Shown piece by piece: positions 1-64,000 of a stretch of 64,000 nucleotides of DNA. The stretch is from assembly GCF_001263335.1 (NCBI RefSeq), contig NZ_LGVW01000013.1, positions 1-64,000 on the forward strand. The letters run 5' to 3'. Source of the stretch: Dichelobacter nodosus. Lineage in GTDB: Bacteria > Pseudomonadota > Gammaproteobacteria > Cardiobacteriales > Cardiobacteriaceae. The notes under the pieces were generated by a model. It saw nothing but the letters and a program-made list of their open reading frames with translations, was not told the origin of the DNA and searched no databases. A program made the position numbers and the translations under genes. Position 1 is the stretch's first letter, and every line of letters begins with the position of its first letter.

Positions 1-3000
1 TTCTTTCGTAATGTCGGATTTCACAGCATCGTTTACTTTTAAGACGATCTCTTCATCTTTTCCTACGGTTCCATCTATGCTGACTTTAAATTCCAGTTGG
101 TTTTTATCCGTACGGTTTTCCACCGCGACGTCCTTCGTCGCTTTCAGGAGGATTCTTGGGGTAGCCGGAGATCTTCTATCATCATCTGAATAACCGGGTC
201 TATCGCCTTCGGTATTATCTGGCGGTAAATTATTATTGGGATTATCAGGATCTTTAGGATCAAACGGCGGTTTGCCTGGTTCATACAGCGGTTCATCTTT
301 AATCGTTCCGTCGGCTTTATTATTTACGGGATCGATGACTACGTTCACCGCATTATCTTTACTTAAACCTAATTCTAAAGTTTCTACGACTTCATAATCC
401 TTATCATCTTTCACAATAAAAGTGATTGGACTCTCTGATTTGCCGGCGGGAATACCAATTTCAATACCATTATCAAAGAAATTTTTAATGTCATTAGCAT
501 CAGTAATCGTATGTTCTTTACCGTCTTTGCCGATATAAGTAATACTTTCAATATCCTCAGCGCTGACTTTACCGCCAACGGGTTTTACATGCACGCTGCT
601 ATCTTTTTCCGCAGGTTTATCTAGGGTAACGTTAAACACCAAATCCGTATCATCTTTTTCTACGGCTTTACCATCTTTTGCCACAATTTTCGCGATCGGT
701 TCTGTTGGTTTATCGCCTTCGGTATTATCTGGTGGCAAATTATTATTGGGATTATTGGGATCTTTAGGATCAAACGGCGGTTTATTCGGATCGGGGGGCA
801 ACGGATTATCTTTAATCGTTCCGTCGGCTTTATTATTTACGGGATCGATGACTACGTTCACCGCATTATCTTTATTTAAACCCAATTCTAAAGTCTCCAC
901 GACTTCATAATCTTTATCATCTTTTACCACAAAAGTGATCGGGCTTTCTGTTTTGCCGGCGGGAATACCAACTTCAACACCGTTATCAAAGAAATTTTTA
1001 ATATCATTGGCATCGGTGATCGTATGTTCTTTACCGTCTTTGCCGATATAGGTAATGCTTTCAATGTCTTCAGCACTCACACCGCCGCCAATTGGTTTTA
1101 CGGTAACAACGCCATCTTTATCACTAGAAACTTTATCCAGTGTAACGTTAAACACCAAATCATTGTCGCTTCCCTCTACAGCCTTACCATCTTTTGCCAC
1201 AATCTTGGCAACTGGTTCTGCTGGATTATCGCCTTCGGTATTGTTTTCCGGCGGATTATTATTCGGATTATCGGGATCTTTAGGATCAAACGGCGGTTTA
1301 TTCGGATCTTGTGGCGCTGGATTATCTTTAATCATTCCGTCGGCTTTATTATTTACAGGATCGACAACTACGTTTACCGCGCCCTTTTCGTCCAAACCTA
1401 GCTCTAAGGTTTCTACTTTTTCGTATTTAGCGTCATCTTTCACTACAAAAGTGATCGGGCTTTCTTTTGCCCCGGAAGGAATGCAAACTTCAACGCCATT
1501 ATCAAAGAAATTTTTAACTTCGTTGGCATCGGTGATTGTATGTTCTTTGCCGTCTTTACCGATATAGCGAATGCTCACGATATCTTCCGCGCTCACATCA
1601 CCGCCAACCGGCTTCACAGTCACTACACTGTCTTTACCATATTTTTTATCAATTTTAACGACAAATTCTAATTCATCAGTGCCATTTTTACCGCCTTCAA
1701 CCGAACTATCACGTTTCGCCCTGATAGTAACTTTTGGAACAGTATTTTTAGTGTCACCAATATCAGTAATAATATCAACTACTTCATTATGATTATGATC
1801 AACATGATAGTGACCACCTTGACCAGGATCGGTAAGCACAATTTTAAATAGCTCTTTTACTTCTGGATCGTCATCTTTAATGACTCTAATTCTCAAATCC
1901 GCTTCTTTATGACCGGCTTCGATAGTAATCGTTCCCGTTTTAGTTGTAGGATCGAATTCAACCTTACCATTCGTTGCTTTACCATCGATCAAAAATTCAT
2001 AATCCACACCATACTCTGCTCTGTATTGCGCATTTGAATCTTCAATTTTGAAATGAATTTTAACAGTCTCTTTTGCTTCTTTACTCAAAGAAACTGTGTG
2101 CAGCATTACGTAATCACCTTCTTCTGAAGCCGTCTCATTCCTTGCAATGGAAGCAATAAGATCATTATGAAGATCATCATGCGGTGGATTCGGAGCTGGC
2201 GGCTCTGGTTTTTTATCGCCATCATTCGGATTGGGGTTTCCTTCATTCGGATTATCCGGATTTGTGGGCTCAAACGGTTTATATGGTACGTTCGGATCTT
2301 TATTACCATCGTGAATATAACCAACGTCACTTGTTTTTTCTGTCTTGAAGTCGTCGGTATGCTCAAGCTTCATTTTTAAAACTTCTAACGGTTCATATAT
2401 TCCATCGTTAGCAACGGTATATTCAATAATGAGGACTTCTTTACCTGCGCCGTAATCACCTGCACCAATATCAACTGATTCCCCATGATTTAAGAAATGC
2501 TCAATTTCTGCTGCAGTTTTATATTCTTTAAAGATTGTTCCGTCTGCTCTTTTGATCGCGATATGGGTAAAATCGCTTGCTTCAATGTCGGTATGCGGCG
2601 CATTGTGCTGATCAATCACCTTTAAGGTAACTTTACTATTATTTTCTAATTTTCCTTTTACTGTAACCGCATAAGCAAGTTCTAGCTTATCTGTATTCTC
2701 TATTGAGTGTCTTTCTGTTGTCCCCAAAGAAATAGAGGGTTTGAGCGGATCTTTTCCACCATCACCACCATTACTACCTTTCGGATTATCATCATGATGA
2801 TTATTGTGAATTAACGCTGCCGCGCCCAAACCCAAACCAACCAATCCCGCACCAGCTAACCACGGGAAACCCGCATGCGGTGAAACAATCCAAAATGGTG
2901 CCATCATCGGCTCGCCGCCCAAAGCGTGCCCTTCAATTTGGCTGGCATGCAATTGGGTTACATAATCGCTAATCTCGCCAGTATCAGGAACATAATTATA

Positions 3001-3288
3001 ATAATTTCCGTCTTCTGCCAATCCAATCAAAGATTTATCATCATTGGCATAAAAATCCTGAATAATTAAATCCGAATCTTTGCCTTGTTCTTCAAAAGAA
3101 ACATGCAAATCATCGCCTTCACGTTTAACCACAATATGGTTGGGCGCGCAATTAATGCTTTCATCAAAAAACTCATAATTGGCGTCGCTTTCTGCTTTAA
3201 TAACCGTAGGTTGCCCGTCATGAGTTACAACTTGTAATTGATCAACGGTTTCTTTGTGATTATGGATTTTAACAATAATAGATTTCAT
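1..3288 (-). CDS. Giant Bap/LapA-type repeat adhesin, N-terminal part (runs off left edge)
   Basis: An open frame of 1,096 codons starts at an ATG with GAAGGAATT just upstream and is still open at base 1. Residues 1-110 resemble the BapA/LapF prefix-like domain that begins large type I-secreted biofilm adhesins. A Gly/Ala/Leu-rich hydrophobic helix with Trp and His follows at about 125-160. Then come an Ig-like segment, a Calx-beta-like domain (about 376-500) and a series of roughly 170-residue domains separated by Pro/Asn/Asp-rich linkers containing PPFDPKDP. Known relatives are secreted by a type I system and hold cells to surfaces or to each other. The secretion signal and RTX end would lie outside the window, and no secretion genes are seen here. 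The OmpA-domain gene just upstream on the same strand is probably co-transcribed. Confidence 0.85.
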   Translation of the reverse strand, partial: MKSIIVKIHNHKETVDQLQVVTHDGQPTVIKAESDANYEFFDESINCAPNHIVVKREGDDLHVSFEEQGKDSDLIIQDFYANDDKSLIGLAEDGNYYNYVPDTGEISDYVTQLHASQIEGHALGGEPMMAPFWIVSPHAGFPWLAGAGLVGLGLGAAALIHNNHHDDNPKGSNGGDGGKDPLKPSISLGTTERHSIENTDKLELAYAVTVKGKLENNSKVTLKVIDQHNAPHTDIEASDFTHIAIKRADGTIFKEYKTAAEIEHFLNHGESVDIGAGDYGAGKEVLIIEYTVANDGIYEPLEVLKMKLEHTDDFKTEKTSDVGYIHDGNKDPNVPYKPFEPTNPDNPNEGNPNPNDGDKKPEPPAPNPPHDDLHNDLIASIARNETASEEGDYVMLHTVSLSKEAKETVKIHFKIEDSNAQYRAEYGVDYEFLIDGKATNGKVEFDPTTKTGTITIEAGHKEADLRIRVIKDDDPEVKELFKIVLTDPGQGGHYHVDHNHNEVVDIITDIGDTKNTVPKVTIRAKRDSSVEGGKNGTDELEFVVKIDKKYGKDSVVTVKPVGGDVSAEDIVSIRYIGKDGKEHTITDANEVKNFFDNGVEVCIPSGAKESPITFVVKDDAKYEKVETLELGLDEKGAVNVVVDPVNNKADGMIKDNPAPQDPNKPPFDPKDPDNPNNNPPENNTEGDNPAEPVAKIVAKDGKAVEGSDNDLVFNVTLDKVSSDKDGVVTVKPIGGGVSAEDIESITYIGKDGKEHTITDANDIKNFFDNGVEVGIPAGKTESPITFVVKDDKDYEVVETLELGLNKDNAVNVVIDPVNNKADGTIKDNPLPPDPNKPPFDPKDPNNPNNNLPPDNTEGDKPTEPIAKIVAKDGKAVEKDDTDLVFNVTLDKPAEKDSSVHVKPVGGKVSAEDIESITYIGKDGKEHTITDANDIKNFFDNGIEIGIPAGKSESPITFIVKDDKDYEVVETLELGLSKDNAVNVVIDPVNNKADGTIKDEPLYEPGKPPFDPKDPDNPNNNLPPDNTEGDRPGYSDDDRRSPATPRILLKATKDVAVENRTDKNQLEFKVSIDGTVGKDEEIVLKVNDAVKSDITKE
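190..1790 (-). repeat. Tandem ~510-bp intragenic repeats of the adhesin
   Basis: The 20-mer tctttaggatcaaacggcgg recurs at 251, 761 and 1277, giving periods of 510 and 516 bp. Flanking blocks for 'GKDGKEHTITDAN' and 'NVVxDPVNNKADG' repeat at the same spacing. The copy nearest the N-terminus is more diverged and the two toward the left edge are almost identical, as expected of recombination-prone adhesin repeats. The total copy number cannot be known because the gene is cut by the window edge. Confidence 0.85.
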
Positions 3289-3334
3289 AATAATTCCTTC
3301 AATAATCTTTTAAATTCTTATAGTTGTATTTTTA

Positions 3335-4213
3335 TTAATTCTGAAAAACGGCAATAACGCGCCGATTTTGTTGCCGTCCTGCGGCAGTATTGTTGCTGGC
3401 AATCGGTTGACTCTCACCGTAGCCCACCGCTGAAATCCGCGCCGGAGAAATGCCGTAATGCTGAATCAAAACATCTCTAACGGCATTAACGCGCCGTTGT
3501 GACAAATTAATATTGTATTGTTCGCTGGCATTGCTATCGGTATGCCCTTCAAGCGTCACCGTTGTATTGGGATATTGGCGCAAATAGCCGGCAACCGTTT
3601 CAATTTCTGAATAATATTGTTGTTTAACAAAATGCTTGTCGTTATCGAATAAAATTTTAAGCTCAATGCGCGCGGGCGCCGGCGGACAATTAGGCACTAC
3701 GCGGCTGATTTGATGCGTTTGCATACTCGCGCGGGCAAAATATTGCTCAGCTTGTGAACGCGAAATACCCGTTATCTGCGCGCGTCCCGAATTATCGACA
3801 TCAACTAAAAAGAAATACGTATATCCAGCGGATAATTGATAAGGCGTAGCATCAAATTGCAAATCATTACTACGCTCCTGCGTCGGCAAAACGCTGATAT
3901 AGTTCACGCCCGAACAAGAATAAACTTGGCTATATTTTCCTGCCTGCAAACTGGTTTGAAAACGACCATTCACCGCAATATTGGCGCTGGTATCAACGCT
4001 ATCCGCATCATCAGTGCGCACAAAAATCAAGCTCGCGCTATTATTAGGCGCCGACTGATTCGCCGTATTACTAAAATCAACGGCTTGTTTTTTATACCAA
4101 CGCACATGATTAACCTGCCGCACGCCGTCATCGCTATCTTGCGCAAACGCCTGACTCAAAAACGCCGGCACAATTAATGCCATCAAAAAACGGATTACTG
4201 TCACTTTCAACAT
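3335..4213 (-). CDS. OmpA-family outer-membrane/peptidoglycan-linking protein next to the adhesin
   Basis: 292 residues when started at the ATG at 4213, which has GTGGAG about 9 bases upstream; an ATG at 4240 would add nine residues but has no clear ribosome site. The start gives a signal peptide of about 24 residues ending AQAFA. The middle is a Ser/Asn/Asp-rich extracytoplasmic region with paired cysteines. The C-terminal ~115 residues form an OmpA-like domain with the expected signature (LEGHTDS, SQRRVNAVRDVL, VGYGESQPIASN, NRRV), which binds peptidoglycan in known members. It lies 46 bp upstream of the giant adhesin on the same strand. OmpA-domain proteins often sit beside Bap/LapA adhesins, so a role in anchoring or exporting it is plausible but inferred. 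Confidence 0.8.
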   Translation of the reverse strand: MLKVTVIRFLMALIVPAFLSQAFAQDSDDGVRQVNHVRWYKKQAVDFSNTANQSAPNNSASLIFVRTDDADSVDTSANIAVNGRFQTSLQAGKYSQVYSCSGVNYISVLPTQERSNDLQFDATPYQLSAGYTYFFLVDVDNSGRAQITGISRSQAEQYFARASMQTHQISRVVPNCPPAPARIELKILFDNDKHFVKQQYYSEIETVAGYLRQYPNTTVTLEGHTDSNASEQYNINLSQRRVNAVRDVLIQHYGISPARISAVGYGESQPIASNNTAAGRQQNRRVIAVFQN

Positions 4214-4400
4214 TTGCCACTCCACATTCATTTTTCTCAAAAATAATCAATTGTTAACTCTATGGGATGGTATAAGCAAGAATCGAGCTAATCTAAAAAA
4301 TTATTTATATAACATAAAGATAAATATTATGTTGTATTTAGTAAATACTGTTATGGACAATTTTAATAAGTTTTTAAATTATTGCTCATCCGGACAACAT

Positions 4401-4427
4401 AAAAAACGCGCTAAAAATCGCGCGTTT
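4401..4427 (-). terminator. Rho-independent terminator after the DUF2062 gene
   Basis: An 8-bp perfect stem AAACGCGC/GCGCGTTT with an 8-base loop (4404-4427) is followed on the minus strand by a T run. It lies about 45 bases downstream of the DUF2062 stop codon and separates that gene from the OmpA/adhesin operon. Confidence 0.7.
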
Positions 4428-4472
4428 CATAAAAAATCGTCGGTTTTCATCATAATTTACAAGATATTTTCA

Positions 4473-5024
4473 CTATAAATCCCGATTTTTACGCCTTTTC
4501 ATTTTTAAACGCTCCAACCAATGATAACCGCGCCAGCGATAATTCCGCCGCACATGTATCCACCACAAAAACCGCACAACAAGATAAGAAATACTTGCAT
4601 ATAACAAACCCAACACCACCGAACCGGTAAAAAGCGGCAGCAAAATTTCGCCGGTTAATTTAGTAAGCTTATGAAAAGTAAAGGTTAAATTATCCGGATC
4701 AATACTGATTCCACTCACCCACGCGCCCACGCGATAATTCAAATAAGATAAAGGCGTCATCGTCAAAGGATTGCTATAAAACGTTACGATCACGGCGATC
4801 GGCATATTCACGCGCAAAAACATCGCCCCCGCCGCCGCGCAAAACGTTTGTGCTGGAATCGGTAAATTGCCAAAAAACGCGCCCACCGCCACCCCGCCGG
4901 CAATGGTAAAACGATTGACTTGCCAAACTTGCGCAAACGGCATGCGCTGCAACAACGGTTGCAAAAACCGCTGCCGACGAAAAGTGTCAGCATTCGGTAA
5001 AATGCGTTTAAAAAAGAATTTCAT
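4473..5024 (-). CDS. DUF2062 inner-membrane protein
   Basis: 183 residues, starting after AAGGAGTAAACG. The sequence follows the DUF2062 pattern: an Arg-rich N-terminus, a small helical segment with GVAVGAFFGNLPIPAQT, the NPLTMTPLSYLNYRVGAW motif, a hydrophobic segment near 130-150 and a basic tail (KMKRRKNRDL). Members are small membrane proteins of unknown function, common in Proteobacteria and often next to comEC, as here: the two start codons are divergent and only about 21 bp apart, so their promoters must overlap. No activity can be assigned from sequence. Confidence 0.8.
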   Translation of the reverse strand: MKFFFKRILPNADTFRRQRFLQPLLQRMPFAQVWQVNRFTIAGGVAVGAFFGNLPIPAQTFCAAAGAMFLRVNMPIAVIVTFYSNPLTMTPLSYLNYRVGAWVSGISIDPDNLTFTFHKLTKLTGEILLPLFTGSVVLGLLYASISYLVVRFLWWIHVRRNYRWRGYHWLERLKMKRRKNRDL

Positions 5025-5045
5025 CGTTTACTCCTTACCGCATTC

Positions 5046-6887
5046 ATGCTTAAAAATCAAAATGAAAACCGCCTCGCATTATCGCACGCACTACTTTTTT
5101 ATTCACTGCTGGCGCTTGCCGGCGGCATTTTGCTGCAGCGCATTTTCCCCCAAAACGGCGGTTATTTTTACGGCGCCGGCGTTATCATCATTACAATTTT
5201 TAGCCGTCATAACATTTTATGGCGGCGCGCAATCCTTTATTTTGTTTTACTTTTTTGTTTGGGATACCATCGCGCGCAACAACAATTACCCCAAACCTCC
5301 CAACCTTTTATCTGCCGCGGCACTTGGCAAATCAGCGATTTTCCGCAGCGCAATAAAGGTTTTGGTTACCATTTTCCGCTGCGATTACTTACCGGCGATT
5401 GTCCCCAACTTAATGCCGAGCTCATCGCCAACCATTATCAATCGTCACCACCACCGCTCGGCGCCATTTTTACCGCACCGCTGCAAATCCGCGCCGGCAC
5501 TTTTCGTTATTACACCCATTTAACCACGCCCGATCATCTGCAACCGCCGCCAGCTTTTTCTTTGATGCAGCTTAGAAAAACCCTTCACCAGCGCCTCAAA
5601 CAGCTTTTTCCCGCCGAACAACAACGCTGGCTTAACGCGCTCATCATCGGAAATCAAAACGAATTAACGCGTTTAGACCGCATCATTTTGCAAAAAACGG
5701 GCACCAATCATTTGCTTGCGATTTCTGGATTACATTTAGGCATCGTCATTGCTTTATTTTATTTATTAAGCAGTCGATTAATGAGTTTCTCGCAACGTTT
5801 AACGGCATACGCCGCACCGCGCAGCATCGGCTTAATTGCGGGACTGATTTTTGGCGGCATTTTTGCCTTAATCAGCGGCACGCATACGCCGGTGATTCGT
5901 TCTTGGATTATGTTTGCCACGCTCGCCGGCACATGGTTTTTTCCACGGCTTAATATTCATCATCACAATTTAACTTTAGCGGCGATTTTTGTGCTGATCT
6001 TTGATCCTGCTGCGCTTTTTTCACTCAGCGCGTGGTTATCATTTTTAGCAACGTTAACCGTCATCATCGTAATCACGCGTTGGCGCCACCGTTCTCCGCT
6101 GCAACAATGGCTCGGTTTGCAATGGTTATTGTCATTGATTTTATTGCCGCTGATTTGGGCGGTTTTTGGCGGCATCAGTTTGAGCGGATTTTGGGTTAAT
6201 TGCATCGTGATTCCGCTGCTGGCGCCGTTATTATTGAGCATATTTTTAGGATTATGTTGTCCGTTTTTTGCCGATTTTGCCGCCGCGTTTGTGCAAAATT
6301 ATCTCAATTTCATCACCGTTGCCGCGGACACACCTTTTGCTTATCTCACGCCGAATTGGCAACCGCAAATCATTCCCGCGGCGCTCGTCAGCATCGCTTT
6401 TTTATGCGGATTACTGCGTCATCAGCGATTGGCATTGCTCGGCATAATGATTGCCATCGTTGGACAAATTTATGCCGATTACACCGCACCAAATTATTAT
6501 CAAAGTCCCACGCGCAGCCACGCCCGCATTTTATTTACTCATCAGCACACATTCATCATCAACAGCGGTTACCGCAATCTTTATTACGATGAAGCCGAAC
6601 GTTATTTATTGCCCGAATTGCGTCGCCGCGGTCAAAAACCTGATCAATTGTTATTAACCGATAACCACATCTTTTCTACAACTGCCACGCAAACCCTGAA
6701 AAATGCCTATCCCCACATGGAAATCATCACATTATTTCCCGCAGCAACATTTCCTTTTCCGCATAAAAACTGCACCGCACCCACATTGATTCATCTTCTT
6801 AAAAAACTGGATCAAGCGCCGCCCGATCATAAAACGATAGATGCCCTCACCGAACACATTCTTTTATGCACGCAGCGCAAAAATTAA
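5046..6887 (+). CDS. comEC: ComEC/Rec2-type DNA-uptake channel with degenerate C-terminal domain
   Basis: 613 residues, shorter than the usual ~750 of full ComEC proteins. Hydrophobic helices at the N-terminus are followed by an OB-like region (about 80-150) and the competence domain with the diagnostic [16 protein letters not shown] motif near residue 220 and several further helices. Family members form the inner-membrane channel for single-stranded DNA in natural transformation. Full-length members end in a metallo-beta-lactamase-like domain with an HxHxDH motif. Here the corresponding stretch (about 490-600) keeps only a trace ([34 protein letters not shown]) and lacks the metal-binding histidines. 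Its stop overlaps that of convergent sucB by a few bases. Confidence 0.85.
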
Positions 6888-7909
6888 AGGTCTAACAATA
6901 ATCGCGCCGGCGCCTCAAGCATATTTTTAATCGTTTTCAAAAACAAAACTGCCTCGCGCCCATCGATTAAACGGTGATCATAACTCAACGCTACGTACAT
7001 CACAGGACGAATCACGATCGCACCATTTTCCACCATAGGTCGGTCAACAATTGCATGCATGCCCAAAATCGCGCTTTGCGGCGGATTTAAAATCGGCGTT
7101 GATAACATCGAACCAAAAGTACCGCCGTTGGTAATTGTAAAAGTACCGTCGCTGATTTCTTCCAAAGATAATGAACCGTCGGCAGCTTTTTCGGCAAAGA
7201 TTTTGATTTGCCGCTCAATATCGGCAAAACTCAACGTTTCGGCGTTGCGCAAAATCGGTACCACCAATCCGCGTGGACTCGCAACTGCAATGCCAATATT
7301 GCAATAACGCCGATACACCACATCATCACCATCAATCATGGCATTAATCACGGGAAATTGCCGCAAAGCCGCCACCGCCGCGCGCACGAAAAAGCTCATC
7401 AATCCTAATTTAACGCCGTATTTTTTAACAAAATCATTTTGAAAATCATGGCGATAATTCATCACCGCCTGCATATTGATTTCGTTAAACGTCGTCAACA
7501 TCGCTGTGGTTTGTTGCACATTTAACAACCGTTCGCTGATTTTTTTGCGCAAACGACTCATCGGCACGCGTTCTTCCATCGATAACGGGAAATGCTCTGC
7601 CGCTGACGGTTCGGTAATAACGGGTTCTTCTATTGTGATTTTTTTCGCCGGCGGCACTTCGTGTTGCTGCTTTTGTTCTTCAATACGCGCGATAACTTGT
7701 CCACTGATAACCGTCATACCGTCTTCTTGCAAAATCTCCGCGATAATGCCGCTGACCGGCGCCGGCATTTCCAGCATTACTTTATCCGTTTCCAAATCGA
7801 TTAAATTTTCGCCCTGCTCCACAAAATCCCCAACGCTTTTATGCCAATTCACCAAAATGGCATCAGAAACAGATTCGGGTAAAGTTGGAATTTTAACTTC
7901 AGTACTCAT
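6884..7909 (-). CDS. sucB: Dihydrolipoamide succinyltransferase (E2 of 2-oxoglutarate dehydrogenase), short form
   Basis: 341 residues against about 400 in relatives. The E2 core transfers succinyl groups to CoA in the TCA cycle. A lipoyl domain fills residues 1-77 with lipoyl-lysine K43 in [10 protein letters not shown]. After a 35-residue linker the catalytic domain starts directly ([15 protein letters not shown]) and runs to the end with the active-site [11 protein letters not shown]. The peripheral subunit-binding domain that normally sits between them and docks E3/E1 is absent, with no frameshift to explain it. The start has TTGGAG upstream. It lies 35 bp behind sucA. No lpd (E3) gene is present in the window. 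Confidence 0.92.
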
Positions 7910-7944
7910 AAGTTCTCCAATGATGCGTTTGATTGCGCCCTACT

Positions 7945-10698
7945 TTAAGCGCAGGTTAACGCTTGAGTAATAAATGTATTTTGTTCGGCAAGATGTCTTT
8001 TAGCATCGCCAACTGCCGTTGACGCTGAAGCCGCACGCCCAATATAACGAATAGAACGCTCGCTTAAATCGTGCCAGCATTCATAAAGATAACGCCACGC
8101 GCCCTGATTGCGCGGTTCTTCCTGACACCAAATCAATTCCGCCGCCGAATAGTTTTTTAAAATCAAAGCCAAAGCATCAGCCGGAAAAGGATATAACTGT
8201 TCTAAACGAATCAAAGCGATTGTGTGCTCATCTCCTTGCTCGCGCCGTTTTTGCCATAAATCGTAATAAATTTTTCCGCTGCACAAAATCACGCGCCGCA
8301 CTTTTTCCGGATTTTCTATTGCCGCATCATCAAAAACGTTCACAAAAGTTCCTTCCGTCAATGCCGCAATCGGGCTGGTCGCTAATTTATGGCGTAATAA
8401 TGATTTTGGCGTCATCACGATCAACGGTCGGCGCGCGCGTTGATGGAGTTGTTGCCGCAATAAATGAAAAATTTGCGCTGGCGTGGTGGGATTGCACACG
8501 CGCATATTGTGCTGCGCGCATAATTGCAAATAACGCTCCAGCCGCGCGGAAGAATGTTCCGGACCTTGTCCTTCAAAACCGTGCGGCAAAAATAGCGTTA
8601 AACCGCAATCTTGCCCCCATTTGCTGGCGCCGGAACTGACGAATTGATCGATGATCACTTGTGCACCATTGGCAAAATCGCCAAATTGTCCTTCCCAAAT
8701 CACCAATCCTTGCGGTTCAGCGCAGGCATAACCGTATTCAAAGCCCAAAGTTGCCGCTTCGGATAATAATGAATCGATGATTTGCGCGCGGCGTTGATTG
8801 GGCGCAATATGTTGCAACGCGCAATAAGTCGTTTCATTTTTTTGATCATGAATAACTGCCTGCCGATGCGAAAACGTGCCGCGTCCCGAATCTTCGCCCG
8901 ACAATCGCAATGAATAACCTTCCGCCAATAAACTGGCATAAGCCAAATGTTCCGCACAACCCCAATCTAAATCTTGATGACCGTCAACCATTTGCTGACG
9001 ATGAGTCAATAACCGCGCCACGATGGGGTGAATGTTTAACACTTCCGGCGGCGCAAAAAGCCGCGCGCCTAATTGTTGCAATTGCGCGCGCGCCACGCCA
9101 GTTTCGAGCGGCTCCTCAATCGCTGATGTTTCCGCGTTTTGAGTTTCAATTTCTTGCGCCCGCGCTAAAACGTCGCCCCGTTTCAAACGCTGCATATAAT
9201 CCGCAATCAACGCTTGATAATCATGTTCTTGCAGCGCGCCAGCGGCGATTAATTGATTGGCATAAATGCGCGCCGGCGTTTCGTGGCGTTGAATGAGGTC
9301 ATACATTTTCGGATTTGTGATCGCCGGCTCATCGGCTTCATTGTGTCCCAAACGGCGGTAACACACTAAATCAATAAAAATATCTTTGTGAAACCGCAAA
9401 CGATATGCCGCGGCGAGTTGCGCCACAAAAAATACCGCTTCCGGATCGTCACCGTTAACATGAATCACTGGCGCTTGAATGGACTTGGCAATATCCGTGC
9501 AATAAAGCGAGGAGCGGGCATCTGTTTTAGTCGTTGTAAAACCAATTTGATTATTCACCACGATATGAACGGCGCCACCGCAAAAATAACCGCGCAATTG
9601 CGACAATTGCAAAACTTCTTGATTAATACCCTGACCGCTTAACGCCGCATCGCCATGAATTAAAATCGGCACCACTTTATCAGCCGCCGCCATGATCGTC
9701 GCGCCCTCTTTTTCGCTGCAATGTTCTAATTGCGCCCGCGCAAAACCCAGCGCCACGGCGTTTACAAATTCCAAATGCGACGGGTTATACATTAATGATA
9801 ATTGAACGCTTTGCGCTTGATATTGCACCCGCGCCGTAAAACCCAAATGATATTTCACATCGCCATTTATCGGCGCCGCGGAAGCGGTTTGCCCTTCAAA
9901 TTCGGCAAAAATCCGCGCAGCCGGTTTTCCCAAAACGTGCGCTAATACATTTAACCGCCCGCGGTGCGCCATCGCGAGGCATAATTGTTGCGCGCCGTTG
10001 TGCGCTAATTCCATAATTAATTGATTAAGCAAAGGAATTAAAGCATCGCCGCCTTCAAGCGAAAATCGTTTTTGTCCTACGTACCGCTGATGTAGATATT
10101 GTTCAAAACGATCAGCGGCGATTAATTGCGTTAATAATTCGTGTTGTTGCGCGGCGGAAATCGGATATTTGCCGGCATACGTTTCAAGATAGTGATATAA
10201 CCAATCGCTTTCAGTTTGTTCTTCGATGTGGCTGGTTTCCAGCGCGATATGATGGCAATACGTCGCTTTTAACCGCGCCACTAAATCAGCAAGCCGCATG
10301 GTTTTTTGTCCAAATGCGCCGAAAACGGCAAATTCAGTGGCGTAATCGGCGGCGGTTAAACCGTGCGCGGCTAAAGACAATGCGGCAATGTCTTCGGACG
10401 GCGCGTTGGTTAACGGATCAAGATGAGCGTGACGATGACCGCGCACGCGATATGCTCTGATTAAATTTAAAACGCCGATTTGTTTTTGCCCGTGCGCAGC
10501 GTTTTCTTGAACTGATGCGGTTGCGGCATGTTCCGAATGTGTCATAAAAGCAGGCGATGATTGCTGATTGAGGCGCTCAAAATAGTTTTGCCACTGCGGC
10601 GCCACGGAATCGGGTTGCGTTAAATAATGTTCGTATAACTGCTCTAAATAAGCGGCATTTTCGCTGCTGTAAGCAGATTTTTGCGCGGTTTTTGTCAT
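7945..10698 (-). CDS. sucA: 2-oxoglutarate dehydrogenase E1 component
   Basis: 917 residues, close to the ~930 of E. coli SucA, starting after AAGGAAATAGAA. E1 decarboxylates 2-oxoglutarate with thiamine diphosphate and passes the succinyl group to the lipoyl arm of E2. Family features run through the chain: the N-terminal AYLEQLYEHYLTQPDSV helix involved in subunit contact, YRVRGHRHAHLDPL, LAMAHRGRLNVLAHVLGK, the ThDP-binding HGDAALSGQG with VNNQIGFTT, CYRRLGHNEADEP, and the C-terminal transketolase-like portion with GFEYGYA and LPHGFEGQGPEHSS. It is followed directly by sucB. The promoter must lie in or upstream of the tnpA gene, because only 38 bp separate the two genes. Confidence 0.95.
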   Translation of the reverse strand: MTKTAQKSAYSSENAAYLEQLYEHYLTQPDSVAPQWQNYFERLNQQSSPAFMTHSEHAATASVQENAAHGQKQIGVLNLIRAYRVRGHRHAHLDPLTNAPSEDIAALSLAAHGLTAADYATEFAVFGAFGQKTMRLADLVARLKATYCHHIALETSHIEEQTESDWLYHYLETYAGKYPISAAQQHELLTQLIAADRFEQYLHQRYVGQKRFSLEGGDALIPLLNQLIMELAHNGAQQLCLAMAHRGRLNVLAHVLGKPAARIFAEFEGQTASAAPINGDVKYHLGFTARVQYQAQSVQLSLMYNPSHLEFVNAVALGFARAQLEHCSEKEGATIMAAADKVVPILIHGDAALSGQGINQEVLQLSQLRGYFCGGAVHIVVNNQIGFTTTKTDARSSLYCTDIAKSIQAPVIHVNGDDPEAVFFVAQLAAAYRLRFHKDIFIDLVCYRRLGHNEADEPAITNPKMYDLIQRHETPARIYANQLIAAGALQEHDYQALIADYMQRLKRGDVLARAQEIETQNAETSAIEEPLETGVARAQLQQLGARLFAPPEVLNIHPIVARLLTHRQQMVDGHQDLDWGCAEHLAYASLLAEGYSLRLSGEDSGRGTFSHRQAVIHDQKNETTYCALQHIAPNQRRAQIIDSLLSEAATLGFEYGYACAEPQGLVIWEGQFGDFANGAQVIIDQFVSSGASKWGQDCGLTLFLPHGFEGQGPEHSSARLERYLQLCAQHNMRVCNPTTPAQIFHLLRQQLHQRARRPLIVMTPKSLLRHKLATSPIAALTEGTFVNVFDDAAIENPEKVRRVILCSGKIYYDLWQKRREQGDEHTIALIRLEQLYPFPADALALILKNYSAAELIWCQEEPRNQGAWRYLYECWHDLSERSIRYIGRAASASTAVGDAKRHLAEQNTFITQALTCA

Positions 10699-10736
10699 TT
10701 CTATTTCCTTGATAAACGAGTGATTATCATCGTTTT

Positions 10737-11153
10737 TTAATCAAAATCTTCTTGTCTTTCAAGATAGTGTCTGATGATATCCACCGTTTGAACGTCGCCG
10801 TGGGTTAATAAACAATAGCTCCGCGCCCACAAAACGGGTTGCCAATAATATTGCGCTAAATGATTTGCGAATTCTTTACGAATGAGGCGATTGGTCACAT
10901 TTTTTAATTGATTAACCAGACGGCTGGGCACAATATTGGGGTGCAAATCCAACAATAAATGCACATAATCTGGCTCGCCGTGAAATGAGAGCAATTGAAT
11001 ACCCCATTTCTGGCAAAGTTCTTTTACGATCAAATGCAAACGCGTTAACATCACGTCGGTAAAACATTTTTTGCGGTATTTCGTCACCAGCACTAAATGG
11101 TAAGTCAGCTTATAAACGCATTGATGCTGCGCGTTAAATTCCAAATCCATCAT
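10737..11153 (-). CDS. tnpA: IS200/IS605-family Y1 transposase (TnpA-like), altered HUH motif
   Basis: 138 residues, full length for the family. The fold-typical opening (YKLTYHLVLVTKYRKKCF), the central strand and the C-terminal helix with the catalytic tyrosine Y130 and Q134 (IIRHYLERQ) are present. The metal-binding HUH motif, normally HVH, reads Y63-V-H65 (PDYVHLLLDL): a TAT codon replaces CAT, one base away. Y1 transposases cut and join single-stranded DNA at subterminal hairpins. I could not find convincing left and right end hairpins or a tnpB partner. It sits between the galU terminator and sucA on the same strand, with no room for a separate sucA promoter downstream. It is either an inactive remnant or a retained tnpA-like gene. 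Confidence 0.8.
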   Translation of the reverse strand: MMDLEFNAQHQCVYKLTYHLVLVTKYRKKCFTDVMLTRLHLIVKELCQKWGIQLLSFHGEPDYVHLLLDLHPNIVPSRLVNQLKNVTNRLIRKEFANHLAQYYWQPVLWARSYCLLTHGDVQTVDIIRHYLERQEDFD

Positions 11154-11189
11154 AGATATTCAATTGCCCAAAATTGCCTAATTGTACTG

Positions 11190-11220
11190 AAAAAAACCGC
11201 TGGCAAGCAATGACAGCGGT
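11190..11220 (-). terminator. Terminator of the dnaB-alr-radA-galU operon
   Basis: Stem ACCGCTG/CAGCGGT (11196-11220) followed on the minus strand by a run of seven T, just downstream of the galU stop codon. Confidence 0.8.
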
Positions 11221-11227
11221 CGGCAAA

Positions 11228-12118
11228 TTATTCGGTAAAAGAAAGGCTTTGCAAATAAGCTTTAAAATCGCTGCCAAATTGTGGGTGCGCTAAACCAAAT
11301 TCTACGTTGGCTTGTAAATAGCCCAATTTATCGCCGCAATCGTAGCGTTTGCCTAAAAAGCGGTAAGCCAATAATGTTTTTTGTTGAATTAATACGGCAA
11401 TCGCATCGGTTAACTGAATTTCGCCGCCGGCACCTTTTGGCGTGGTTTTTAAAACTTCCATAATTTGTCCGGGCAAAATATAGCGTCCAATAATTGCCAG
11501 CCGCGACGGCGCCACTTCTGGCTCGGGTTTTTCCACCACGCCGGCAATCATGGAAGTGCGTTCATCGAGTTTAGCTGCTTCGGTGATGATGCCGTAACGT
11601 TTTGTATGTTCCGGTAAAATTTCTTGTACACCGATCACGCCTTGTTGATGTTTTTCATATAATTCAACCATTTGCTTCATCACGGGCGCGCCATCTGGAT
11701 TGGCTACCAAATCATCGGCTAATAACACCGCAAAAGGACGATTACGCACCACCGGCTCCGCGCATAACACGGCATGTCCCAATCCCAACATCATTTCCTG
11801 ACGAATAAAAATAACGTTCATATCTTTGGGCTTGATTTGGCGCACCAATTGCAAAAATTCGGTTTTATTTTTCGCCTGCAATTCGCTTTCTAATTCAAAA
11901 GCAACATCATAATGTTCGGTAATTGACCATTTATTGCGACCGGTTACAAAAACCATATTGCGAATTCCGGCATCATATGCTTCTTCAACCGCGTATTGAA
12001 TCAAAGGTTTATCCACCACCGGCAGCATTTCTTTCGGGGTGGATTTTGTTGCCGGCAAAAAACGTGTTCCAAAACCTGCAACTGGAAAAACCGCTAAATT
12101 AATCTTATCCGTTACCAT
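11228..12118 (-). CDS. galU: UTP-glucose-1-phosphate uridylyltransferase
   Basis: 296 residues, normal length. It makes UDP-glucose, a precursor for lipopolysaccharide sugars and other glycans. The nucleotide-binding opening AVFPVAGFGTRFLPATKST with PKEMLPVVDKPLIQYAVEEA matches the GalU signature; VLLADDLV carries the metal-binding aspartates and VEKPEPEVAPS is the conserved sugar-binding segment. The ATG follows GGAGTAAATT, which overlaps the end of radA, so the two genes are tightly coupled. It is the last gene of the operon before a strong terminator. Confidence 0.95.
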   Translation of the reverse strand: MVTDKINLAVFPVAGFGTRFLPATKSTPKEMLPVVDKPLIQYAVEEAYDAGIRNMVFVTGRNKWSITEHYDVAFELESELQAKNKTEFLQLVRQIKPKDMNVIFIRQEMMLGLGHAVLCAEPVVRNRPFAVLLADDLVANPDGAPVMKQMVELYEKHQQGVIGVQEILPEHTKRYGIITEAAKLDERTSMIAGVVEKPEPEVAPSRLAIIGRYILPGQIMEVLKTTPKGAGGEIQLTDAIAVLIQQKTLLAYRFLGKRYDCGDKLGYLQANVEFGLAHPQFGSDFKAYLQSLSFTE

Positions 12119-12121
12119 AAT

Positions 12122-13486
12122 TTACTCCATTAAATATGCCAAAGCCTCGGTTAACGTGGTAGCGATGAGCAATTCCATCGTCGTTTTCACGCGCAAACGA
12201 TTGGCTTTTGGCAAAATCATGCGTTTAAAACCATGCTGTTCAGCGGCTTTTAAACGCGCTTCACCATTTGCCACGGGGCGCAATTCTCCTGCCAAACCAA
12301 TTTCTCCAATCATCACTAAATCACGCGCAATGGGGCGGTGATGAAAACTCGAAACACAGGCAGCTAATACTGCCATATCTGCCGCCGTCTCGCTAATTTT
12401 CAAACCACCAACGACGTTGACGTAAACGTCCATATCATGCATAGAAATGCCGCCGTGTCGATGCAAAACTGCCAATAACATTGCCAAACGCGAACTATCC
12501 AATCCCTGCGTCAACCGCCGCGGATAACTGCTGTTGGTTTTATCCACCAAAGCTTGCACTTCAACCAATAACGCCCGCGTTCCCTCCCAAACCGGCAACA
12601 CCACGCTACCGGCTTGATTTTCCTCCGGACGCGATAAAAAAAGCGCTGAAGGATTAGTAACCGGTTTTAAACCATTGTCTAACATGGCAAACATGCCCAA
12701 TTCGTTGACCGGTCCAAAACGATTTTTAATCGCGCGCAAAATGCGAAAACGGCTACCTACTTCACTTTCAAAATAAAGCACCGTATCAACCATATGCTCT
12801 AAAACGCGCGGGCCGGCGATGGCGCCTTCTTTGGTGACGTGTCCGATTAAGAAGATGGTTGTACCGCTTTTTTTAGCAAAACGTACCAATTGCGCGGTAC
12901 ATTCGCGTAATTGTGAAACCGATCCCGCGGCGGCGGTTAATTGGTCGCTAAATAAAGTTTGAATGGAATCGATTACGAGTACTTTGGGCTGCTCGGCTTC
13001 GGCGGTTGCCAAAATGAGTTCGACTTGTGTTTGGTTGTATAAAAAAATATGTTCTTGCGACAGCCCCAAACGTTGAGCGCGCAACGCAATTTGCCGCGGC
13101 GATTCTTCACCGCTGACGTATAAACACGAGGTTTTCAACGCCAATTGATGCACGGCTTGCAACAACAAAGTTGATTTACCAATGCCGGGGTCGCCGCCGA
13201 TTAAAACCACGCTGCCGTGCACCAATCCACCGCCTAAAACGCGATCAAATTCGCTGATTCCGCTGGGCAAAATCACATCTTGATGAATTTCAATGGCATC
13301 AAGGCGTTGTACGCTTTCCGAAACGATACCGGCATAACCATTGCGCGGCGGTGCTGATGGCGTTTTTGCCGGTGCACGCGTTTCTTCGAGTTGATTCCAC
13401 GCGCCGCATTCATTGCATTGACCTTGCCATTTTGGGTGAACGGCGCCGCAGGATTGACACACAAATTGCGTTTTAATTTTAGCCAC
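12122..13486 (-). CDS. radA: DNA repair/recombination protein RadA (Sms)
   Basis: 454 residues, usual length. RadA is a RecA-like hexameric ATPase that promotes branch migration and is important in transformation and repair. Visible parts: a zinc finger at the start (C10, C13, C24, C27 in CQSCGAVHPKWQGQCNECG), Walker A GGDPGIGKST near residue 96, a Walker B-like VLVIDSIQT, the RadA-specific KNRFGPVNELG motif, and a C-terminal Lon-protease-like domain lacking the protease serine. The start overlaps the end of alr by 8 bp. Together with comEC and recA in this window it fits a naturally competent organism, which is inference. Confidence 0.95.
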   Translation of the reverse strand: MAKIKTQFVCQSCGAVHPKWQGQCNECGAWNQLEETRAPAKTPSAPPRNGYAGIVSESVQRLDAIEIHQDVILPSGISEFDRVLGGGLVHGSVVLIGGDPGIGKSTLLLQAVHQLALKTSCLYVSGEESPRQIALRAQRLGLSQEHIFLYNQTQVELILATAEAEQPKVLVIDSIQTLFSDQLTAAAGSVSQLRECTAQLVRFAKKSGTTIFLIGHVTKEGAIAGPRVLEHMVDTVLYFESEVGSRFRILRAIKNRFGPVNELGMFAMLDNGLKPVTNPSALFLSRPEENQAGSVVLPVWEGTRALLVEVQALVDKTNSSYPRRLTQGLDSSRLAMLLAVLHRHGGISMHDMDVYVNVVGGLKISETAADMAVLAACVSSFHHRPIARDLVMIGEIGLAGELRPVANGEARLKAAEQHGFKRMILPKANRLRVKTTMELLIATTLTEALAYLME

Positions 13487-14552
13487 CCACGATCTCCACG
13501 TGCACGCGCGGCATCAACATTGTGGTTAAAGTATGCGGAATGGTTCCGGCAGCGCGCGCCACTTCTTCGGTCGGTAAATGGCTGCCGAACAATTCAACAA
13601 TGGTTCCTTCTGCGTATCGATCCGATCCTAACCACACCATTGCCATATCCATAGCGACGCGTCCCACCAAAGGATAACGTTGTCCCGCAATTAAAACCGG
13701 CACCGCGCCGCTGGTAATCGTGCGCGCAAAACCATCGCCATATCCCAAAGCAATGGTTGCAAGCCAACCGCTTTCCGGCGCAGTAAATCCTTGTCCATAA
13801 CCTGCAGTTTCATTTTTTTCCAAATGACGCACGGCAAGAATTTCGGTAATTACGGTCATCACTGGCTGCAAACCGTAAGCGCTGCCGTCGCCGTGCATAA
13901 AAGGCGATAATCCATAAAGCATGATGCCGCTGCGCGTGTAATCATAATGTGCTTGTGGTAACGCAAAAATCGCCGCAGAATTGGCATAACAACGTTTCCA
14001 GTGCGCCGGCAACACTAAACGATCCATACATGCTAATTGCTTTTTAGCATGCGTTAAATCGTCTTCATCGGAACAGGCAAAATGCGTGATCACGCCTTGC
14101 CATTGAATATTGACTGGCAAACTGTGCGCTTGCGCGAACGCCTCGGCAATTTCATCTTGCGTAAATCCCAAGCGATGCATGCCTGAATCCACTTTTAACC
14201 ACGCTTTCACGCTGCCGTTGAATTCTTTTAACCACTGCATTTGCCGGAAATTGTGCACTAAAGTATCGAATTGATAATATTCGCATAACAATAATTCATC
14301 AGCGCGATACACGCCTTCTAATAAAACCACCGGCGTATCAATGCCCAAATGGCGCAAAGCAATCGCTTCTTCAATACAAGAAACGGCAAAATAACGCGCA
14401 TCATCAAGCGTTTTTGCCACCGTCGTCATACCGTGTCCATAAGCATCTGCTTTTAAAACGACCATCGGCGTTGCCGGTAAACTGCGTTGTTTTATCAGCG
14501 CCCAATTATGGCGTAGTGCATTTAAATTAATAATCTTTTTTAAGGCTCGCAT
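13479..14552 (-). CDS. alr: Alanine racemase
   Basis: 357 residues. It converts L-alanine to D-alanine for peptidoglycan with pyridoxal phosphate. The PLP lysine is K34 in VVLKADAYGHG. The TIM-barrel is followed by a beta domain with AGYGQGF around the catalytic tyrosine and GRVAMDMAMV. The gene starts immediately after the dnaB stop (TAA then ATG) and overlaps radA, so dnaB, alr, radA and galU form one transcript. A dnaB-alr pairing is common in Gammaproteobacteria. Confidence 0.95.
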   Translation of the reverse strand: MRALKKIINLNALRHNWALIKQRSLPATPMVVLKADAYGHGMTTVAKTLDDARYFAVSCIEEAIALRHLGIDTPVVLLEGVYRADELLLCEYYQFDTLVHNFRQMQWLKEFNGSVKAWLKVDSGMHRLGFTQDEIAEAFAQAHSLPVNIQWQGVITHFACSDEDDLTHAKKQLACMDRLVLPAHWKRCYANSAAIFALPQAHYDYTRSGIMLYGLSPFMHGDGSAYGLQPVMTVITEILAVRHLEKNETAGYGQGFTAPESGWLATIALGYGDGFARTITSGAVPVLIAGQRYPLVGRVAMDMAMVWLGSDRYAEGTIVELFGSHLPTEEVARAAGTIPHTLTTMLMPRVHVEIVGG

Positions 14553-15938
14553 TTAATTTTCCCAGTCTGGCATTTCTCTGTCCGAATAATCATCAAAACG
14601 GGTAAATTCGCCGCGAAAAGCGAGTTTCACCGTTCCGATGGGACCGTTTCTTTGTTTACCGATGATAATTTCTGCCAGTCCTTTATTATCATCGCGGTTT
14701 TTATGATAAACCTCATCGCGGTAAACGAACATAATCACATCAGCATCTTGTTCAATTGCGCCCGATTCACGAATATCCGACATCACGGGGCGTTGATCCA
14801 TGCGTTTTTCCGAAGCACGATTGAGTTGCGATAAAGCAATGACGGGCACGTCCATTTCTTTAGCTAATAATTTCAGCGCCCGCGAAATATCGCCCATTTG
14901 CGTGGCGCGGTTTTCGCTATTATCTGGCATTTGCATAAGTTGCAAATAATCAATTAACACTAACCCCAATTCGCCCTGTTCGCGTTTTAAACGCCGCACG
15001 CGCGCGCGCAATTCGTGCACAGAAATATTACCGCCATCATCAATAAAAATCGGCGCTTGATTGAGTTGATGCAATGCGTATGTAAATTTACTCATTTCTT
15101 CATTAGTCTTAATTTTTCCCAACCGCAGGCGACTGTTATCCACGCGCGCTAAAGAAGCAATTAATCGCATAACCAATGATCGCGCCGGCATTTCCAGCGA
15201 GAAAATCGCCACCGGCAACCCGCTGCCAATCGCCACGCTTTCGGCAATATTCATCGCAAAAGATGTTTTTCCCATCGATGGTCGTCCACCAACGATAATT
15301 AAATCGCCGCGTTGCAATCCAGCAGTTTCGCGATCTAAATCGACGAATCCCGTAGAAATGCCAGTAATCGGCGAATCTAATTTGCTTAATTCTTCAATGT
15401 AGCGCAACGTTTCTGCCGCCGCTTTTTTAATGCTTTGCAATCCGTCGCGGGTATTTTTTTGATACATTTCCGCGATGTTAAATATTTTTTGTTCGGCGTT
15501 ATCTAAAATGCTGCGCGCATCGCGCCCTTCTGGAAAATAAGCGCTGTTGGCAATATCGCCAGCAGCCGCGATTAATTTGCGTTTAATGGCTTGTTCGCGC
15601 ACGATTTTGGCATAAACGATGACGTTACTCGCGCTCGGCGTTTCCATGGCTAATTGGCGCAAATATTCGCCGCCGCCCATTTGTTCCCACGCTTCATTTT
15701 CTCGCAAAAGATTGCCGATGGTTAAAACGTCAAACGGTTCATTGCGCAAAGAAAGTTCGCTCATTACTTGAAAGATTAAGCGATTATTTTGAAAGAAAAA
15801 ATCATCAGCAATCAGATAATCGGCAACATCGTCCCAACGGTCGTTATCCAACAATAAAGCGCCAATAACGGCTTGTTCAGCTTCTTGCGATTTGGGAGAT
15901 TCTTTGACGCGATTATTCTGATTGTCGTATTCGATCAT
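14553..15938 (-). CDS. dnaB: Replicative DNA helicase DnaB
   Basis: 461 residues, full length. DnaB is the hexameric 5'-3' helicase that unwinds DNA at the replication fork. The N-terminal domain (about 15-115) begins with SQEAEQAVIGALLLD. The RecA-like C-terminal domain has Walker A GGRPSMGKTSFA near residue 215, IFSLEMPARSLVMRL, Walker B LVLIDYLQLM, the SQLNRASEKR sensor segment and RESGAIEQDADVI. No intein is present. It heads the operon with alr, radA and galU. Its 5' region carries a stable hairpin and a very short upstream open frame with a strong ribosome site. Confidence 0.96.
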   Translation of the reverse strand: MIEYDNQNNRVKESPKSQEAEQAVIGALLLDNDRWDDVADYLIADDFFFQNNRLIFQVMSELSLRNEPFDVLTIGNLLRENEAWEQMGGGEYLRQLAMETPSASNVIVYAKIVREQAIKRKLIAAAGDIANSAYFPEGRDARSILDNAEQKIFNIAEMYQKNTRDGLQSIKKAAAETLRYIEELSKLDSPITGISTGFVDLDRETAGLQRGDLIIVGGRPSMGKTSFAMNIAESVAIGSGLPVAIFSLEMPARSLVMRLIASLARVDNSRLRLGKIKTNEEMSKFTYALHQLNQAPIFIDDGGNISVHELRARVRRLKREQGELGLVLIDYLQLMQMPDNSENRATQMGDISRALKLLAKEMDVPVIALSQLNRASEKRMDQRPVMSDIRESGAIEQDADVIMFVYRDEVYHKNRDDNKGLAEIIIGKQRNGPIGTVKLAFRGEFTRFDDYSDREMPDWEN

Positions 15939-16256
15939 ATTTATGCTCCATAAGAAAAAAGAAACTTCGGTTATATCACAGCGCTTGCGAAACCGAAGTT
16001 ATCAGAAAAAAAGGGTTTTACTTTAATTTGCCATATTTTGAATTAAAAAATAATTAAATCATACGTTCGATAAACATTATTCTCCTTTATTTAAAAGGCT
16101 TCCGCCGCGCTTTCCTTGAAATCCTATTTTTTCAGGTGTAATGTGCCGATGTCTTCGTAAAAATGATTGATAATATCAACTCAACGGGCGCTGAATTGCA
16201 TTTGAAAACGCATTTCATAGTAAATAAATCTACTGAAGGAACATAAAGGATAAAAA
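15939..16256. promoter_or_regulatory. 318-bp divergent region between dnaB and ilvA
   Basis: No credible longer gene. On the minus strand, 16077-16054 reads ATG plus six codons and TAA (MFIERMI) preceded by AAAGGAGAATA, an excellent ribosome site. About 50 bases further on, toward dnaB, is a 10-bp stem AACTTCGGTT/AACCGAAGTT (15963-16000) followed on the minus strand by a T-rich tract, just before the dnaB start. On the plus strand the ilvA start follows AAAGGATAAAAA. The hairpin could be a terminator for an upstream transcript or an attenuator for dnaB. Confidence 0.45.
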
Positions 16257-17252
16257 ATGAATACACATGCACATTATCTTCAAAAAATTTTAACCGCTTC
16301 CGTTTACGATGTTGCGGTGGAAACGCCGTTGCAATTAGCTTCTGGTTTATCAGCACAACTTAAAAATAATATTTGGTTAAAACGGGAAGATTTACAACCC
16401 GTTTTTTCTTTTAAAATCCGCGGTGCTTATAACATGATGGCATCTTTATCAGCAGATTTACTCGCTAAAGGCGTAATCACCGCCAGCGCCGGCAATCATG
16501 CGCAAGGTGTGGCTTTGTCATCACAAAAACTCGGCTGCAAAGCAACAATCGTCATGCCGGAAACCACGCCAAAAATTAAAGTAAACGCCGTTAAAGCGCG
16601 CGGCGGAAACGTTGTTCTAGCGGGACAATCGTTTACTGATGCTTATGAACACGCAATGACTTTAGCGAAAACCTCCGGCATGACTTATATCCCGCCATTC
16701 GATCACCCAATGGTAATTGCTGGTCAAGGCACAATTGGCATGGAAATTATCCGCCAACACAATAAACCCATTGATGCGATATTTGTGCCCGTTGGCGGCG
16801 GCGGATTGGTTGCAGGCGTTGTGGCATATATTAAAAATGTGCGTCCCGAAATTAAAGTCATCGGCGTGGAAACAGAAGACGCGGCGAGCATGAAAGCGGC
16901 TTTGGAACATGGTTCACCAGTGACTTTGCCGGAAGTCGGTATTTTCGCAGACGGCACCGCGGTGAAACGTGTTGGCGATGAAACTTTCCAAATTTGCCGC
17001 GATTTATTAGATGAAGTTATTTTGGTAACAACGGACGATGTGTGCGTGGCGTTAAAAGATATTTATGACAATATCCGCAGTATCACCGAACCTTCTGGTG
17101 CTTTAGGTTTGGCGGGTTTGAAAGCGTATATTAAACGCGAACAATGCACAGAAAAAACGTTAATCGCGGTTAATAGCGGCGCTAATATGGATTTCCATCG
17201 TTTGCGTTTTGTCTCCGAACAAATTCAGAAAAATGAAGAAAAAGCGCAGTAA
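16257..17252 (+). CDS. ilvA: Threonine deaminase, catalytic domain only
   Basis: 331 residues. It converts threonine to 2-oxobutyrate plus ammonia using PLP. The catalytic domain matches biosynthetic IlvA closely: PLP lysine K53 in SFKIRGAYNMM, ITASAGNHAQGVA, PPFDHPMVIAGQGT, the glycine loop PVGGGGLVAG and EPSGALGLAGLKAY. Biosynthetic IlvA proteins are about 500 residues and end with ACT-like domains that bind isoleucine and valine. This one stops at RFVSEQIQKNEEKAQ, where the regulatory region should begin, and a terminator follows at once, so nothing is hidden in another frame. It may be insensitive to isoleucine or act catabolically. No other ilv genes are nearby. Confidence 0.9.
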   Translation: MNTHAHYLQKILTASVYDVAVETPLQLASGLSAQLKNNIWLKREDLQPVFSFKIRGAYNMMASLSADLLAKGVITASAGNHAQGVALSSQKLGCKATIVMPETTPKIKVNAVKARGGNVVLAGQSFTDAYEHAMTLAKTSGMTYIPPFDHPMVIAGQGTIGMEIIRQHNKPIDAIFVPVGGGGLVAGVVAYIKNVRPEIKVIGVETEDAASMKAALEHGSPVTLPEVGIFADGTAVKRVGDETFQICRDLLDEVILVTTDDVCVALKDIYDNIRSITEPSGALGLAGLKAYIKREQCTEKTLIAVNSGANMDFHRLRFVSEQIQKNEEKAQ

Positions 17253-17274
17253 TTGCGTTTTGATGCGTTCAATA

Positions 17275-17302
17275 AAAAAGCCAACCAAACGGTTGGCTTT
17301 TT
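17275..17302. terminator. Bidirectional terminator between ilvA and the DUF805 gene
   Basis: Perfect stem AAAAAGCCAACC/GGTTGGCTTTTT with an AAAC loop; T runs on both strands serve the convergent genes on either side. Confidence 0.85.
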
Positions 17303-17315
17303 CTTTGGCGATTTT

Positions 17316-17654
17316 TTACGCTTCTTTTGGATTTTCGCCCCATTGATTGTCGCCAGCTTGACTATCCAAGCAATAAAACACGAAAAGCGTAATCCAACCT
17401 AAAATAGGAATTAATATCAACAAAAACCACCAACCACTTTTACCAATATCATGCAATCTGCGAATGGCTACCGATATAGAAGGAATAAGCGTAACCAGCG
17501 CGAAAACCATCGTAATCGTTATGCCAAGTTCTCCTAAAAACCCCAACACGGAACTGATGGCGAGATTAACAAAGAAAAAAATCCAATATTCCATTCAGCA
17601 AGAGCGATCTCTAAAATTAAAATAATCTTTAAAACATTTGATGTACCATTCCAT
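17316..17654 (-). pseudogene. DUF805 membrane protein gene interrupted by an in-frame TGA
   Basis: From the ATG at 17654, which has AAGGAG 8 bases upstream, 19 codons (MEWYIKCFKDYFNFRDRSC) are followed by TGA at 17597-17595 and immediately by ATG in the same frame, continuing as MEYWIFFFVNLAIS for 92 residues. DUF805 proteins usually start with an unbroken N-terminus ending in an Arg-Lys-EYW stretch, so the stop sits where an arginine is expected (CGA to TGA would be one transition). The rest has about four hydrophobic helices and IRRLHDIGKSGWW, typical of the family. Either this is a recent pseudogene, or ribosomes restart at TGAATG and make a shortened protein. DUF805 function is unknown. 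Confidence 0.8.
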
Positions 17655-17814
17655 AATCTTTTCTCCTTGCTATCGTTATTAGGTGGTATAAAGCGCGGTA
17701 AAGCATTTCATACCGAGGACATCGTATTTAGGGCAATAAATAAGGTCAATTTATCGTTATTGAAAAGTAACGAAATCTCCATCAAAAATTATTTTAAAAA
17801 TACGCCGTTTTGAA

Positions 17815-17845
17815 GCAAAAAATAAGCGCCGCGTGGGCGCCTATT
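17815..17845 (-). terminator. Terminator of gyrA
   Basis: A GC-rich stem GCGCC/GGCGC with imperfect flanking pairs lies 18 bases after the gyrA stop and is followed on the minus strand by TTATTTTTT. Confidence 0.6.
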
Positions 17846-17862
17846 TTGTTTATTGAAAAAGT

Positions 17863-20448
17863 TTACTGCAACACGGGGCAAGAATCGCTTTCAGCAGCGG
17901 AATCTTCAATTTCTTCCTCATCGTCAATAATAATTTTTGCCGCCGCAATTACTTTTTCACTTTCTGCAGTACGAATTAACCGCACGCCTTGCGTATTGCG
18001 TCCGCTGGTTGAAATTTCACAAACGCGCGTGCGTACCAAAGTGCCGTTATCGGTAACCAGCATAATGTCTTCATCTTCACACACTTGAATCGCGTAAACC
18101 GCATTACCATTGCGTTCACTGCACATTATGGAAATAACGCCTTTCGTGCCGCGCCCTTTTTGCGGATAATCGGCGGTGGGCGTGCGTTTGCCGTAACCAT
18201 TTTCCGTAATCGTTAAAATATCGCCTTGATCTTTTAATACGCACAAAGCGATAACTTTTTGCCCCGCCTCCAATCGCATACCGCGAACGCCGCCTGCCGC
18301 GCGTCCCATACTACGCACGGTTTCTTCAGAAAAACGTACCGCTTTGCCGGCATTAGAAAACAGCATAATGTTGCGCTCGCCATTGGTTAATTCAACATCA
18401 ACTAATTGATCGTCATCGCGCAAATTTATCGCAATAATGCCGTTTGCACGCGGGCGCGAATATTCGGATAACGGCGTTTTTTTCACGGTGCCGTTTTGGG
18501 TAGCGAAAAATAAATATAAATCTTCTGGATACTCGCGCGTCGTTAAAATCGCGTTTAACCGTTCATCGGCTTCAAACGGCAGCAAATTAACGATTGGTTT
18601 ACCTTTAGCGTTGCGGCTGGCGTGCGGTAATTCATAAACTTTTAACCAATACACTTTTCCTTTATTGGAAAAACACAGCATTGTGTCGTGCGTATTGGCG
18701 ATAAATAATTGCTCCACAAAATCCTGATCTTTAATCGCAGTGACTGATTTTCCTTTGCCGCCGCGGCGTTGCGCTTCGTAATCGGATAAAGGTTGGGCTT
18801 TAATATAGCCTTCGTGCGACAACGTGATAACACGATCTTCTTCAGCAATCAGATCTTCCATTGATAAATCTAAATGCGTATTGAGGATATGCGTGCATCG
18901 TTGATCGTTAAATTGCGCTTTGATGGCAAGCAATTCTTCTTTGATGACGGCAACTAAACGTTCGGGAATGTGTAAAATTGCCAAAAATCCTTCGATATCG
19001 CGAATAATCGATTGATATTCTTCGATGATTTTTTCTTGCTCCAAACCAGTCAAGCGATGCAAACGTAAATCGAGAATGGCTTGCGCTTGTTCCGGCGATA
19101 AATAATAACCGCCGGCGTGCAAACCGTATTCTTCGGCTAATTGTTCTGGACGCGAATTTTCCGCGCCAGCGTGAGCCAGCATGACGGCTACGTGTTCGGC
19201 AAGCCAAGCTTGAGATAACAATAATTCTTTGGCTTTTGCCGGTTCTGCCGCGCTTTTAATTACGCTGATGATGTCGTCAATATTCGAAAGAGCAACGGCA
19301 AGTCCTTCCAAAATGTGCGCTCTTTCGCGGGCTTTACGCAATTCATAAATCGTGCGGCGGGTCACAACTTCGCGGCGGTGCGCAATAAATACGTTTAACA
19401 GCGATTTTAATCCCAACAATTTGGGTTGACCGCCCACCAAAGCAACCATATTGACGCTAAATGTCGTTTGCAATTGCGTTTGTTGGAATAATTGATTCAA
19501 AATCACTTCGGCAACTTCACCGCGGCGCACTTCAATAACCATGCGAATGCCATCTTTATCGGATTCGTCGCGCAAAGCCGTGATGCCGTCAATCTTTTTG
19601 TCTTTTACTAATTCGGCAATTTTTGCGAGCAATACGGCTTTATTGACTTGATACGGCAATTCATCAACCACAATTGTTTGTTTGCCGTGATGTTCATCGG
19701 TTTCAATATGGGTTTTGGCGCGGATATAAATGCGTCCTTTACCGGTTTCGTAGGCTTCATAAATGCCTTTGGTGCCGTTAATTAATGCGCCGGTAGGAAA
19801 ATCGGGGCCGGGTAAATAATGCATTAAATCAGAAACGGTTGCTTCAGGGTGATCCATTAAAAATAAAACGGCGTCCAACGTTTCCCCTAAATGATGCGGC
19901 GGAATATTGGTTGCCATACCAACCGCAATTCCCGAGCTGCCGTTAACTAATAAATTAGGAATTAACGTAGGCAAAACCGTTGGCTCTTCCTGCGAACCGT
20001 CATAATTGGGCATAAAATCAACAGTTTCTTTTTCGATATCGGTTAATAAACTGTGCGCGATTTTTGCCATGCGCGATTCGGTATAACGCATTGCTGCCGG
20101 CGCATCGCCATCGATTGAGCCAAAGTTTCCCTGACCGTCAACCAAAACATAACGCATTGAAAACGGTTGCGCCATGCGGACTAATGTGTCATAAATCGCA
20201 CTATCGCCGTGGGGATGATATTTTCCCATCACATCGCCAACGATGGTGGCAGATTTTGAGTATTTTTTATTCCATGCGTTACCCTGTTTGTGCATCGAAA
20301 ATAAAACCCGCCGATGAACAGGTTTTAAACCATCGCGCGCATCAGGTAATGCCCGACCAATAATGACACTCATTGCATAATCAAGATACGAACTGCGCAT
20401 CTCATCAATCAAATTGACCGGTACGATTTCCCGTGCAAAATCACTCAT
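17863..20448 (-). CDS. gyrA: DNA gyrase subunit A
   Basis: 861 residues, full length. GyrA cuts and rejoins DNA during negative supercoiling. The active-site tyrosine is Y122 in AAMRYTESR. The quinolone-resistance region reads GDSAIYDT with S83 and D87 at the same numbers as E. coli and unchanged, so no classical resistance substitution is present. The C-terminal domain begins with the GyrA box QRRGGKG, which separates gyrase from topoisomerase IV, and ends in an acidic tail (DDEEEIEDS). The gene stands alone with its own terminator. Confidence 0.97.
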
Positions 20449-20755
20449 AATTTACCTTATCGATCCTTTATACTACCGCCGATATTAAGCGGGGGTTTTA
20501 CTGAAAAATAACGGCTTATTTTAACACGTTAGCGTTGGAAGACGGATTGTGTCATTTATACCACATTAAACCAATCATACCGTTGCTTTTTTAACACTTT
20601 TCCTTTGCTTTTTAGCCTCAAAGCGCTTATTATGCGTCGCTGGATAGGCATCTAAAGTGCCATCGCATCCGAATCGGTGATTATTAATCATCTATTCACA
20701 TCAGAGTGGCACTGCCGTGCGGCTTTGAGTGTTGAAACGTTATTGGGAGAACACA
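20449..20755. promoter_or_regulatory. 307-bp divergent region between gyrA and the OmpA-family gene
   Basis: It holds the gyrA ribosome-binding region at the left end and a candidate sigma-70 promoter for the OmpA-family gene: TTGCTT (20605-20610), 17 bp, TATTAT (20628-20633), giving a leader of roughly 115 bases. No further gene is apparent. Confidence 0.45.
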
Positions 20756-21364
20756 ATGAACTTAAAAAAACTGCTTGCAGTTGCTATTTTTGCCGCCTCT
20801 GCGGCGGGCGCTTCTGCAGATACTATGGAAAACCTAACTTCTAACAAAGATACTCAAATTTTAGTTAAAAATAGATTTGGTGAATGCGTTACTGTTAAAG
20901 CAAACCGTAATTTAACCGGCTGCGGCGAACAACCCGTTGTTGAACAAGCGCCAGCACAACAAGTGGAACAAGTTTTAGAAACAGAAGTGAAAACTTTTTC
21001 CGCCGATACATATTTTGACTTTGACAAATCAAGTTTGAAGCCAGAAGGTAAAGCCGCCATTCAACAATTAGCACAAGAATTAAATCAACGCGGTGCAAAC
21101 GTGCGTAAAATCACCGTTATCGGAAATACTGACTCAAAAGGTTCCGATGCTTATAACCAAAAATTATCCGAACGCCGCGCGCGCGCTGTAAGTAATTATT
21201 TAATTGAAAACGGCGTTCCCGCTTCAATTATTGAAGCTTACGGTAACGGCGAACGTCAACCTGTTGCCAGCAATGATACTGAAGCCGGTAGAGCTCAAAA
21301 CCGCCGTGTTGATATTGCTGTTGATGGTATCGTTGAACGCCCTGTTCAACGCGTTATTAACTAA
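20756..21364 (+). CDS. OmpA-family outer-membrane protein
   Basis: 202 residues from the ATG that follows GGGAGA; an upstream in-frame start lacks such a site. A signal peptide (MNLKKLLAVAIFAASAAGASA) is followed by a short region with one Cys pair (C44 and C57 or so) and a Gln/Glu/Val/Pro linker. The rest is an OmpA-like peptidoglycan-binding domain (TYFDFDKSSLKPEGKAAI, VIGNTDSKGSDAYNQKLSERRARAV, EAYGNGERQPVASND, QNRRVDI). There is no beta-barrel, so it resembles short periplasmic or peptidoglycan-associated OmpA proteins such as RmpM of Neisseria more than true OmpA. Confidence 0.88.
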   Translation: MNLKKLLAVAIFAASAAGASADTMENLTSNKDTQILVKNRFGECVTVKANRNLTGCGEQPVVEQAPAQQVEQVLETEVKTFSADTYFDFDKSSLKPEGKAAIQQLAQELNQRGANVRKITVIGNTDSKGSDAYNQKLSERRARAVSNYLIENGVPASIIEAYGNGERQPVASNDTEAGRAQNRRVDIAVDGIVERPVQRVIN

Positions 21365-21419
21365 CCTTTCCATCGGGATCGTTTCCGACTCGTAAATATA
21401 CGAACTTTGCCTAATCCAA

Positions 21420-21443
21420 AAAACCCCGCCGTTGCGGGGTTTT
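21420..21443. terminator. Bidirectional terminator between the OmpA-family gene and tgt
   Basis: Perfect 10-bp stem AAAACCCCGC/GCGGGGTTTT with a CGTT loop, placed between convergent stop codons. Confidence 0.88.
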
Positions 21444-21455
21444 CGTTTTGAGGCG

Positions 21456-22580
<1,125 letters not shown>

Positions 22581-22661
22581 TTAAAAATTCGATAAAAATT
22601 ATCGCACGCGCCATCAACATTTAAAACGCTTTCAAAACCGTGCCGTTCATGTCGCGCGCAT

Positions 22662-22690
22662 AAAAAAAGGAAGGGGTTGCCTTCCTTTTT
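22662..22690 (-). terminator. Terminator of the repeat-rich peptidoglycan-binding gene
   Basis: Stem AAGGAAGG/CCTTCCTT with a five-base loop, flanked by A and T runs, directly downstream of the stop codon. Confidence 0.8.
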
Positions 22691-22708
22691 ATCGAGATGA
22701 AAAGCGTA

Positions 22709-23668
22709 TTACTCGATTTTTAAAGAACGTAACGTTTCTCGAGTGACGCCGCCAGTAGCAAGATTATTATCGCGTTGGTATTTTTCCAAAGCGTTCATCG
22801 TTGCACGACCTAAAGCGCCATCGGCTGTTCCGGCTTTGTAACCAGCATCATTTAATGCTTTTTGTACGCGTTTAATCGTTGCTTCATTTACTTCATTAGA
22901 ACAAAGCACTTCTTCCCAACGCATTTGTGCTTCCGCAACTTTATCAAAAACAGTCACTTCCGCATATTCTGCTGGAATTTCTTTATCGATAATTTGCGCT
23001 TCTTTCACTAATTTTTTCACGCGAACGGTTTTATATTCGGCTTCAAACGGAATTTTTTCCACGTGCGCTTCTTGATCGATTTCTTGCGTAGTAATGGTTT
23101 GGAATTTTGCTTCAATGGCGCTGGTTTCAACGCGCGCGGGTTCTTCCACCACTTGTTTGGTTAAAGATTCACTTTGTGCGGGAATTTCGGTTAACCGCAA
23201 AGCTTCGCCCACAGATTGGAACGTCCGCGCCGGGCCTTGACTTTGCGCGCTCATATGCGCCGGTTTAGCAACGATTTCATCGGTAACTTCCGTATATTTC
23301 GGCGGAATCACTTTATAATCTTCGGCAGCCGGTTCAATCTCAATTTCTTTTTCAACCGTTTTATAAGTTGCGGGAATCACTTTCAATTCCTCGCCAGCGG
23401 GCTTAATCATGACTTGCTCTTCCACCCATTCATATTCTGCCGGCACGATTTCTTTTGTTGTACTGGCTTCTTTGATCACCACTTGCTCAGTGCGCGGTTC
23501 AAATTTTGCCGGCACAATCACCAACGCCTGACATTGACCCGGTTTTGCCTGCGGCACTTGAAGCGTTGCAACGTTTTCTTCGGCTGCTGCCGTAGTTTCT
23601 TCTTCCGCATACACCACGCCTGCCGATAATGCAGCGGCAATAAATAAGGAAAGCGGCATCTTCATCAT
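22709..23668 (-). CDS. Secreted protein with repeated Pro-Ala-x-Tyr/Phe motifs and a peptidoglycan-binding domain
   Basis: 319 residues. The signal peptide ends at VVYA. The body (about 50-255) is a string of roughly 20- to 24-residue repeats built on P-A-x-Y/F-x-x-V-x-x-x-V/I-x-x-x-P/E-A, such as VPAEYEWVEEQVMIKPA, IPATYKTVEKEIEIEPA and IPPKYTEVTDEIVAKPA. Residues about 263-317 form a PG_binding_1 domain (TIKRVQKALNDAGYKAGTADGALGRATMNALEKYQ). There is one Cys near the start of the mature chain and one before the terminal domain. It probably lies in the periplasm bound to peptidoglycan, with the repeats as an extended beta-rich spacer. I know no assigned function for this architecture. Confidence 0.75.
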   Translation of the reverse strand: MMKMPLSLFIAAALSAGVVYAEEETTAAAEENVATLQVPQAKPGQCQALVIVPAKFEPRTEQVVIKEASTTKEIVPAEYEWVEEQVMIKPAGEELKVIPATYKTVEKEIEIEPAAEDYKVIPPKYTEVTDEIVAKPAHMSAQSQGPARTFQSVGEALRLTEIPAQSESLTKQVVEEPARVETSAIEAKFQTITTQEIDQEAHVEKIPFEAEYKTVRVKKLVKEAQIIDKEIPAEYAEVTVFDKVAEAQMRWEEVLCSNEVNEATIKRVQKALNDAGYKAGTADGALGRATMNALEKYQRDNNLATGGVTRETLRSLKIE

Positions 23669-23790
23669 AATGAATCTCCTAAATAAACGATTGGTATTTG
23701 AAAAACGCTACTTTACCGCAGCTGCTTACGAATACCAACAGTTCTCACCATAAATAACCGTGATAAAAATCGCATTTTTCCATTTCACGC

Positions 23791-23826
23791 AACAAAAAAT
23801 AAAACGCCCGAATAGAGCGTTTTATT
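23791..23826 (-). terminator. Terminator after queH
   Basis: Ten-bp stem AATAAAACGC/GCGTTTTATT followed on the minus strand by ATTTTTTG, just downstream of queH. Confidence 0.8.
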
Positions 23827-23844
23827 TAAAAAAGCCATGAATAA

Positions 23845-24504
23845 TTACGCTTCTTCTGAATCGTCAGACAAACCGCCGATTTTGATTTTTTCCCGACCGT
23901 GAGCCAAACGCCAAGCATTGCTATCACGCAAAGAATAAAGACAACCGCAATATTCCTGTTGATAAAAACCCTCACGTTTATTAAATGCAATCATGCGCTC
24001 CGTGCCGCCGCCTTTGCGCCAATTAAATGCCCAATATGTCACATCAGAATAAGCTGCCGCCGCGCGCTGCCCGCAATCGTTGACTTGCGCCAAATTTTTC
24101 CAGCGCGAAATTGCCAAAGAAGTGGCAAAAACGGGAAAACCGTTTTCGTGCGCATATAACGCCGCGCGCATTAATCGCAAATCAAAACACATCGTGCAAC
24201 GTTTTCCGCGCTCGGGCTCGTATTCCAATCCGCGGGCGCGTTCCAACCAATTTTGCACGTCATAATCACCATCAACAAAAGGAATGGCATATTTTTGTGC
24301 TAATTTTTGGTTTTCATTTTTCCGGATTTCATATTCGCGGCGCGGGTGAATATTGGGATTATAAAAAAAGACGGTAAACTCAATTTCTGAAGCGCGTAAC
24401 GCCATCATAATTTCGCCCGAACACGGCGCACAACATGAATGCAACAACACTTTGCGCGCGCCGTGCGGAACGATCAGTTTTTGCCGTTCAAACGATTCAT
24501 TCAT
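23845..24504 (-). CDS. queH: Epoxyqueuosine reductase QueH
   Basis: 219 residues from the ATG at 24504; a GTG at 24513 in frame is also possible. QueH reduces epoxyqueuosine to queuosine in tRNA and is the non-homologous alternative to the cobalamin enzyme QueG. The family's cysteine pattern is present: adjacent cysteines in [12 protein letters not shown] near residue 25, C-x-x-C in [11 protein letters not shown] near 105-110, and EYCGCLYSL near 195. These ligate the Fe-S cluster and second iron. [10 protein letters not shown] and the DYDVQNW segment are also typical. It starts 12 bases after the upstream gene and ends at a strong terminator. Confidence 0.93.
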
Positions 24505-24516
24505 GAAAAGCACCGT

Positions 24517-25098
24517 TTATTTTTCTGGTTGATAATAAGTCGGTTCGGCTTCGATTGGTTTTCGCGATTGAAAAACCTGATCGGGAATCGGACACGGCTC
24601 GTTATCATTAAAAATATACGTACTGCCTTTATAAATAATCGCACCGCTACAGCTGGCGCCCGTTGTACGCGTATCGTAAGCCGTATTGGTCGGCGACGGC
24701 GCCGGTTGAGCGCGGCGAATGAGTTGACATAATTGGAATTTATGTTTGTTATCGTCATCAGCGTAAACATCTTTTCCTTTGTCTTTGCAACGGTAAATAT
24801 TGCGCTGTGATGCCGCTTTAGGATCTGATCTTTGCGAACTATTGCCTAAAGTGGGCGCGTCTTTAATTTTATTTTTCCATGCTTGTTTCGCCGCTTCTTC
24901 TGCGGCAACTTCCGGATTATAACCGCCACGCGCAATCACGCCTTCTTGACGATCTTGCGCCCGCTGTTCTTCATTGACAATCAAATTGCCGCGTTTATCG
25001 TAAGTCGGTGGGCGCACGGCAGGCGCGCTATCAATAGCTTGCGCTGCCGCGTTTAACGTAATCAATCCAAGCACAATCAATAAAGAGCGATTTTTCAC
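24517..25098 (-). CDS. Exported DUF4124-like protein of unknown function
   Basis: 193 residues. An N-terminal signal peptide (MKNRSLLIVLGLITLNAAAQA) is followed by a charged linker rich in Glu, Arg and Ala. The middle has IYRCKDKGKDVYADDD, similar to DUF4124 segments found in periplasmic proteins of Gammaproteobacteria. The C-terminal part has two further cysteines (ASCSG, EPCPIP) that could pair with the earlier ones. It starts 4 bases after the fabB stop and lies just before queH, so it is in that operon, but nothing links it to either pathway. Confidence 0.6.
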   Translation of the reverse strand: MKNRSLLIVLGLITLNAAAQAIDSAPAVRPPTYDKRGNLIVNEEQRAQDRQEGVIARGGYNPEVAAEEAAKQAWKNKIKDAPTLGNSSQRSDPKAASQRNIYRCKDKGKDVYADDDNKHKFQLCQLIRRAQPAPSPTNTAYDTRTTGASCSGAIIYKGSTYIFNDNEPCPIPDQVFQSRKPIEAEPTYYQPEK

Positions 25099-25102
25099 GA
25101 TA

Positions 25103-26317
25103 CTACACTCTGCTGAAAATCAATGTGGCATTGGTTCCGCCAAAACCAAAACTATTACTCATTACCGCGTTGAGCGATTTTTGAACATTTTCCCGCACGA
25201 TCGGCATGCCGCTGGCAACTTCATCTAAATTGAAAATATTGGCAGAAGCAGTAACAAATCCGTGCAATAACATCAATAATGAATAAATCGCTTCATTGCT
25301 GCCGGCAGCGCCTAACGCGTGACCAGATAATGATTTGGTGGAACTGATGAGTGGGAGTTCTGCGTTTTTAAACGTTTCGCGAATGGCTTCGAGTTCGCGC
25401 ATATCGCCGGCAACGGTAGAAGTGCCGTGCGCGTTGATGTAGTCAATTGTTCCGCGGTGGCTGGCGAGCGCCATTTGCATACAACGCACCGCACCTTCTC
25501 CCGATGGAGCAACCATATCATAACCATCAGAAGTGGCGCCGTATCCGGTTAATTCCGCTAAAATTTCGGCGCCGCGCGCTTTGGCGTGTTCATATTCTTC
25601 TAAAACTAAAATACTGCCGCCGCCGGAAATCACGAAGCCATCGCGATCAGCATCATAAGGACGCGATGCCGTGGTGGGATTATCGTTATAAGCGGTTGAT
25701 AAAGCGCCCATTGCGTCAAAAAGCATGCTCATTGTCCAATGTTCTTCTTCGCCGCCGCCGGCAAAAACAATATCTTGTTTGCCCATTTGAATGAGTTCTG
25801 CGGCGTGCCCGATGCAATGCGCGCTGGTGGAACATGCCGAACTCATTGAATAACTCACGCCTTTGATGCCATAAGGGGTAGCAAGACACGCTGCCGTTGT
25901 GGAAGACATGGTTTTAGTAACGCCGTACGGTCCAATGCGTCTAACGCCGCTTTCGCGCAAAATATCCGCCGCTTCAACTTGTACTGATGACGCCGCGCCG
26001 CCGCTGCCAACAACTAATCCCGTGCGCGGATTGGAAATGTGTTCGGTGGTGAGTTTGGCGTGTTCAATGGCTTCTTTCATCGCGATATAACAATATGCCG
26101 CCGCGTTGCCCATAAATCTTAATGTTTTACGGTCAATTAAGGCTTTAACATCTAAATTTTTAATATCTCCGTGGACATGAGAGCGTAATTTCATTTCTCG
26201 ATAAACTTCGGAAAAAGTTATTCCTGATTTGAGGGTTTGCAAAGAAGTTAATACTTCTCTTACGTTATTCCCAAGACTCGAGACAATGCCCATGCCCGTA
26301 ATGACAACTCTTCTCAT
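25103..26317 (-). CDS. fabB: 3-oxoacyl-ACP synthase I (FabB)
   Basis: 404 residues. FabB condenses malonyl-ACP with acyl-ACP and is needed to elongate the unsaturated chain made by FabA. The catalytic triad is visible: Cys in [16 protein letters not shown], His in [13 protein letters not shown] and His in [19 protein letters not shown]. The C-terminal [14 protein letters not shown] is standard. It lies just downstream of fabA with an intervening terminator-like hairpin. The pair marks the anaerobic unsaturated fatty acid route typical of Gammaproteobacteria. Confidence 0.95.
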
Positions 26318-26343
26318 ATGTTCTCCCGACTTAATAAAATGAT

Positions 26344-26376
26344 TAAAAAAACCCCAAGAAGGACAACTTCTCGGGG
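26344..26376 (-). terminator. Hairpin with T tract between fabA and fabB
   Basis: Stem CCCC-AGAAG/CTTCT-GGGG with one mismatch (26352-26376), followed on the minus strand by TTTTTTT. It lies between two genes of one pathway, so it may reduce rather than abolish read-through into fabB. Confidence 0.75.
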
Positions 26377-26394
26377 TCTGATCGCATAATCAGT

Positions 26395-26925
26395 TTAACC
26401 GTTGATAGATTGTTCTCTTGTAAACAATCCGACTCTTAATCCTTTACCTTCATAAATTTGTTTGCCGTCAACCGACATCGTCGCATCGGCAATGCCAAAT
26501 ACCAATTTGCGCATAATGATGCGTTTCATGTGAATATGATAGGCAATTTTTTTATTTTCTGGCAAGACTTGCCCGCTAAATTTCACTTCATCACAACCCA
26601 AAGCCCGACCGCGTCCTAAACCGCCTGACCACCCCAAAAAGAACCCGATTAATTGCCACATCGCATCTAATCCCAAACACCCAGGCATCACGGGATCATT
26701 TCTAAAATGGCAATCGAAAAACCATAAATCAGGACGTATATCTAATTCCGCGATGATTTCGCCTTTGCCGTATTGTCCGCCGGTTTGATTGATTTCAATG
26801 ATGCGGTCAATCATAAGCATATTAGGCAACGGTAACTGCGCATTGCCGGCACCGAATAAATTGCCTTGCGCGCACTGGATCAATTCATCGTAAGAATAGC
26901 TGTGTTTATCAGTATGTATTGTCAT
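26395..26925 (-). CDS. fabA: 3-hydroxydecanoyl-ACP dehydratase/isomerase (FabA)
   Basis: 176 residues, normal length. FabA dehydrates 3-hydroxydecanoyl-ACP and isomerises the double bond to the cis-3 form, starting unsaturated fatty acid synthesis. The active-site helix is present: [24 protein letters not shown] (cited by ends W69 to Q90) with catalytic H73 and D87. The hotdog-fold C-terminus ([22 protein letters not shown]) is complete. It begins 23 bases after the L,D-transpeptidase gene on the same strand. Confidence 0.96.
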
Positions 26926-26948
26926 AAAATGTCATCTTTATCAAAATG

Positions 26949-28466
26949 TTATTGAACTATGGACTTCTTATAAGCACGAATTAATTTCTTATCCAGACCA
27001 TAAACATCAGGAGTGGTTTTAATGGTGTTATTGGCGTCCACATAAGTTGTCCAATATACCAAATATACGGGCGTTTCTTTAACGGGATTAACCCACTGTT
27101 GCTTTTCTTTGGCGATACTGGCTTGAATTTTTTGCGCATTCCAGCCGTTATCCGCTAATAAAATTTCGGCTAATTCCAACGGTTTTTGCAAACGAATACA
27201 CCCCGAACTGCGCGCGCGGTTATTTTGTTTAAAAAGATGACGCGTTGGCGTGTCGTGCATATAAATAGCGTGTTTATTGGGAAATAAAAATTTAACGCGT
27301 CCTAATGCATTGTATTGACCGGATTTTTGCCGTAATGAATAACCATTACCTTCACTCCAAGAAACGCTGCTGGGTTTGGCAATTTTACCGGAAGCGGAAA
27401 CGGCTTCATAACTGGCATCAAACGCCGCCGGATTATTTTTTAATTTCGGCAATTTATCCTGACGCATAATTGTCGGCGGCACCGTCCACGTCGGATTAAT
27501 TACAACATGTTGAATTTTATTGATAAAACGCGGCGTTGCCCGATCGGCTCTGCCCACAACGGCGCGAGTTTCATAAATTTTTCGTTCATCGCGATACATT
27601 TCAACGTTAAACGCGGGAATATTGGTGATCACATACTGCTCGCCCCAATCTTGCGGCATCCAGCGCAAACGTTCCATGTTAATAATTAATCCGTCCGTTG
27701 CTTTTGTGCCTTGCGCCCGCAACGCGTTATAGCGTTCTTTTAACGTTTGATAGCGATGATTATCAGCATTAATTTGATGCAACGGCGTGAAAATATCGTG
27801 ATTACGAATGCCTGCGGCTAACCATTCCATGAGTTGTTCATCAGAAACGGGTTCCGCATTCCATTCCTTATCGATCGTTTTTGGATCGACAATGCCATTG
27901 GCTAAATCTCCGGCAAGCGCCAAATAAGCGTCCGTCATCAAAACTTCCAAAGAAATAATATCGTGATAATACGCTTGTGGACGCAATACGCGAATAATAT
28001 CAAGATGATATCGGTGCGGATTTAAACCGTCTTGTTCGCTCTCTATTAATGCTTGTTGCAACGGTTCAACTTCATTTAATAACTGATTTTCAAACGTCCA
28101 AATCGTTGTATATTGCGCGGCTTGATAAAAATCCATCACGCGTTGAGGATTTTTTAAAAGAACGAATTGCCCATTAATAAAAACACCATCCGCTTTTGCC
28201 GACATCATCTCCATCAATGCCATTTGCTGACTGTTAACAGGACGCGTTTCCAATCCCAGCGAAAGCGTATGCCGTTCTGGTTCCGGCGACGGGAAAGACG
28301 ATTGCCATAATTGCTCTTCATTATTTTCCGGCGGCACACTATCTTCCAAAGCAGGAATAACATCGTCAAAAAGTTCATCGGGAACTTGTTGCGCATTTGC
28401 CATTTTAAAGTCGCAAATGATCAGTAAAATTGTTGTAATAATGCAACGATTGAAGATTCGGTTCAT
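26949..28466 (-). CDS. YcbB/LdtD-type L,D-transpeptidase
   Basis: 505 residues from the ATG at 28466, which has GGGAAAG upstream and opens a signal peptide (MNRIFNRCIITTILLIICDFKMANA). The N-terminal half matches the YcbB scaffold (FYQAAQYTTIWTFENQL, ESEQDGLNPHRYHL, DAYLALAGDLANGIVDP). The catalytic YkuD domain follows from about residue 270, with NMERLRWMPQDWGEQYVITN, MHDTP-TRHLF and the active-site SSGCIRLQKP. Such enzymes make 3-3 crosslinks between meso-diaminopimelate residues in the periplasm. A peptidoglycan-binding motif is not obvious. It is probably transcribed with fabA, 23 bases downstream. Confidence 0.9.
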   Translation of the reverse strand: MNRIFNRCIITTILLIICDFKMANAQQVPDELFDDVIPALEDSVPPENNEEQLWQSSFPSPEPERHTLSLGLETRPVNSQQMALMEMMSAKADGVFINGQFVLLKNPQRVMDFYQAAQYTTIWTFENQLLNEVEPLQQALIESEQDGLNPHRYHLDIIRVLRPQAYYHDIISLEVLMTDAYLALAGDLANGIVDPKTIDKEWNAEPVSDEQLMEWLAAGIRNHDIFTPLHQINADNHRYQTLKERYNALRAQGTKATDGLIINMERLRWMPQDWGEQYVITNIPAFNVEMYRDERKIYETRAVVGRADRATPRFINKIQHVVINPTWTVPPTIMRQDKLPKLKNNPAAFDASYEAVSASGKIAKPSSVSWSEGNGYSLRQKSGQYNALGRVKFLFPNKHAIYMHDTPTRHLFKQNNRARSSGCIRLQKPLELAEILLADNGWNAQKIQASIAKEKQQWVNPVKETPVYLVYWTTYVDANNTIKTTPDVYGLDKKLIRAYKKSIVQ

Positions 28467-28694
28467 CAGACTTTCCCGTTTGTTATCGGTAAAACCGCTA
28501 CATAATACAATTATTTCCAAATCGAGACCAGATAAAATCGTGTAATTGTTGCAAAAAAGAAACATTTTTACGTAATTGTGTATCAAGAAACACGCATTTT
28601 ACCATTGCGCTATTAATCAATTTTTATTATTGAATTATATGCCGACTATCATTTATTAAAATAAAACAACAAAAAATCGTGGGCAAAAACCATA

Positions 28695-28722
28695 AAAAAA
28701 CGCCCAAAATTGGGCGTTTTTT
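28695..28722 (-). terminator. Terminator of the DUF937/OmpA-like gene
   Basis: Perfect 12-bp stem AAAAAACGCCCA/TGGGCGTTTTTT with an AAAT loop, directly after the stop codon. Confidence 0.88.
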
Positions 28723-28738
28723 CTGGCTTCAAATTTCG

Positions 28739-30142
28739 TTATGCTGCCACAAAAGCAACTTCAACAAGACGACCTTTTCCATCTGTTGCGGCTTTTTCAG
28801 GCGTTGTAACGATTTCTATTTGTGCTGGAGAAATGCCCTTTTCAATTAAAAAGGTTTTCACGGCTTTAGCGCGTTTTTGCGCTAATTCTGCATCTGCCGT
28901 GTCTCCCGTAATCACTAATTTTTTACCTTGAACTTGTTGCAGTAATTCCGCGGCAATTTCTGAGGCATTTTCCGCTAATTCTGCTTGTTCTTGAGCAAAA
29001 TAAAACACCAATTTATCGTTTTCCACGATTACTGCGGCTTGATTTTCATCAGGAATAGCTGCTTCTTCCGCCGGCACTTCCACGGCTTGCATTTCTGTTG
29101 TAGCAGCTTCTTCAGCAGGAGCGAAAGCAGGAATATCAGCACGATAATCAACGGTAAAATCCGGTGCGGCGGCTTTTAAATCAGCGATTAATTTATCAGC
29201 AACGGCTTGATCGGCATGCATAACATGAACCGCTTTTTCTTCAATATAAGCGGCAGCGCCGGCTGTATCGCGCACCATGGTTAAAATCGGTTCAATTTGT
29301 TCTGCGGCAGTCATTTGATTGGCAACGGTATTTCGGATTTCAATAGCGCAATTTGCCGCTCGATCTTGGAAAACCGCTGTTAATGCTTGATGAACGCGTT
29401 CTTTAAGTGCTTCATCGCCAACTAAAGCCCAGCAACGATCTAAAGCATGTTCTTCTGTTGAACTCAACGCCAATTGAGCCGCGGAAACGGTAGCAACCGC
29501 TTCTTCATTTTTCGGCGCTTCAGTGGTTTTATTATTGCAAGATTTCAAACCAATCCACGCCAAAGCAGCAACAATTAAAAATGCAATCACTGGGAAAGGT
29601 TTGCTTTCTTCTTCGTTTTCAGTTTGTTGCGGTTCTGATGGTGTTGCCGCTGGAGATGGCACAACAGTTTCAACCGGTTTTTTCACCACCGGCGTAATAT
29701 TGAATAAAGACAAAATGTTAGCCGGTAAAAATTCATGTGACCACGCAGGAATAGCGCCCACCAAAGATTGCGCTTGTTCTGCTAAAAATTCTGGAACCGC
29801 TTTATCGCCTGCCAAAATCGTCATTTGTTCAACGATTAAATGAATGGTTTTTGCAAAAAAATCATGCGCATCAGCAGCTTCTAATTGGTGCACATTGGCT
29901 AATTTAGCAAGCAAAGCATCACGTTGTTTACTTTCTGGAATCATTTTTTCCAAAATATGTGCAGCATCAAATTCCGGTTGCGCCAGAAAATCTTTTACTG
30001 CCGTAAAAATATCTTTATCGGCAAAATACACGGCACTTAAACCAAAAATATCCACCAAAGCGGCATCATAATTTTTTTCTTTTGACATGCCGTTTAATAA
30101 AACGGGACCTAGGGTTTGTTTTAGATGTTCAATGGTATCCAT
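28739..30142 (-). CDS. Membrane protein with DUF937-like N-terminus and OmpA-like C-terminus
   Basis: 467 residues, starting after AAGGAACTATTC. Residues 1-140 are helical and resemble DUF937/YidB-like regions (HLKQTLGPVLLNG). After a Pro/Thr/Glu linker comes a single transmembrane helix near 185-202 (FPVIAFLIVAALAWIGLKSC). The external part has an Ala/Glu-rich region, a BON-like stretch around 250-330 and a diverged OmpA-like domain (VIENDKLVFYFAQEQAEL, KLVITGDTADAELAQKRAKAVKTFLIEKGIS). In this domain the usual G-H-T-D is G-D-T-A-D. It probably spans from cytosol to periplasm or cell wall. Function unknown. Confidence 0.65.
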   Translation of the reverse strand: MDTIEHLKQTLGPVLLNGMSKEKNYDAALVDIFGLSAVYFADKDIFTAVKDFLAQPEFDAAHILEKMIPESKQRDALLAKLANVHQLEAADAHDFFAKTIHLIVEQMTILAGDKAVPEFLAEQAQSLVGAIPAWSHEFLPANILSLFNITPVVKKPVETVVPSPAATPSEPQQTENEEESKPFPVIAFLIVAALAWIGLKSCNNKTTEAPKNEEAVATVSAAQLALSSTEEHALDRCWALVGDEALKERVHQALTAVFQDRAANCAIEIRNTVANQMTAAEQIEPILTMVRDTAGAAAYIEEKAVHVMHADQAVADKLIADLKAAAPDFTVDYRADIPAFAPAEEAATTEMQAVEVPAEEAAIPDENQAAVIVENDKLVFYFAQEQAELAENASEIAAELLQQVQGKKLVITGDTADAELAQKRAKAVKTFLIEKGISPAQIEIVTTPEKAATDGKGRLVEVAFVAA

Positions 30143-30378
30143 GAATAGTTCCTTGTTTATGTGATAACTGATTGATTTTATTGATAAGAAATAAATATTA
30201 TCTTTTATCTAACACAATATTATGCCAAATTGATCGTTTCTACAACCGCAATCTTACACGCCCGCAACGCATAAATTTTAATCTAATATTTTGTATTGTA
30301 AATAATTTTTACGCATTAATCCCGATAAAAAATTTCTGCACCACGATTCTTAAATCCTCTTTAAAAACGGCAATTTTT

Positions 30379-31770
30379 TTATTGTTCTAAAAGCATATGT
30401 TGCGGTAAATGTTGGCGAAAATAATTTTCGATACCATCAGCAATGCCCTGCGCCACTTTTTCTTGATAAGCAGGCGACATTAACAAACGCGCCTCGCTAT
30501 TATTTGAAATAAAAGCCGTTTCAATCAACATTGAAGGAATTTCCGGCGACCGCAAAACCACGAAATTCGCGCGTTCCACGTTAACTTTATGCACATTGCC
30601 GACCCGTTTTAAAGCGTCAAGCGTTTCCTGCGCCAAAATATAGCTGGATTCTAGCGTCGCCTCTTGCTGGATATTTAATAATGCTTGCTGCACGTCATTA
30701 TCATATTTACTCACATCTACACCCCATTTGAGATCGACCGCGTTTTCTCGATTTGCTAAATATTTTGCTAATTGGGAACTGGCGCCGTGCGTAGAAAGAA
30801 TATAAACCGATGAACCGCTGGGTTCATTGCTTTCAACCGCATCTGCATGAATAGAAACAAATAAATCACCGCCAGCGCGTCGGCAAAGTTGAGTACGTTC
30901 GGGCAAAGAAATAAAAATATCCCGATCACGCGTCATCATCACGCGATAACCCGTTTTCGAATTTAAAATATGGCGCAAACGACGCGCAATAGCGAGCACT
31001 ACATCTTTTTCTCGCGCGCCCAACGCGCGATTCACTGCCCCTGGATCTTTGCCGCCGTGACCAGGATCAATGCAAATTAAAATATCGCGCCGGTGGGGAA
31101 TCGTTCCTTTGTGAATAGTTGTTTTTTTAGCAACGGTACCGTGGGCAGTAATTTCACGTTCAACGGTAACATTGCTTTGCGGTTGAACCGAAAATAACGG
31201 TTTTTTCGGGAATTTTTTAACGGGTACGGGATAAGTCGGTTGTACGGGAAGATTGGGATTCGGCGGACGGCGCGGCGGTGCATTATTAAAATCAACGGGA
31301 AATTTATCTTCCAGTGAAGTACCTTCAAAAACCACAAATGGCGACTGTTCTTGCGGCGTCAAAGAACTTAACGTTAGCGCTGGATTTGCCGCATCATCAT
31401 AAACATCTACCACCAAACGATGCCCGCGCCCGCTTTCAGGTCTTAATGGATAAATATTGGCTTTTGCAACGTTATTTAAATCAATAACAACTCTCAACAT
31501 ATCATTATGACGATAACCGCTGCGCACGCTAATCACCGCGCCTTGATTAATTTGCAATCCCGCTTTACTGCGGCGGAAGCTTTTAGGAAAATCTAACACA
31601 ATCCGCGGCGGATTCGATAAACTAAATTGTTGAAATGCCGTAGGTTGATCGAGATCCAAAACCAATTGCACTTTATAATTCATACGGTTAAAACGGATAT
31701 CCGTAATTTCAGCGGCAGAAATCATACCGCTTATAAACAGCAAAACGAACACCCAGATTTTAGACCACAT
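30379..31770 (-). CDS. amiC: N-acetylmuramoyl-L-alanine amidase with AMIN domain (AmiC-like)
   Basis: 463 residues from the ATG at 31770, six bases after GGTTGGG; upstream in-frame starts have poorer sites. The signal peptide MWSKIWVFVLLFISGMISAA is followed by an AMIN domain (about 25-130; ITDIRFNRMNYKVQLVLDLD), which targets septal peptidoglycan or outer membrane. After a Pro-rich linker comes the Amidase_3 zinc domain with IDPGHGGKDPGAV, catalytic-site SIHADAVESNEPSG and LIETAFISNNSEARLL. It cleaves the amide bond between muramic acid and the stem peptide during daughter-cell separation. No LysM domain is visible. The gene symbol is by analogy. Confidence 0.88.
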   Translation of the reverse strand: MWSKIWVFVLLFISGMISAAEITDIRFNRMNYKVQLVLDLDQPTAFQQFSLSNPPRIVLDFPKSFRRSKAGLQINQGAVISVRSGYRHNDMLRVVIDLNNVAKANIYPLRPESGRGHRLVVDVYDDAANPALTLSSLTPQEQSPFVVFEGTSLEDKFPVDFNNAPPRRPPNPNLPVQPTYPVPVKKFPKKPLFSVQPQSNVTVEREITAHGTVAKKTTIHKGTIPHRRDILICIDPGHGGKDPGAVNRALGAREKDVVLAIARRLRHILNSKTGYRVMMTRDRDIFISLPERTQLCRRAGGDLFVSIHADAVESNEPSGSSVYILSTHGASSQLAKYLANRENAVDLKWGVDVSKYDNDVQQALLNIQQEATLESSYILAQETLDALKRVGNVHKVNVERANFVVLRSPEIPSMLIETAFISNNSEARLLMSPAYQEKVAQGIADGIENYFRQHLPQHMLLEQ

Positions 31771-31937
31771 ATTCATCCCAACCGATTCATTAATACCGCA
31801 AAAGCATATCACAGATATTCCACCGCGCTGCATTGTTCTTAAGGAATATCCGCAAATGCAGTTAGACAGAATGAGAACGCATTATTTGATGATTGCAAAA
31901 CTTTCAAGCCGTTATATTGTACTAAAAACTTTAAAAA

Positions 31938-31964
31938 AAGCAGCCAATATCCTATTGACTGCTT
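31938..31964 (-). terminator. Terminator of the YfcZ-family gene
   Basis: Stem AAGCAG-CAATA/TATTG-CTGCTT with one internal mismatch, followed on the minus strand by TTTTTTT, 20 bases after the stop codon. Confidence 0.75.
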
Positions 31965-31983
31965 AAAAAACGATAAAATAAGT

Positions 31984-32277
31984 TTACCGTGTTGATAATT
32001 GAAAAATCATCGCTTCAGCTTGGCAAGAAAAAGTAAATTGTGCTTTTAATTGCGCGCCGTGTGCGGATTCGATAATTTCGCTTTTAATGCGACACGGTTC
32101 ACTTTCTGCGGCTCTGGCTTTTTCAGTAAAATAATCCAAAGCTTTTTGGGCTAATCCTTTGTTATCATAATGATAATCTACATCAACTGTGCAATCTTTG
32201 CCGTCGATAATCGTGCCGATTTCCACACAGCAGCAGGCTTGAACTTCGTCTGCTTTACATTTTAAAGAATCACTCAT
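31984..32277 (-). CDS. YfcZ/YiiS (DUF406) family protein
   Basis: 97 residues from the ATG at 32277, which has GGAG at proper spacing. Upstream in-frame starts add an unlikely leader. The sequence follows E. coli YfcZ closely: KCKADEVQACCCVEIGTIID, KALDYFTEKARAAESEPC and the C-terminal FTFSCQAEAMIFQLSTR. The triple cysteine and two later cysteines are conserved in the family. Function is not established. The gene stands alone between its terminator and a 416-bp upstream gap. Confidence 0.88.
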   Translation of the reverse strand: MSDSLKCKADEVQACCCVEIGTIIDGKDCTVDVDYHYDNKGLAQKALDYFTEKARAAESEPCRIKSEIIESAHGAQLKAQFTFSCQAEAMIFQLSTR

Positions 32278-32693
32278 TTCATACTCCATCGTTATAAAAA
32301 TCCATTGTTTCGCATGGAAACGCGCGATAATCAGCGCACTTTCAAAAGCGCCAATCATCGCCTTCATAATAAAGCATGAGACGCTTTATGGAACAATCTC
32401 ATTGGATATTATTTAAAAATACTGCCGCGATTTTTAAATGAACAATCACGATTGATTTTTATGCATTTATTTATTACCGTTCAACAATTCCACAAAATAC
32501 CGTTTTCTTTGCGCCCGTTAAAGCTCACTTTTTTAACTATTTTTTAAGCTCATTTTATTCATCTTAATATCAAAAACCGCGATTTTTGTGCATAAAAACG
32601 CCGCATAAAACGGCAGGCATGATGATTTAGTCATTAGGGCTTTTCCGCGCCGAATCGTTACGATAACGATTTTTGGAAATCACAGAGCGATTT
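32278..32693. promoter_or_regulatory. 416-bp region between the YfcZ-family gene and nagA
   Basis: AT-rich with no convincing gene. The main feature is a perfect inverted repeat AATCGTTA-CGA-TAACGATT at 32653-32671, ending 22 bases before the nagA start. Its position and symmetry suit a repressor operator for nagA, or a hairpin in the nagA leader. A weak stem GCCG-cataaaa-CGGC lies at about 32600-32615. Confidence 0.4.
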
Positions 32694-33836
32694 ATGAGCA
32701 CTTATTACGTCGGCGCCCGCATTTTTGATCGCGGGCAATTAGTTCGCAATTTAGCTTTAAGCGTTGATAAAAATCACACGCAACGCATTTTACCAGAAAC
32801 CGAAATTCCCGAAAACGCGCCCGTGGTGCATTTAAACGGCGGTATTTTAAGCGGCGGTTTTATCGATACACAAGCTAACGGCGGCGGCGAAGTTTTGGTT
32901 AATGACGATTTCAGCGCCGACGGATTAGAAACCGTCATTCAAGCGCATTATCAATTTGGTACCGTGGCAATGTTGCCGACTTTTATCACGGATAATCAGC
33001 AAAAATATCATCGCGCGATTGCAGCTATTGCCGATGGCGTCAAAAATGGTTTAAACGGTTTATTGGGCGGACATTTTGAAGGTCCTTTTATTCACCCCGC
33101 TAAAAAAGGGACGCATCAAGCGCGTTTTATCCGACAGCCCGATGCGCGGGATTTTGCCTGTTATCAAAAACACGCCGATTATTTGCAACACAGTATTTTA
33201 TCGTTGGCGCCGGAACAGGTGCGCGCGGGCACGATTGCCCAAATTAAACCCGCCATTCCGCAAATTCAATTGGCGCATAGTATGGCAACGCATCAAGAAA
33301 TATTAGCGGCGTGGTGTGAAGGATTAACGGGAATTACGCATCTTTATAACGCCATGCGGGCGTTTAGCGGACGCGATGTGGGCGCGATTGGCAGCGCGGC
33401 AGAATTGGGATTGCATTGTGGCATCATCGCTGACGGAATTCATAGCCACCCGTACGCTTTAGCGATGGCATACCGCAATTTGGGCGCGGAAAAACTCATG
33501 CTTGTTACCGATGCCATGTCGCCGCTCGGTGCAAAAAATATGCAATCATTTGATTTAATGGGCATTAAAGTTTTTGTGCAAGCGGATCGATTGATCAATG
33601 AAGACGGCGCATTAGCCGGCGCGCAGGTAACGATGTTGCAGTGTGTGCAAAATGCCATGAAATATATGCCGATTGACTGCCAAAGCGTTTTACAAATGGC
33701 AGTGAGTACGCCAGCTTATTATTTGGGACGACCCGATTTGGCGCGCATTTATCCGCGTCCGATTTCGGAAATTATTTATTTAGATGAACAATTGCAAACG
33801 GTCACCGCGTTACCGCAACTTTGCGGTTCGATGTGA
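32694..33836 (+). CDS. nagA: N-acetylglucosamine-6-phosphate deacetylase
   Basis: 380 residues from the ATG at 32694; the in-frame TTG at 32673 is an unlikely start. NagA removes the acetyl group from GlcNAc-6-phosphate, feeding amino-sugar and cell-wall recycling. The amidohydrolase signature is present: GGHFEGPFIHPAKKGTHQ with the metal-binding Glu, QLAHSMATHQ and GITHLYNAMRAF with the two histidines, and the catalytic Asp in LVTDAMSPLG. nagB is not in the window. The upstream palindrome is a candidate control site. Confidence 0.94.
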   Translation: MSTYYVGARIFDRGQLVRNLALSVDKNHTQRILPETEIPENAPVVHLNGGILSGGFIDTQANGGGEVLVNDDFSADGLETVIQAHYQFGTVAMLPTFITDNQQKYHRAIAAIADGVKNGLNGLLGGHFEGPFIHPAKKGTHQARFIRQPDARDFACYQKHADYLQHSILSLAPEQVRAGTIAQIKPAIPQIQLAHSMATHQEILAAWCEGLTGITHLYNAMRAFSGRDVGAIGSAAELGLHCGIIADGIHSHPYALAMAYRNLGAEKLMLVTDAMSPLGAKNMQSFDLMGIKVFVQADRLINEDGALAGAQVTMLQCVQNAMKYMPIDCQSVLQMAVSTPAYYLGRPDLARIYPRPISEIIYLDEQLQTVTALPQLCGSM

Positions 33837-34051
33837 TGATAATCGTTTGTTTATAAAAAGGAATAATAAAATAAAGAGCGAAACTTTGCATTGTGATGAG
33901 TGTTTTTATAAAAAATATCATTGCGGCGCCGCAAAATGATTTAAGTCACAATTTGCGACAAATCAAAAAAACATATTTTTCCGTTTAATCACGCACGCGA
34001 TCACGCTTAAAAATTATTTGGGCGCGAGAATTGTTTTCATGATGACGCCAC

Positions 34052-34079
34052 AAAAAAGCCAGCGCGCGGCTGGCTTTTT
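34052..34079. terminator. Bidirectional terminator between nagA and the rne-tal operon end
   Basis: Stem AAAAAGCCAGC/GCTGGCTTTTT with a five-base loop; T runs on both strands. Confidence 0.85.
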
Positions 34080-34089
34080 GTTCACATTT

Positions 34090-34668
34090 TTAAATAAAAC
34101 GATTCATCAAAATCAGATTATCTAACGTGCCTTCCGATTTTTTATCGTGCGCCGGATCAAAACGTTCATAACGCATTTCATCTTTGGGCTCAATTGCCCA
34201 ATCTGCTAACGATAAATGATCGCTGGGTTTTCCAACCAAAGTTAAAACCAATGCGCCGTCGCGCACCAAAAGCATACGATATAAATTAACTGCCGCTTCA
34301 TTGCCGAATAATAAAGTGATGCCATATTCAACAGTGCGCGTTTGCGCTTGATAAACGGGCTCTAAATAAAATTTTTGCCAGCGAACGCGTTCCGCTTCAG
34401 ATAAAGCGCTTTCACTATTTAAAATTGCTAAATCGGCTTCGGTTTGTTTACGAATTAATTGCGGGTGAATCGGCGTTTCTTCCGGACGAACAACGTAACC
34501 GCTTTTTTGATGACGCAACAACGCAAATGCGTGATCGTGTTCTTTTGATTGCGCAACAGCCAATAAAGCCGGTTCATCTTCAATTTCTATTTCGCGCAAA
34601 AAACGGGCGCGCTGTTCATTTTTTAATAACACCCACGATTCGGGCATGCGTAAAGTAGCCATTGTCAT
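34090..34668 (-). CDS. Unknown cytosolic protein coupled to rnt
   Basis: 192 residues from the ATG at 34668, which overlaps the rnt stop as ATGA and so suggests translational coupling. No signal peptide, membrane segment or familiar motif is seen. The chain is rich in Glu, Arg and Leu and mostly helical, with a central LYRMLLVRDGALVLTLVGKPSDHLSLADWAI that reads as a beta-alpha unit. It is the last gene of the long operon led by the RNase E-transaldolase fusion, just before the terminator. I do not recognise the family. Confidence 0.65.
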   Translation of the reverse strand: MTMATLRMPESWVLLKNEQRARFLREIEIEDEPALLAVAQSKEHDHAFALLRHQKSGYVVRPEETPIHPQLIRKQTEADLAILNSESALSEAERVRWQKFYLEPVYQAQTRTVEYGITLLFGNEAAVNLYRMLLVRDGALVLTLVGKPSDHLSLADWAIEPKDEMRYERFDPAHDKKSEGTLDNLILMNRFI

Positions 34669-35285
34669 GATTGTTCTGGTATTCCTATTTTTTCTGACCA
34701 AGTGTTGATGATGTGACAAAAAATCTGCGCGGTAAGTTCCGTGTCATATTTGGCGCCGTGCGCGCGTTCGCTGTCGTATTCAAAACCAGCAGCTTTGGCA
34801 ATGCGCGCGAGCACGGTTTGACCATATGCCAGCGCCCCGAGCGAAACTGTATCCAAAGAAGAAAAAGGGTGAAAAGGATTATGTTGATAATTGCAGCGCG
34901 CGGCTAACGCATTAATAAATCCCAAATCAAAATGCGCATTGTGTCCTACTAAAATGGATCGCGTGCAAGATTGCGCTTTTTGATATTCCCGAATCGCGCC
35001 GAATAATTGTTTGGCAACCGTTACTTCATCTAAAGCCGGACGCAACGGGTGAAAAGGATCAATGCCGTTAATTTTTAACGAATCCGGATTTAAATGCGCA
35101 CCTTCAAACGGTTTGACGTGATAATGAAAAGTTTCAACCGGCGCCAAATTGCCCGCCTCATTAAAGTTAACGAGCACCGCGGCAACTTCCAATAAAGCAT
35201 CTTTTTCGTGATCAAAGCCGCCCGTTTCCACGTCAACCACCACCGGCAAAAATCCCCGAAAACGTTTACTGATTAAATGATTCAC
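34665..35285 (-). CDS. rnt: Ribonuclease T
   Basis: 206 residues. RNase T is a DEDD-family 3'-5' exoribonuclease that trims tRNA CCA ends and matures 5S and 23S rRNA. The four DEDD acidic residues are visible: VVVDVETGGFDHEKDALLEVAAV (Exo I, read as two segments), LVGHNAHFDLGFINA (Exo II) and HGAKYDTELTAQIF (Exo III, DEDDh type). The start is GTG at 35285 after AAGGATAGTTT. It lies 9 bases after pgsA. Its presence in the same operon as RNase E puts two RNA-processing enzymes under common control. Confidence 0.95.
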   Translation of the reverse strand: MNHLISKRFRGFLPVVVDVETGGFDHEKDALLEVAAVLVNFNEAGNLAPVETFHYHVKPFEGAHLNPDSLKINGIDPFHPLRPALDEVTVAKQLFGAIREYQKAQSCTRSILVGHNAHFDLGFINALAARCNYQHNPFHPFSSLDTVSLGALAYGQTVLARIAKAAGFEYDSERAHGAKYDTELTAQIFCHIINTWSEKIGIPEQS

Positions 35286-35294
35286 AAACTATCC

Positions 35295-35852
35295 TTATTT
35301 TTCTTTGATGGCTTTCCATGCCGATAAATTATAAGACCACATGGAATATAAAGTGAGCAGCGCGGCGCCAATCATTAATATTTGACCAATCGACCAAATG
35401 GGCAAGCCGATAAATGGTTCGCGGTAAATCAAAAAGCCCAAAGCGAGCATTTGCAGCGTCGTTTTCCATTTTCCAATTTTGGCAACGGCAACCACATCAC
35501 GCATTTGCATGGAAGCCATCCATTCGCGCAACGCCGATATCCAAATTTCGCGCCCGATAATGATTAAAGTACACACCATCAACCAAATATGCGGATTTTG
35601 TTGCAAAACCACGATCAAAACCGCGGCAACCATTAATTTATCCGCCACGGGATCTAAAAAAGCTCCAAACGCGCTGGTTTCTTTAAGTTTGCGCGCTAAA
35701 TAACCATCTAAATAATCGCTAATTCCCGCCACAGCATAAACAATCAATGCCGGCCATCGTCCCCAAAAATCGAATTGGTAATAATAAAGAATAATAAAAA
35801 ATGGCACTAAAATAATGCGTAAAACGGTTAAAAATGTCGCCACGCTGCGCAT
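35295..35852 (-). CDS. pgsA: CDP-diacylglycerol-glycerol-3-phosphate 3-phosphatidyltransferase
   Basis: 185 residues from the ATG at 35852 after GGGGAGTGAT. It makes phosphatidylglycerol phosphate in the inner membrane. The CDP-alcohol phosphotransferase motif D-G-x2-A-R-x8-G-x3-D-x3-D is complete (SDYLDGYLARKLKETSAFGA then FLDPVADKL). Four or more hydrophobic helices surround it. It starts just after the uvrC stop; the uvrC-pgsA pair is widespread in Gammaproteobacteria. Confidence 0.95.
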   Translation of the reverse strand: MRSVATFLTVLRIILVPFFIILYYYQFDFWGRWPALIVYAVAGISDYLDGYLARKLKETSAFGAFLDPVADKLMVAAVLIVVLQQNPHIWLMVCTLIIIGREIWISALREWMASMQMRDVVAVAKIGKWKTTLQMLALGFLIYREPFIGLPIWSIGQILMIGAALLTLYSMWSYNLSAWKAIKEK

Positions 35853-35853
35853 A

Positions 35854-37677
35854 TCACTCCCCTTGATGCAAAGCCGCGTAAATTTGCGCCGCCAGTTTAA
35901 CACTGATTCCAGGAACGCGCGTAATGTCTTCAGGGCTTGCCTGCATTAATCCGGCGAGATTGCCAAAATGTTGCAATAACGCTTGCCGGCGTTTGCGTCC
36001 AATATTCGGAATTTCTTCTAAAAGTGAGACGCGCACTTTTTTATCCCGACCGCGGCGATGCGCGCTGATTGCAAAACGATGCGCTTCATCACGAATATGA
36101 ATAATCAATTGCATGGCTTGACTATCTGCTGGCAAAGTCCGCGGGCGGTTTTCATGAGGAAACCAAAACTGCTCGAGCCCTGCTTTGCGTCCTTCACCTT
36201 TGGCAACGCCAATTAATTGCACGCCTTCAATTTGCATTTCTTCAAAAACCGCAATCGCTTGCTGCAATTGTCCGCGTCCACCGTCAACAAAAAAAACGTC
36301 CGGCATCACGCCTTCGCCCTTTTTCAGCCGCGCAAACCGCCGTTTAATGACTTGCTTCATCGCCGCATAATCATCGCCGCCGGTAATCCCGTTAATTTTA
36401 TAACGGCGGTAATCGCTTTTTACCGCACCGCGGCGGTCAAAAACCACACAAGAAGCCACCGTATATTCTCCTTGCATATGACTGATATCCACGCATTCTA
36501 AACGTTGAGGCATTTTTTGCCAATCAAAAGCTTGCGCCAGCGCTTTAAAACGTTCATGCATCGATAATTTTTGCGCCAAATGTAAACGCAAATTCAAACG
36601 AGCATTTTCTTGAGTCATACGCAACCATTTTTTGCGGATTGCCCGCGGTTGCGTGGTTAACGTAACCGTATGCGCGCTCATTTGGCTTAAAAATTCGGAA
36701 ACGGCGTCCATATCCGGCAAAGCTTCGCTCAATACGATTTGCGACGGCACCGGACGTTGATGGTAAAACTGACCAATAAACGCCTGCAAAATCGCGCCGG
36801 CGGGTAATAATTCGGGCAATTTAGGAAAAAACGCCTGCGATGTAACGCTGTGACCATCGCGAAAAAATAATACCTGCACGCAGGCTTTGCCATAAGCCGT
36901 TGCCACCGCCAAAACGTCCACATTCGCTGCATAAACCACCATCGATTGCTTTTGTTGAATGGTGCGCAATTCGCTGATTTGATCGCGCACAATTGCCGCG
37001 CGTTCGTATTGTTGCGCGGCGCTGGCTTGCAACATATGCTCGGTTAACGTTTGCAATAAATGCTCACTATTTCCAGTGAGAAAATCGCGTGCGTGTTGCA
37101 CGGTTTGCGCGTACATTTCCGCAGAAATTTTGCCCACGCACGGCGCATAACAACGTTTAATTTGATATTGCAAACACGGACGGCTGCGGTTTTTAAAAAA
37201 ACTATCCAAACACGGACGCAGACGAAAAACTTTTTGCAAAATCGCCAAAGCATGATGCGCGGATTGCACATTTGGATAAGGTCCGAAAAAATCGCCATTT
37301 TTGCGCGCGCCGCGGTATAAAAACAACCGCGGAAAATCGTGTTGAGACAAACAAATATACGGATATGATTTATCGTCGCGCAATAAAATATTAAATTTTG
37401 GTTGATATTGTTTGATGAGATTATTTTCCAAAAGTAACGCTTCGGCTTCGGTCGGCGTACTCGTCGTTTGAATATCGTAAACCGCGTGCATTAAAGCCCG
37501 CGTTTTTACCGATAAGCCCGTTTTTTGAAAATAATGACTCAAACGTTGCCGCAAATTTTTGGCTTTTCCCACGTAAAGCACGGTGCCATTTTGATCACGC
37601 ATTTGATAAACGCCCGATAACGTACTGACATGACTCAAAAAAACATCGGGATCAAAAGCAAATCCAGAATTATTCAT
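35854..37677 (-). CDS. uvrC: Excinuclease ABC subunit C
   Basis: 607 residues, full length. UvrC makes the two cuts of nucleotide excision repair. The N-terminal GIY-YIG nuclease domain (SGVYQMRDQNGTVLYVGKAKNLRQRL, two segments) is followed by the cysteine region CLQYQIKRCYAPC, a UVR motif (ERAAIVRDQISELR), the endonuclease V-like C-terminal domain with VDGGRGQL, and tandem helix-hairpin-helix motifs (EIPNIGRKRRQALLQHFG, ITRVPGISVKLA). It overlaps kdsB by 4 bases (ATGA). Confidence 0.96.
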   Translation of the reverse strand: MNNSGFAFDPDVFLSHVSTLSGVYQMRDQNGTVLYVGKAKNLRQRLSHYFQKTGLSVKTRALMHAVYDIQTTSTPTEAEALLLENNLIKQYQPKFNILLRDDKSYPYICLSQHDFPRLFLYRGARKNGDFFGPYPNVQSAHHALAILQKVFRLRPCLDSFFKNRSRPCLQYQIKRCYAPCVGKISAEMYAQTVQHARDFLTGNSEHLLQTLTEHMLQASAAQQYERAAIVRDQISELRTIQQKQSMVVYAANVDVLAVATAYGKACVQVLFFRDGHSVTSQAFFPKLPELLPAGAILQAFIGQFYHQRPVPSQIVLSEALPDMDAVSEFLSQMSAHTVTLTTQPRAIRKKWLRMTQENARLNLRLHLAQKLSMHERFKALAQAFDWQKMPQRLECVDISHMQGEYTVASCVVFDRRGAVKSDYRRYKINGITGGDDYAAMKQVIKRRFARLKKGEGVMPDVFFVDGGRGQLQQAIAVFEEMQIEGVQLIGVAKGEGRKAGLEQFWFPHENRPRTLPADSQAMQLIIHIRDEAHRFAISAHRRGRDKKVRVSLLEEIPNIGRKRRQALLQHFGNLAGLMQASPEDITRVPGISVKLAAQIYAALHQGE

Positions 37678-38405
37678 GAATTGAATAATGCCTGCACGCG
37701 CGCTAAATCTTCGGGACTGTCCACACCAGCAGGCGGCGCTTCATCAATTTGCGCAACCGCAATTTTAAAACCGTGTTCCAAAAAACGCAGTTGCTCGAGT
37801 TTTTCGGCTTGTTCTAAAGGCGTTGGCGCCAGTTGCGGATAACGTTTCAATAATTGCACGCGGTAAGCATAAATGCCGATGTGGCGCAAATAAGAAACCG
37901 GCGGCGCCGCGGCATCGCGCACGTAAGGCATCACGCTGCGCGAAAAATATAAAGCATAACCCGCACAATCGCACACCACTTTAACGGTATTGGGCGATTC
38001 AGGCGCATCACAAACCGTTGCCAGCGTCGCCACACTGGCTTGAGTATGCTCGATAAGCGTACGGGCAACGGTGGTAATCAAATCGGGCGGTAATAACGGC
38101 TCATCGCCTTGCACGTTAACCACAATCGTTTCATCTGTCCACGCGCGCGCAATGACGACTTCACTCAAACGCTGCGTACCATTTTCATGTGTAAAACGCG
38201 TTTTTATTGCAGGAATATGATGCGCGGCTAAAACGTCGCCAATACGTTCATCATCGTACGCCACACAATAAGGGAAACCTGCTTGAGCCACTTGCTGCGC
38301 GGTGCGCACAATCATCGGCACGCCGCCAATTAAAGCCAGCGGTTTTGCCGGCAAACGCGTTGAAGCATAACGCGCTGGAATCACCACACGAATATCAGGC
38401 GTCAT
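37674..38405 (-). CDS. kdsB: 3-deoxy-manno-octulosonate cytidylyltransferase
   Basis: 243 residues. KdsB activates KDO as CMP-KDO for lipid A-core assembly. VVIPARYASTRLPAKPLALIGG, VNVQGDEPLLPPDLI and HIGIYAYRVQLL are family motifs, and QLEQAEKLEQLRFLEHGF-like text is present near the C-terminus. It overlaps the upstream Trm112-like gene by 11 bases and uvrC by 4. The Trm112-like gene next to kdsB is a common pairing in Gammaproteobacteria. Confidence 0.96.
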   Translation of the reverse strand: MTPDIRVVIPARYASTRLPAKPLALIGGVPMIVRTAQQVAQAGFPYCVAYDDERIGDVLAAHHIPAIKTRFTHENGTQRLSEVVIARAWTDETIVVNVQGDEPLLPPDLITTVARTLIEHTQASVATLATVCDAPESPNTVKVVCDCAGYALYFSRSVMPYVRDAAAPPVSYLRHIGIYAYRVQLLKRYPQLAPTPLEQAEKLEQLRFLEHGFKIAVAQIDEAPPAGVDSPEDLARVQALFNS

Positions 38406-38589
38406 TTTTTTCAGCGGTTAATAATGCAATTGCTTCGCTGTGTTCGGGCAATAACAACGCGATGCCGTCAACAATGGGATAACGCCGACTGTGGTCTAAC
38501 GTGTATAAACAATTTTCGGCGCGTTCAAAACGCAGCGCCTGCCCCGTAACAGGGCAGCGCAGCAGCGAAACGGTGGCTTCATCAAACAT
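38395..38589 (-). CDS. Trm112/YcaR-family small protein
   Basis: 64 residues from the ATG at 38589 after GGGAGAAAATC. E. coli YcaR is of similar size and lies beside kdsB too. The fold-typical LLRCPVTGQAL, NCLYTLDHSRRYPIVDGIALLLPE is recognisable. The usual first zinc knuckle C-P-x-C is C-P-V-T, so one ligand cysteine is missing; a later Cys is present. It overlaps the end of the rne-tal fusion by 8 bases and kdsB by 11. Confidence 0.8.
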   Translation of the reverse strand: MFDEATVSLLRCPVTGQALRFERAENCLYTLDHSRRYPIVDGIALLLPEHSEAIALLTAEKNDA

Positions 38590-41500
38590 GATTTTCTCCC
38601 GTGATATCGTTGGCATGCGGTTTTAACGTTTGGATTTTATCCGTTAACGTTTGTAATAATTCAGTAAATGCGCGTTCAAATTGAGCAATGCCATCAAGCG
38701 TTAATTGGCGCGTAACGGCATCTAAATCAATGCCAGCATCTTCAATATTGCGTAACGTTTGTTGCGCTTGTTCAATATTTTTCAATAAAGTAGCGCTGAC
38801 GCGTCCGTGATCTTTAAATGCGGCATACGTTTCCGGCGGAACGGTGTTTACCGTATCGGCGCCGATGAGCATATCAATGTAACGCGTATCAGCGTAATTT
38901 GGATTTTTGGTGCTGGTTGATGCCCACAATAAACGTTGCACCGCGGCGCCTTTTTGTTGCAATTCAATCCAATCATCGTGGCTGATGCGTTCCAAATAAT
39001 AAAGATACGCCGCCTGTGCATTGGCAACCGCCGTGCGTCCGCGCAAATGAGCGTGCGCATCATCGAGCAACGCATCGATTGCCGTATCCACGCGGCTGAC
39101 AAAAAAGCTTGCCACCGAACGAATGCTATCAATCGTTTGACCGTTTTCAACGCGCCGTTTCAAACCGTCAATATACGCTTCCAAAACGCGCTGATATTGC
39201 GCCAGTGAAAAAAGTAAAGTCATATTGACGTTAATGCCTTGTGCGGTCAGTTCCGTTAATGCCGCACAACCGGCATCGGTGGCAGGAATTTTAATCATGA
39301 GATTTTGCCGCGCGACGCGTTGTTGTAATGATAACGCTTCCGCAACCGTTGCCGGCGCATCGTGCGCTAAATGCGGCGAAACTTCCAAAGAAACCATGCC
39401 ATCGGTGCCGTTGGTTTTTTCAAAAACCGGCTGCATCAGATCGCAAGCTTGTTGAATATCTTCAATCGCCAACGCATAAAATGCCGCTTGCGCGTCGCCT
39501 TCATGATGTTCTAACCATGCGCTTAATGCGGCATCGTAATCACGAGTACGGCTAAACGCTTTTTGGAAAATCGCAGGATTTGACGTGATGCCGCGCAAAT
39601 CGTCTTCCTCAATTAAACGTTGCAACGTACCGCTTTGTAATAACGCGCGATCGATATTGTCATACCAAATACTTTGTCCCAATTTAGTAACCGCATGAAT
39701 ATGAGAGACTTTCTCCGACGCGGTTTCGGCAACCGTTTTTTGTTCTTTTTCCGCCGGCGCGGTTTCGGCAACGCTTTCTTGCTCTTTTTCCGCCGGCGCG
39801 ATTTCCGCAACGCTTTCTTGCTCTTTTTTCACTGGCACCGGCAACGGTTCTCCAATCGTTTCTTGTTCTTTTTCCGATAACGCTGTTTCTAAAATTTCCG
39901 CTTGTTCTGACGATGCATCATCGTGTTCCTGCATAGATTGCGGCTCATCGATATCATCTTCATCAGCGCTAATTGGTGCATTTTCAGTTTCTAAAAAAGC
40001 AACTAATCCCGGCGCTTGATGCACTTTCGGCGGCACAAGCGTTGCATTATTTTCCGTTAAAACGGTTTCAGCGTTCACTTCCGGCGATTTGTTATCAGAA
40101 ATGCGTTCATTTTTAACATCATGATGCGCGACGGTTTCAGTTCGTTTAAGTTCATCGCTTGATTGCTCAAAATCTGGCATCGTTTCCGGCGCTTTACCTT
40201 GCCCACGCACCGCGTGCACATCGCGCGGACGTCCTTTGCGCACTTCGCGACCATTTTTTGATTCAACGGGGTGCAGCAATTCTTCCAAACTGGGATTGAC
40301 TTCATCATCATTTTCCATTTTTGCCGCTTTGGGCGTGGGTTTTGCATGATGTTTGTCGTGATCGTCGCTTTTTTCTTTACGTTTAACGTTGGCGCCGTTT
40401 GCGGGCGTTGACTCATGCGTTTGAACGGTTGACGCTTCGGGCGCCGGCGTAACAATGGGTTTTTCACGCACCGGTTGCGCGGTTTCTTCGTGATGAACGT
40501 TTTTGGACGTGGGCGTTACAGATTCGTTAATCGTTTGTTTTTCTTCTTTTTTATGCAATACTGCGTCAACCGTATGACCGTTATGACCTTCTTTGAATAA
40601 CGCCACCACTTTCGAAAATAAAGCCGATAAACCAGATTTAACAACCGCGGCGCCCCCTTTTGCTTGCGGAACCGGCGTTTGCGGCATAATGCTGGAAACC
40701 ACCGGCGCTTCTACGCGGTCATCTTTCGGGCGCAAAATCGGCATTTCTTCGCTATTGTGCTGATGATTAACCAATCGATAACTGGGCACCGCGCTCATTT
40801 CTTCATTCATTTCATCATCGCGAAAGCGCTCAATGAAATAATCGGGAGAATGTAAATGTGGATTAATCGTCAACACGATATCAACGTGATTTCTCTTTTC
40901 AATTGATTGAATTACTGAACGTTTTTCATTTAATAAAAAGGTGGCAATATCAACCGGCAATTCGCCAGTAATTCGGCGCGTGCGATCTTTCATCGCTTCT
41001 TCTTCAATCAAACGCAACAGCGATAACGCCTGCGATTGAATGCCGCGAATACTGCCCTGCCCTTTGCAGCGCGGGCATACTTGATGACTGGCTTCATCAA
41101 TTGAAGCGCGCAATCGTTGCCGCGACATTTCCAATAAACCAAAACGCGAAATTCGTCCAATTTGAATGCGCGCGCGGTCAATTTTGGTCGCATCGATTAA
41201 ACGTTGTTCAACATCTTTGCGGTTGCGGCTAACGTCCATATCAATAAAATCAATGACGATTAATCCGCCAAAATCGCGCAATCGCATTTGACGCGCAATT
41301 TCATCAGCAGCTTCCAAGTTGGTTTGATACGCAGTTTCTTCAATATCGCAGCCTTTCGTAGATTTTGAAGAGTTAATATCGATAGAAACCAGCGCTTCCG
41401 TATAATCAATAACCAATTCGCCACCAGACGGCAATTTCACATTGCGCTGATAAGCCGTTTCAATTTGTCCTTCGATTTGATAGCGCGTAAACAGCGGCGT

Positions 41501-42283
41501 TGGATCTTGATAAAGCTTTAGTTTATTAATGCTACTGGGCATGACTAAATTCATGAAATCCATCGCTTGTTGATAGACTTGTTCGTCGTCAATCAAAATT
41601 TGCCCAACGTCCGGACGCAAATAATCGCGCAGCGCGCGCACAATAATATTGCTTTCTTGATAAATTAATTTTTGGCTAGCAGTGTTGTGATAAGCGGCGG
41701 TGATGGCGTCCCAAACTTGTCTTAAAAAATCCAAATCCCATTGCAATTCTTCTATTGAACGCCCCACGCCCGCGGTGCGGATAATGACGCCCATTTCTTC
41801 CGGCACGCCGAGTTGTTCTAAATAATCTTTTAATTCTTTGCGTTCATCGCCTTGAATGCGCCGCGAAACGCCGCCAGCATGCGGATTATTTGGCATCAAT
41901 ACCAAAAAACGTCCCGCTAAACTAACGTAAGTTGTCAGCGCCGCGCCTTTATTGCCGCGCTCTTCTTTTTCAATTTGAACCAGCACTTTTTGCCCGACGG
42001 AAAGCAAATCTTTAATATTGCTTTTATCGACGCCGTCATGCGATTCTGCCAGATATTCTTTGGCAATTTCTTTAAAGGGTAAAAATCCGTGCCGCGTGCT
42101 GCCGTAATCGACAAAAACGGCTTCGAGAGAAGGTTCGATGCGGGTGATGGTTCCCGTATAAATATTGGCTTTTTTTTGGGCTGAATACAGTGTTTCGATA
42201 TCGAGATCGTATAATTGCTGACCATCGACAAGCGCAACGCGCAACTCTTCTTGTTGGGTTGCATTGATGAGCATTCTTTTCAT
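38582..42283 (-). CDS. rne-tal: Ribonuclease E fused in frame to transaldolase
   Basis: 1,233 residues from the ATG at 42283, where the protein opens exactly like E. coli RNase E (MKRMLINATQQEELRVALVD). Residues 1-510 are the RNase E catalytic core: S1 domain, metal-binding aspartates in VSIDIN (about 300) and IDFIDMD (about 345), and the Zn-link CPRCKGQG (about 403-406). An amphipathic helix near 545-562 (KSGLSALFSKVVALFKE) resembles the membrane-targeting segment. A charged linker with 13-residue repeats leads, without an in-frame ATG at the junction, to a complete transaldolase at about 866-1225: LGQSIWYDNIDR, TSNPAIF, Schiff-base lysine K998 in LMIKIPATDAG, INVNMTLLFS and STSTKNPNY. Transaldolase moves a three-carbon unit in the pentose-phosphate pathway. 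The gene heads a seven-gene operon. Confidence 0.93.
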   Translation of the reverse strand: MKRMLINATQQEELRVALVDGQQLYDLDIETLYSAQKKANIYTGTITRIEPSLEAVFVDYGSTRHGFLPFKEIAKEYLAESHDGVDKSNIKDLLSVGQKVLVQIEKEERGNKGAALTTYVSLAGRFLVLMPNNPHAGGVSRRIQGDERKELKDYLEQLGVPEEMGVIIRTAGVGRSIEELQWDLDFLRQVWDAITAAYHNTASQKLIYQESNIIVRALRDYLRPDVGQILIDDEQVYQQAMDFMNLVMPSSINKLKLYQDPTPLFTRYQIEGQIETAYQRNVKLPSGGELVIDYTEALVSIDINSSKSTKGCDIEETAYQTNLEAADEIARQMRLRDFGGLIVIDFIDMDVSRNRKDVEQRLIDATKIDRARIQIGRISRFGLLEMSRQRLRASIDEASHQVCPRCKGQGSIRGIQSQALSLLRLIEEEAMKDRTRRITGELPVDIATFLLNEKRSVIQSIEKRNHVDIVLTINPHLHSPDYFIERFRDDEMNEEMSAVPSYRLVNHQHNSEEMPILRPKDDRVEAPVVSSIMPQTPVPQAKGGAAVVKSGLSALFSKVVALFKEGHNGHTVDAVLHKKEEKQTINESVTPTSKNVHHEETAQPVREKPIVTPAPEASTVQTHESTPANGANVKRKEKSDDHDKHHAKPTPKAAKMENDDEVNPSLEELLHPVESKNGREVRKGRPRDVHAVRGQGKAPETMPDFEQSSDELKRTETVAHHDVKNERISDNKSPEVNAETVLTENNATLVPPKVHQAPGLVAFLETENAPISADEDDIDEPQSMQEHDDASSEQAEILETALSEKEQETIGEPLPVPVKKEQESVAEIAPAEKEQESVAETAPAEKEQKTVAETASEKVSHIHAVTKLGQSIWYDNIDRALLQSGTLQRLIEEDDLRGITSNPAIFQKAFSRTRDYDAALSAWLEHHEGDAQAAFYALAIEDIQQACDLMQPVFEKTNGTDGMVSLEVSPHLAHDAPATVAEALSLQQRVARQNLMIKIPATDAGCAALTELTAQGINVNMTLLFSLAQYQRVLEAYIDGLKRRVENGQTIDSIRSVASFFVSRVDTAIDALLDDAHAHLRGRTAVANAQAAYLYYLERISHDDWIELQQKGAAVQRLLWASTSTKNPNYADTRYIDMLIGADTVNTVPPETYAAFKDHGRVSATLLKNIEQAQQTLRNIEDAGIDLDAVTRQLTLDGIAQFERAFTELLQTLTDKIQTLKPHANDITGENHV
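39710..39835 (-). repeat. 39-bp tandem repeats in the rne-tal linker
   Basis: Three near-identical 39-bp units encode KEQESVAEIAPAE, KEQESVAETAPAE and KEQKTVAETASEK, directly before the transaldolase domain. Strongly charged and probably extended or helical; likely to vary in copy number. Confidence 0.8.
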
Positions 42284-42650
42284 TATGATTATGTCTCCAA
42301 TTGTCTGCCGCGATGCATTGTGAACACGCAAGTGCAGACTTCTGATTTTTGAAGGTTAGAAAAAAGATGTTGATGCCGGAGACGAAACGCCCGACGATCA
42401 ACATCAGAAAAAATATGGGTATAGTGAAACTTATTGCGTTCACGAAACTATCCGATTGGGAACTCGAAAAATGAGGCAAAACTATAACAATTTACACCTA
42501 AGCGCGCAATCTCAGCGCCACTTCTGCAGCAAACGCAGCGCAACATGGTAAACTAAATTCGCCTTTGTATTTTTTCTAAAAAAATCTGTTTATAAACAAG
42601 GATTCGCTTCTTTTTCTTTTCATTGCGATTTCAAAATTAGAGTCAAAATT
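42284..42650. promoter_or_regulatory. Divergent zapD/rne region with structured rne leader
   Basis: 367 bp without a gene. On the minus strand, reading toward rne, there is a long hairpin with outer stem GATGTTGAT/ATCAACATC (42366-42405) followed by TTTTTTC, then a second stem GTCTGC/GCAGAC (42303-42339), and a GGAG 11 bases before the rne ATG. In E. coli the rne leader is long and contains hairpins through which RNase E represses its own mRNA, so these are candidates for the same role. The first one also looks like a terminator. The right part should hold the zapD promoter. Confidence 0.55.
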
Positions 42651-43436
42651 ATGATGCACAACACTGCTTTTCAAGGTGAATCTTCATCACTACATATTTA
42701 CGAACAACCGCTTGCTGAACGCATGCGTTTATTTATGCGTTTAGAATCGATGTTTGAGCAATTACATTTGTTTCATCAAGCCAATGAATATTATTCCATT
42801 CGCCTGTTTTTAGATGCATTATTTGACATATTGGATTTTTTACACCGTTACGAAATCAGAGCGGAAGTTTTTAAAGAACTGCAAAGAATATCGCTCGCGC
42901 TCGAGCGGGAATATTTAGGCGCAGATAAAACCTTTTTAGAAGAAAAAGTATCCGCGGCGCTGGCAAAAATCCATCAACTCGATTTCAATCCCATCAACCG
43001 ATTGCGCGAAAACGAATTGCTCAACAGTTTGCGGCAGAGAAACGTTAACAAAAGCGGCAATTGTTTATTTGAAGTGCCGGCTTATCAATTTTGGCTCGCC
43101 AATAATATTGGTCGCGAAAACGAGTTTTTAAATTATTGTTATCAACTATTTATTCCACTTTCGGAAGCCATTGCCGTTGCTTTATCGATTATTCGCTCCA
43201 GCGCCACGCTCACCGAAGAATATACTGATAACGGTATCTTTTTGAAAACATTGGATAAAGATAGAAAAAACCAAATTTTAAGAATTCATTTACCAACATC
43301 TCATTGCGTTTTTCCACGCATCAGCGGCGATAATCACCGCTTTGCTATTCGTTTTATGGAACAAAACAATCCGCAAACGCGCTCCGTACAAACCAAAGAA
43401 CCCGTGGTCTTTTCATTGCAAATTTGCGCCATGTAA
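42651..43436 (+). CDS. zapD: Cell division protein ZapD
   Basis: 261 residues; the first or second Met may be the start. ZapD crosslinks FtsZ filaments at the division ring. The sequence follows the family: IYEQPLAERMRLFMRLESMF at the start, EVFKELQRISLALERE, INRLRENELLNSLRQRNVNKSGNC (as two segments) with PAYQFWL, and the C-terminal CVFPRISGDNHRFAIRFME. It is cytosolic with no membrane segment. It is divergent from rne and ends at a strong terminator. Confidence 0.9.
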   Translation: MMHNTAFQGESSSLHIYEQPLAERMRLFMRLESMFEQLHLFHQANEYYSIRLFLDALFDILDFLHRYEIRAEVFKELQRISLALEREYLGADKTFLEEKVSAALAKIHQLDFNPINRLRENELLNSLRQRNVNKSGNCLFEVPAYQFWLANNIGRENEFLNYCYQLFIPLSEAIAVALSIIRSSATLTEEYTDNGIFLKTLDKDRKNQILRIHLPTSHCVFPRISGDNHRFAIRFMEQNNPQTRSVQTKEPVVFSLQICAM

Positions 43437-43448
43437 TGCACCCATAAA

Positions 43449-43473
43449 AAAAGCGCAGCACGCTGCGCTTTTG
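43449..43473. terminator. Bidirectional terminator between zapD and the glycine-zipper lipoprotein
   Basis: Stem AAGCGCAG/CTGCGCTT with a CACG loop and A/T flanks, between convergent genes. Confidence 0.85.
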
Positions 43474-43487
43474 TATCAATTAAATCA

Positions 43488-43862
43488 TTAATAACCGTAA
43501 CCGCCGCCGTAATTTTGTTGATAACCGTTTTGCGGATATTGGTTATAACCATTTTGTTGGGGATATTGATTGTAATTTTGTTGCGGATAATTTTGTTGAT
43601 AACCATTTTGCGGATATTGATTATATTGCGGCGCTTGATTTGCGCGATTGATTTGCGAACCCAAAATACCGCCAACAACGGCGCCAGTTGCAATCTTTTT
43701 ATTGCGTTTGCCCGCGGCATCATCTTTGCCCAATAAAGCACCAGCGCCCGCGCCGACAGCCGCGCCAATTGCGCCTTGTTGCACCATTTGTTGCTGACTG
43801 GCGTCCATACAAGCGCTCATCAATAAAGCGGCGCTTAAAAGTGATAATTGTGCGTATTTCAT
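43488..43862 (-). CDS. Glycine-zipper outer-membrane lipoprotein with Gln/Asn/Tyr-rich tail
   Basis: 124 residues after AAAAGGAATTACCG. The signal peptide ends in a lipobox (ALLMSAC, Cys18), so the mature protein should be lipid-anchored. A glycine-zipper segment follows (AIGAAVGAGAGALLG and ATGAVVGGILGSQ), as in 17-kDa surface antigen/SlyB-type proteins. The last third is low-complexity, built on PQNGYQQNY and NQYPQ repeats and ending GGGYGY. The repeats make this tail prone to length change. Role unknown; probably envelope stress or membrane integrity by family analogy. Confidence 0.8.
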   Translation of the reverse strand: MKYAQLSLLSAALLMSACMDASQQQMVQQGAIGAAVGAGAGALLGKDDAAGKRNKKIATGAVVGGILGSQINRANQAPQYNQYPQNGYQQNYPQQNYNQYPQQNGYNQYPQNGYQQNYGGGYGY

Positions 43863-44006
43863 CGGTAATTCCTTTTAAATTGAGTGGAAAAGGCAATTAT
43901 CTTAATCCGTTTTATTCGATACGCAAATTTACTTTATTTACGTTTTTTTCAACTTGTTCAAAGCGTGGCAGCGCGTTATTCTAAGCGCGTTTTTTTGAGT
44001 GTTTTT

Positions 44007-44924
44007 ATGTCTACTTTACGCATCGCAACCCGAAAAAGTCCCCTCGCTTTATGGCAAGCCGAACACGTCGCCCAACAATTAAAGCAACATTATCCCGAAT
44101 TAACCGTGGAGCTCGTTCCCATCGTCACGCAGGGCGATATTTTAGCGCATACGCCGTTATCAAAAATTGGCGGTAAAAACTTATTCATCAAAGAATTAGA
44201 AATCGCGATGCAACAAAACGCTGCCGATATTGCCGTGCATTCCATGAAAGATGTTGGCGTGACTTTGCCGGAAGGTTTTGTGCTCGCTGCGATTTTGCCG
44301 CGGGAAAATCCTTTTGATGCGCTGGTGAGCAATCATTATGCCCATTTAAACGAACTCCCTAACGGCGCCCGCGTGGGTACGTGTAGTTTACGGCGCAAAA
44401 TGCAACTCGCGCACTATCGTCCCGATTTAAAACTCATCGATATTCGCGGTAACGTTCACACGCGGCTACAAAAACTGGATTCCGGCGCGTTTGATGCGCT
44501 GATTTTAGCCTGCGCGGGGCTGATTCGTTTACAACAAAACGCGCGCATTCGGCAAATTTTGCCGGCGGAAATTTCGTTGCCGGCAATTGGACAAGGCGCA
44601 ATTGGCGTTGAATGTCGGGCGGATAGCCCATTTTTAGCGCATATTCAAACTTTAAATCATTTTGAAACTGCCGTTTGCGTTCAAACCGAGCGCGTCGTTA
44701 ATCAACGTTTGCAAGGTGATTGCCAAGTGCCGATCGCGGTTTTTGCCACACTTTCCGGCAAAACGATGACCTTACAAAGTCGTATCGGCACAATTGACGG
44801 ACAGCGTATGCTGGCACATCAAGAAATTTGTGCGTTGGAAGATGCGGAAAAAGCCGGCGCACGTTGTGCAGAAGCATTGATCCAACAAGGCGCGCAGGAT
44901 ATTTTGCATGAATACAGAAAATAA
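44007..44924 (+). CDS. hemC: Porphobilinogen deaminase (hydroxymethylbilane synthase)
   Basis: 305 residues from the ATG at 44007, which gives the usual MSTLRIATRKSPLALWQAEHV opening; an in-frame start at 43884 adds an implausible leader. HemC joins four porphobilinogens into hydroxymethylbilane. The dipyrromethane cofactor cysteine lies in LQGDCQVPIAVFA. VHSMKDVGVTLPEGF, GTCSLRRKMQL and IDIRGNVHTRLQKL are conserved. The ribosome site is weak. It overlaps hemD by 17 bases and opens the hemCDXY operon. Confidence 0.95.
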   Translation: MSTLRIATRKSPLALWQAEHVAQQLKQHYPELTVELVPIVTQGDILAHTPLSKIGGKNLFIKELEIAMQQNAADIAVHSMKDVGVTLPEGFVLAAILPRENPFDALVSNHYAHLNELPNGARVGTCSLRRKMQLAHYRPDLKLIDIRGNVHTRLQKLDSGAFDALILACAGLIRLQQNARIRQILPAEISLPAIGQGAIGVECRADSPFLAHIQTLNHFETAVCVQTERVVNQRLQGDCQVPIAVFATLSGKTMTLQSRIGTIDGQRMLAHQEICALEDAEKAGARCAEALIQQGAQDILHEYRK

Positions 44925-45663
44925 ATATCCGCTGCAAGGTTGCCGTATTTTGTATACGCGCAGTAAACAGCATTGGTTGCAAGCAGAACCTTTATTACGG
45001 CAATTAGGCGCGCAACCGTATCATTTGCCGCTTTTGGATACGAAAATGCAGCCGTTATCCGCAAAAGCGCTGGAACAATGCCGAAAAGCAGATGATTTGG
45101 TATTTGTCAGCGCGCAGGCAGTGCAGCATTTTTTAGCGCAATATCAACCCGTTTTTCAACAAAACCTTATCGCCATCGGCATGAAAACGGCAGACGCTTT
45201 AACGGCGCACGCGCAAACGCGTTTTTTAGTCGCACCGCCGCCGTATAATTCGGAAGCGTTATTGCGCATTTGGCAACCGCAGCGGCATAAAATCGCGCTG
45301 ATTGCCGCTGAAGGCGGTCGGGATTTGTTATACACCACTTTATCTGAAGATAATGAGGTTTATCGGATTGACACTTATCAGCGCTTTAATCCCACGCACG
45401 CGTGGAATTTTGAAATGCCGTTGCCGCATTGTATTTTGTTGGCGAGCGTACAAACTTTAGCGCATTTCCTCGCAATCACGCCGCAAAATATGCTAAAACT
45501 GTTACAATGCCGTGCGGTGATTGTCGCGTTAAGCCCGAGAATTATGCAAGCCGCTGTGCATGCGGGATTTTTGCACTGTATCAGCGCACAATATGCCGAC
45601 GAAAGACATTTAATTAGTTGCCTAGAACAATGGTGGCTATCGACACAAGGAGACTCATCATGA
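44908..45663 (+). CDS. hemD: Uroporphyrinogen-III synthase
   Basis: 251 residues. HemD closes hydroxymethylbilane with inversion of ring D. The family is poorly conserved; supporting text is LQGCRILYTRSKQHWLQAEPLL (read as two parts), DDLVFVSAQAVQHFL, IALIAAEGGRDLLYTTL and VYRIDTYQRFNP, plus its place between hemC and hemX. Its stop overlaps the hemX start as ATGA. Confidence 0.88.
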   Translation: MNTENKYPLQGCRILYTRSKQHWLQAEPLLRQLGAQPYHLPLLDTKMQPLSAKALEQCRKADDLVFVSAQAVQHFLAQYQPVFQQNLIAIGMKTADALTAHAQTRFLVAPPPYNSEALLRIWQPQRHKIALIAAEGGRDLLYTTLSEDNEVYRIDTYQRFNPTHAWNFEMPLPHCILLASVQTLAHFLAITPQNMLKLLQCRAVIVALSPRIMQAAVHAGFLHCISAQYADERHLISCLEQWWLSTQGDSS

Positions 45664-47414
45664 ACGACCCCAATAAACCGTCTGCAGAACATTTAAACGA
45701 GAATATTTTATCGACGGATAACGCATTACAATCAACTGAAAATAATCCACAACCGCATGATAAAAAAGAAAAAGATTGCGACTGTCACGGCGAACACGCC
45801 TGCGATTGCGACGAAGAAAAAGATTGCGGTTGTCACAGCGAACATGCCTGTGATTGCAATGAAGAAAAAGATAAAGATTGCAACTGTGGAGACTCCTGCG
45901 ATTGCGATGAAGAAAACAACTGCGGTTGCATCGACAAACATGCCTGTGATTGCAATGAAGAAAAAGATAAAGATTGTAGTTGTGGAGATTCCTGCGATTG
46001 CAATGAAGAAAACAACTGTGGTTGCGTCGGCGAACATGCTTGTGATTGCAATGAAGAAAAAGATAAAGATTGTAGTTGTGGAGATTCCTGCGATTGCGAT
46101 GAAGAAAATAACTGCGGTTGCATCGGCGAACATGCTTGTGATTGCAATGAAGAAAAAGATAAAGATTGTAGTTGTGGAGATTCCTGCGATTGCGATGAAG
46201 AAAATAACTGCGGTTGCATCGGCGAATCTTCAAAAAAGAAGGGACCTTGTGCTTTCCTCACTTTTTTGCTCGCTTTTTTAGCTTTAGCTGCGGCAGGCTA
46301 TCATGAATATCAATGGCAACAAATGCGCGCGAATCAGCAAACATTCCAAAGTGATAGTGAAAAAAACATTGATGCATTAAAAAATACGGTTGCGCAATTC
46401 GATCAAGGTCTTGATAAAGCACAAGTCAGCCATTTGATTGCCGAAGCGATAAAAGCGTTGCCGCTTCCGCCGTCTGAACAAGAAATCGGTGTGTTCGTTG
46501 AACAAAAAATGAAAGAACAAGCAGAACATACCATCAAACAAGCACATTCCGTTGCGCAAGAATCCGTTGCCGAATTTGCGCGGACGCATGATTTAAACGA
46601 TATCCGCGCTACGCAAGCAAGCACAGAAGCGAAAGTTCAAGAAGCAGTTGATGCTTTTCAACATACCGCAACCACAGCAAAAGAATCGTTTACCGCGCTG
46701 GCAGATCAAGCAACAAAGCAATTTACAAATTTAACGCAACAAGCCCACCCACAACCGTTAATCGATGCTTTAGCCTTGGCTGATGCAGCCTATCAACACA
46801 ATGATTATTTTGCTGCGGCGCAATTTTTAAATCAGGCACTTTATCGCTTTGAAGCGCTCAATTTAATGCAAACACCTTTTGCCGCTTTTAAAGAACCGAT
46901 TACCGCCGCACAAACGCAGCTCGCCAGTCTCATCAAAGCGGATCAAGAGCGCGCGCAACAATTGATCGCGTTGACCGAATCGGTAGATTCATGGTCTTTT
47001 AAAAGTTTTGAACCCGTGCAAGTAACGATGGAAGATGAAGCGTCAGATGAAACTAATTTGATGTCTCAAGCAGAACAATGGGGAAAACAGCTTTTAAGCA
47101 AAGCAGTGGTTATTCATAAAAATGATTTATCAGCAGCCGAACGCGTGCCGGCGAATAAAGCGCAAAGAGCCATTATTCGCGAAACCATTCGTTTAGATGT
47201 GGCTTATTTACGAAATGCCGCGATGCTTCATGATCGCGTGGGAGCAAAAATGGCAGCTGATGATTTAACGGCGCTGATAACGCGCTATTTTGCTGCCAAC
47301 GATGAAGCGGTACAATCTGCATTGAGTGTTTTATCTCAATTTGGGGCAGATGAGCCGCAACCCCTTGAAATTACAACCATCATTAAAGCGGTTAAAGAAG
47401 CCGCGGGAGAATAG
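45660..47414 (+). CDS. hemX: HemX-like membrane protein with an N-terminal 38-cysteine CxC-repeat domain
   Basis: 584 residues from the ATG at 45660 after GGAGACTC. The C-terminal part after one transmembrane helix (about 197-217, preceded by SSKKKG) matches HemX: a long coiled coil (about 220-360) and the helical domain ending in ITTIIKAVKEAAGE. HemX is an inner-membrane protein of the heme operon with unclear function. The surprise is residues 40-186: 19 C-x-C pairs, 38 cysteines, in four 32-residue repeats (units like CDCNEEKDKDCSCGDSCDC) plus a shorter leading unit, with Asp/Glu and one His per unit. By the positive-inside rule this acidic, metallothionein-like domain faces the cytosol. 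Ordinary HemX proteins have only a short polar N-terminus. Metal binding is inference. Confidence 0.85.
   Translation: MNDPNKPSAEHLNENILSTDNALQSTENNPQPHDKKEKDCDCHGEHACDCDEEKDCGCHSEHACDCNEEKDKDCNCGDSCDCDEENNCGCIDKHACDCNEEKDKDCSCGDSCDCNEENNCGCVGEHACDCNEEKDKDCSCGDSCDCDEENNCGCIGEHACDCNEEKDKDCSCGDSCDCDEENNCGCIGESSKKKGPCAFLTFLLAFLALAAAGYHEYQWQQMRANQQTFQSDSEKNIDALKNTVAQFDQGLDKAQVSHLIAEAIKALPLPPSEQEIGVFVEQKMKEQAEHTIKQAHSVAQESVAEFARTHDLNDIRATQASTEAKVQEAVDAFQHTATTAKESFTALADQATKQFTNLTQQAHPQPLIDALALADAAYQHNDYFAAAQFLNQALYRFEALNLMQTPFAAFKEPITAAQTQLASLIKADQERAQQLIALTESVDSWSFKSFEPVQVTMEDEASDETNLMSQAEQWGKQLLSKAVVIHKNDLSAAERVPANKAQRAIIRETIRLDVAYLRNAAMLHDRVGAKMAADDLTALITRYFAANDEAVQSALSVLSQFGADEPQPLEITTIIKAVKEAAGE
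45843..46226 (+). repeat. Four 96-bp tandem repeats encoding the HemX cysteine domain
   Basis: Four consecutive 96-bp units (32 codons, eight Cys each) with few differences; the last two are almost identical. A shorter, more diverged unit precedes them. In-phase length means copy-number change keeps the frame. Confidence 0.9.
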
Positions 47415-47416
47415 TT

Positions 47417-48754
47417 ATGTTACGTTTTATTATTGTTTTAATTTTATTATGCCTTGGTTTGTTAACCGGTTATGCGTTTAATATTGAATCGCCGGTGATG
47501 ATTAATATTTTTGGGCGTTATCAAATTGAAACCCATTTTATTAATTTAGTACTCGCTTCCATTTTGTTTGGTTTTTTGTTTATTACTTTGTTTCGTATCC
47601 TTTTTTTCATTTGGAATACGCCGACAATTTTCAGCCGTAATTTAAAAGTTCGCAAGAAAAATAAAGCTGACCGCTTATTGCGCGGTGGTTTAAATGATTT
47701 GGGCGTGGGCAACTATAAATGCGCGGAAAAGAAACTGGCAAACGGCGGCGATTTGGCGGAACAATTGGGCATTTCTCCCGTGATTTATTTTGAAAACGCA
47801 GCGATTGCTGCCGACCGCCAACAAGCGTTTGACCGCCGCGATCAATATTTTATTCGTGCCCGTGAAACAGTTCAGGCGCATGATGCCGTAAGCCGTAAAG
47901 TGATGCGTTTAACAGAAGCGCACAGTTATATTTTGAATCATCAATTTACACAGGCGGAATCGATTTTAAATCAACTTTATCAAGAAGATGCTAAAAATTC
48001 GAAAGTCATTGCAATGCTTGATGAAGTGTATGTGGGTAAAAAAGATTGGGAACGCGCGTGGTTACATTTATCCACTTTGCGCAATCAACTTTCTGCCGAA
48101 GTGTTTAACGAACGCAAGTTAAAATATGCGCAAGAAATGGTGCAAGCTGCTTTGCATGATGAAGAGGCTTTAAGCCGCGTGTGGCAACATTTGCCGGCAG
48201 AATTGCACGCCGAAAAATCATTATTATTGCCTTATGCCAGCGCGTTGCATGAAAAAGGTCACGCGGAAGAAATCGAAAAACTTTTGGCGCAACAAATTAA
48301 ATACAATGGCGATTTGGATTTAATTCAAGTTTACAGCCAATTGCGCGGCATTAATTTCAATCGTGCTTTGAAAAATATGAACGATTGGGCAAGTATGCAT
48401 GCCGAAAACAGCATTTTCCTTTATTGCCATGCGCAAATTGCTTACCGCGCTAAAGATTATGAAACTGCCGCGCGCTGCATCGAAGCTTCTATTAAATTGC
48501 ACCCAACACCGCAAGCGTTTGCTTTGTGGGGACAAATTTTGGAAGCAACGGATAAACCAGGCGCCGCATTTGTTGCATATCGTCAAAGTATTGTTGACCC
48601 GAAAGCCGATTCTTTAAACGGCGAATTATTACTCGCACAAGCCGGCGAAAAACTGGCGTTAGAAAAATTGGCAGCGGAACAAACCGATGACGACGCGGTA
48701 GCAGAAGTCAGCGAAAACGAAGCAGAAAAAACAGAATCATCAACTGATGAATAA
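47417..48754 (+). CDS. hemY: HemY-type heme biosynthesis TPR protein
   Basis: 445 residues, starting 2 bases after hemX with GGGAG inside the hemX end. Two transmembrane helices at about 1-20 and 42-67 are followed by the HemY_N signature (RLLRGGLNDLGVGNYKCAEKKL) and TPR-like helical repeats to about 400, with an acidic tail. This is the proteobacterial HemY of the hemCDXY operon, not the Gram-positive oxidase of the same name. It is thought to act with HemX at the membrane in heme synthesis; the mechanism is not settled. Confidence 0.9.
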   Translation: MLRFIIVLILLCLGLLTGYAFNIESPVMINIFGRYQIETHFINLVLASILFGFLFITLFRILFFIWNTPTIFSRNLKVRKKNKADRLLRGGLNDLGVGNYKCAEKKLANGGDLAEQLGISPVIYFENAAIAADRQQAFDRRDQYFIRARETVQAHDAVSRKVMRLTEAHSYILNHQFTQAESILNQLYQEDAKNSKVIAMLDEVYVGKKDWERAWLHLSTLRNQLSAEVFNERKLKYAQEMVQAALHDEEALSRVWQHLPAELHAEKSLLLPYASALHEKGHAEEIEKLLAQQIKYNGDLDLIQVYSQLRGINFNRALKNMNDWASMHAENSIFLYCHAQIAYRAKDYETAARCIEASIKLHPTPQAFALWGQILEATDKPGAAFVAYRQSIVDPKADSLNGELLLAQAGEKLALEKLAAEQTDDDAVAEVSENEAEKTESSTDE

Positions 48755-48769
48755 CTGCTTTTCGCGCTG

Positions 48770-48806
48770 GACGCAATCCCATTTGTGGATTGCGTCTTTT
48801 TTATTT
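48770..48806 (+). terminator. Terminator of hemCDXY
   Basis: Perfect 10-bp stem GACGCAATCC/GGATTGCGTC followed by TTTTTTATTTT, 16 bases after the hemY stop. Confidence 0.9.
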
Positions 48807-48854
48807 TGAAAAACGCTTTTATGCGGTTTAACGATAAAATTTTGTGAGTTCAAT

Positions 48855-49916
48855 ATGAATCCTTTAATAAAATGGTGTTCGCGCGTTTTTAATAATCCGT
48901 CATTGATGGCATTATTGCTTTTTGGTTGCACTTTATCACTGGCTTTTTTCAGCATTGGGCAATGGCTCATTCCCGTGATTATTTCCGCAGTCATTGCTTA
49001 TTTATTAGAAGGATTAATTAAAAAATGCGAAAAAAACGGCGTTAGAAGAATCTTTGCGGTATCCGTTGTTTTTTTATTATTTTCATTCTTGATTATTTAT
49101 ATTTTTATCGGCGTTTTACCGATTCTTATTAATCAAGCAAAAGGATTAATTACCAATTTACCGGTTTATTTATCTTATGCGCAAGAAAAAATGCACATAT
49201 TACCAAAAAGATTTCCGGAAATTATCTCACAACAAGATATCGATTTAATGCTGGGATCCATGAATGCCGCGGTGGCAGAATATACTAAAATATTGCTTTC
49301 AAAAAAGATTTTTGAATCGCTTTTTGCCGTATTTACCGTTTTGGTTTATATCATTTTAATTCCAATTTTAATTTTTTTCTTTTTAAAAGATAAAGTAAAA
49401 ATCCTTTCTTGGTTAGGACAATTTTTGCCCGACAATCATCAAATCATTCAAGATATTTGGACGGAAGTTGATATTCAAATTGGTAATTATATTCGCGGAA
49501 AATTCGTTGAAGTTATGATCATTTGGATTATGTGCTTTATTCCCTTTAATATTTTGGGACTACAATACAGTTTATTATTGAGTTTAATGGTTGGACTTTC
49601 GGTTTTAATTCCCTATATTGGCGCAACTATTGTTACTTTTCCGGTATTAATTGTTGCTTATATGCAATTTGGTTTGAATTCTGGTTTTTGGTGGTCAACG
49701 GGATTTTATTTTGTCGTGCAAATTTTAGACGGCAACGTCATCGTGCCGGTCATCTTTTCTGAAGCCGTCAGCATTCACCCCATCGCCATTATTATGGCGG
49801 TTTTAGTTTTTGGTGGTTTATGGGGATTTTGGGGGATTTTCTTCGCCATTCCGCTGGCGACGTTAGTAAAAGCCATTGTTGAAGCGTGGCGGCGTTATCA
49901 AAATCGCGGACAATAA
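48855..49916 (+). CDS. AI-2E/PerM-family membrane protein
   Basis: 353 residues with seven or eight predicted helices. Family text: LIPVIISAVIAYLLEGLIKK near the start, FFLKDKVKILSWLGQFLP in the middle, GNYIRGKFVEVMIIW, and the C-terminal LIPYIGATIVTFPVLIVAY and PVIFSEAVSIHPIAIIMAVL. Members are called AI-2E transporters or PerM; substrates vary or are unknown, some being sodium/proton antiporters. It stands alone, converging on rluA with no obvious terminator in between. Confidence 0.85.
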   Translation: MNPLIKWCSRVFNNPSLMALLLFGCTLSLAFFSIGQWLIPVIISAVIAYLLEGLIKKCEKNGVRRIFAVSVVFLLFSFLIIYIFIGVLPILINQAKGLITNLPVYLSYAQEKMHILPKRFPEIISQQDIDLMLGSMNAAVAEYTKILLSKKIFESLFAVFTVLVYIILIPILIFFFLKDKVKILSWLGQFLPDNHQIIQDIWTEVDIQIGNYIRGKFVEVMIIWIMCFIPFNILGLQYSLLLSLMVGLSVLIPYIGATIVTFPVLIVAYMQFGLNSGFWWSTGFYFVVQILDGNVIVPVIFSEAVSIHPIAIIMAVLVFGGLWGFWGIFFAIPLATLVKAIVEAWRRYQNRGQ

Positions 49917-49926
49917 ATAACGGCGT

Positions 49927-50547
49927 TTAAAAAGGTATTTTTGTTGATAATTTAATCGGCGCTCCATCGCGGCGTGTAAATAACAACCATTCCGCGTGCA
50001 ACAATAACCGCGGCAGCAAACAATCTGCCGCGTCGCCGTAAAGATTATCGCCGACAATCGGGTGCCCTTTATCAGCCAAATGAACGCGCAACTGATGGCT
50101 GCGCCCCGTATGCGGAAAAAGCGCCACCCGCGTTTGATCGCGCTGCCGTGATAATACGCAAAAACGAGTCAGCGCCGCTTTTCCCGTTTCATAACATACT
50201 TTTTGTTTCGGACGATTTACCCAATCGCCAATCAAAGGCGCATTCATTTCGCCCTCATCTTCGGCAATCAAGCCGTGGCAAATCGCGACATAACCTTTTT
50301 TAACGCGCCGCTGCTCAAACGCGGTTTTGTAATAACGTTCGGCGTCTTTATGTTTTGCGATCAGCATAATGCCGGAAGTGGACATATCCAAACGATGTAC
50401 TGCCGCCGCGCCGCAATATTCTTGCTTAATCCGCCATTCAACGCTATCGCGCTTTTCCGCGCCGCGCCCTGGCACCGACAATAATCCCGCCGGCTTATCA
50501 ACGGCAATCATATCTTCATCTTGATAAACCACGGGCAAATCCATCAT
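49927..50547 (-). CDS. rluA: RluA-family pseudouridine synthase
   Basis: 206 residues, the size of E. coli RluA, which modifies 23S rRNA U746 and tRNA U32. The catalytic aspartate is in VHRLDMSTSGIML; VDKPAGLLSVPGRG and PHTGRSHQLRVHL are also characteristic of RluA itself. No S4 domain is present, again as in RluA. It starts 5 bases after gpsA, so it ends the secB-gpsA-rluA run. The exact target is inferred. Confidence 0.9.
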   Translation of the reverse strand: MMDLPVVYQDEDMIAVDKPAGLLSVPGRGAEKRDSVEWRIKQEYCGAAAVHRLDMSTSGIMLIAKHKDAERYYKTAFEQRRVKKGYVAICHGLIAEDEGEMNAPLIGDWVNRPKQKVCYETGKAALTRFCVLSRQRDQTRVALFPHTGRSHQLRVHLADKGHPIVGDNLYGDAADCLLPRLLLHAEWLLFTRRDGAPIKLSTKIPF

Positions 50548-50552
50548 GATTT

Positions 50553-51548
50553 TTAGGCTGATTCAGCTTTGAGATCGCGGTTACTCAAATGCATCACCGC
50601 GGTTTGAATATCAATTTCACCGTTAAGAAATTGATGCATATATTGCGTAATCGGCATACGCACTTGATAACGACATGCCAGCGCCCACGTATCATGTGCG
50701 GCACCCTCGCCTTCAATGACTTGTCCAATCAACGCTTTAGCTTCGAGCGCGGTTTTACCTTGTCCTAACGCTAAACCAAATCGCCGATTGCGCGATTGAT
50801 CATCGGTCGCCGTTAAAACCAAATCGCCTAAACCGGTTAATCCTGATAACGTTTGTGCCTGTGCACCTAAAGCGGTTGCCAAACGCGTCATTTCCTGCAA
50901 ACCACGGGTAATTAATGCCGCGCGGGTATTGGCGCCACAACGCAAACCATCGGCAATGCCGACAGCAATTGCAATCACATTTTTAACCGCACCACCAATT
51001 TGCGCACCGATTAAATCGTCGCTGGTGTAACACAAAAAATTACTGCTGTGAAACGGTTCGGCAAATGCCGGCGCATCATTTTTGTGCGCCGCGGCAATCG
51101 TCACCGCGGTTGGTTTTCCGGCGGCAACTTCGCGCGCAAAACTCGGGCCTGCCAAAATCGCATGCGCATGATGTTTGCCAAAATGTTCCGTGAAAACATC
51201 GGATAACAACCGCCCACTGCCTTGTTCAAAGCCTTTGATTGCCCACATAAAAGGCTTTTTGCCTAGCAACGGTTTCAAATCGGAAAGTAGCCCCGCAAAA
51301 CCTACGCTCGGCACCACGGCTAAAACCATTTCAGCAGATGCCACCGCCGCAGCGAGATCCGCGGTCGGTATGAGGTTTTTGGGAAAAAAAACATCGGGGA
51401 GATATTTGTGATTCGCGCCGTCGGCAATTAATTGTTCAATATGAGCGGCGCGATGTCCCCATAAAAAAACGCGGTGTTGGTTACGCGCAAGCTGTAATGC
51501 TAATGCCGTGCCCCAACTGCCCGCGCCCAATACGGCAATGGTATGCAC
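50553..51548 (-). CDS. gpsA: Glycerol-3-phosphate dehydrogenase [NAD(P)+]
   Basis: 331 residues. GpsA makes glycerol-3-phosphate for phospholipids. The dinucleotide-binding GAGSWGTALALQLA at the start, LAGPSFAREVAAGKPTA, catalytic lysine in GGAVKNVIAIAVGIADGL and NTRAALITRGL are conserved. The start is a GTG that shares a base with the secB stop (TAGTG). The secB-gpsA pair is common in Gammaproteobacteria. Confidence 0.96.
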   Translation of the reverse strand: MHTIAVLGAGSWGTALALQLARNQHRVFLWGHRAAHIEQLIADGANHKYLPDVFFPKNLIPTADLAAAVASAEMVLAVVPSVGFAGLLSDLKPLLGKKPFMWAIKGFEQGSGRLLSDVFTEHFGKHHAHAILAGPSFAREVAAGKPTAVTIAAAHKNDAPAFAEPFHSSNFLCYTSDDLIGAQIGGAVKNVIAIAVGIADGLRCGANTRAALITRGLQEMTRLATALGAQAQTLSGLTGLGDLVLTATDDQSRNRRFGLALGQGKTALEAKALIGQVIEGEGAAHDTWALACRYQVRMPITQYMHQFLNGEIDIQTAVMHLSNRDLKAESA

Positions 51549-52021
51549 TAAGCTTCTCCGCCTTGTGCGGTAGTATTTTGTTCTTGCTGCAATTGTTGTT
51601 GATACAACGCATCAAAGTTAATCGGTTGCAAATACAAAGAAGGGAAGCCAGCGTGCGTAATCGCGCTGCTGATCACTTCGCGCGCATAAGGATATAAAAC
51701 CGTTGTGCAATAAACGTTTAAAGCGTGTTGCAATTGACTTTCATCTAAACCGACAATTTCAAAAATACCGGTTTGCGTAGCTTCAACCAAATAAATAACG
51801 CTGCTGCTTGTGCTGTCTTTAGCGGTTACGGTTAAACGCAAATGCACGGAATAATAATTTTCTTCCTTTAATTTTTTATTTTCGTGGTTAATACCCAAGC
51901 TGATTTCGGGATTTAAACTTTGTTGAAATACTTCCGGCGCATTCGGTACTTCAACCGATAAATCGCCAACGTATAATTTGCGAACTTCTAATAAAATACG
52001 CGGTTGTTGTTCTTCAGCCAT
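51548..52021 (-). CDS. secB: Protein-export chaperone SecB
   Basis: 157 residues. SecB holds precursors unfolded and passes them to SecA. The family segments LEVRKLYVGDLSVEVPNAP, YYSVHLRLTVTAK, VYCTTVLYPYAREVISS and GFPSLYLQPINFDALYQQ are all present, and the C-terminal tail is acidic and Gln-rich as usual. It is followed without a gap by gpsA. Confidence 0.96.
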   Translation of the reverse strand: MAEEQQPRILLEVRKLYVGDLSVEVPNAPEVFQQSLNPEISLGINHENKKLKEENYYSVHLRLTVTAKDSTSSSVIYLVEATQTGIFEIVGLDESQLQHALNVYCTTVLYPYAREVISSAITHAGFPSLYLQPINFDALYQQQLQQEQNTTAQGGEA

Positions 52022-52099
52022 GGTGAACTCCTTATTTAGTAAAAAATAACGGGCGAAATTGTAGCATTTATCTTTACAATTGAAATCCGGCGCGCGGCA

Positions 52100-52903
52100 T
52101 CACATAAAAACAAAAAACAAATAAGCGCCCAGCAATAAACGGTAAATCACATGCGGCATCATGCCTACCGTATTTAAAAAGCGGATAAATAACGCAATGC
52201 AAACGTACGCGGCAAGCGTTGCCGTAACATAACTTAATGCGATCAATTGCCAACTAAAATCGCTGGGATTCGTCGCTAATTTCCACAAACCATAACCGCC
52301 GGCAGCAGCCGAAATCGGAATCGATTGTAAAAACGAAAACCGTGCCGCGGATTCTCGAGAAAAATGCATAGCCAGTCCAGCGGTTAACGTAATCCCCGAA
52401 CGCGATACCCCCGGAACTAAAGCCAGCGTTTGCGCCAAACCATAATAAAAAGCTTGCCGATAATTCGTTTCCGGTAACGATAACTTTTTGCGTCCCCAAA
52501 AATCTGCTGCGGCTAAAAAAATGGCAAAAATCATGGTGGTGCTCGCAATTAATAAAGGGCGGTGCGTCAACGCATCGATATGATCTTTAACCATAAAACC
52601 AATGAGCAACGCTGGCAGCGTCGCCACGATCAATTGATTGCCCAATTTTGCTTCCGGCGCCGGCGGTGCATCACAATGGCGAAATTGTCGAAACCAATGA
52701 TAAAGAATGCTGCACACATCTTTGCGGTAATAAAATAAAACCGCGGTGAGCGTGCCCAAACCAGTAAAAGCATCAAAAGCAACGCCGGCATCTTGCCAGT
52801 GTAATAATTCGCGGGTAATGACTAAATGCCCCGAGCTGGAAATCGGCAAAAATTCAGTAATCCCTTGAATTAAAGACAATATAAAAGCTTGCCATAATGT
52901 CAT
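52100..52903 (-). CDS. uppP: Undecaprenyl-diphosphate phosphatase
   Basis: 267 residues, about eight membrane helices. It recycles the lipid carrier of cell-wall synthesis. Both family motifs are present: LPISSSGHLVITRELL near the start with the (E/Q)-rich GITEF, and PGVSRSGITLTAGLAMHFSRE. It lies 78 bp upstream of secB on the same strand; no terminator is seen between them. Confidence 0.95.
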   Translation of the reverse strand: MTLWQAFILSLIQGITEFLPISSSGHLVITRELLHWQDAGVAFDAFTGLGTLTAVLFYYRKDVCSILYHWFRQFRHCDAPPAPEAKLGNQLIVATLPALLIGFMVKDHIDALTHRPLLIASTTMIFAIFLAAADFWGRKKLSLPETNYRQAFYYGLAQTLALVPGVSRSGITLTAGLAMHFSRESAARFSFLQSIPISAAAGGYGLWKLATNPSDFSWQLIALSYVTATLAAYVCIALFIRFLNTVGMMPHVIYRLLLGAYLFFVFM

Positions 52904-52940
52904 GTTTAGCCTCGAGCGTTTTTTAAGAAGCCGAATATTA

Positions 52941-52970
52941 TATGACTTAAATGATGATTATCGGTATAAT
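52941..52970 (+). promoter_or_regulatory. Candidate sigma-70 promoter for gmhA
   Basis: TATGAC (52941-52946), 18 bp, TATAAT (52965-52970), in the divergent gap between uppP and gmhA; the -10 is perfect, the -35 weak. Confidence 0.45.
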
Positions 52971-53052
52971 TAAAGAGATTTTCCGTGTAGTGAGTGCTTG
53001 GAAAACACGGGAACACGGATGATAAATTCGTAATGAATTTTGGGAGATGATA

Positions 53053-53616
53053 ATGAATTGGCAAGATACGATTACAGCACATCAAAAAGTATTTGACGCT
53101 TTGCGCGAACACGAAGACGTTGTTGTTCGTATTGGTCGCGGATTATTGGCAGCGATTGAGCGGGGCAATACTATTTTTGTTGCCGGAAACGGCGGTTCAG
53201 CAGCAGATGCGCAGCATTTTGCCGCAGAGTTAACCGGACGTTTTGTGCGCGAACGCAAACCTTTACCCGGCATTGCGTTAACAACGGATACTTCCGCTTT
53301 AACAGCCATCGCCAATGATTATGGCTATGCACAAGTGTTTGCCCGTCAATTAGATGGATTGGCGCAACCCGGAGATGTTTTTGTTGGCATTTCAACTTCA
53401 GGCAATTCGCCCAATGTTTTAACCGCGGTAGAACTCGCACGCGAAAGCGGTTTAGTTACTTATGGTTTAAGCGGCAATGATGGCGGAAAATTATCAACGG
53501 CTTGCGATGATTGCGTTGTGGTGCCGTCCTCAATCACGGCGCAAATTCAAGAAGCGCATATTTTTATTTTGCATGCTTGGTGTATTTTGATTGACGAACA
53601 CGCCGATCTGTTTTGA
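53053..53616 (+). CDS. gmhA: Phosphoheptose isomerase-type SIS protein
   Basis: 187 residues from the ATG at 53053, six bases after GGGAG. A single SIS domain: FVAGNGGSAADAQHFAAELTGRF, PLPGIALTTDTSALTAIANDYG, VGISTSGNSPNVLTA and the C-terminal QEAHIFILHAWCILIDE. GmhA converts sedoheptulose-7-phosphate to the heptose-7-phosphate used in LPS core. The close paralogue DiaA, a DnaA-binding protein, has a similar sequence, so that alternative remains. Sedoheptulose-7-phosphate is also a transaldolase substrate. Confidence 0.85.
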   Translation: MNWQDTITAHQKVFDALREHEDVVVRIGRGLLAAIERGNTIFVAGNGGSAADAQHFAAELTGRFVRERKPLPGIALTTDTSALTAIANDYGYAQVFARQLDGLAQPGDVFVGISTSGNSPNVLTAVELARESGLVTYGLSGNDGGKLSTACDDCVVVPSSITAQIQEAHIFILHAWCILIDEHADLF

Positions 53617-53650
53617 AAAATTCTATTGACAAGGCGTTATGATAACGATG

Positions 53651-53680
53651 AACCGCGCTTAAAACAGAGCGCGGTTTTTT
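53651..53680 (+). terminator. Terminator of gmhA
   Basis: Perfect 9-bp stem AACCGCGCT/AGCGCGGTT with an 8-base loop, followed by TTTT. Confidence 0.88.
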
Positions 53681-53765
53681 ATGAACGCGCTCGTCGCTTG
53701 TAGCTTTTGAGGCACAATGTCATGATGAACGCTCGTTTTATCAATGATTTTATGAGGTAAGCGCA

Positions 53766-54350
53766 TTGAACGCTCGATTTTTTTTAATGATTTTATTGTT
53801 ATGGAATCATGCTTGGGCAGAACCCGCGCCGCCGGTTGCTTTACTTTCTCCCACCGGCAAAACCAATACACTAACAGAATCTTCCACGGCAACGCCTTCA
53901 AATGAGGCGCCCGCTACTTTTAATTATGAACACGTTGAACTAGAAGCCATCAACGGCAATCCTGAAAGCGCTTTGGAACAACTCAATAAACATTTATCCG
54001 CGCACCCCGATGATGCCCGCGCCGCTTATAGCAAAGGATTGATTTTAATGCAATTAAAGCGCGTTGATGAAGCAGAACGCTGGTTTAAAATGATGCAAAG
54101 CAATTTTCCCAACGTAACGCATTCTTATAACGCTTTAGCAGTGATTTATTCCGGACGCGGCGATTTGTTATCCGCGCAAAGCGTTTTAGAAGCGTTATTA
54201 CGTTTGCAGCCGCAACAACAAACCGCGCGGTTAAATCTGGCAAAAATTTATCTACGTTTAGCGCAAGAAAACTACAGTAAGGCTCTGAAAGCCGATCCCA
54301 AAAATGATAAAATCGCGCGCACGCTCACCGCGCTTAAAGCATTACAATAA
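53766..54350 (+). CDS. Exported TPR protein upstream of recA
   Basis: 194 residues starting with TTG at 53766, seven bases after GAGGT. A signal peptide (MNARFFLMILLLWNHAWA) is followed by a Thr/Ser/Pro linker and TPR repeats from about residue 55 to the end (NPESALEQLNKHLSAHPDDA, AAYSKGLILMQLKRVDEAE, HSYNALAVIYSGRGD, ARLNLAKIYLRLAQ). Probably periplasmic and protein-binding. It precedes recA by 59 bp on the same strand with no terminator. The link to recA is positional only. Confidence 0.75.
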   Translation: MNARFFLMILLLWNHAWAEPAPPVALLSPTGKTNTLTESSTATPSNEAPATFNYEHVELEAINGNPESALEQLNKHLSAHPDDARAAYSKGLILMQLKRVDEAERWFKMMQSNFPNVTHSYNALAVIYSGRGDLLSAQSVLEALLRLQPQQQTARLNLAKIYLRLAQENYSKALKADPKNDKIARTLTALKALQ

Positions 54351-54409
54351 AATCCATCGAATCACGTGCCGCATGCCCATTTAAAAGCCTCAATTAAGGA
54401 ATCCAATTT

Positions 54410-55462
54410 ATGAATGAAGAACAGAAAAAAGCATTAACCGCCGTTTTAACGCAATTAGATAAACAATTTGGCAAAGGAACCGTGATGCGTTTGGGCGAGC
54501 AAGTTGCCGCGCACGATATTCAAGCCATTTCTACGGGTTCATTAACGCTCGATATTGCGCTTGGCATCGGCGGATTGCCTAAAGGACGCATCGTTGAAAT
54601 CTACGGGCCTGAATCTTCGGGAAAAACTACGATGATGTTACACGTCATCGCTGAAGCGCAAAAAAACGGCGGCACGGCAGCATTTATCGATGCCGAACAC
54701 GCATTAGATCCGATTTATGCCCGAAAATTAGGCGTTAATACCGATGATTTATACGTCACACAACCCGATACCGGCGAACAAGCGTTAGAAATTTGCGATG
54801 CTTTAGTGCGCAGCGGCGCGTTTGACGTTATCGTGGTTGATTCCGTTGCCGCGTTAACGCCAAAAGCAGAAATTGAAGGCGAAATGGGCGATTCTCACGT
54901 TGGTTTACAAGCGCGCTTGATGAGTCAAGCTTTGCGCAAATTAACCGGAAATATTAAGCGCGCCAATACGCTCGTTGTTTTTATTAACCAAATCCGCATG
55001 AAAATTGGCGTTATGTTTGGTTCTCCAGAAACAACCACCGGCGGCAATGCGCTGAAATTTTACGCTTCCGTACGTATGGATATCCGCCGCATCGGTTCAA
55101 TTAAAGAAGGCGACGAAGTCCTCGGTAATGAAACGCGCGTAAAAGTCGTGAAAAACAAAGTAGCGCCGCCATTTAAGCAAGCAGAATTTGATATTTTATA
55201 CGGTCAAGGCGTTTCACGCGAAGGGGAAATTATTCAACTTGCCGTTAATGCCGATATCATGCAAAAATCCGGCGCGTGGTACAGTTACCGCGATGAAAAA
55301 ATCGGACAAGGTAAAGAAAAAGTACGGCTTTATTTAAAAGAACACCCCGACGTCGCACAAGAAATTGAAACGAAAATCCGCGAAAAATTTATCGGCGGTG
55401 AATTGCATTTACCTGATGCCGCCGGCGATGAAATCGATACCTCAATCAATGATGAAGAATGA
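54410..55462 (+). CDS. recA: Recombinase RecA
   Basis: 350 residues. RecA forms filaments on single-stranded DNA for homologous recombination. Walker [44 protein letters not shown], and the L2 region [20 protein letters not shown] are all present. The start follows AAGGAATCC. No inteins. A LexA-type SOS box is not visible in the gap to the TPR gene or just upstream of that gene. recX overlaps its end. Confidence 0.97.
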
Positions 55463-55925
55463 TGAATTAGCGCGCGATTTTGAGCGGCGTTGTTTAGCGT
55501 TACTCGCGCAACGCGAATATTCGCGCGCAGAATTGGCAGCAAAAGCCGCCGATATTGCGCCGGAAATCGTCAGCGCCGTATTAGATAAATTGGCTGCTGA
55601 CGGCTGGCAAAGCGATCAACGTTTTTGTGCTGTTTGGGTGCGCAGTAAAGCAGAAAGAGGCGACGGCGCGCAGAAAATCCGTCAAGCTTTAAAACAACGC
55701 GGCATTGCCGATGCACTGATCGCGGAACAATGCGCACAATTTGATTGGTTTGCGCTTGCCGAGCGGCTATATCGTAAAAAATATACAAAACCCGCCCACG
55801 ATCTCAAAGAACAAGCCAAAAGACAGCGTTTTCTCGCGCAGCGCGGTTTTTCTTTTGCCGAAATTCGTCACGCGCAAAGCGTTTTTGAATCTGAACATCA
55901 TGATGCCCACGCGGAACATCGTTAA
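55452..55925 (+). CDS. recX: RecA regulator RecX
   Basis: 157 residues from the ATG at 55452 (or the one at 55449); it overlaps the last 11 bases of recA in another frame. RecX caps and limits RecA filaments. The helical repeats are recognisable: [40 protein letters not shown] and [12 protein letters not shown], then [18 protein letters not shown]. Placement after recA supports the assignment. Confidence 0.9.
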
Positions 55926-56024
55926 TATTCAACATTGAATCATGCTCAATATTATCGCCACTGTGGAATTCATTTTTACGCCAATTCGGCGCCACATTTT
56001 TAATCAACTTCAAAGAATAACATT

Positions 56025-58646
56025 ATGAAAACAATGACAACCGCGGAAATCCGCCGCGCTTTTTTAAATTATTTTTCAGAAAACGGGCATAAAATCGTTC
56101 ATTCTGCCTCTTTGGTTCCGGGCAACGATCCCACTTTATTATTTACTAACGCCGGCATGGTGCCGTTTAAAGAGCTTTTTATCGGCACGGAAACCCGCGA
56201 TTATCGCCGCGCAACCAGTGCGCAACGTTGTGTGCGCGCCGGCGGCAAACATAACGATTTAGAAAACGTTGGTTATACCGCGCGCCATCATACGTTTTTT
56301 GAAATGTTGGGCAATTTTAGTTTTGGCGATTATTTCAAAGCGGAAGCAATTCCGTTTGCGTGGCGTTTTTTAACGGAAGTTTTGCAATTGCCGGCGGAAA
56401 AATTGCTGGTGACGGTGTATCACGAAGACGACGAAGCCTATCGCATTTGGCAGGAAAAAATTGGATTGCCTGCCGACCGCATTATTCGTATTGGCGATAA
56501 AGCCGGTAAGGCAAAATATGAATCGGATAATTTTTGGGCAATGGGCGATACGGGACCTTGCGGGCCGTGTACCGAAATTTTCTATGATCACGGCGCGGAA
56601 ATTTTTGGCGGAAGACCGGGTTCAGCTGACGAAGACGGCGATCGGTTTATCGAAATTTGGAATATTGTTTTCATGCAATTTGAACGCGATGCCGAAGGCA
56701 CGATGAAACCGCTTCCCAAACCTTCTATTGATACTGGTATGGGATTGGAACGAATTGCTGCCGTTATGCAGGGCGTTCATTCAAACTATGACATTGATTT
56801 ATTTATTCATTTAATTGATGCCGCGGCAAAAGCGGTTGGGTGTAAAAACGAAGGGCAAGCGTCTTTAAAAGTGATTGCGGATCATATTCGCGCGACGGTT
56901 TTTTTGATGGTAGACGGTGTTTTGCCAAGCAATGAAGGACGCGGTTATGTTTTACGGCGGATTATGCGGCGTGCGATTCGTCACGGTTATAAACTCGGTC
57001 AACAAGGATTATTTTTCCATAAATTGGTGGCGGCGTTAGTTGCCGAAATGGGCGAAGCGTATCCGGAAATTATTGCCGAACAAGCGCGCATTACGGAAAC
57101 CATTCGCAAAGAAGAATTGCGTTTTGCGCAAACCTTAACCGCTGGAATGCAAATTCTCGAGCAAGATTTGGCGACATTAAAAGGAACGATTATCAGCGGA
57201 GAAACCGTTTTTAAACTTTATGATACCTACGGATTTCCCGTTGATTTAACTAATGATATTGCCCGCGAACGGGGATTAACTTTAGATGAAGCTGGTTATG
57301 AAGCTTTGATGCAAGCACAACGCGAACGCGCAAAAGCTTCTGGAACATTCCGCGCGGATAAAACATATACCGTTTCAGGAAAAACCGCATTTTTAGCTTA
57401 TCAACAAGAACAAACCGAAAGCACAATTGAAGCGATTTTCGTGCAAGAACAAGCGGCAGATACTTTGGATTGCGGCGATGAAGCGGTATTGGTATTAAAT
57501 CAATCACCTTTTTATGGCGAATCCGGCGGACAAATCGGCGACAGCGGCGTAATTTATCATCAAAATGGCGCGTTTCTCGTCAGTGATACGCAAAAACAAG
57601 GCGATGTTTTGCTGCATTTTGGACGTTTGCAACGCGGCGTTTTAAGCGTTGGCGATACGGTTTGCGCGGAAATTGATCGGGCGCGCCGCGCGGCGATTCG
57701 CCGTCATCATTCAGCAACGCATTTATTGCATCAAGCGCTGCGCATGACATTGGGAACGCATGTGCAACAAAAAGGCTCGTTGGTAGATGCAGATAAATTG
57801 CGTTTTGACTTTTCGCACGATGCGGCGTTAACCGCGGCAGAAATCAGCGCGGTAGAACAGTTAATTAATGAACAAATTCTGCGTAATCAACCCGTTAACA
57901 TCAGTGAAATGCCTTATGATCAAGCTTGTGCGCAAGGTGCGATGGCTTTATTTGGCGAAAAATACGGCGATATCGTGCGCGTGGTGAAAATGGGGGCTGA
58001 TGATTTTTCGGTGGAATTATGCGGCGGTACGCATGTGAAGCAAACCGGCGATTTGGGTTTGGTTAAAATCATTGCGCAAAGTGCGGTGGCGGCGGGCATT
58101 CGTCGCGTGGAATGTGTGGCAGGTTTAGCAGCGCTTCGTTATTGTCAACAACAAGAAACGCAATTGCAGCGCATTGCCGCGGTGTTAAAAAGTGATTTAG
58201 AACATAGCGTTGAAAAAATTGAACGGTTACAGCAAGACACCAAAACTTTAGAAAAAACCGTGCAACAATTAAAACGCACGGTAGCGCTCGGCGGCACTCA
58301 AGAAACGGCGGAATCTGTCGTTGACATTCACGGCTGGAAGACGATGGCAGTGCGCCGCGATGATTTGGATAATGCCATTTTGCGCGATACTGCCGATCAA
58401 TTACGCGATAAATATCAATTAGATGTGGTCGTTATCGGCAGTTCTGATGGCGAAATGGCGCGTTTGGTGGTTTCGGTGGCGAAATCGGCAGCGGCTTTAA
58501 AAGCTGGCGCGATTGTGCAAACGTTAGCGGCGTTTATCGATGGTAAAGGCGGCGGACGTCCCGATTTTGCGCAAGCCGGCGGTAAAAATATTCAAGGTTT
58601 GGACGCTGCATTAGCGGCATTGCCTCAAGCGTTACCGCAAAAATAG
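56025..58646 (+). CDS. alaS: Alanyl-tRNA synthetase
   Basis: 873 residues, full length. The class II catalytic core occupies the first ~240 residues (DPTLLFTNAGMVPFKELF, the GDTGPCGPCTEIFYDHG loop, DTGMGLERIAAVMQGV). The editing domain that clears mischarged Ser/Gly-tRNA-Ala shows zinc ligands in HHSATHLLHQAL and ELCGGTHVKQTGD. The C-terminal C-Ala domain ends with GKGGGRPDFAQAGG. It lies between recX and lysC, as in many Gammaproteobacteria. Confidence 0.97.
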   Translation: MKTMTTAEIRRAFLNYFSENGHKIVHSASLVPGNDPTLLFTNAGMVPFKELFIGTETRDYRRATSAQRCVRAGGKHNDLENVGYTARHHTFFEMLGNFSFGDYFKAEAIPFAWRFLTEVLQLPAEKLLVTVYHEDDEAYRIWQEKIGLPADRIIRIGDKAGKAKYESDNFWAMGDTGPCGPCTEIFYDHGAEIFGGRPGSADEDGDRFIEIWNIVFMQFERDAEGTMKPLPKPSIDTGMGLERIAAVMQGVHSNYDIDLFIHLIDAAAKAVGCKNEGQASLKVIADHIRATVFLMVDGVLPSNEGRGYVLRRIMRRAIRHGYKLGQQGLFFHKLVAALVAEMGEAYPEIIAEQARITETIRKEELRFAQTLTAGMQILEQDLATLKGTIISGETVFKLYDTYGFPVDLTNDIARERGLTLDEAGYEALMQAQRERAKASGTFRADKTYTVSGKTAFLAYQQEQTESTIEAIFVQEQAADTLDCGDEAVLVLNQSPFYGESGGQIGDSGVIYHQNGAFLVSDTQKQGDVLLHFGRLQRGVLSVGDTVCAEIDRARRAAIRRHHSATHLLHQALRMTLGTHVQQKGSLVDADKLRFDFSHDAALTAAEISAVEQLINEQILRNQPVNISEMPYDQACAQGAMALFGEKYGDIVRVVKMGADDFSVELCGGTHVKQTGDLGLVKIIAQSAVAAGIRRVECVAGLAALRYCQQQETQLQRIAAVLKSDLEHSVEKIERLQQDTKTLEKTVQQLKRTVALGGTQETAESVVDIHGWKTMAVRRDDLDNAILRDTADQLRDKYQLDVVVIGSSDGEMARLVVSVAKSAAALKAGAIVQTLAAFIDGKGGGRPDFAQAGGKNIQGLDAALAALPQALPQK

Positions 58647-58650
58647 TGTT

Positions 58651-59892
58651 ATGGCGTTGATTGTACAAAAATATGGCGGCACGTCGATGGGTTCGGTGGA
58701 ACGCATTGAAACGGTCGCCGATAGGATTGTGCGCGCACGGCAGGCGGGGCATGATGTGGTAGTGACGGTTTCTGCAATGAGCGGTGAAACAAATCGTTTA
58801 ATTGCTTTGGCGCAGCGTTTTGCCGCGCAACCGTCTCCACGCGAGTTAGACGTTTTAATGAGCAGCGGCGAGCAAGTTTCTATGGCACTTTTGGCAATTG
58901 CTTTGGAAAAACGCGGTTGCCCAGCGCTGTCGTTGGCAGGTTGGCAAGTGGGCATTTTTACCGATTCACAACATACTAAAGCCCGAATTCAACATATTGA
59001 CGACGGCGCGATTTACCGCGCGTTATCCGCTGGAAAAGTGGTGATTGTGGCAGGTTTTCAAGGCGTTGATGAAGCTGGCGATATCACAACTTTGGGACGC
59101 GGCGGTTCGGATACGACGGCGGTTGCTTTAGCGGCGGTATTAAAAGCAGATGAATGTCAAATTTATACCGATGTTGATGGCGTTTATACGACGGATCCGC
59201 GCATTGAACCGCGGGCGCGCAAACTCGAGCAAATTTCTTTTGTGGAAATGTTGGAAATGGCGAGTTTGGGATCTAAGGTGTTGCAAATTCGTTCGGTGGA
59301 GTTTGCGGGGAAATATCATGTGCCGGTGCGAGTTTTATCGTCTTTTAGCGATGATGAAACGGGAACGTTAATTTCTTCAGTGGAGGGTGCGATTATAGAA
59401 GCCACGCATGTTACGGGAATCGCTTTTACGCGCGACGAGGTGATGATTCAATTGATGCATTTGCCCGATGATATGAATACGCTGTATCAGATATTGCGTC
59501 CTATCGGTTGCGCGGATATTAGTTTGGATATGGTGGCGCAAACGCGCAATGATGATGGTTCAATTAATTTTAGTTTTATTGTGCCTCATCAAGAAAAAGA
59601 TCGGGTGATTGAATTTATTGTGGAACAGTTTTCCCATATTGCTGCGCTTTCGGTTTTACAAACGGAAATTGCTAAAATTTCTTTGGTGGGTTTGGGATTG
59701 CGTTCGCATACGGGAATTATTGGGCGGATTTTGCAGGCGTTAATGCAGGAAAATATTCCGGTGCATTGTTTTGCAACCAGTGAGACTCGCGTTTCGTTAG
59801 TAACCGATTTGCTTTATTTGGAGCGAGCTGTGCATTGTTTGCATGATGCTTTTCAATTAGAAAAAGCAGATGAGTGTCGCGAATCCTTTTAA
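58651..59892 (+). CDS. lysC: Aspartate kinase with ACT domains
   Basis: 413 residues. It phosphorylates aspartate for lysine, threonine, methionine and diaminopimelate synthesis. VQKYGGTSMGSVERI opens the kinase domain, FQGVDEAGDITTLGRGGSDT and DVDGVYTTDPRI line the active site, and two ACT domains (about 265-410) with TRVSLVTDLLYLERAV at the end indicate feedback control. It is the Pseudomonas-type length. The start is 4 bases after alaS. The retained ACT domains contrast with their loss in the window's threonine deaminase. Confidence 0.95.
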   Translation: MALIVQKYGGTSMGSVERIETVADRIVRARQAGHDVVVTVSAMSGETNRLIALAQRFAAQPSPRELDVLMSSGEQVSMALLAIALEKRGCPALSLAGWQVGIFTDSQHTKARIQHIDDGAIYRALSAGKVVIVAGFQGVDEAGDITTLGRGGSDTTAVALAAVLKADECQIYTDVDGVYTTDPRIEPRARKLEQISFVEMLEMASLGSKVLQIRSVEFAGKYHVPVRVLSSFSDDETGTLISSVEGAIIEATHVTGIAFTRDEVMIQLMHLPDDMNTLYQILRPIGCADISLDMVAQTRNDDGSINFSFIVPHQEKDRVIEFIVEQFSHIAALSVLQTEIAKISLVGLGLRSHTGIIGRILQALMQENIPVHCFATSETRVSLVTDLLYLERAVHCLHDAFQLEKADECRESF

Positions 59893-59950
59893 AAAAGTAG
59901 ATATTAATGGCGCACGCTTAAAAATGATTTATCTAATTTTTAAAGGAATG

Positions 59951-59956
59951 TATAAT
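59951..59956 (+). promoter_or_regulatory. Candidate -10 element of csrA
   Basis: A perfect TATAAT lies 50 bases before the csrA start, in the short gap after lysC; the -35 is weak. Confidence 0.4.
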
Positions 59957-60005
59957 CGCTCATTTGATTTTATGCGCTTCGGAAGGACGCCGAGCAGGAG
60001 CTGTT

Positions 60006-60200
60006 ATGTTAATTCTAACGCGTCGTGTGGGTGAGACAATTATCATCGATGATCAGATCAAGGTGACTGTTCTCGCTGTAAAAGGAAATCAGGTGCGGTT
60101 GGGCGTGCAAGCCCCTGATGAGATTGCGATTCATCGCGAAGAAATTTATCATCGTTTGATGAACGGGGTCGGCGATGACGCCGAAATGGAGAAAAAATGA
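60006..60200 (+). CDS. csrA: Carbon storage regulator CsrA
   Basis: 64 residues from the ATG that follows CAGGAGCTGTT; in-frame upstream starts only add a poor leader. CsrA binds GGA motifs in mRNA leaders and controls carbon flux, motility and biofilm. The sequence [44 protein letters not shown] is the canonical protein. A GGA occurs in its own ribosome site, as in autoregulated relatives. A terminator follows at once, then tRNA-Ser. Confidence 0.97.
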
Positions 60201-60202
60201 AC

Positions 60203-60228
60203 AACCTCCTTTACGGAGGTTTTTTTTT
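60203..60228 (+). terminator. Terminator of csrA
   Basis: Stem AACCTCC/GGAGGTT with a TTTAC loop and a run of eight T, starting 3 bases after the stop. Confidence 0.88.
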
Positions 60229-60237
60229 CGGTATAAT
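60210..60237 (+). promoter_or_regulatory. Candidate promoter of tRNA-Ser
   Basis: TTTACG (60210-60215), 16 bp, TATAAT (60232-60237), 14 bases before the mature tRNA end; it overlaps the csrA terminator. Confidence 0.55.
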
Positions 60238-60251
60238 GTCGCCCTTGTTGC

Positions 60252-60344
60252 GGAGAGGTGGCCGAGTGGCTGAAGGCACTCCCCTGCTAAGGGAGCATAG
60301 GGTTTATAGCTCTATCGAGAGTTCGAATCTCTTCCTCTCCGCCA
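60252..60344 (+). tRNA. tRNA-Ser(GCU)
   Basis: 93 bases. The acceptor stem GGAGAGG pairs with CCTCTCC, followed by G73 and an encoded CCA. The long variable arm typical of serine tRNAs is present, and GTTCGAATC forms the T loop. The anticodon is GCT (60286-60288) within CTGCTAA, reading AGC and AGU. Its 3' end borders the integrase region and is a classic integration site. Confidence 0.97.
60321..60344 (+). other. Candidate attachment site (attL) at the tRNA-Ser 3' end
   Basis: A tyrosine integrase gene starts 183 bp beyond the tRNA in the same orientation, the usual layout for elements integrated at a tRNA 3' end. No second copy of the 24-base 3' end was seen in the remaining 3.6 kb, so the other border would lie beyond the window or has been lost. 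Confidence 0.45.
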
Positions 60345-60355
60345 TACCTAGCTTC

Positions 60356-60379
60356 AAGCTCCATCATGGAGCTTTTTTT
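60356..60379 (+). terminator. Terminator of tRNA-Ser
   Basis: Stem AAGCTCCA/TGGAGCTT with a TCA loop and a T run. Confidence 0.8.
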
Positions 60380-60456
60380 ATTGCCTTGAAAAGCTGTAGT
60401 TAAGCCATTTATGACCTCATAGAGCCTCAAGGAACCTCACCTAAAGCCAGCGTTAT

Positions 60457-60497
60457 TTGGGGGTATATATAATTCCATGCCAAAAAAATACCCCCAA
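60457..60497. repeat. Inverted repeat upstream of the integrase
   Basis: Perfect 10-bp arms TTGGGGGTAT (60457-60466) and ATACCCCCAA (60488-60497) separated by 21 bases, 30 bp before the integrase start. Likely integrase or excisionase arm sites, or an operator for the integrase. Confidence 0.55.
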
Positions 60498-60526
60498 CGA
60501 TAAAAAACAGTGGTGAGGAAGAGAGT

Positions 60527-61739
60527 ATGGGCAAATTAACAGCAAGGAAATGTGAAGCTGCAAAGTTGGGAAAACACTTTGACGGTGAGGGTTTATATCT
60601 ATACGTTACTGAAAAGGGTAAATACTGGCGGGCAAAGTACCGTATTGATGGTAAGGAAAAGACCGCCGCCTTTGGAGTATACCCTGACGTTAGCCTTGCA
60701 GAAGCCCGCGTAAAACATGCTTTATTTAAAAAAGAGCTTAAGCAAGGCATTGACCCTAACCATGAGAAACGTAAAGCCAAAGCAGCAAAGAAAGCGCTTG
60801 AGTTGGAGGTTAACGGTTCATCACCGCAGTTATTTCGTAATGTAGCGATGGATTGGTTAGAAACAACCCATAAGGCTAAAGATTGGACGTTAAAGCATCG
60901 CAATGATATTTAACGTCAATCTGAAGAATTACATTCTTCCTGCTTTTCATGCGCGCCCTATTGAGTCCATCACTGCTGGAGAACTCGTCGCCCATCTGCA
61001 AAGCATTCCCTATGCTTACACAGCAGCCTATACGTTGGACAATATCAAGCGCATCTATCGCCACGCGGTTAATATGCAATTGTTGGCTACTAGCCCTGCT
61101 GAATTGCTGAAAGCAAGTGAACTATTACCTGCTCATCAGGGTGATGCTATGCGACACATCACTGACCCAAGCATCATTGGCAAAGCATTATTAGCCATTG
61201 AACGTGCGCACCCTGCCTTGCCGGCAACCCGTGCATACATGAGATTATTGCCTTATCTTTTCACGCGCCCAAGTGAGCTTCGGAAGCTGGAATGGCAAGA
61301 GTTGGACATGGAAGTGGGGTTAATCACCATACCGGCGCACCGTATGAAGAAACGCCGCCCTCATATCGTCCCTTTACCACGGCAGGCGAAAGCACTCATT
61401 GAAGAGATGCGCATCTTTACGGGGCGCACGCCTTTTATCTTTGCCAACGATGACAAGCCAATCACGGAAGGCGCGGCTTATAAAATCATGAAAAGCGCTA
61501 AGGTAAGCGATGAAACAAGCTTATATCACTTAACCACCTTACACGGCTGGCGCCATACCGCTTCAACCCTATTGCATGAGCAAGGGTATCCATCGCATAT
61601 TGTGGAAATGCAGCTCGCTCATGCTGACAAAAACAGCGTGCGCGGTACTTATAACCATGCTGACTACCTAAAAGAGCGGCAGATAATGATGCAAAAGTAC
61701 GCGGATTATTTGGATAATTTGAAAGCAAAAGCCCTATAA
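60527..61739 (+). pseudogene. int: P4-type tyrosine integrase, broken by a +1 frameshift
   Basis: The first frame (60527-60913) encodes 128 residues: the DUF4102 arm-binding domain (GKHFDGEGLYLYVTEKGKYW, FGVYPDVSLAEARVK) and the start of the core-binding domain, stopping after LKHRNDI. The protein resumes one base out of phase in the frame of 60903-61739 (NLKNYILPAFHARPIESI) and is complete from there: catalytic Arg in FTRPSELRKLEWQEL, HGWRH and the nucleophile Tyr near GTYNHADY. One extra base near 60905-60925 explains it. The domains match integrases of islands at tRNA genes. It is probably inactive; a programmed shift is unlikely, since no convincing slippery site is seen. Confidence 0.85.
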
Positions 61740-61746
61740 CTACTTG

Positions 61747-61773
61747 AAACCCCGATTAATTTCGGGGTTTTTT
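61747..61773 (+). terminator. Terminator of the integrase gene
   Basis: Stem AAACCCCGA/TCGGGGTTT with a TTAATT loop followed by T residues, 8 bases after the stop. Confidence 0.85.
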
Positions 61774-61840
61774 ATTGCCAAATTATTATCACTTTAGAGG
61801 TATTCCGCGCGTATGATTTGAATAATTTAAAAATAAATGT

Positions 61841-61855
61841 TTTTACGTCGTAAAA
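61841..61855. promoter_or_regulatory. Candidate operator of the S24 repressor
   Basis: Perfect palindrome TTTTACG-T-CGTAAAA, 76 bp before the repressor start, with a further half-site TTTTAC at 61878-61883. Spacing and position fit a CI-type autorepressed promoter. Confidence 0.5.
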
Positions 61856-61930
61856 TCAATTATTATCATGATTTGCGTTTTACAACTTTCAGTGTTATTT
61901 TTTAACGAAAGTTAATAAATTGGTGTTGAA

Positions 61931-62629
61931 ATGAGTCTAGCTAGCAACGTAAAAATATTGCGCGAATTGAATAATCTGTCACAAGACCAACTCGCTGAAA
62001 AAATTGGTAAATCACAAGCGGCGATTCAAAAAATTGAAGCGGGTTTGACGCTGCGACCGCGTTTTTTGCAAGATTTGGCTAACGCGTTAGGCGTTTCAAG
62101 TATTGATTTGGAATATAAAGATTTCGAAAAAGAATTGAAGAAACAAGCTATTGAAAGCGATATCGGCACAATGGGCAAATTCCGGCTTTGGAGCAGTAAC
62201 GACCCGTTGCCTGAAGACGAATATGCTTATTTGCCGTTTTTCAAAGATGTTGAATTCCAAGGCGGAACAGGTTGCTGCGAAATGCAAGATTACAATGGTT
62301 TCCGCCTGCCGTTTGCAAAATCAACGTTACACCGGTACGGCGTTCCGCTTGACCAAGCATTTTGCGTTACGCTCACCGGCAACAGCATGGAGCCCGTTAT
62401 TCCCAAAGGCTCAACGCTGGGCATCAATAAAGCCGATACCGTGCTTAAAGAAGGCGATATTTACGCAATCCGGCAAGATGATTTATTTCGCGTCAAACGT
62501 TTATATCACGCGCCGAACGGCATGATTAGAATCAGTAGTTTCAACCAAGAAGAATATAAAGACGAGCTTGTGCGTCCAGAAAATATTGAAATTATCGGGC
62601 GCGTTTTTACTTATCAGGTGATGTTGTGA
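61931..62629 (+). CDS. Phage-type CI/LexA-like repressor (HTH + S24 peptidase)
   Basis: 232 residues. An XRE-type helix-turn-helix lies at about 5-60 (LREL-NNLSQDQLAEKIGKSQAAIQKIEAG). The C-terminal half is a peptidase S24 domain with catalytic Ser in LTGNSMEPVIPKGST and Lys in DDLFRVKRLYH, used for RecA-stimulated self-cleavage. The linker lacks an obvious Ala-Gly cleavage pair; GGTGCCE is the nearest candidate. The upstream palindrome supports autoregulation. It is on the island, and its AT-rich coding differs little from neighbours. Target genes are not visible, so it may be a prophage relic. Confidence 0.85.
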   Translation: MSLASNVKILRELNNLSQDQLAEKIGKSQAAIQKIEAGLTLRPRFLQDLANALGVSSIDLEYKDFEKELKKQAIESDIGTMGKFRLWSSNDPLPEDEYAYLPFFKDVEFQGGTGCCEMQDYNGFRLPFAKSTLHRYGVPLDQAFCVTLTGNSMEPVIPKGSTLGINKADTVLKEGDIYAIRQDDLFRVKRLYHAPNGMIRISSFNQEEYKDELVRPENIEIIGRVFTYQVML

Positions 62630-62812
62630 TTGTGGTAACCAAAAAAGATAAAGCATTAGAAAAAACGGCGGTAGAACGAATTGAGCATCAGCACTTGAAA
62701 GCTCTTTGCATGAGCATTTCGCTGATTATGCGGTGAATAAAGTAAACAAACGTAAAGAGTTTTTCCGCCTGCTGTTATCTGAAGCAATAATAGAAAATAT
62801 TGAACTTTTATG
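62626..62812 (+). pseudogene. Possible broken small gene coupled to the repressor
   Basis: A GTG overlapping the repressor stop (GTGA) opens 36 codons (MIVVTKKDKALEKTAVERIE...) ending at 62736. A second frame with similar charged helical character (HEHFADYAVNKVNKRKEFFR) continues from about 62706 to 62812 and then runs antisense to the next gene. Joined, the two would give a small helical protein. No family is recognised and the reading is uncertain. Confidence 0.25.
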
Positions 62813-63202
62813 TTACGTATCGTTTTTTGGAAATAACCACTTTGCAGCAATAGCAAAAATTCCTAAAACGATTGCAGTGGAAGTGGTGAGTAGCGCAATT
62901 AAAACTGGGTTAGACAATTGGAACTGCCACCAACCAAAACCAGCGGATAACACCACCGCTGCTACAAAACCTAACCAAGCCCAAATAGTCCCAAGCAATT
63001 TAGAATAGCTGTCTTGCCGAAAATTATGCAGTTGCTTATCGCGCTTAATTTTTTGTTTTAGCTCCTTATTTTTTAATTTTATTTGTTCTAATTCTTCTGC
63101 CCTTTCTGCATTTTCTGCATTTTTTTGTTCATCAGAACCTGCTACTTTTGCAAGGGGTTCTTTAATCTAACTAAAGCGCGTAGGCTCTGAAGAACTAGTC
63201 AT
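62813..63202 (-). pseudogene. Two-helix membrane protein downstream of Panacea antitoxin, interrupted by an amber codon
   Basis: The ATG at 63202 overlaps the end of the Panacea-domain gene (ATGACTAG). Eleven codons (MTSSSEPTRFS) are followed by TAG at 63169-63167. The frame then stays open for 117 residues: a charged coiled coil (KNAENAERAEELEQIKLKNK) and two hydrophobic helices (LLGTIWAWLGFVAAVVLSAG and NPVLIALLTTSTAIVLGIFA), ending KWLFPKNDT. This size and layout fits toxins of the membrane-acting Panacea-linked type, so it is a plausible toxin gene knocked out by one nonsense change. A suppressor tRNA or a downstream restart at TTG (62998) are alternatives. Confidence 0.65.
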
Positions 63203-63665
63203 GCGGGTCACTTAATAAATTTTTATAATAATCGCGCACCAAGTCCGGAGAAATAATACTTCCCTTTGTCTCTGGGGTATGCGTTTGGTGCCATGGGCTA
63301 CCTTTTTGGTGGGTTAAATAAACCAGCTGCCATGCTTTCAAATCTTTAAATTCATTATAGATGTCGTGAATTAATTGATATTCTTCGCTGTCTTTTGGAA
63401 TAGGATTCTTTTCCAATATTGGCTCTTGAATAAAATTCGCACCGTAACGCGCCAGTTGATTATAAAGAACGGGTATCACGGGACCATATTTCCACGCTTC
63501 CACTCTATCTTGAAACATTTGAAAATTCGCAAATCCAAGCCAACAGCCGTAAACCAAATAAGTCAATTTTTGCACTTTAAGATTGATTAACGGTTTTTTG
63601 TCTGCCAAAGCTAAACGGACTAAAGCATCAGCAACATCAATGGCTTTATAAACTTGATATGTCAT
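63195..63665 (-). CDS. Panacea/DUF4065 (SocA-like) antitoxin-type protein
   Basis: 156 residues from the ATG at 63665, which follows AAAGGAGGCAAC, an ideal ribosome site; a longer reading from 63710 is less likely. The domain is the DUF4065 type: YKAIDVADALVRLA, LKVQKLTYLVYGCWLGFANF, EAWKYGPVIPVLYNQLARYG and HQKGSPWHQTHTPE. Members act as antitoxins against very different toxin domains or as protease adaptors (SocA). The gene overlaps the downstream membrane-protein gene by 8 bases, as in toxin-antitoxin operons. Confidence 0.85.
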   Translation of the reverse strand: MTYQVYKAIDVADALVRLALADKKPLINLKVQKLTYLVYGCWLGFANFQMFQDRVEAWKYGPVIPVLYNQLARYGANFIQEPILEKNPIPKDSEEYQLIHDIYNEFKDLKAWQLVYLTHQKGSPWHQTHTPETKGSIISPDLVRDYYKNLLSDPHD

Positions 63666-63762
63666 GTTGCCTCCTTTTAAACAATGATCCTCAAGAGTTC
63701 TGTTATTCATTGATCATAGCAAAAAGCCTAACAGTTTTTACCTAACAAACCTATCACCATCT

Positions 63763-64000
63763 CTAAAATCTCGCTTCCGCCTGTTCATTTCGCGCTGCCT
63801 GCCAAACCTCTTTAGCGGCATCAGCATTCATATAAGCAAGTCCCAAACCGACGATTAAATCCGGCCAACCGGATAACCAATGCAGCGTAATCAATCCCGC
63901 GCCGACGATTGCCACATTAGCCAGCGCATCATTTCGCGTTGATAAAAACGCCGCTCGCGCCAAGCTGCCACTATGTTCTCGATAGCGCACCAATAAAAAA
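63763..64000 (-). CDS. Cation-efflux (CDF-like) transporter, C-terminal part, cut by right edge
   Basis: The frame is open to base 64000, so only about 79 C-terminal residues are seen. LVRYREHSGSLARAAFLSTRND, ANVAIVGAGLITLHWLSGWPDLIVGLGLAYMNADAAKEVW (as adjacent pieces) matches the last two helices of small cation-diffusion-facilitator-like proteins, with the metal-site N-D in STRND and the W-P-D of the next helix. The substrate cannot be told. Gap to the antitoxin gene is about 100 bp. Confidence 0.7.
   Translation of the reverse strand, partial: FLLVRYREHSGSLARAAFLSTRNDALANVAIVGAGLITLHWLSGWPDLIVGLGLAYMNADAAKEVWQAARNEQAEARF

Follow-up and report, generated by a model that had tools for sequence, protein, structure and literature searches.

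An orphan IS200/IS605 tnpA with tyrosine for the first HUH histidine between galU and sucA of Dichelobacter nodosus: probably an immobile relic

Between galU and sucA of Dichelobacter nodosus stands a solitary transposase gene of the IS200/IS605 family (subclass 1.1 type), called orphan tnpA below, which we read as probably an immobile, cleavage-deficient relic that has lost its element ends, its tnpB, and one ligand of the catalytic metal, and that was inactivated late, after a long residence in the host line. The gene lies in the 64,000-nucleotide stretch analyzed here (the window), as a 138-aa open reading frame with an ATG start, and the features on which the argument depends are these, in the order in which they are met along its strand:

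11228..12118, minus strand: galU, 296 aa, upstream neighbor
11190..11220, minus strand: hairpin and T-run, probable galU terminator, upstream of tnpA
10737..11153, minus strand: orphan tnpA, 138 aa
10974..10976, minus strand: codon 60, Glu, placed by alignment at the IS608 metal ligand Asp61
10965..10967, minus strand: codon 63, TAT, Tyr (His in 87 of the 89 distinct proteins of full length)
10959..10961, minus strand: codon 65, His, second HUH histidine, retained
10788..10799, minus strand: codons 119-122, Gly-Asp-Val-Gln, one extra residue included; Gly-Gly-Ala in most relatives
10764..10766, minus strand: codon 130, TAT, catalytic Tyr, retained (89 of 89)
10752..10754, minus strand: codon 134, CAA, Gln metal ligand of the Y---Q motif, retained (88 of 89)
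10699..10736, minus strand: 38-bp gap between tnpA and sucA, with a possible -10 box GATAAT, a weak inverted repeat, and the ribosome-binding site AAGGA
7945..10698, minus strand: sucA, 917 aa, downstream neighbor

The product matches Pfam PF01797 over the entire profile (positions 1-121 of 121; 134 bits, E 3.4e-39) and scores 120.5 bits against the NCBIfam model of IS200/IS605 transposases, NF033573, for a cut-off of 55. Its motif is Glu60-Pro-Asp-Tyr63-Val-His65, that is, DYVH, a YUH instead of an HUH, and so departs from the consensus DH[VI]H listed for IS200/IS605 TnpA in Table 1 of PMC6006769; the catalytic tyrosine with glutamine at +4 is present (Y130, Q134). An earlier note on this DNA had named Tyr63 (TAT) as the replacement of the first HUH histidine and Y130 as retained, and it was right on both counts, residue numbering included. 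In IS608 TnpA H64, H66, D61, and Q131 coordinate the metal, according to a passage of PMC5934647, and on that set of ligands three of the four that the protein contributes remain, by position, in orphan TnpA. With His63 gone from a site built of two HUH histidines, an Asp, and a Gln, metal coordination would be incomplete, and cleavage of single-stranded DNA by Tyr130 is expected to be weak or absent.

The surroundings of the gene also differ from those of its relatives. Among 11 annotated plasmid relatives, a divergent gene directly precedes tnpA in nine, annotated as TnpB in six and simply as "transposase" in three, and is absent for two (L034 and L037), and a hairpin ATCTCCA...TGGAGAAT, with small differences, follows tnpA in the seven close relatives examined there. 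Neither feature was found near orphan tnpA, in agreement with the earlier note, which had seen no end hairpins and no tnpB. The closest match to the end motif ATCTCCA...TGGAGAAT with at most two mismatches falls within the next-but-one gene, at 12278-12290, and the window as a whole holds seven such matches, where 9.6 would be expected by chance, and none to the other arm of the motif; a strongly diverged end could have escaped this search. The sole tnpB-like match in the window is weak and distant (41106-41222, E 0.23). Folding scores do not help in this matter: over the 80 bases that follow tnpA, orphan tnpA ranks 44th from the weakest of 87 in hairpin z-score, and these scores fail to separate intact elements from the orphan gene; the loss of the ends is judged by the missing sequence motif. 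Within 10650-11240, the stretch covered by a scan for repeats, a weak inverted repeat TTGAT...ATCAA lies around the tnpA stop and the gap (10699-10760; z -2.2, with 5 of 200 shuffles as good); it shares no motif with the ends of the relatives and has the ribosome-binding site of sucA directly behind it. With its ends gone, the gene would have nothing left to move in cis.

Sister copies were sought in the 1.45-Mb genome (36 contigs), as the earlier note had proposed, and no near-identical one was found, the best other copy being 64% identical. Counted at E values up to 0.001, PF01797 matches amount to four copies including orphan tnpA, none of which is an intact HUH TnpA, and this general state of the family in the genome speaks for a relic. 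L001 (1462-1878) is full-length, with the second HUH histidine changed (His-Val-Tyr), and adjoins a divergent, full-length tnpB of 381 aa (272-1417). L003 (366-1857) lacks the N-terminus of tnpA and carries internal stops, with two TAA codons in the table of profile matches and one in the stretch read for codon analysis, beside an open tnpB of 375 aa; together with L001 it shows a defective tnpA accompanied by a tnpB whose frame has remained open. L004 (241-1672) nearly repeats L003 in truncated form (99% identity across 1,432 bases), and in it the tnpA match stops after 57 residues, near the contig end. A 3,342-bp stretch of L003 also recurs at 100% identity in a viral contig of IMG/VR, IMGVR_UViG_2654587739_000002 (L148). 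Elsewhere the genome encodes a type IV pilin that matches PDB entry 3sok, the FimA of D. nodosus, at 223 bits, with the second-best entry at 63 bits.

The meaning of Tyr63 depends on how often it occurs and in what company. Relatives were gathered by patterns drawn from the C-terminal half of the protein only, so that the HUH motif had no influence on which were chosen, and were supplemented with plasmid matches and genome loci found through the whole orphan protein and with L210, which was collected through an HUH pattern, a pull of the motif on the selection being possible in these additions. The 105 full-length matches reduce to 88 distinct proteins, 89 with orphan TnpA, and among these His occupies position 63 in 87 and position 65 in 86, the remainder having Tyr (two and three proteins, respectively), Tyr130 is invariant, and Gln134 is present in all but one (88 of 89). 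The only other full-length protein with Tyr63, L135 from Azospirillum oryzae, carries K25N and Y26D at near-invariant places, and the frames of two more copies with Tyr63, L099 and L209, are broken as judged by eye; all three look damaged. In L135 (1045-2719) a divergent tnpB-like frame of 411 aa is still present beside the Tyr63 tnpA. A class-wide sample of 143 genomes yielded 62 matches, spread over 29 of them; of the 60 loci examined, 12 were unreadable, mostly REP-type or fragments, and 48, some of them multiple copies from one genome, had a motif that could be read by HMM, being His/His in 44, His/Tyr in L001, His/Pro in L217, Gln/His in L262, and frame-shifted in L016.

Taken over all losses of an HUH histidine that came to notice independently of the change itself, a tally that omits orphan TnpA, L209, and PDB entry 2fyx (noticed for their Tyr) as well as the frame-shifted L016, the replacement is Tyr in six of eight (L099, L135, L001, L119, L132, and L171, the last internally deleted), Pro in one (L217), and Gln in one (L262). 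These counts, together with the Deinococcus radiodurans protein DR_0177 (2fyx), mark the loss of one HUH histidine as a sporadic, recurring change that is often seen in damaged copies. The predominance of tyrosine, in some cases within full-length frames, and the retained fold of 2fyx, itself a YUH protein, are what could be said for an enzyme that is still active in trans, with Tyr63 as a metal ligand or the site dispensable; yet this is very improbable, given that neither a near sister copy nor, in the window flanks, any end was found, that Pro and Gln at the two other losses are what random decay predicts, that the other Tyr63 genes look damaged, and that a 2018 survey of the family counted as likely active only sequences with both the HUH and the Y motifs (section 8 of PMC6006769). 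Tyrosine as the sole tolerated replacement, an idea that held in the first samples, was ruled out by the Pro and Gln of the class-wide sample. Tyr63 was likewise rejected as the mark of a conserved YUH subfamily: the pattern DYUHL occurs in 6 of 349 genomes and belongs to a TnpA in only two of them, orphan TnpA itself and L209, whose C-terminus is broken; DHUHL occurs in 27, a ratio that is rough, since just two of the DHUHL matches were read, of which one proved to be a TnpA and the other a chance occurrence, and since a reversed-pattern control also gave a few. Peptide-pattern scans of genomes and viral contigs with orphan TnpA alone as the query confirmed no relative.

At the level of the fold, an AlphaFold2 model built with 54 aligned relatives (alignment A3) has a pLDDT of 84.5, with low confidence for residues 121-138, and in VIA-align it ranks first with ISDra2 TnpA (2xma; Z 18.0, rmsd 1.7 over 122 residues), followed by IS608 and other family members at Z of about 15-17 (2fyx, 15.7). 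Tyr63 is thus compatible with the fold; on activity the model is silent.

Whether the protein has been decaying or has been kept was approached through its residues and its codons. At 26 near-invariant positions (conserved in 90% or more of the other proteins) orphan TnpA differs at four, H63Y, S88N, G120D, and A121V, each of which would fit a single C:G to T:A transition, the direction being judged from the codons. Ten other proteins with a nearest-neighbor identity of 0.55-0.66 mostly carry fewer such changes (0-2 in eight, three in one, four in one); four or more are found in 8 of the other 88 proteins, so that orphan TnpA is not exceptional in itself. The frame has neither a stop nor a frameshift. 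In a codon branch model of 16 chosen taxa and 132 codons, where the placement of orphan TnpA is weak (support 0.18 and 0.97 at the two surrounding nodes), its branch has an omega of 0.021, which differs from 1 (2 delta lnL 28.5) and does not differ from the background of 0.069 (2 delta lnL 1.7); as the branch length is saturated (7.3), this value reflects most of the history of the lineage and not the time since Y63 arose. The control L034, an HUH relative on a long branch, gave 0.089 (18.5 against 1), while the broken copy L003 (0.16; 3.3 against 1) and L068 (0.17; 0.8 against 1) are short branches with little power. Scored against a codon-usage reference of 37 window ORFs with lengths of 200 aa or more (16,340 codons), orphan tnpA reaches 0.192, which exceeds the score of 27.6% of 98 host-gene pieces, compared with 0.129 (13.3%) for the tnpA of L001 and -0.144, below all pieces, for that of L003; among the 89 genes it ranks first, ahead of L001 and L163, both at 0.129.

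Host-like codon usage and low omega together suggest that the gene has probably resided long in the host line while its protein sequence was protected from change, any loss of constraint being recent, and this is the outcome expected both of a resident insertion sequence that died lately and of a domesticated protein. The domestication view holds that a non-cleaving TnpA was kept for binding hairpin single-stranded DNA (or RNA), for instance at a site in the host or within its own operon, the loss of His63 having removed a harmful cleavage activity, and it has a precedent in TnpA-REP, described as a domesticated relative in part of PMC8266576. It would account well for what sits least comfortably with a relic, namely the open frame, the omega of about 0.02, and the most host-like codon usage of the 89, all of which are expected if the protein is used, and the core fold is intact in the model. 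Against it stand the low omega of an ordinary long branch (L034), the changes at residues 120 and 121, just before the catalytic helix, the fact that no genomic target was identified, and the distribution of the locus described below; we consider it rather unlikely. Its more specific form, in which a hairpin-binding Y1 transposase has kept fold and sequence, has had the ligand removed, and forms one unit with sucAB, we hold to be unlikely also, and a shade more so. We prefer the relic in view of the altered catalytic residue, the missing ends and tnpB, and the absence of this locus from the related genomes searched; the frame would still be open on account of a late inactivation. In outline, an ancestral IS200/IS605-type element would have stayed in the host line long enough to acquire its codon usage, lost its ends, its tnpB, and one metal ligand, and left a gene that may now do little, at most being co-transcribed with sucAB.

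That distribution was examined in 11 other genomes of the family, among which there was no second genome of the host genus: none has a tnpA relative near galU or sucA, and the single relative found (G006, 30% identical) is on a contig other than those of its sucA and galU. The two neighbors are themselves apart in these genomes, on the same contig at a distance of at least 495 kb in three and on different contigs in eight. In other taxa, a check of the neighbors of 236 loci of tnpA relatives gave one partial galU match (L085; 46.7%, 75 aa) and no sucA. The suggestion of the earlier note that this could be a conserved protein with another role thus gains something from codons, omega, and an undamaged frame and loses on distribution, and its other suggestion, a dead insertion, is the better supported half, given the lost ligand, the ends and tnpB that were not found, and the lack of near sister copies.

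Transcription is the remaining point of contact with sucAB. The three genes galU, tnpA, and sucA lie on the same strand, and the distance of 38 bp between tnpA and sucA is as the earlier note gave it (10699-10736); its claim that transcription of sucAB probably passes through tnpA is unproven, with a probable galU terminator upstream and a -10-like GATAAT in the gap. The region of the terminator hairpin has a folding z of only -1.4 against shuffles, and the hairpin is absent from the output of a terminator scan limited to loops of 3-8. A promoter scan of 10500-11400 gave two overlapping matches at the end of galU, before the hairpin (11255-11227), against 2.6 expected, no more than chance, and none in the 38-bp gap, where GATAAT has no acceptable -35; in at least 7 of the 11 family genomes, by eye, a TATTATA- or TATCATA-like box lies tens of bases before sucA. 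Shared strand, short gap, and a probable terminator just upstream would suit a tnpA stretch that serves sucAB only as a transcribed and translated leader or as a source of RNA, and an IS200-derived regulatory RNA is known from the 5' end of Salmonella IS200 tnpA (PMC12594629). Such a role is nonetheless quite unlikely, as the promoter matches are at chance level and precede the hairpin, GATAAT may drive sucA directly, and conservation of the amino acids would not be required. Further downstream, a convergent pair of frames, 5046-6887 (plus strand) and 6884-7909 (minus strand), overlaps by 4 bp at the stops; to judge from a look at the sequence, one is sucB-like and the other, of 613 aa, ComEC-like.

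As a kind of gene this is probably nothing out of the ordinary, and its one loose end is how unusually well it has been preserved. If the gene is dead, it adds one more to the insertion-sequence genes that have decayed and warns against reading mobility into a "tnpA" annotation; if it is kept, it would be a transposase domesticated through the loss of its chemistry, and an insertion-sequence relic linked to a TCA-cycle operon. Nuclease-dead derivatives of TnpB exist, and a kept TnpA of this kind would be their parallel at the protein level.

Among known systems, the nearest are the subclass 1.1 IS200/IS605 TnpAs, such as those of Moraxella, Acinetobacter, Photobacterium, and Shewanella, which share its length, full PF01797 match, and Y---Q motif, with up to 63% identity in alignment A3; orphan TnpA differs from them in having YUH for HUH, no ends found, no divergent tnpB, and no near sister. 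DR_0177 (2fyx) has Tyr-Val-His at the same position, and, although closely related to ISDra2 TnpA (2xm3), which has His-Val-His, it belongs to another branch of the family, 35% identical to orphan TnpA in the structural alignment; a literature search returned no work on its activity, and titles and the beginnings of abstracts on the insertion sequences and transposases of the species, and on inactive or HUH-changed Y1 transposases, contained nothing on this locus. TnpA-REP proteins (RAYTs) are, like orphan TnpA, solitary Y1 proteins without a surrounding insertion sequence, but they combine Y---NP with HUH (Table 1 of PMC6006769), whereas orphan TnpA combines Y---Q (YLERQ) with YUH, lacks the Y---NP signature, and scores 20.5 bits against the REP model NF047646, whose cut-off is 80. 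The Salmonella IS200 5'tnpA RNA likewise stems from an immobile IS200-type gene kept by its host; there, as PMC12594629 describes, the RNA is the product.

Follow-up and report, generated by a model that had tools for sequence, protein, structure and literature searches.

A cysteine-rich repeat array ahead of the membrane helix of HemX in Dichelobacter nodosus, a possible metal buffer beside heme synthesis

HemX of Dichelobacter nodosus carries, ahead of its single membrane helix, an array of 19 CxC motifs, which is a real, strongly non-random and apparently species-specific elaboration of this heme-operon protein. We put at about one half the probability that this N-terminus acts as a cytosolic, membrane-tethered, metallothionein-like array that buffers soft metals near heme synthesis. 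The function of gammaproteobacterial HemX is apparently unsettled, and a 38-cysteine graft on what is probably its cytosolic side offers a direct handle on it.

HemX within the hemCDXY operon

The window, a 64-kb stretch of D. nodosus DNA taken from a 36-contig draft genome of 1.45 Mb, holds hemX within the gene order hemC-hemD-hemX-hemY on the forward strand. That genome carries an exact match to a dtdA typing primer published for D. nodosus (PMC5876313). The upstream gene of the operon, hemC (44007..44921), encodes porphobilinogen deaminase (Pfam PF01379, E=1.6e-81; PF03900, E=3.3e-13) and is followed by hemD (44908..45663), encoding uroporphyrinogen-III synthase (PF02602, E=6.6e-23), the stop of which overlaps the start of hemX in the sequence ATGA. 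Preceded by the Shine-Dalgarno sequence AAGGAG at 45647..45652, hemX (45660..47414, coding to 47411) runs from an ATG at 45660 to the stop codon at 47412-47414 and yields a protein of 584 amino acids with a cysteine-rich N-terminus. Downstream lie hemY (47417..48754), the TPR protein of heme synthesis (TIGR00540, 176 bits over cut-off; PF07219, E=1.5e-14), and a terminator-like hairpin (48769..48797), a consensus match only, which would mark the operon end 3' of hemY. The operon is conserved across the family: of ten loci in relatives, nine have hemX between hemD and hemY, and the tenth lies on a contig that starts inside hemX.

The sequence-only reading had named this gene hemX of hemCDXY, an identity borne out by its place between hemD and hemY and by its similarity to ten family HemX proteins (best E=1.6e-27; identity 20-25%), on both of which the protein is here taken as HemX. 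The D. nodosus protein has no match over the curated cut-off of the PF04375 (HemX) profile, which is matched by five of the nine proteins in the family alignment; since its own sequence misses the model, it is tied to PF04375 only through its relatives. Like gammaproteobacterial HemX of that family, it is encoded between hemD and hemY and combines one membrane helix with a helical C-terminal region; unlike them, it has the 19-motif CxC array as its N-terminus.

The structure model, the sequence and the alignment with relatives place the single transmembrane helix at about residues 199-221 (46254..46322), with SSKKKGP just before it, and the conserved helical C-terminal HemX region, expected to be periplasmic, at residues 361-583 (46740..47408), where pLDDT is mostly 80-93. 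A single N-terminal helix followed by a helical region, the layout that characterizes HemX, is therefore present in both model and alignment, and the invariant alignment columns all fall within residues 361-583, except M1. By the positive-inside rule, SSKKKGP ahead of the helix points to a cytosolic side for the array, in agreement with the earlier argument from charge. The array itself is unstructured in the model (pLDDT about 30), which would fit a metal-free thiolate chain and, equally, any low-complexity repeat. A fold search with the whole HemX model returned nothing significant, probably because the model is mostly disordered.

Translation starting past the repeats had been named as an observation that could overturn the array, and this is very unlikely. 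Past ATG1, the only in-frame start codons short of the C-terminal region are a TTG at codon 203, within the helix, and an ATG at codon 222, beyond it; because there is none between array and helix, a membrane-anchored HemX necessarily carries the array, and the Shine-Dalgarno sequence ahead of ATG1 is perfect.

The cysteine array and its DNA repeat

The array occupies residues 40-186 (45777..46217), where a recount returned the 38 cysteines and 19 CxC motifs first read there. All cysteines of these 147 residues lie within CxC, with zero CC pairs, and are encoded by 24 TGC and 14 TGT codons, while the 39th cysteine of HemX, residue 197, borders the membrane helix. Successive CxC motifs start 8, 8, 8, 10, 6, 8, 8, 10, 6... 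residues apart, CxC-x5-CxC spacing predominating and a 7/3 alternation occurring once per 32-residue unit. The net charge is about -40 for the array and -42 for the whole pre-helix stretch. Against a cysteine background of 1.15% in the other open reading frames of the window, a 147-residue stretch so rich has a binomial P of about 1e-39. At the array's own composition, 9.5 CxC and 9.6 CC would be expected, compared with 19 and 0 observed, the CxC count being reached in 1/20000 shuffles.

At the DNA level, the in-phase 96-bp repeat noted beforehand was recovered by Tandem Repeats Finder at 45799..46226 on the forward strand, with 4.5 copies and 93% matches; 96 being a multiple of 3, each unit preserves the reading frame. 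The same program found sub-periods of 48 and 24 bp, and the 96-bp unit is built from older 24/48-bp units. A change in copy number between strains is plausible. The four VNTR (MLVA) loci published for D. nodosus typing have no primer within the 64-kb window, so their allele data are inapplicable to the hemX repeat.

Distribution and origin of the array

The nearest relatives were taken as one family, Cardiobacteriaceae, represented by 12 genomes including the source (G000). Eight family HemX proteins, those whose sequence could be followed to the start codon, have no cysteine ahead of the helix; two further, incomplete ones have none in their visible part. The pre-helix N-termini of these relatives are low-complexity, span 26-157 residues and vary in composition and charge, so the array occupies a place where the family tolerates disordered sequence. 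The expectation that an ordinary HemX N-terminus is short and polar was thus only partly right and fails for several close relatives, which have long, low-complexity, cysteine-free N-termini of up to 157 residues. In 70 HemX proteins of other gammaproteobacterial families, the upstream segment holds at most one CxC and at most six cysteines; the search for homologues with cysteine-rich N-termini that had been proposed as a check therefore returned none among the eight readable family proteins and these 70.

Wider searches gave the same picture. With the array as query, 369 gammaproteobacterial genomes contained no match besides that of D. nodosus, and a protein scan of genome contigs from 84,980 species, among which very near genomes may be absent, revealed no related array. 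A second weak match in the source genome (C6, E=0.14) proved to be an ordinary cysteine-containing frame. At the DNA level, the CxC-x5 pattern occurred in at least 117 stretches, nearly all of them simple-sequence repeats; the few genuine-looking CxC proteins among the matches listed (e.g. L098 and L068) were rejected as relatives of the array, not being HemX. Pfam and PDB sequence searches with the array gave no match up to E=10, NCBIfam gave chance-level matches to unrelated adhesin models only, and no literature on D. nodosus hemX was found.

This distribution bears on the serious rival to a selected metal function, near-neutral repeat expansion, in which a dispensable, disordered HemX linker would have been filled by slipped-strand duplication of a CxC-encoding 24-bp unit. 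The freely varying family N-termini, the occurrence of the array in D. nodosus alone among the genomes searched, the 24/48/96-bp hierarchy expected of repeated slippage, and the other linker or tail tandem repeats in the window (39-bp, in an RNase E fusion; 27-bp, at 43521) all agree with such an origin, and growth of a repeat in a tolerated linker would account for much of the anatomy. Against it stands a comparison of five repeat copies codon by codon, in which cysteine columns showed 3 silent and 0 replacement changes versus 4 silent and 10 replacement changes in the other columns (Fisher P=0.05). That all 38 cysteines are kept while neighbouring residues vary favours selection on cysteine, though the events are few. 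Whatever its origin, moreover, a protein with 38 free thiols in the cytosol would be likely to bind metal. Near-neutral expansion is rated as a rather unlikely account, to be taken seriously nonetheless.

Metal buffering and other readings

We infer that, in a metal buffer, the N-terminal 190 residues would work through CxC repeats in an acidic, otherwise disordered chain that folds around bound soft metals, of which Cu(I) and/or Zn(II) are the likeliest, holding them in the reducing cytosol as metallothioneins do. The HemX tether would hold this metal pool beside the heme-synthesis machinery encoded with HemX and HemY, and a plausible benefit would be the shielding of metal-sensitive heme enzymes, HemN from Cu(I) and ferrochelatase from the wrong metal.

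The composition had been described as metallothionein-like, which stands for the high cysteine content in CxC motifs (38/147 residues) but does not extend to family membership, as no metallothionein or other family model, nor any PDB sequence, was matched in the Pfam, NCBIfam and PDB searches. With bacterial SmtA/PmtA and MymT and fungal copper thioneins, the array shares very high cysteine, CxC motifs and the lack of a predicted metal-free fold; it differs in being acidic, much larger and fused to a membrane protein of 584 residues, where a metallothionein would be a small stand-alone protein. To our knowledge, bacterial metallothioneins are small separate proteins, and the constitutive fusion to a heme-operon protein, unlike them, speaks against a metal buffer, as does the lack of any family-model or PDB match. 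The CxC-x5-CxC-x3-CxC spacing recalls a Neurospora-type copper thionein, as a lead only. Metallothioneins fold only upon metal binding, and Csp3, a cytosolic protein, uses many cysteines for Cu(I) storage (PMC7558416). The copper storage proteins Csp1 and Csp3 resemble the array in their many cysteines but are four-helix bundles folded prior to copper, whereas for residues 1-198 no helix is predicted, at a model confidence that is very low there.

The proposed benefit draws on the metal sensitivity of heme synthesis: HemN is inactivated by Cu(I) in vitro, copper-stressed bacteria excrete porphyrins (PMC9576991), and in Rubrivivax HemN is a target of Cd and Cu (PMC7283390). Ferrochelatase is present in the source genome, and the HemN model matches all 12 family genomes, the source included, ten of them over the cut-off, while four of the 12 (G000, the source; G001; G002; G007) gave no match to HemF (PF01218). 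Coproporphyrinogen oxidation in the source thus seems to rely on the radical-SAM enzyme HemN, no HemF having been found beside it. A more specific version of the metal buffer, tentative and on balance improbable, is that repeat expansion gave HemX a metallothionein of its own, a membrane-tethered guard of heme synthesis against Cu or Zn, with a capacity tunable via 96-bp copy number, in an anaerobe for whose coproporphyrinogen step the Fe-S enzyme HemN alone was found. The absence of HemF was rejected as the sole explanation of the array: G001, G002 and G007 have no HemF match and also no array-like match, so HemF absence alone is no predictor of the array. Should the array bind Cu or Zn, and porphyrins accumulate once it is lost, this would locate HemX next to those heme steps that are sensitive to metals. 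Disinfectants in common use against foot rot include heavy metals (PMC9237958); speculatively, a metal-binding array in the agent of this disease of sheep could bear on its treatment.

A role in iron, Fe-S or heme handling, in which the array would serve ferrochelatase or heme export by giving or taking up iron or heme, or form a reservoir for HemN Fe-S repair, would suit a heme-operon gene in a genome with ferrochelatase and HemN, and acidic residues with a few histidines could bind Fe(II). The array nevertheless has no repeats of CxxC, CxxxCxxC or CP heme-regulatory-like motifs, and dense CxC with gaps of 5 or 3 residues typifies thiolate clusters of d10 metals, not Fe-S or heme sites, leaving such a role with a small probability. 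Smaller still is that of a redox sensor or thiol buffer, whose CxC pairs would signal oxygen exposure to the membrane as reversible disulfides: CxC can form disulfides and D. nodosus is an anaerobe at an oxygen-exposed surface, but a repeat of 38 cysteines has a capacity suiting stoichiometric binding more than switching, and no partner module was seen. An artefact, whether from a misplaced start, a misread frame or faulty assembly, for which one might cite the proneness of repeats to misassembly in a 36-contig draft and the long open frames on the opposite strand, is scarcely credible given the perfect Shine-Dalgarno sequence, the ATGA overlap, the conserved operon, the lack of an internal start before the helix and the origin of those opposite frames as by-products of a stop-free repeat, though the copy number may be off by whole units in the draft assembly.

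Two further genes of the window were noted on the reverse strand. The first (43488-43862) encodes a small Gly-zipper lipoprotein-like protein (PF13441), whose degenerate NQYPQ/NGY-rich C-terminal tail lies over the 27-bp tandem repeat. The second (38582-42331) is a frame of 1249 residues in which RNase E (PF10150, PF20833) is joined, through a charged linker with the 39-bp tandem repeat, to a C-terminal transaldolase (PF00923), the sole transaldolase match in the source genome. Most of the 12 family genomes have transaldolase-bearing open frames of 1242-1352 amino acids, so that the joining of an RNA-decay enzyme to one of the pentose pathway is conserved.
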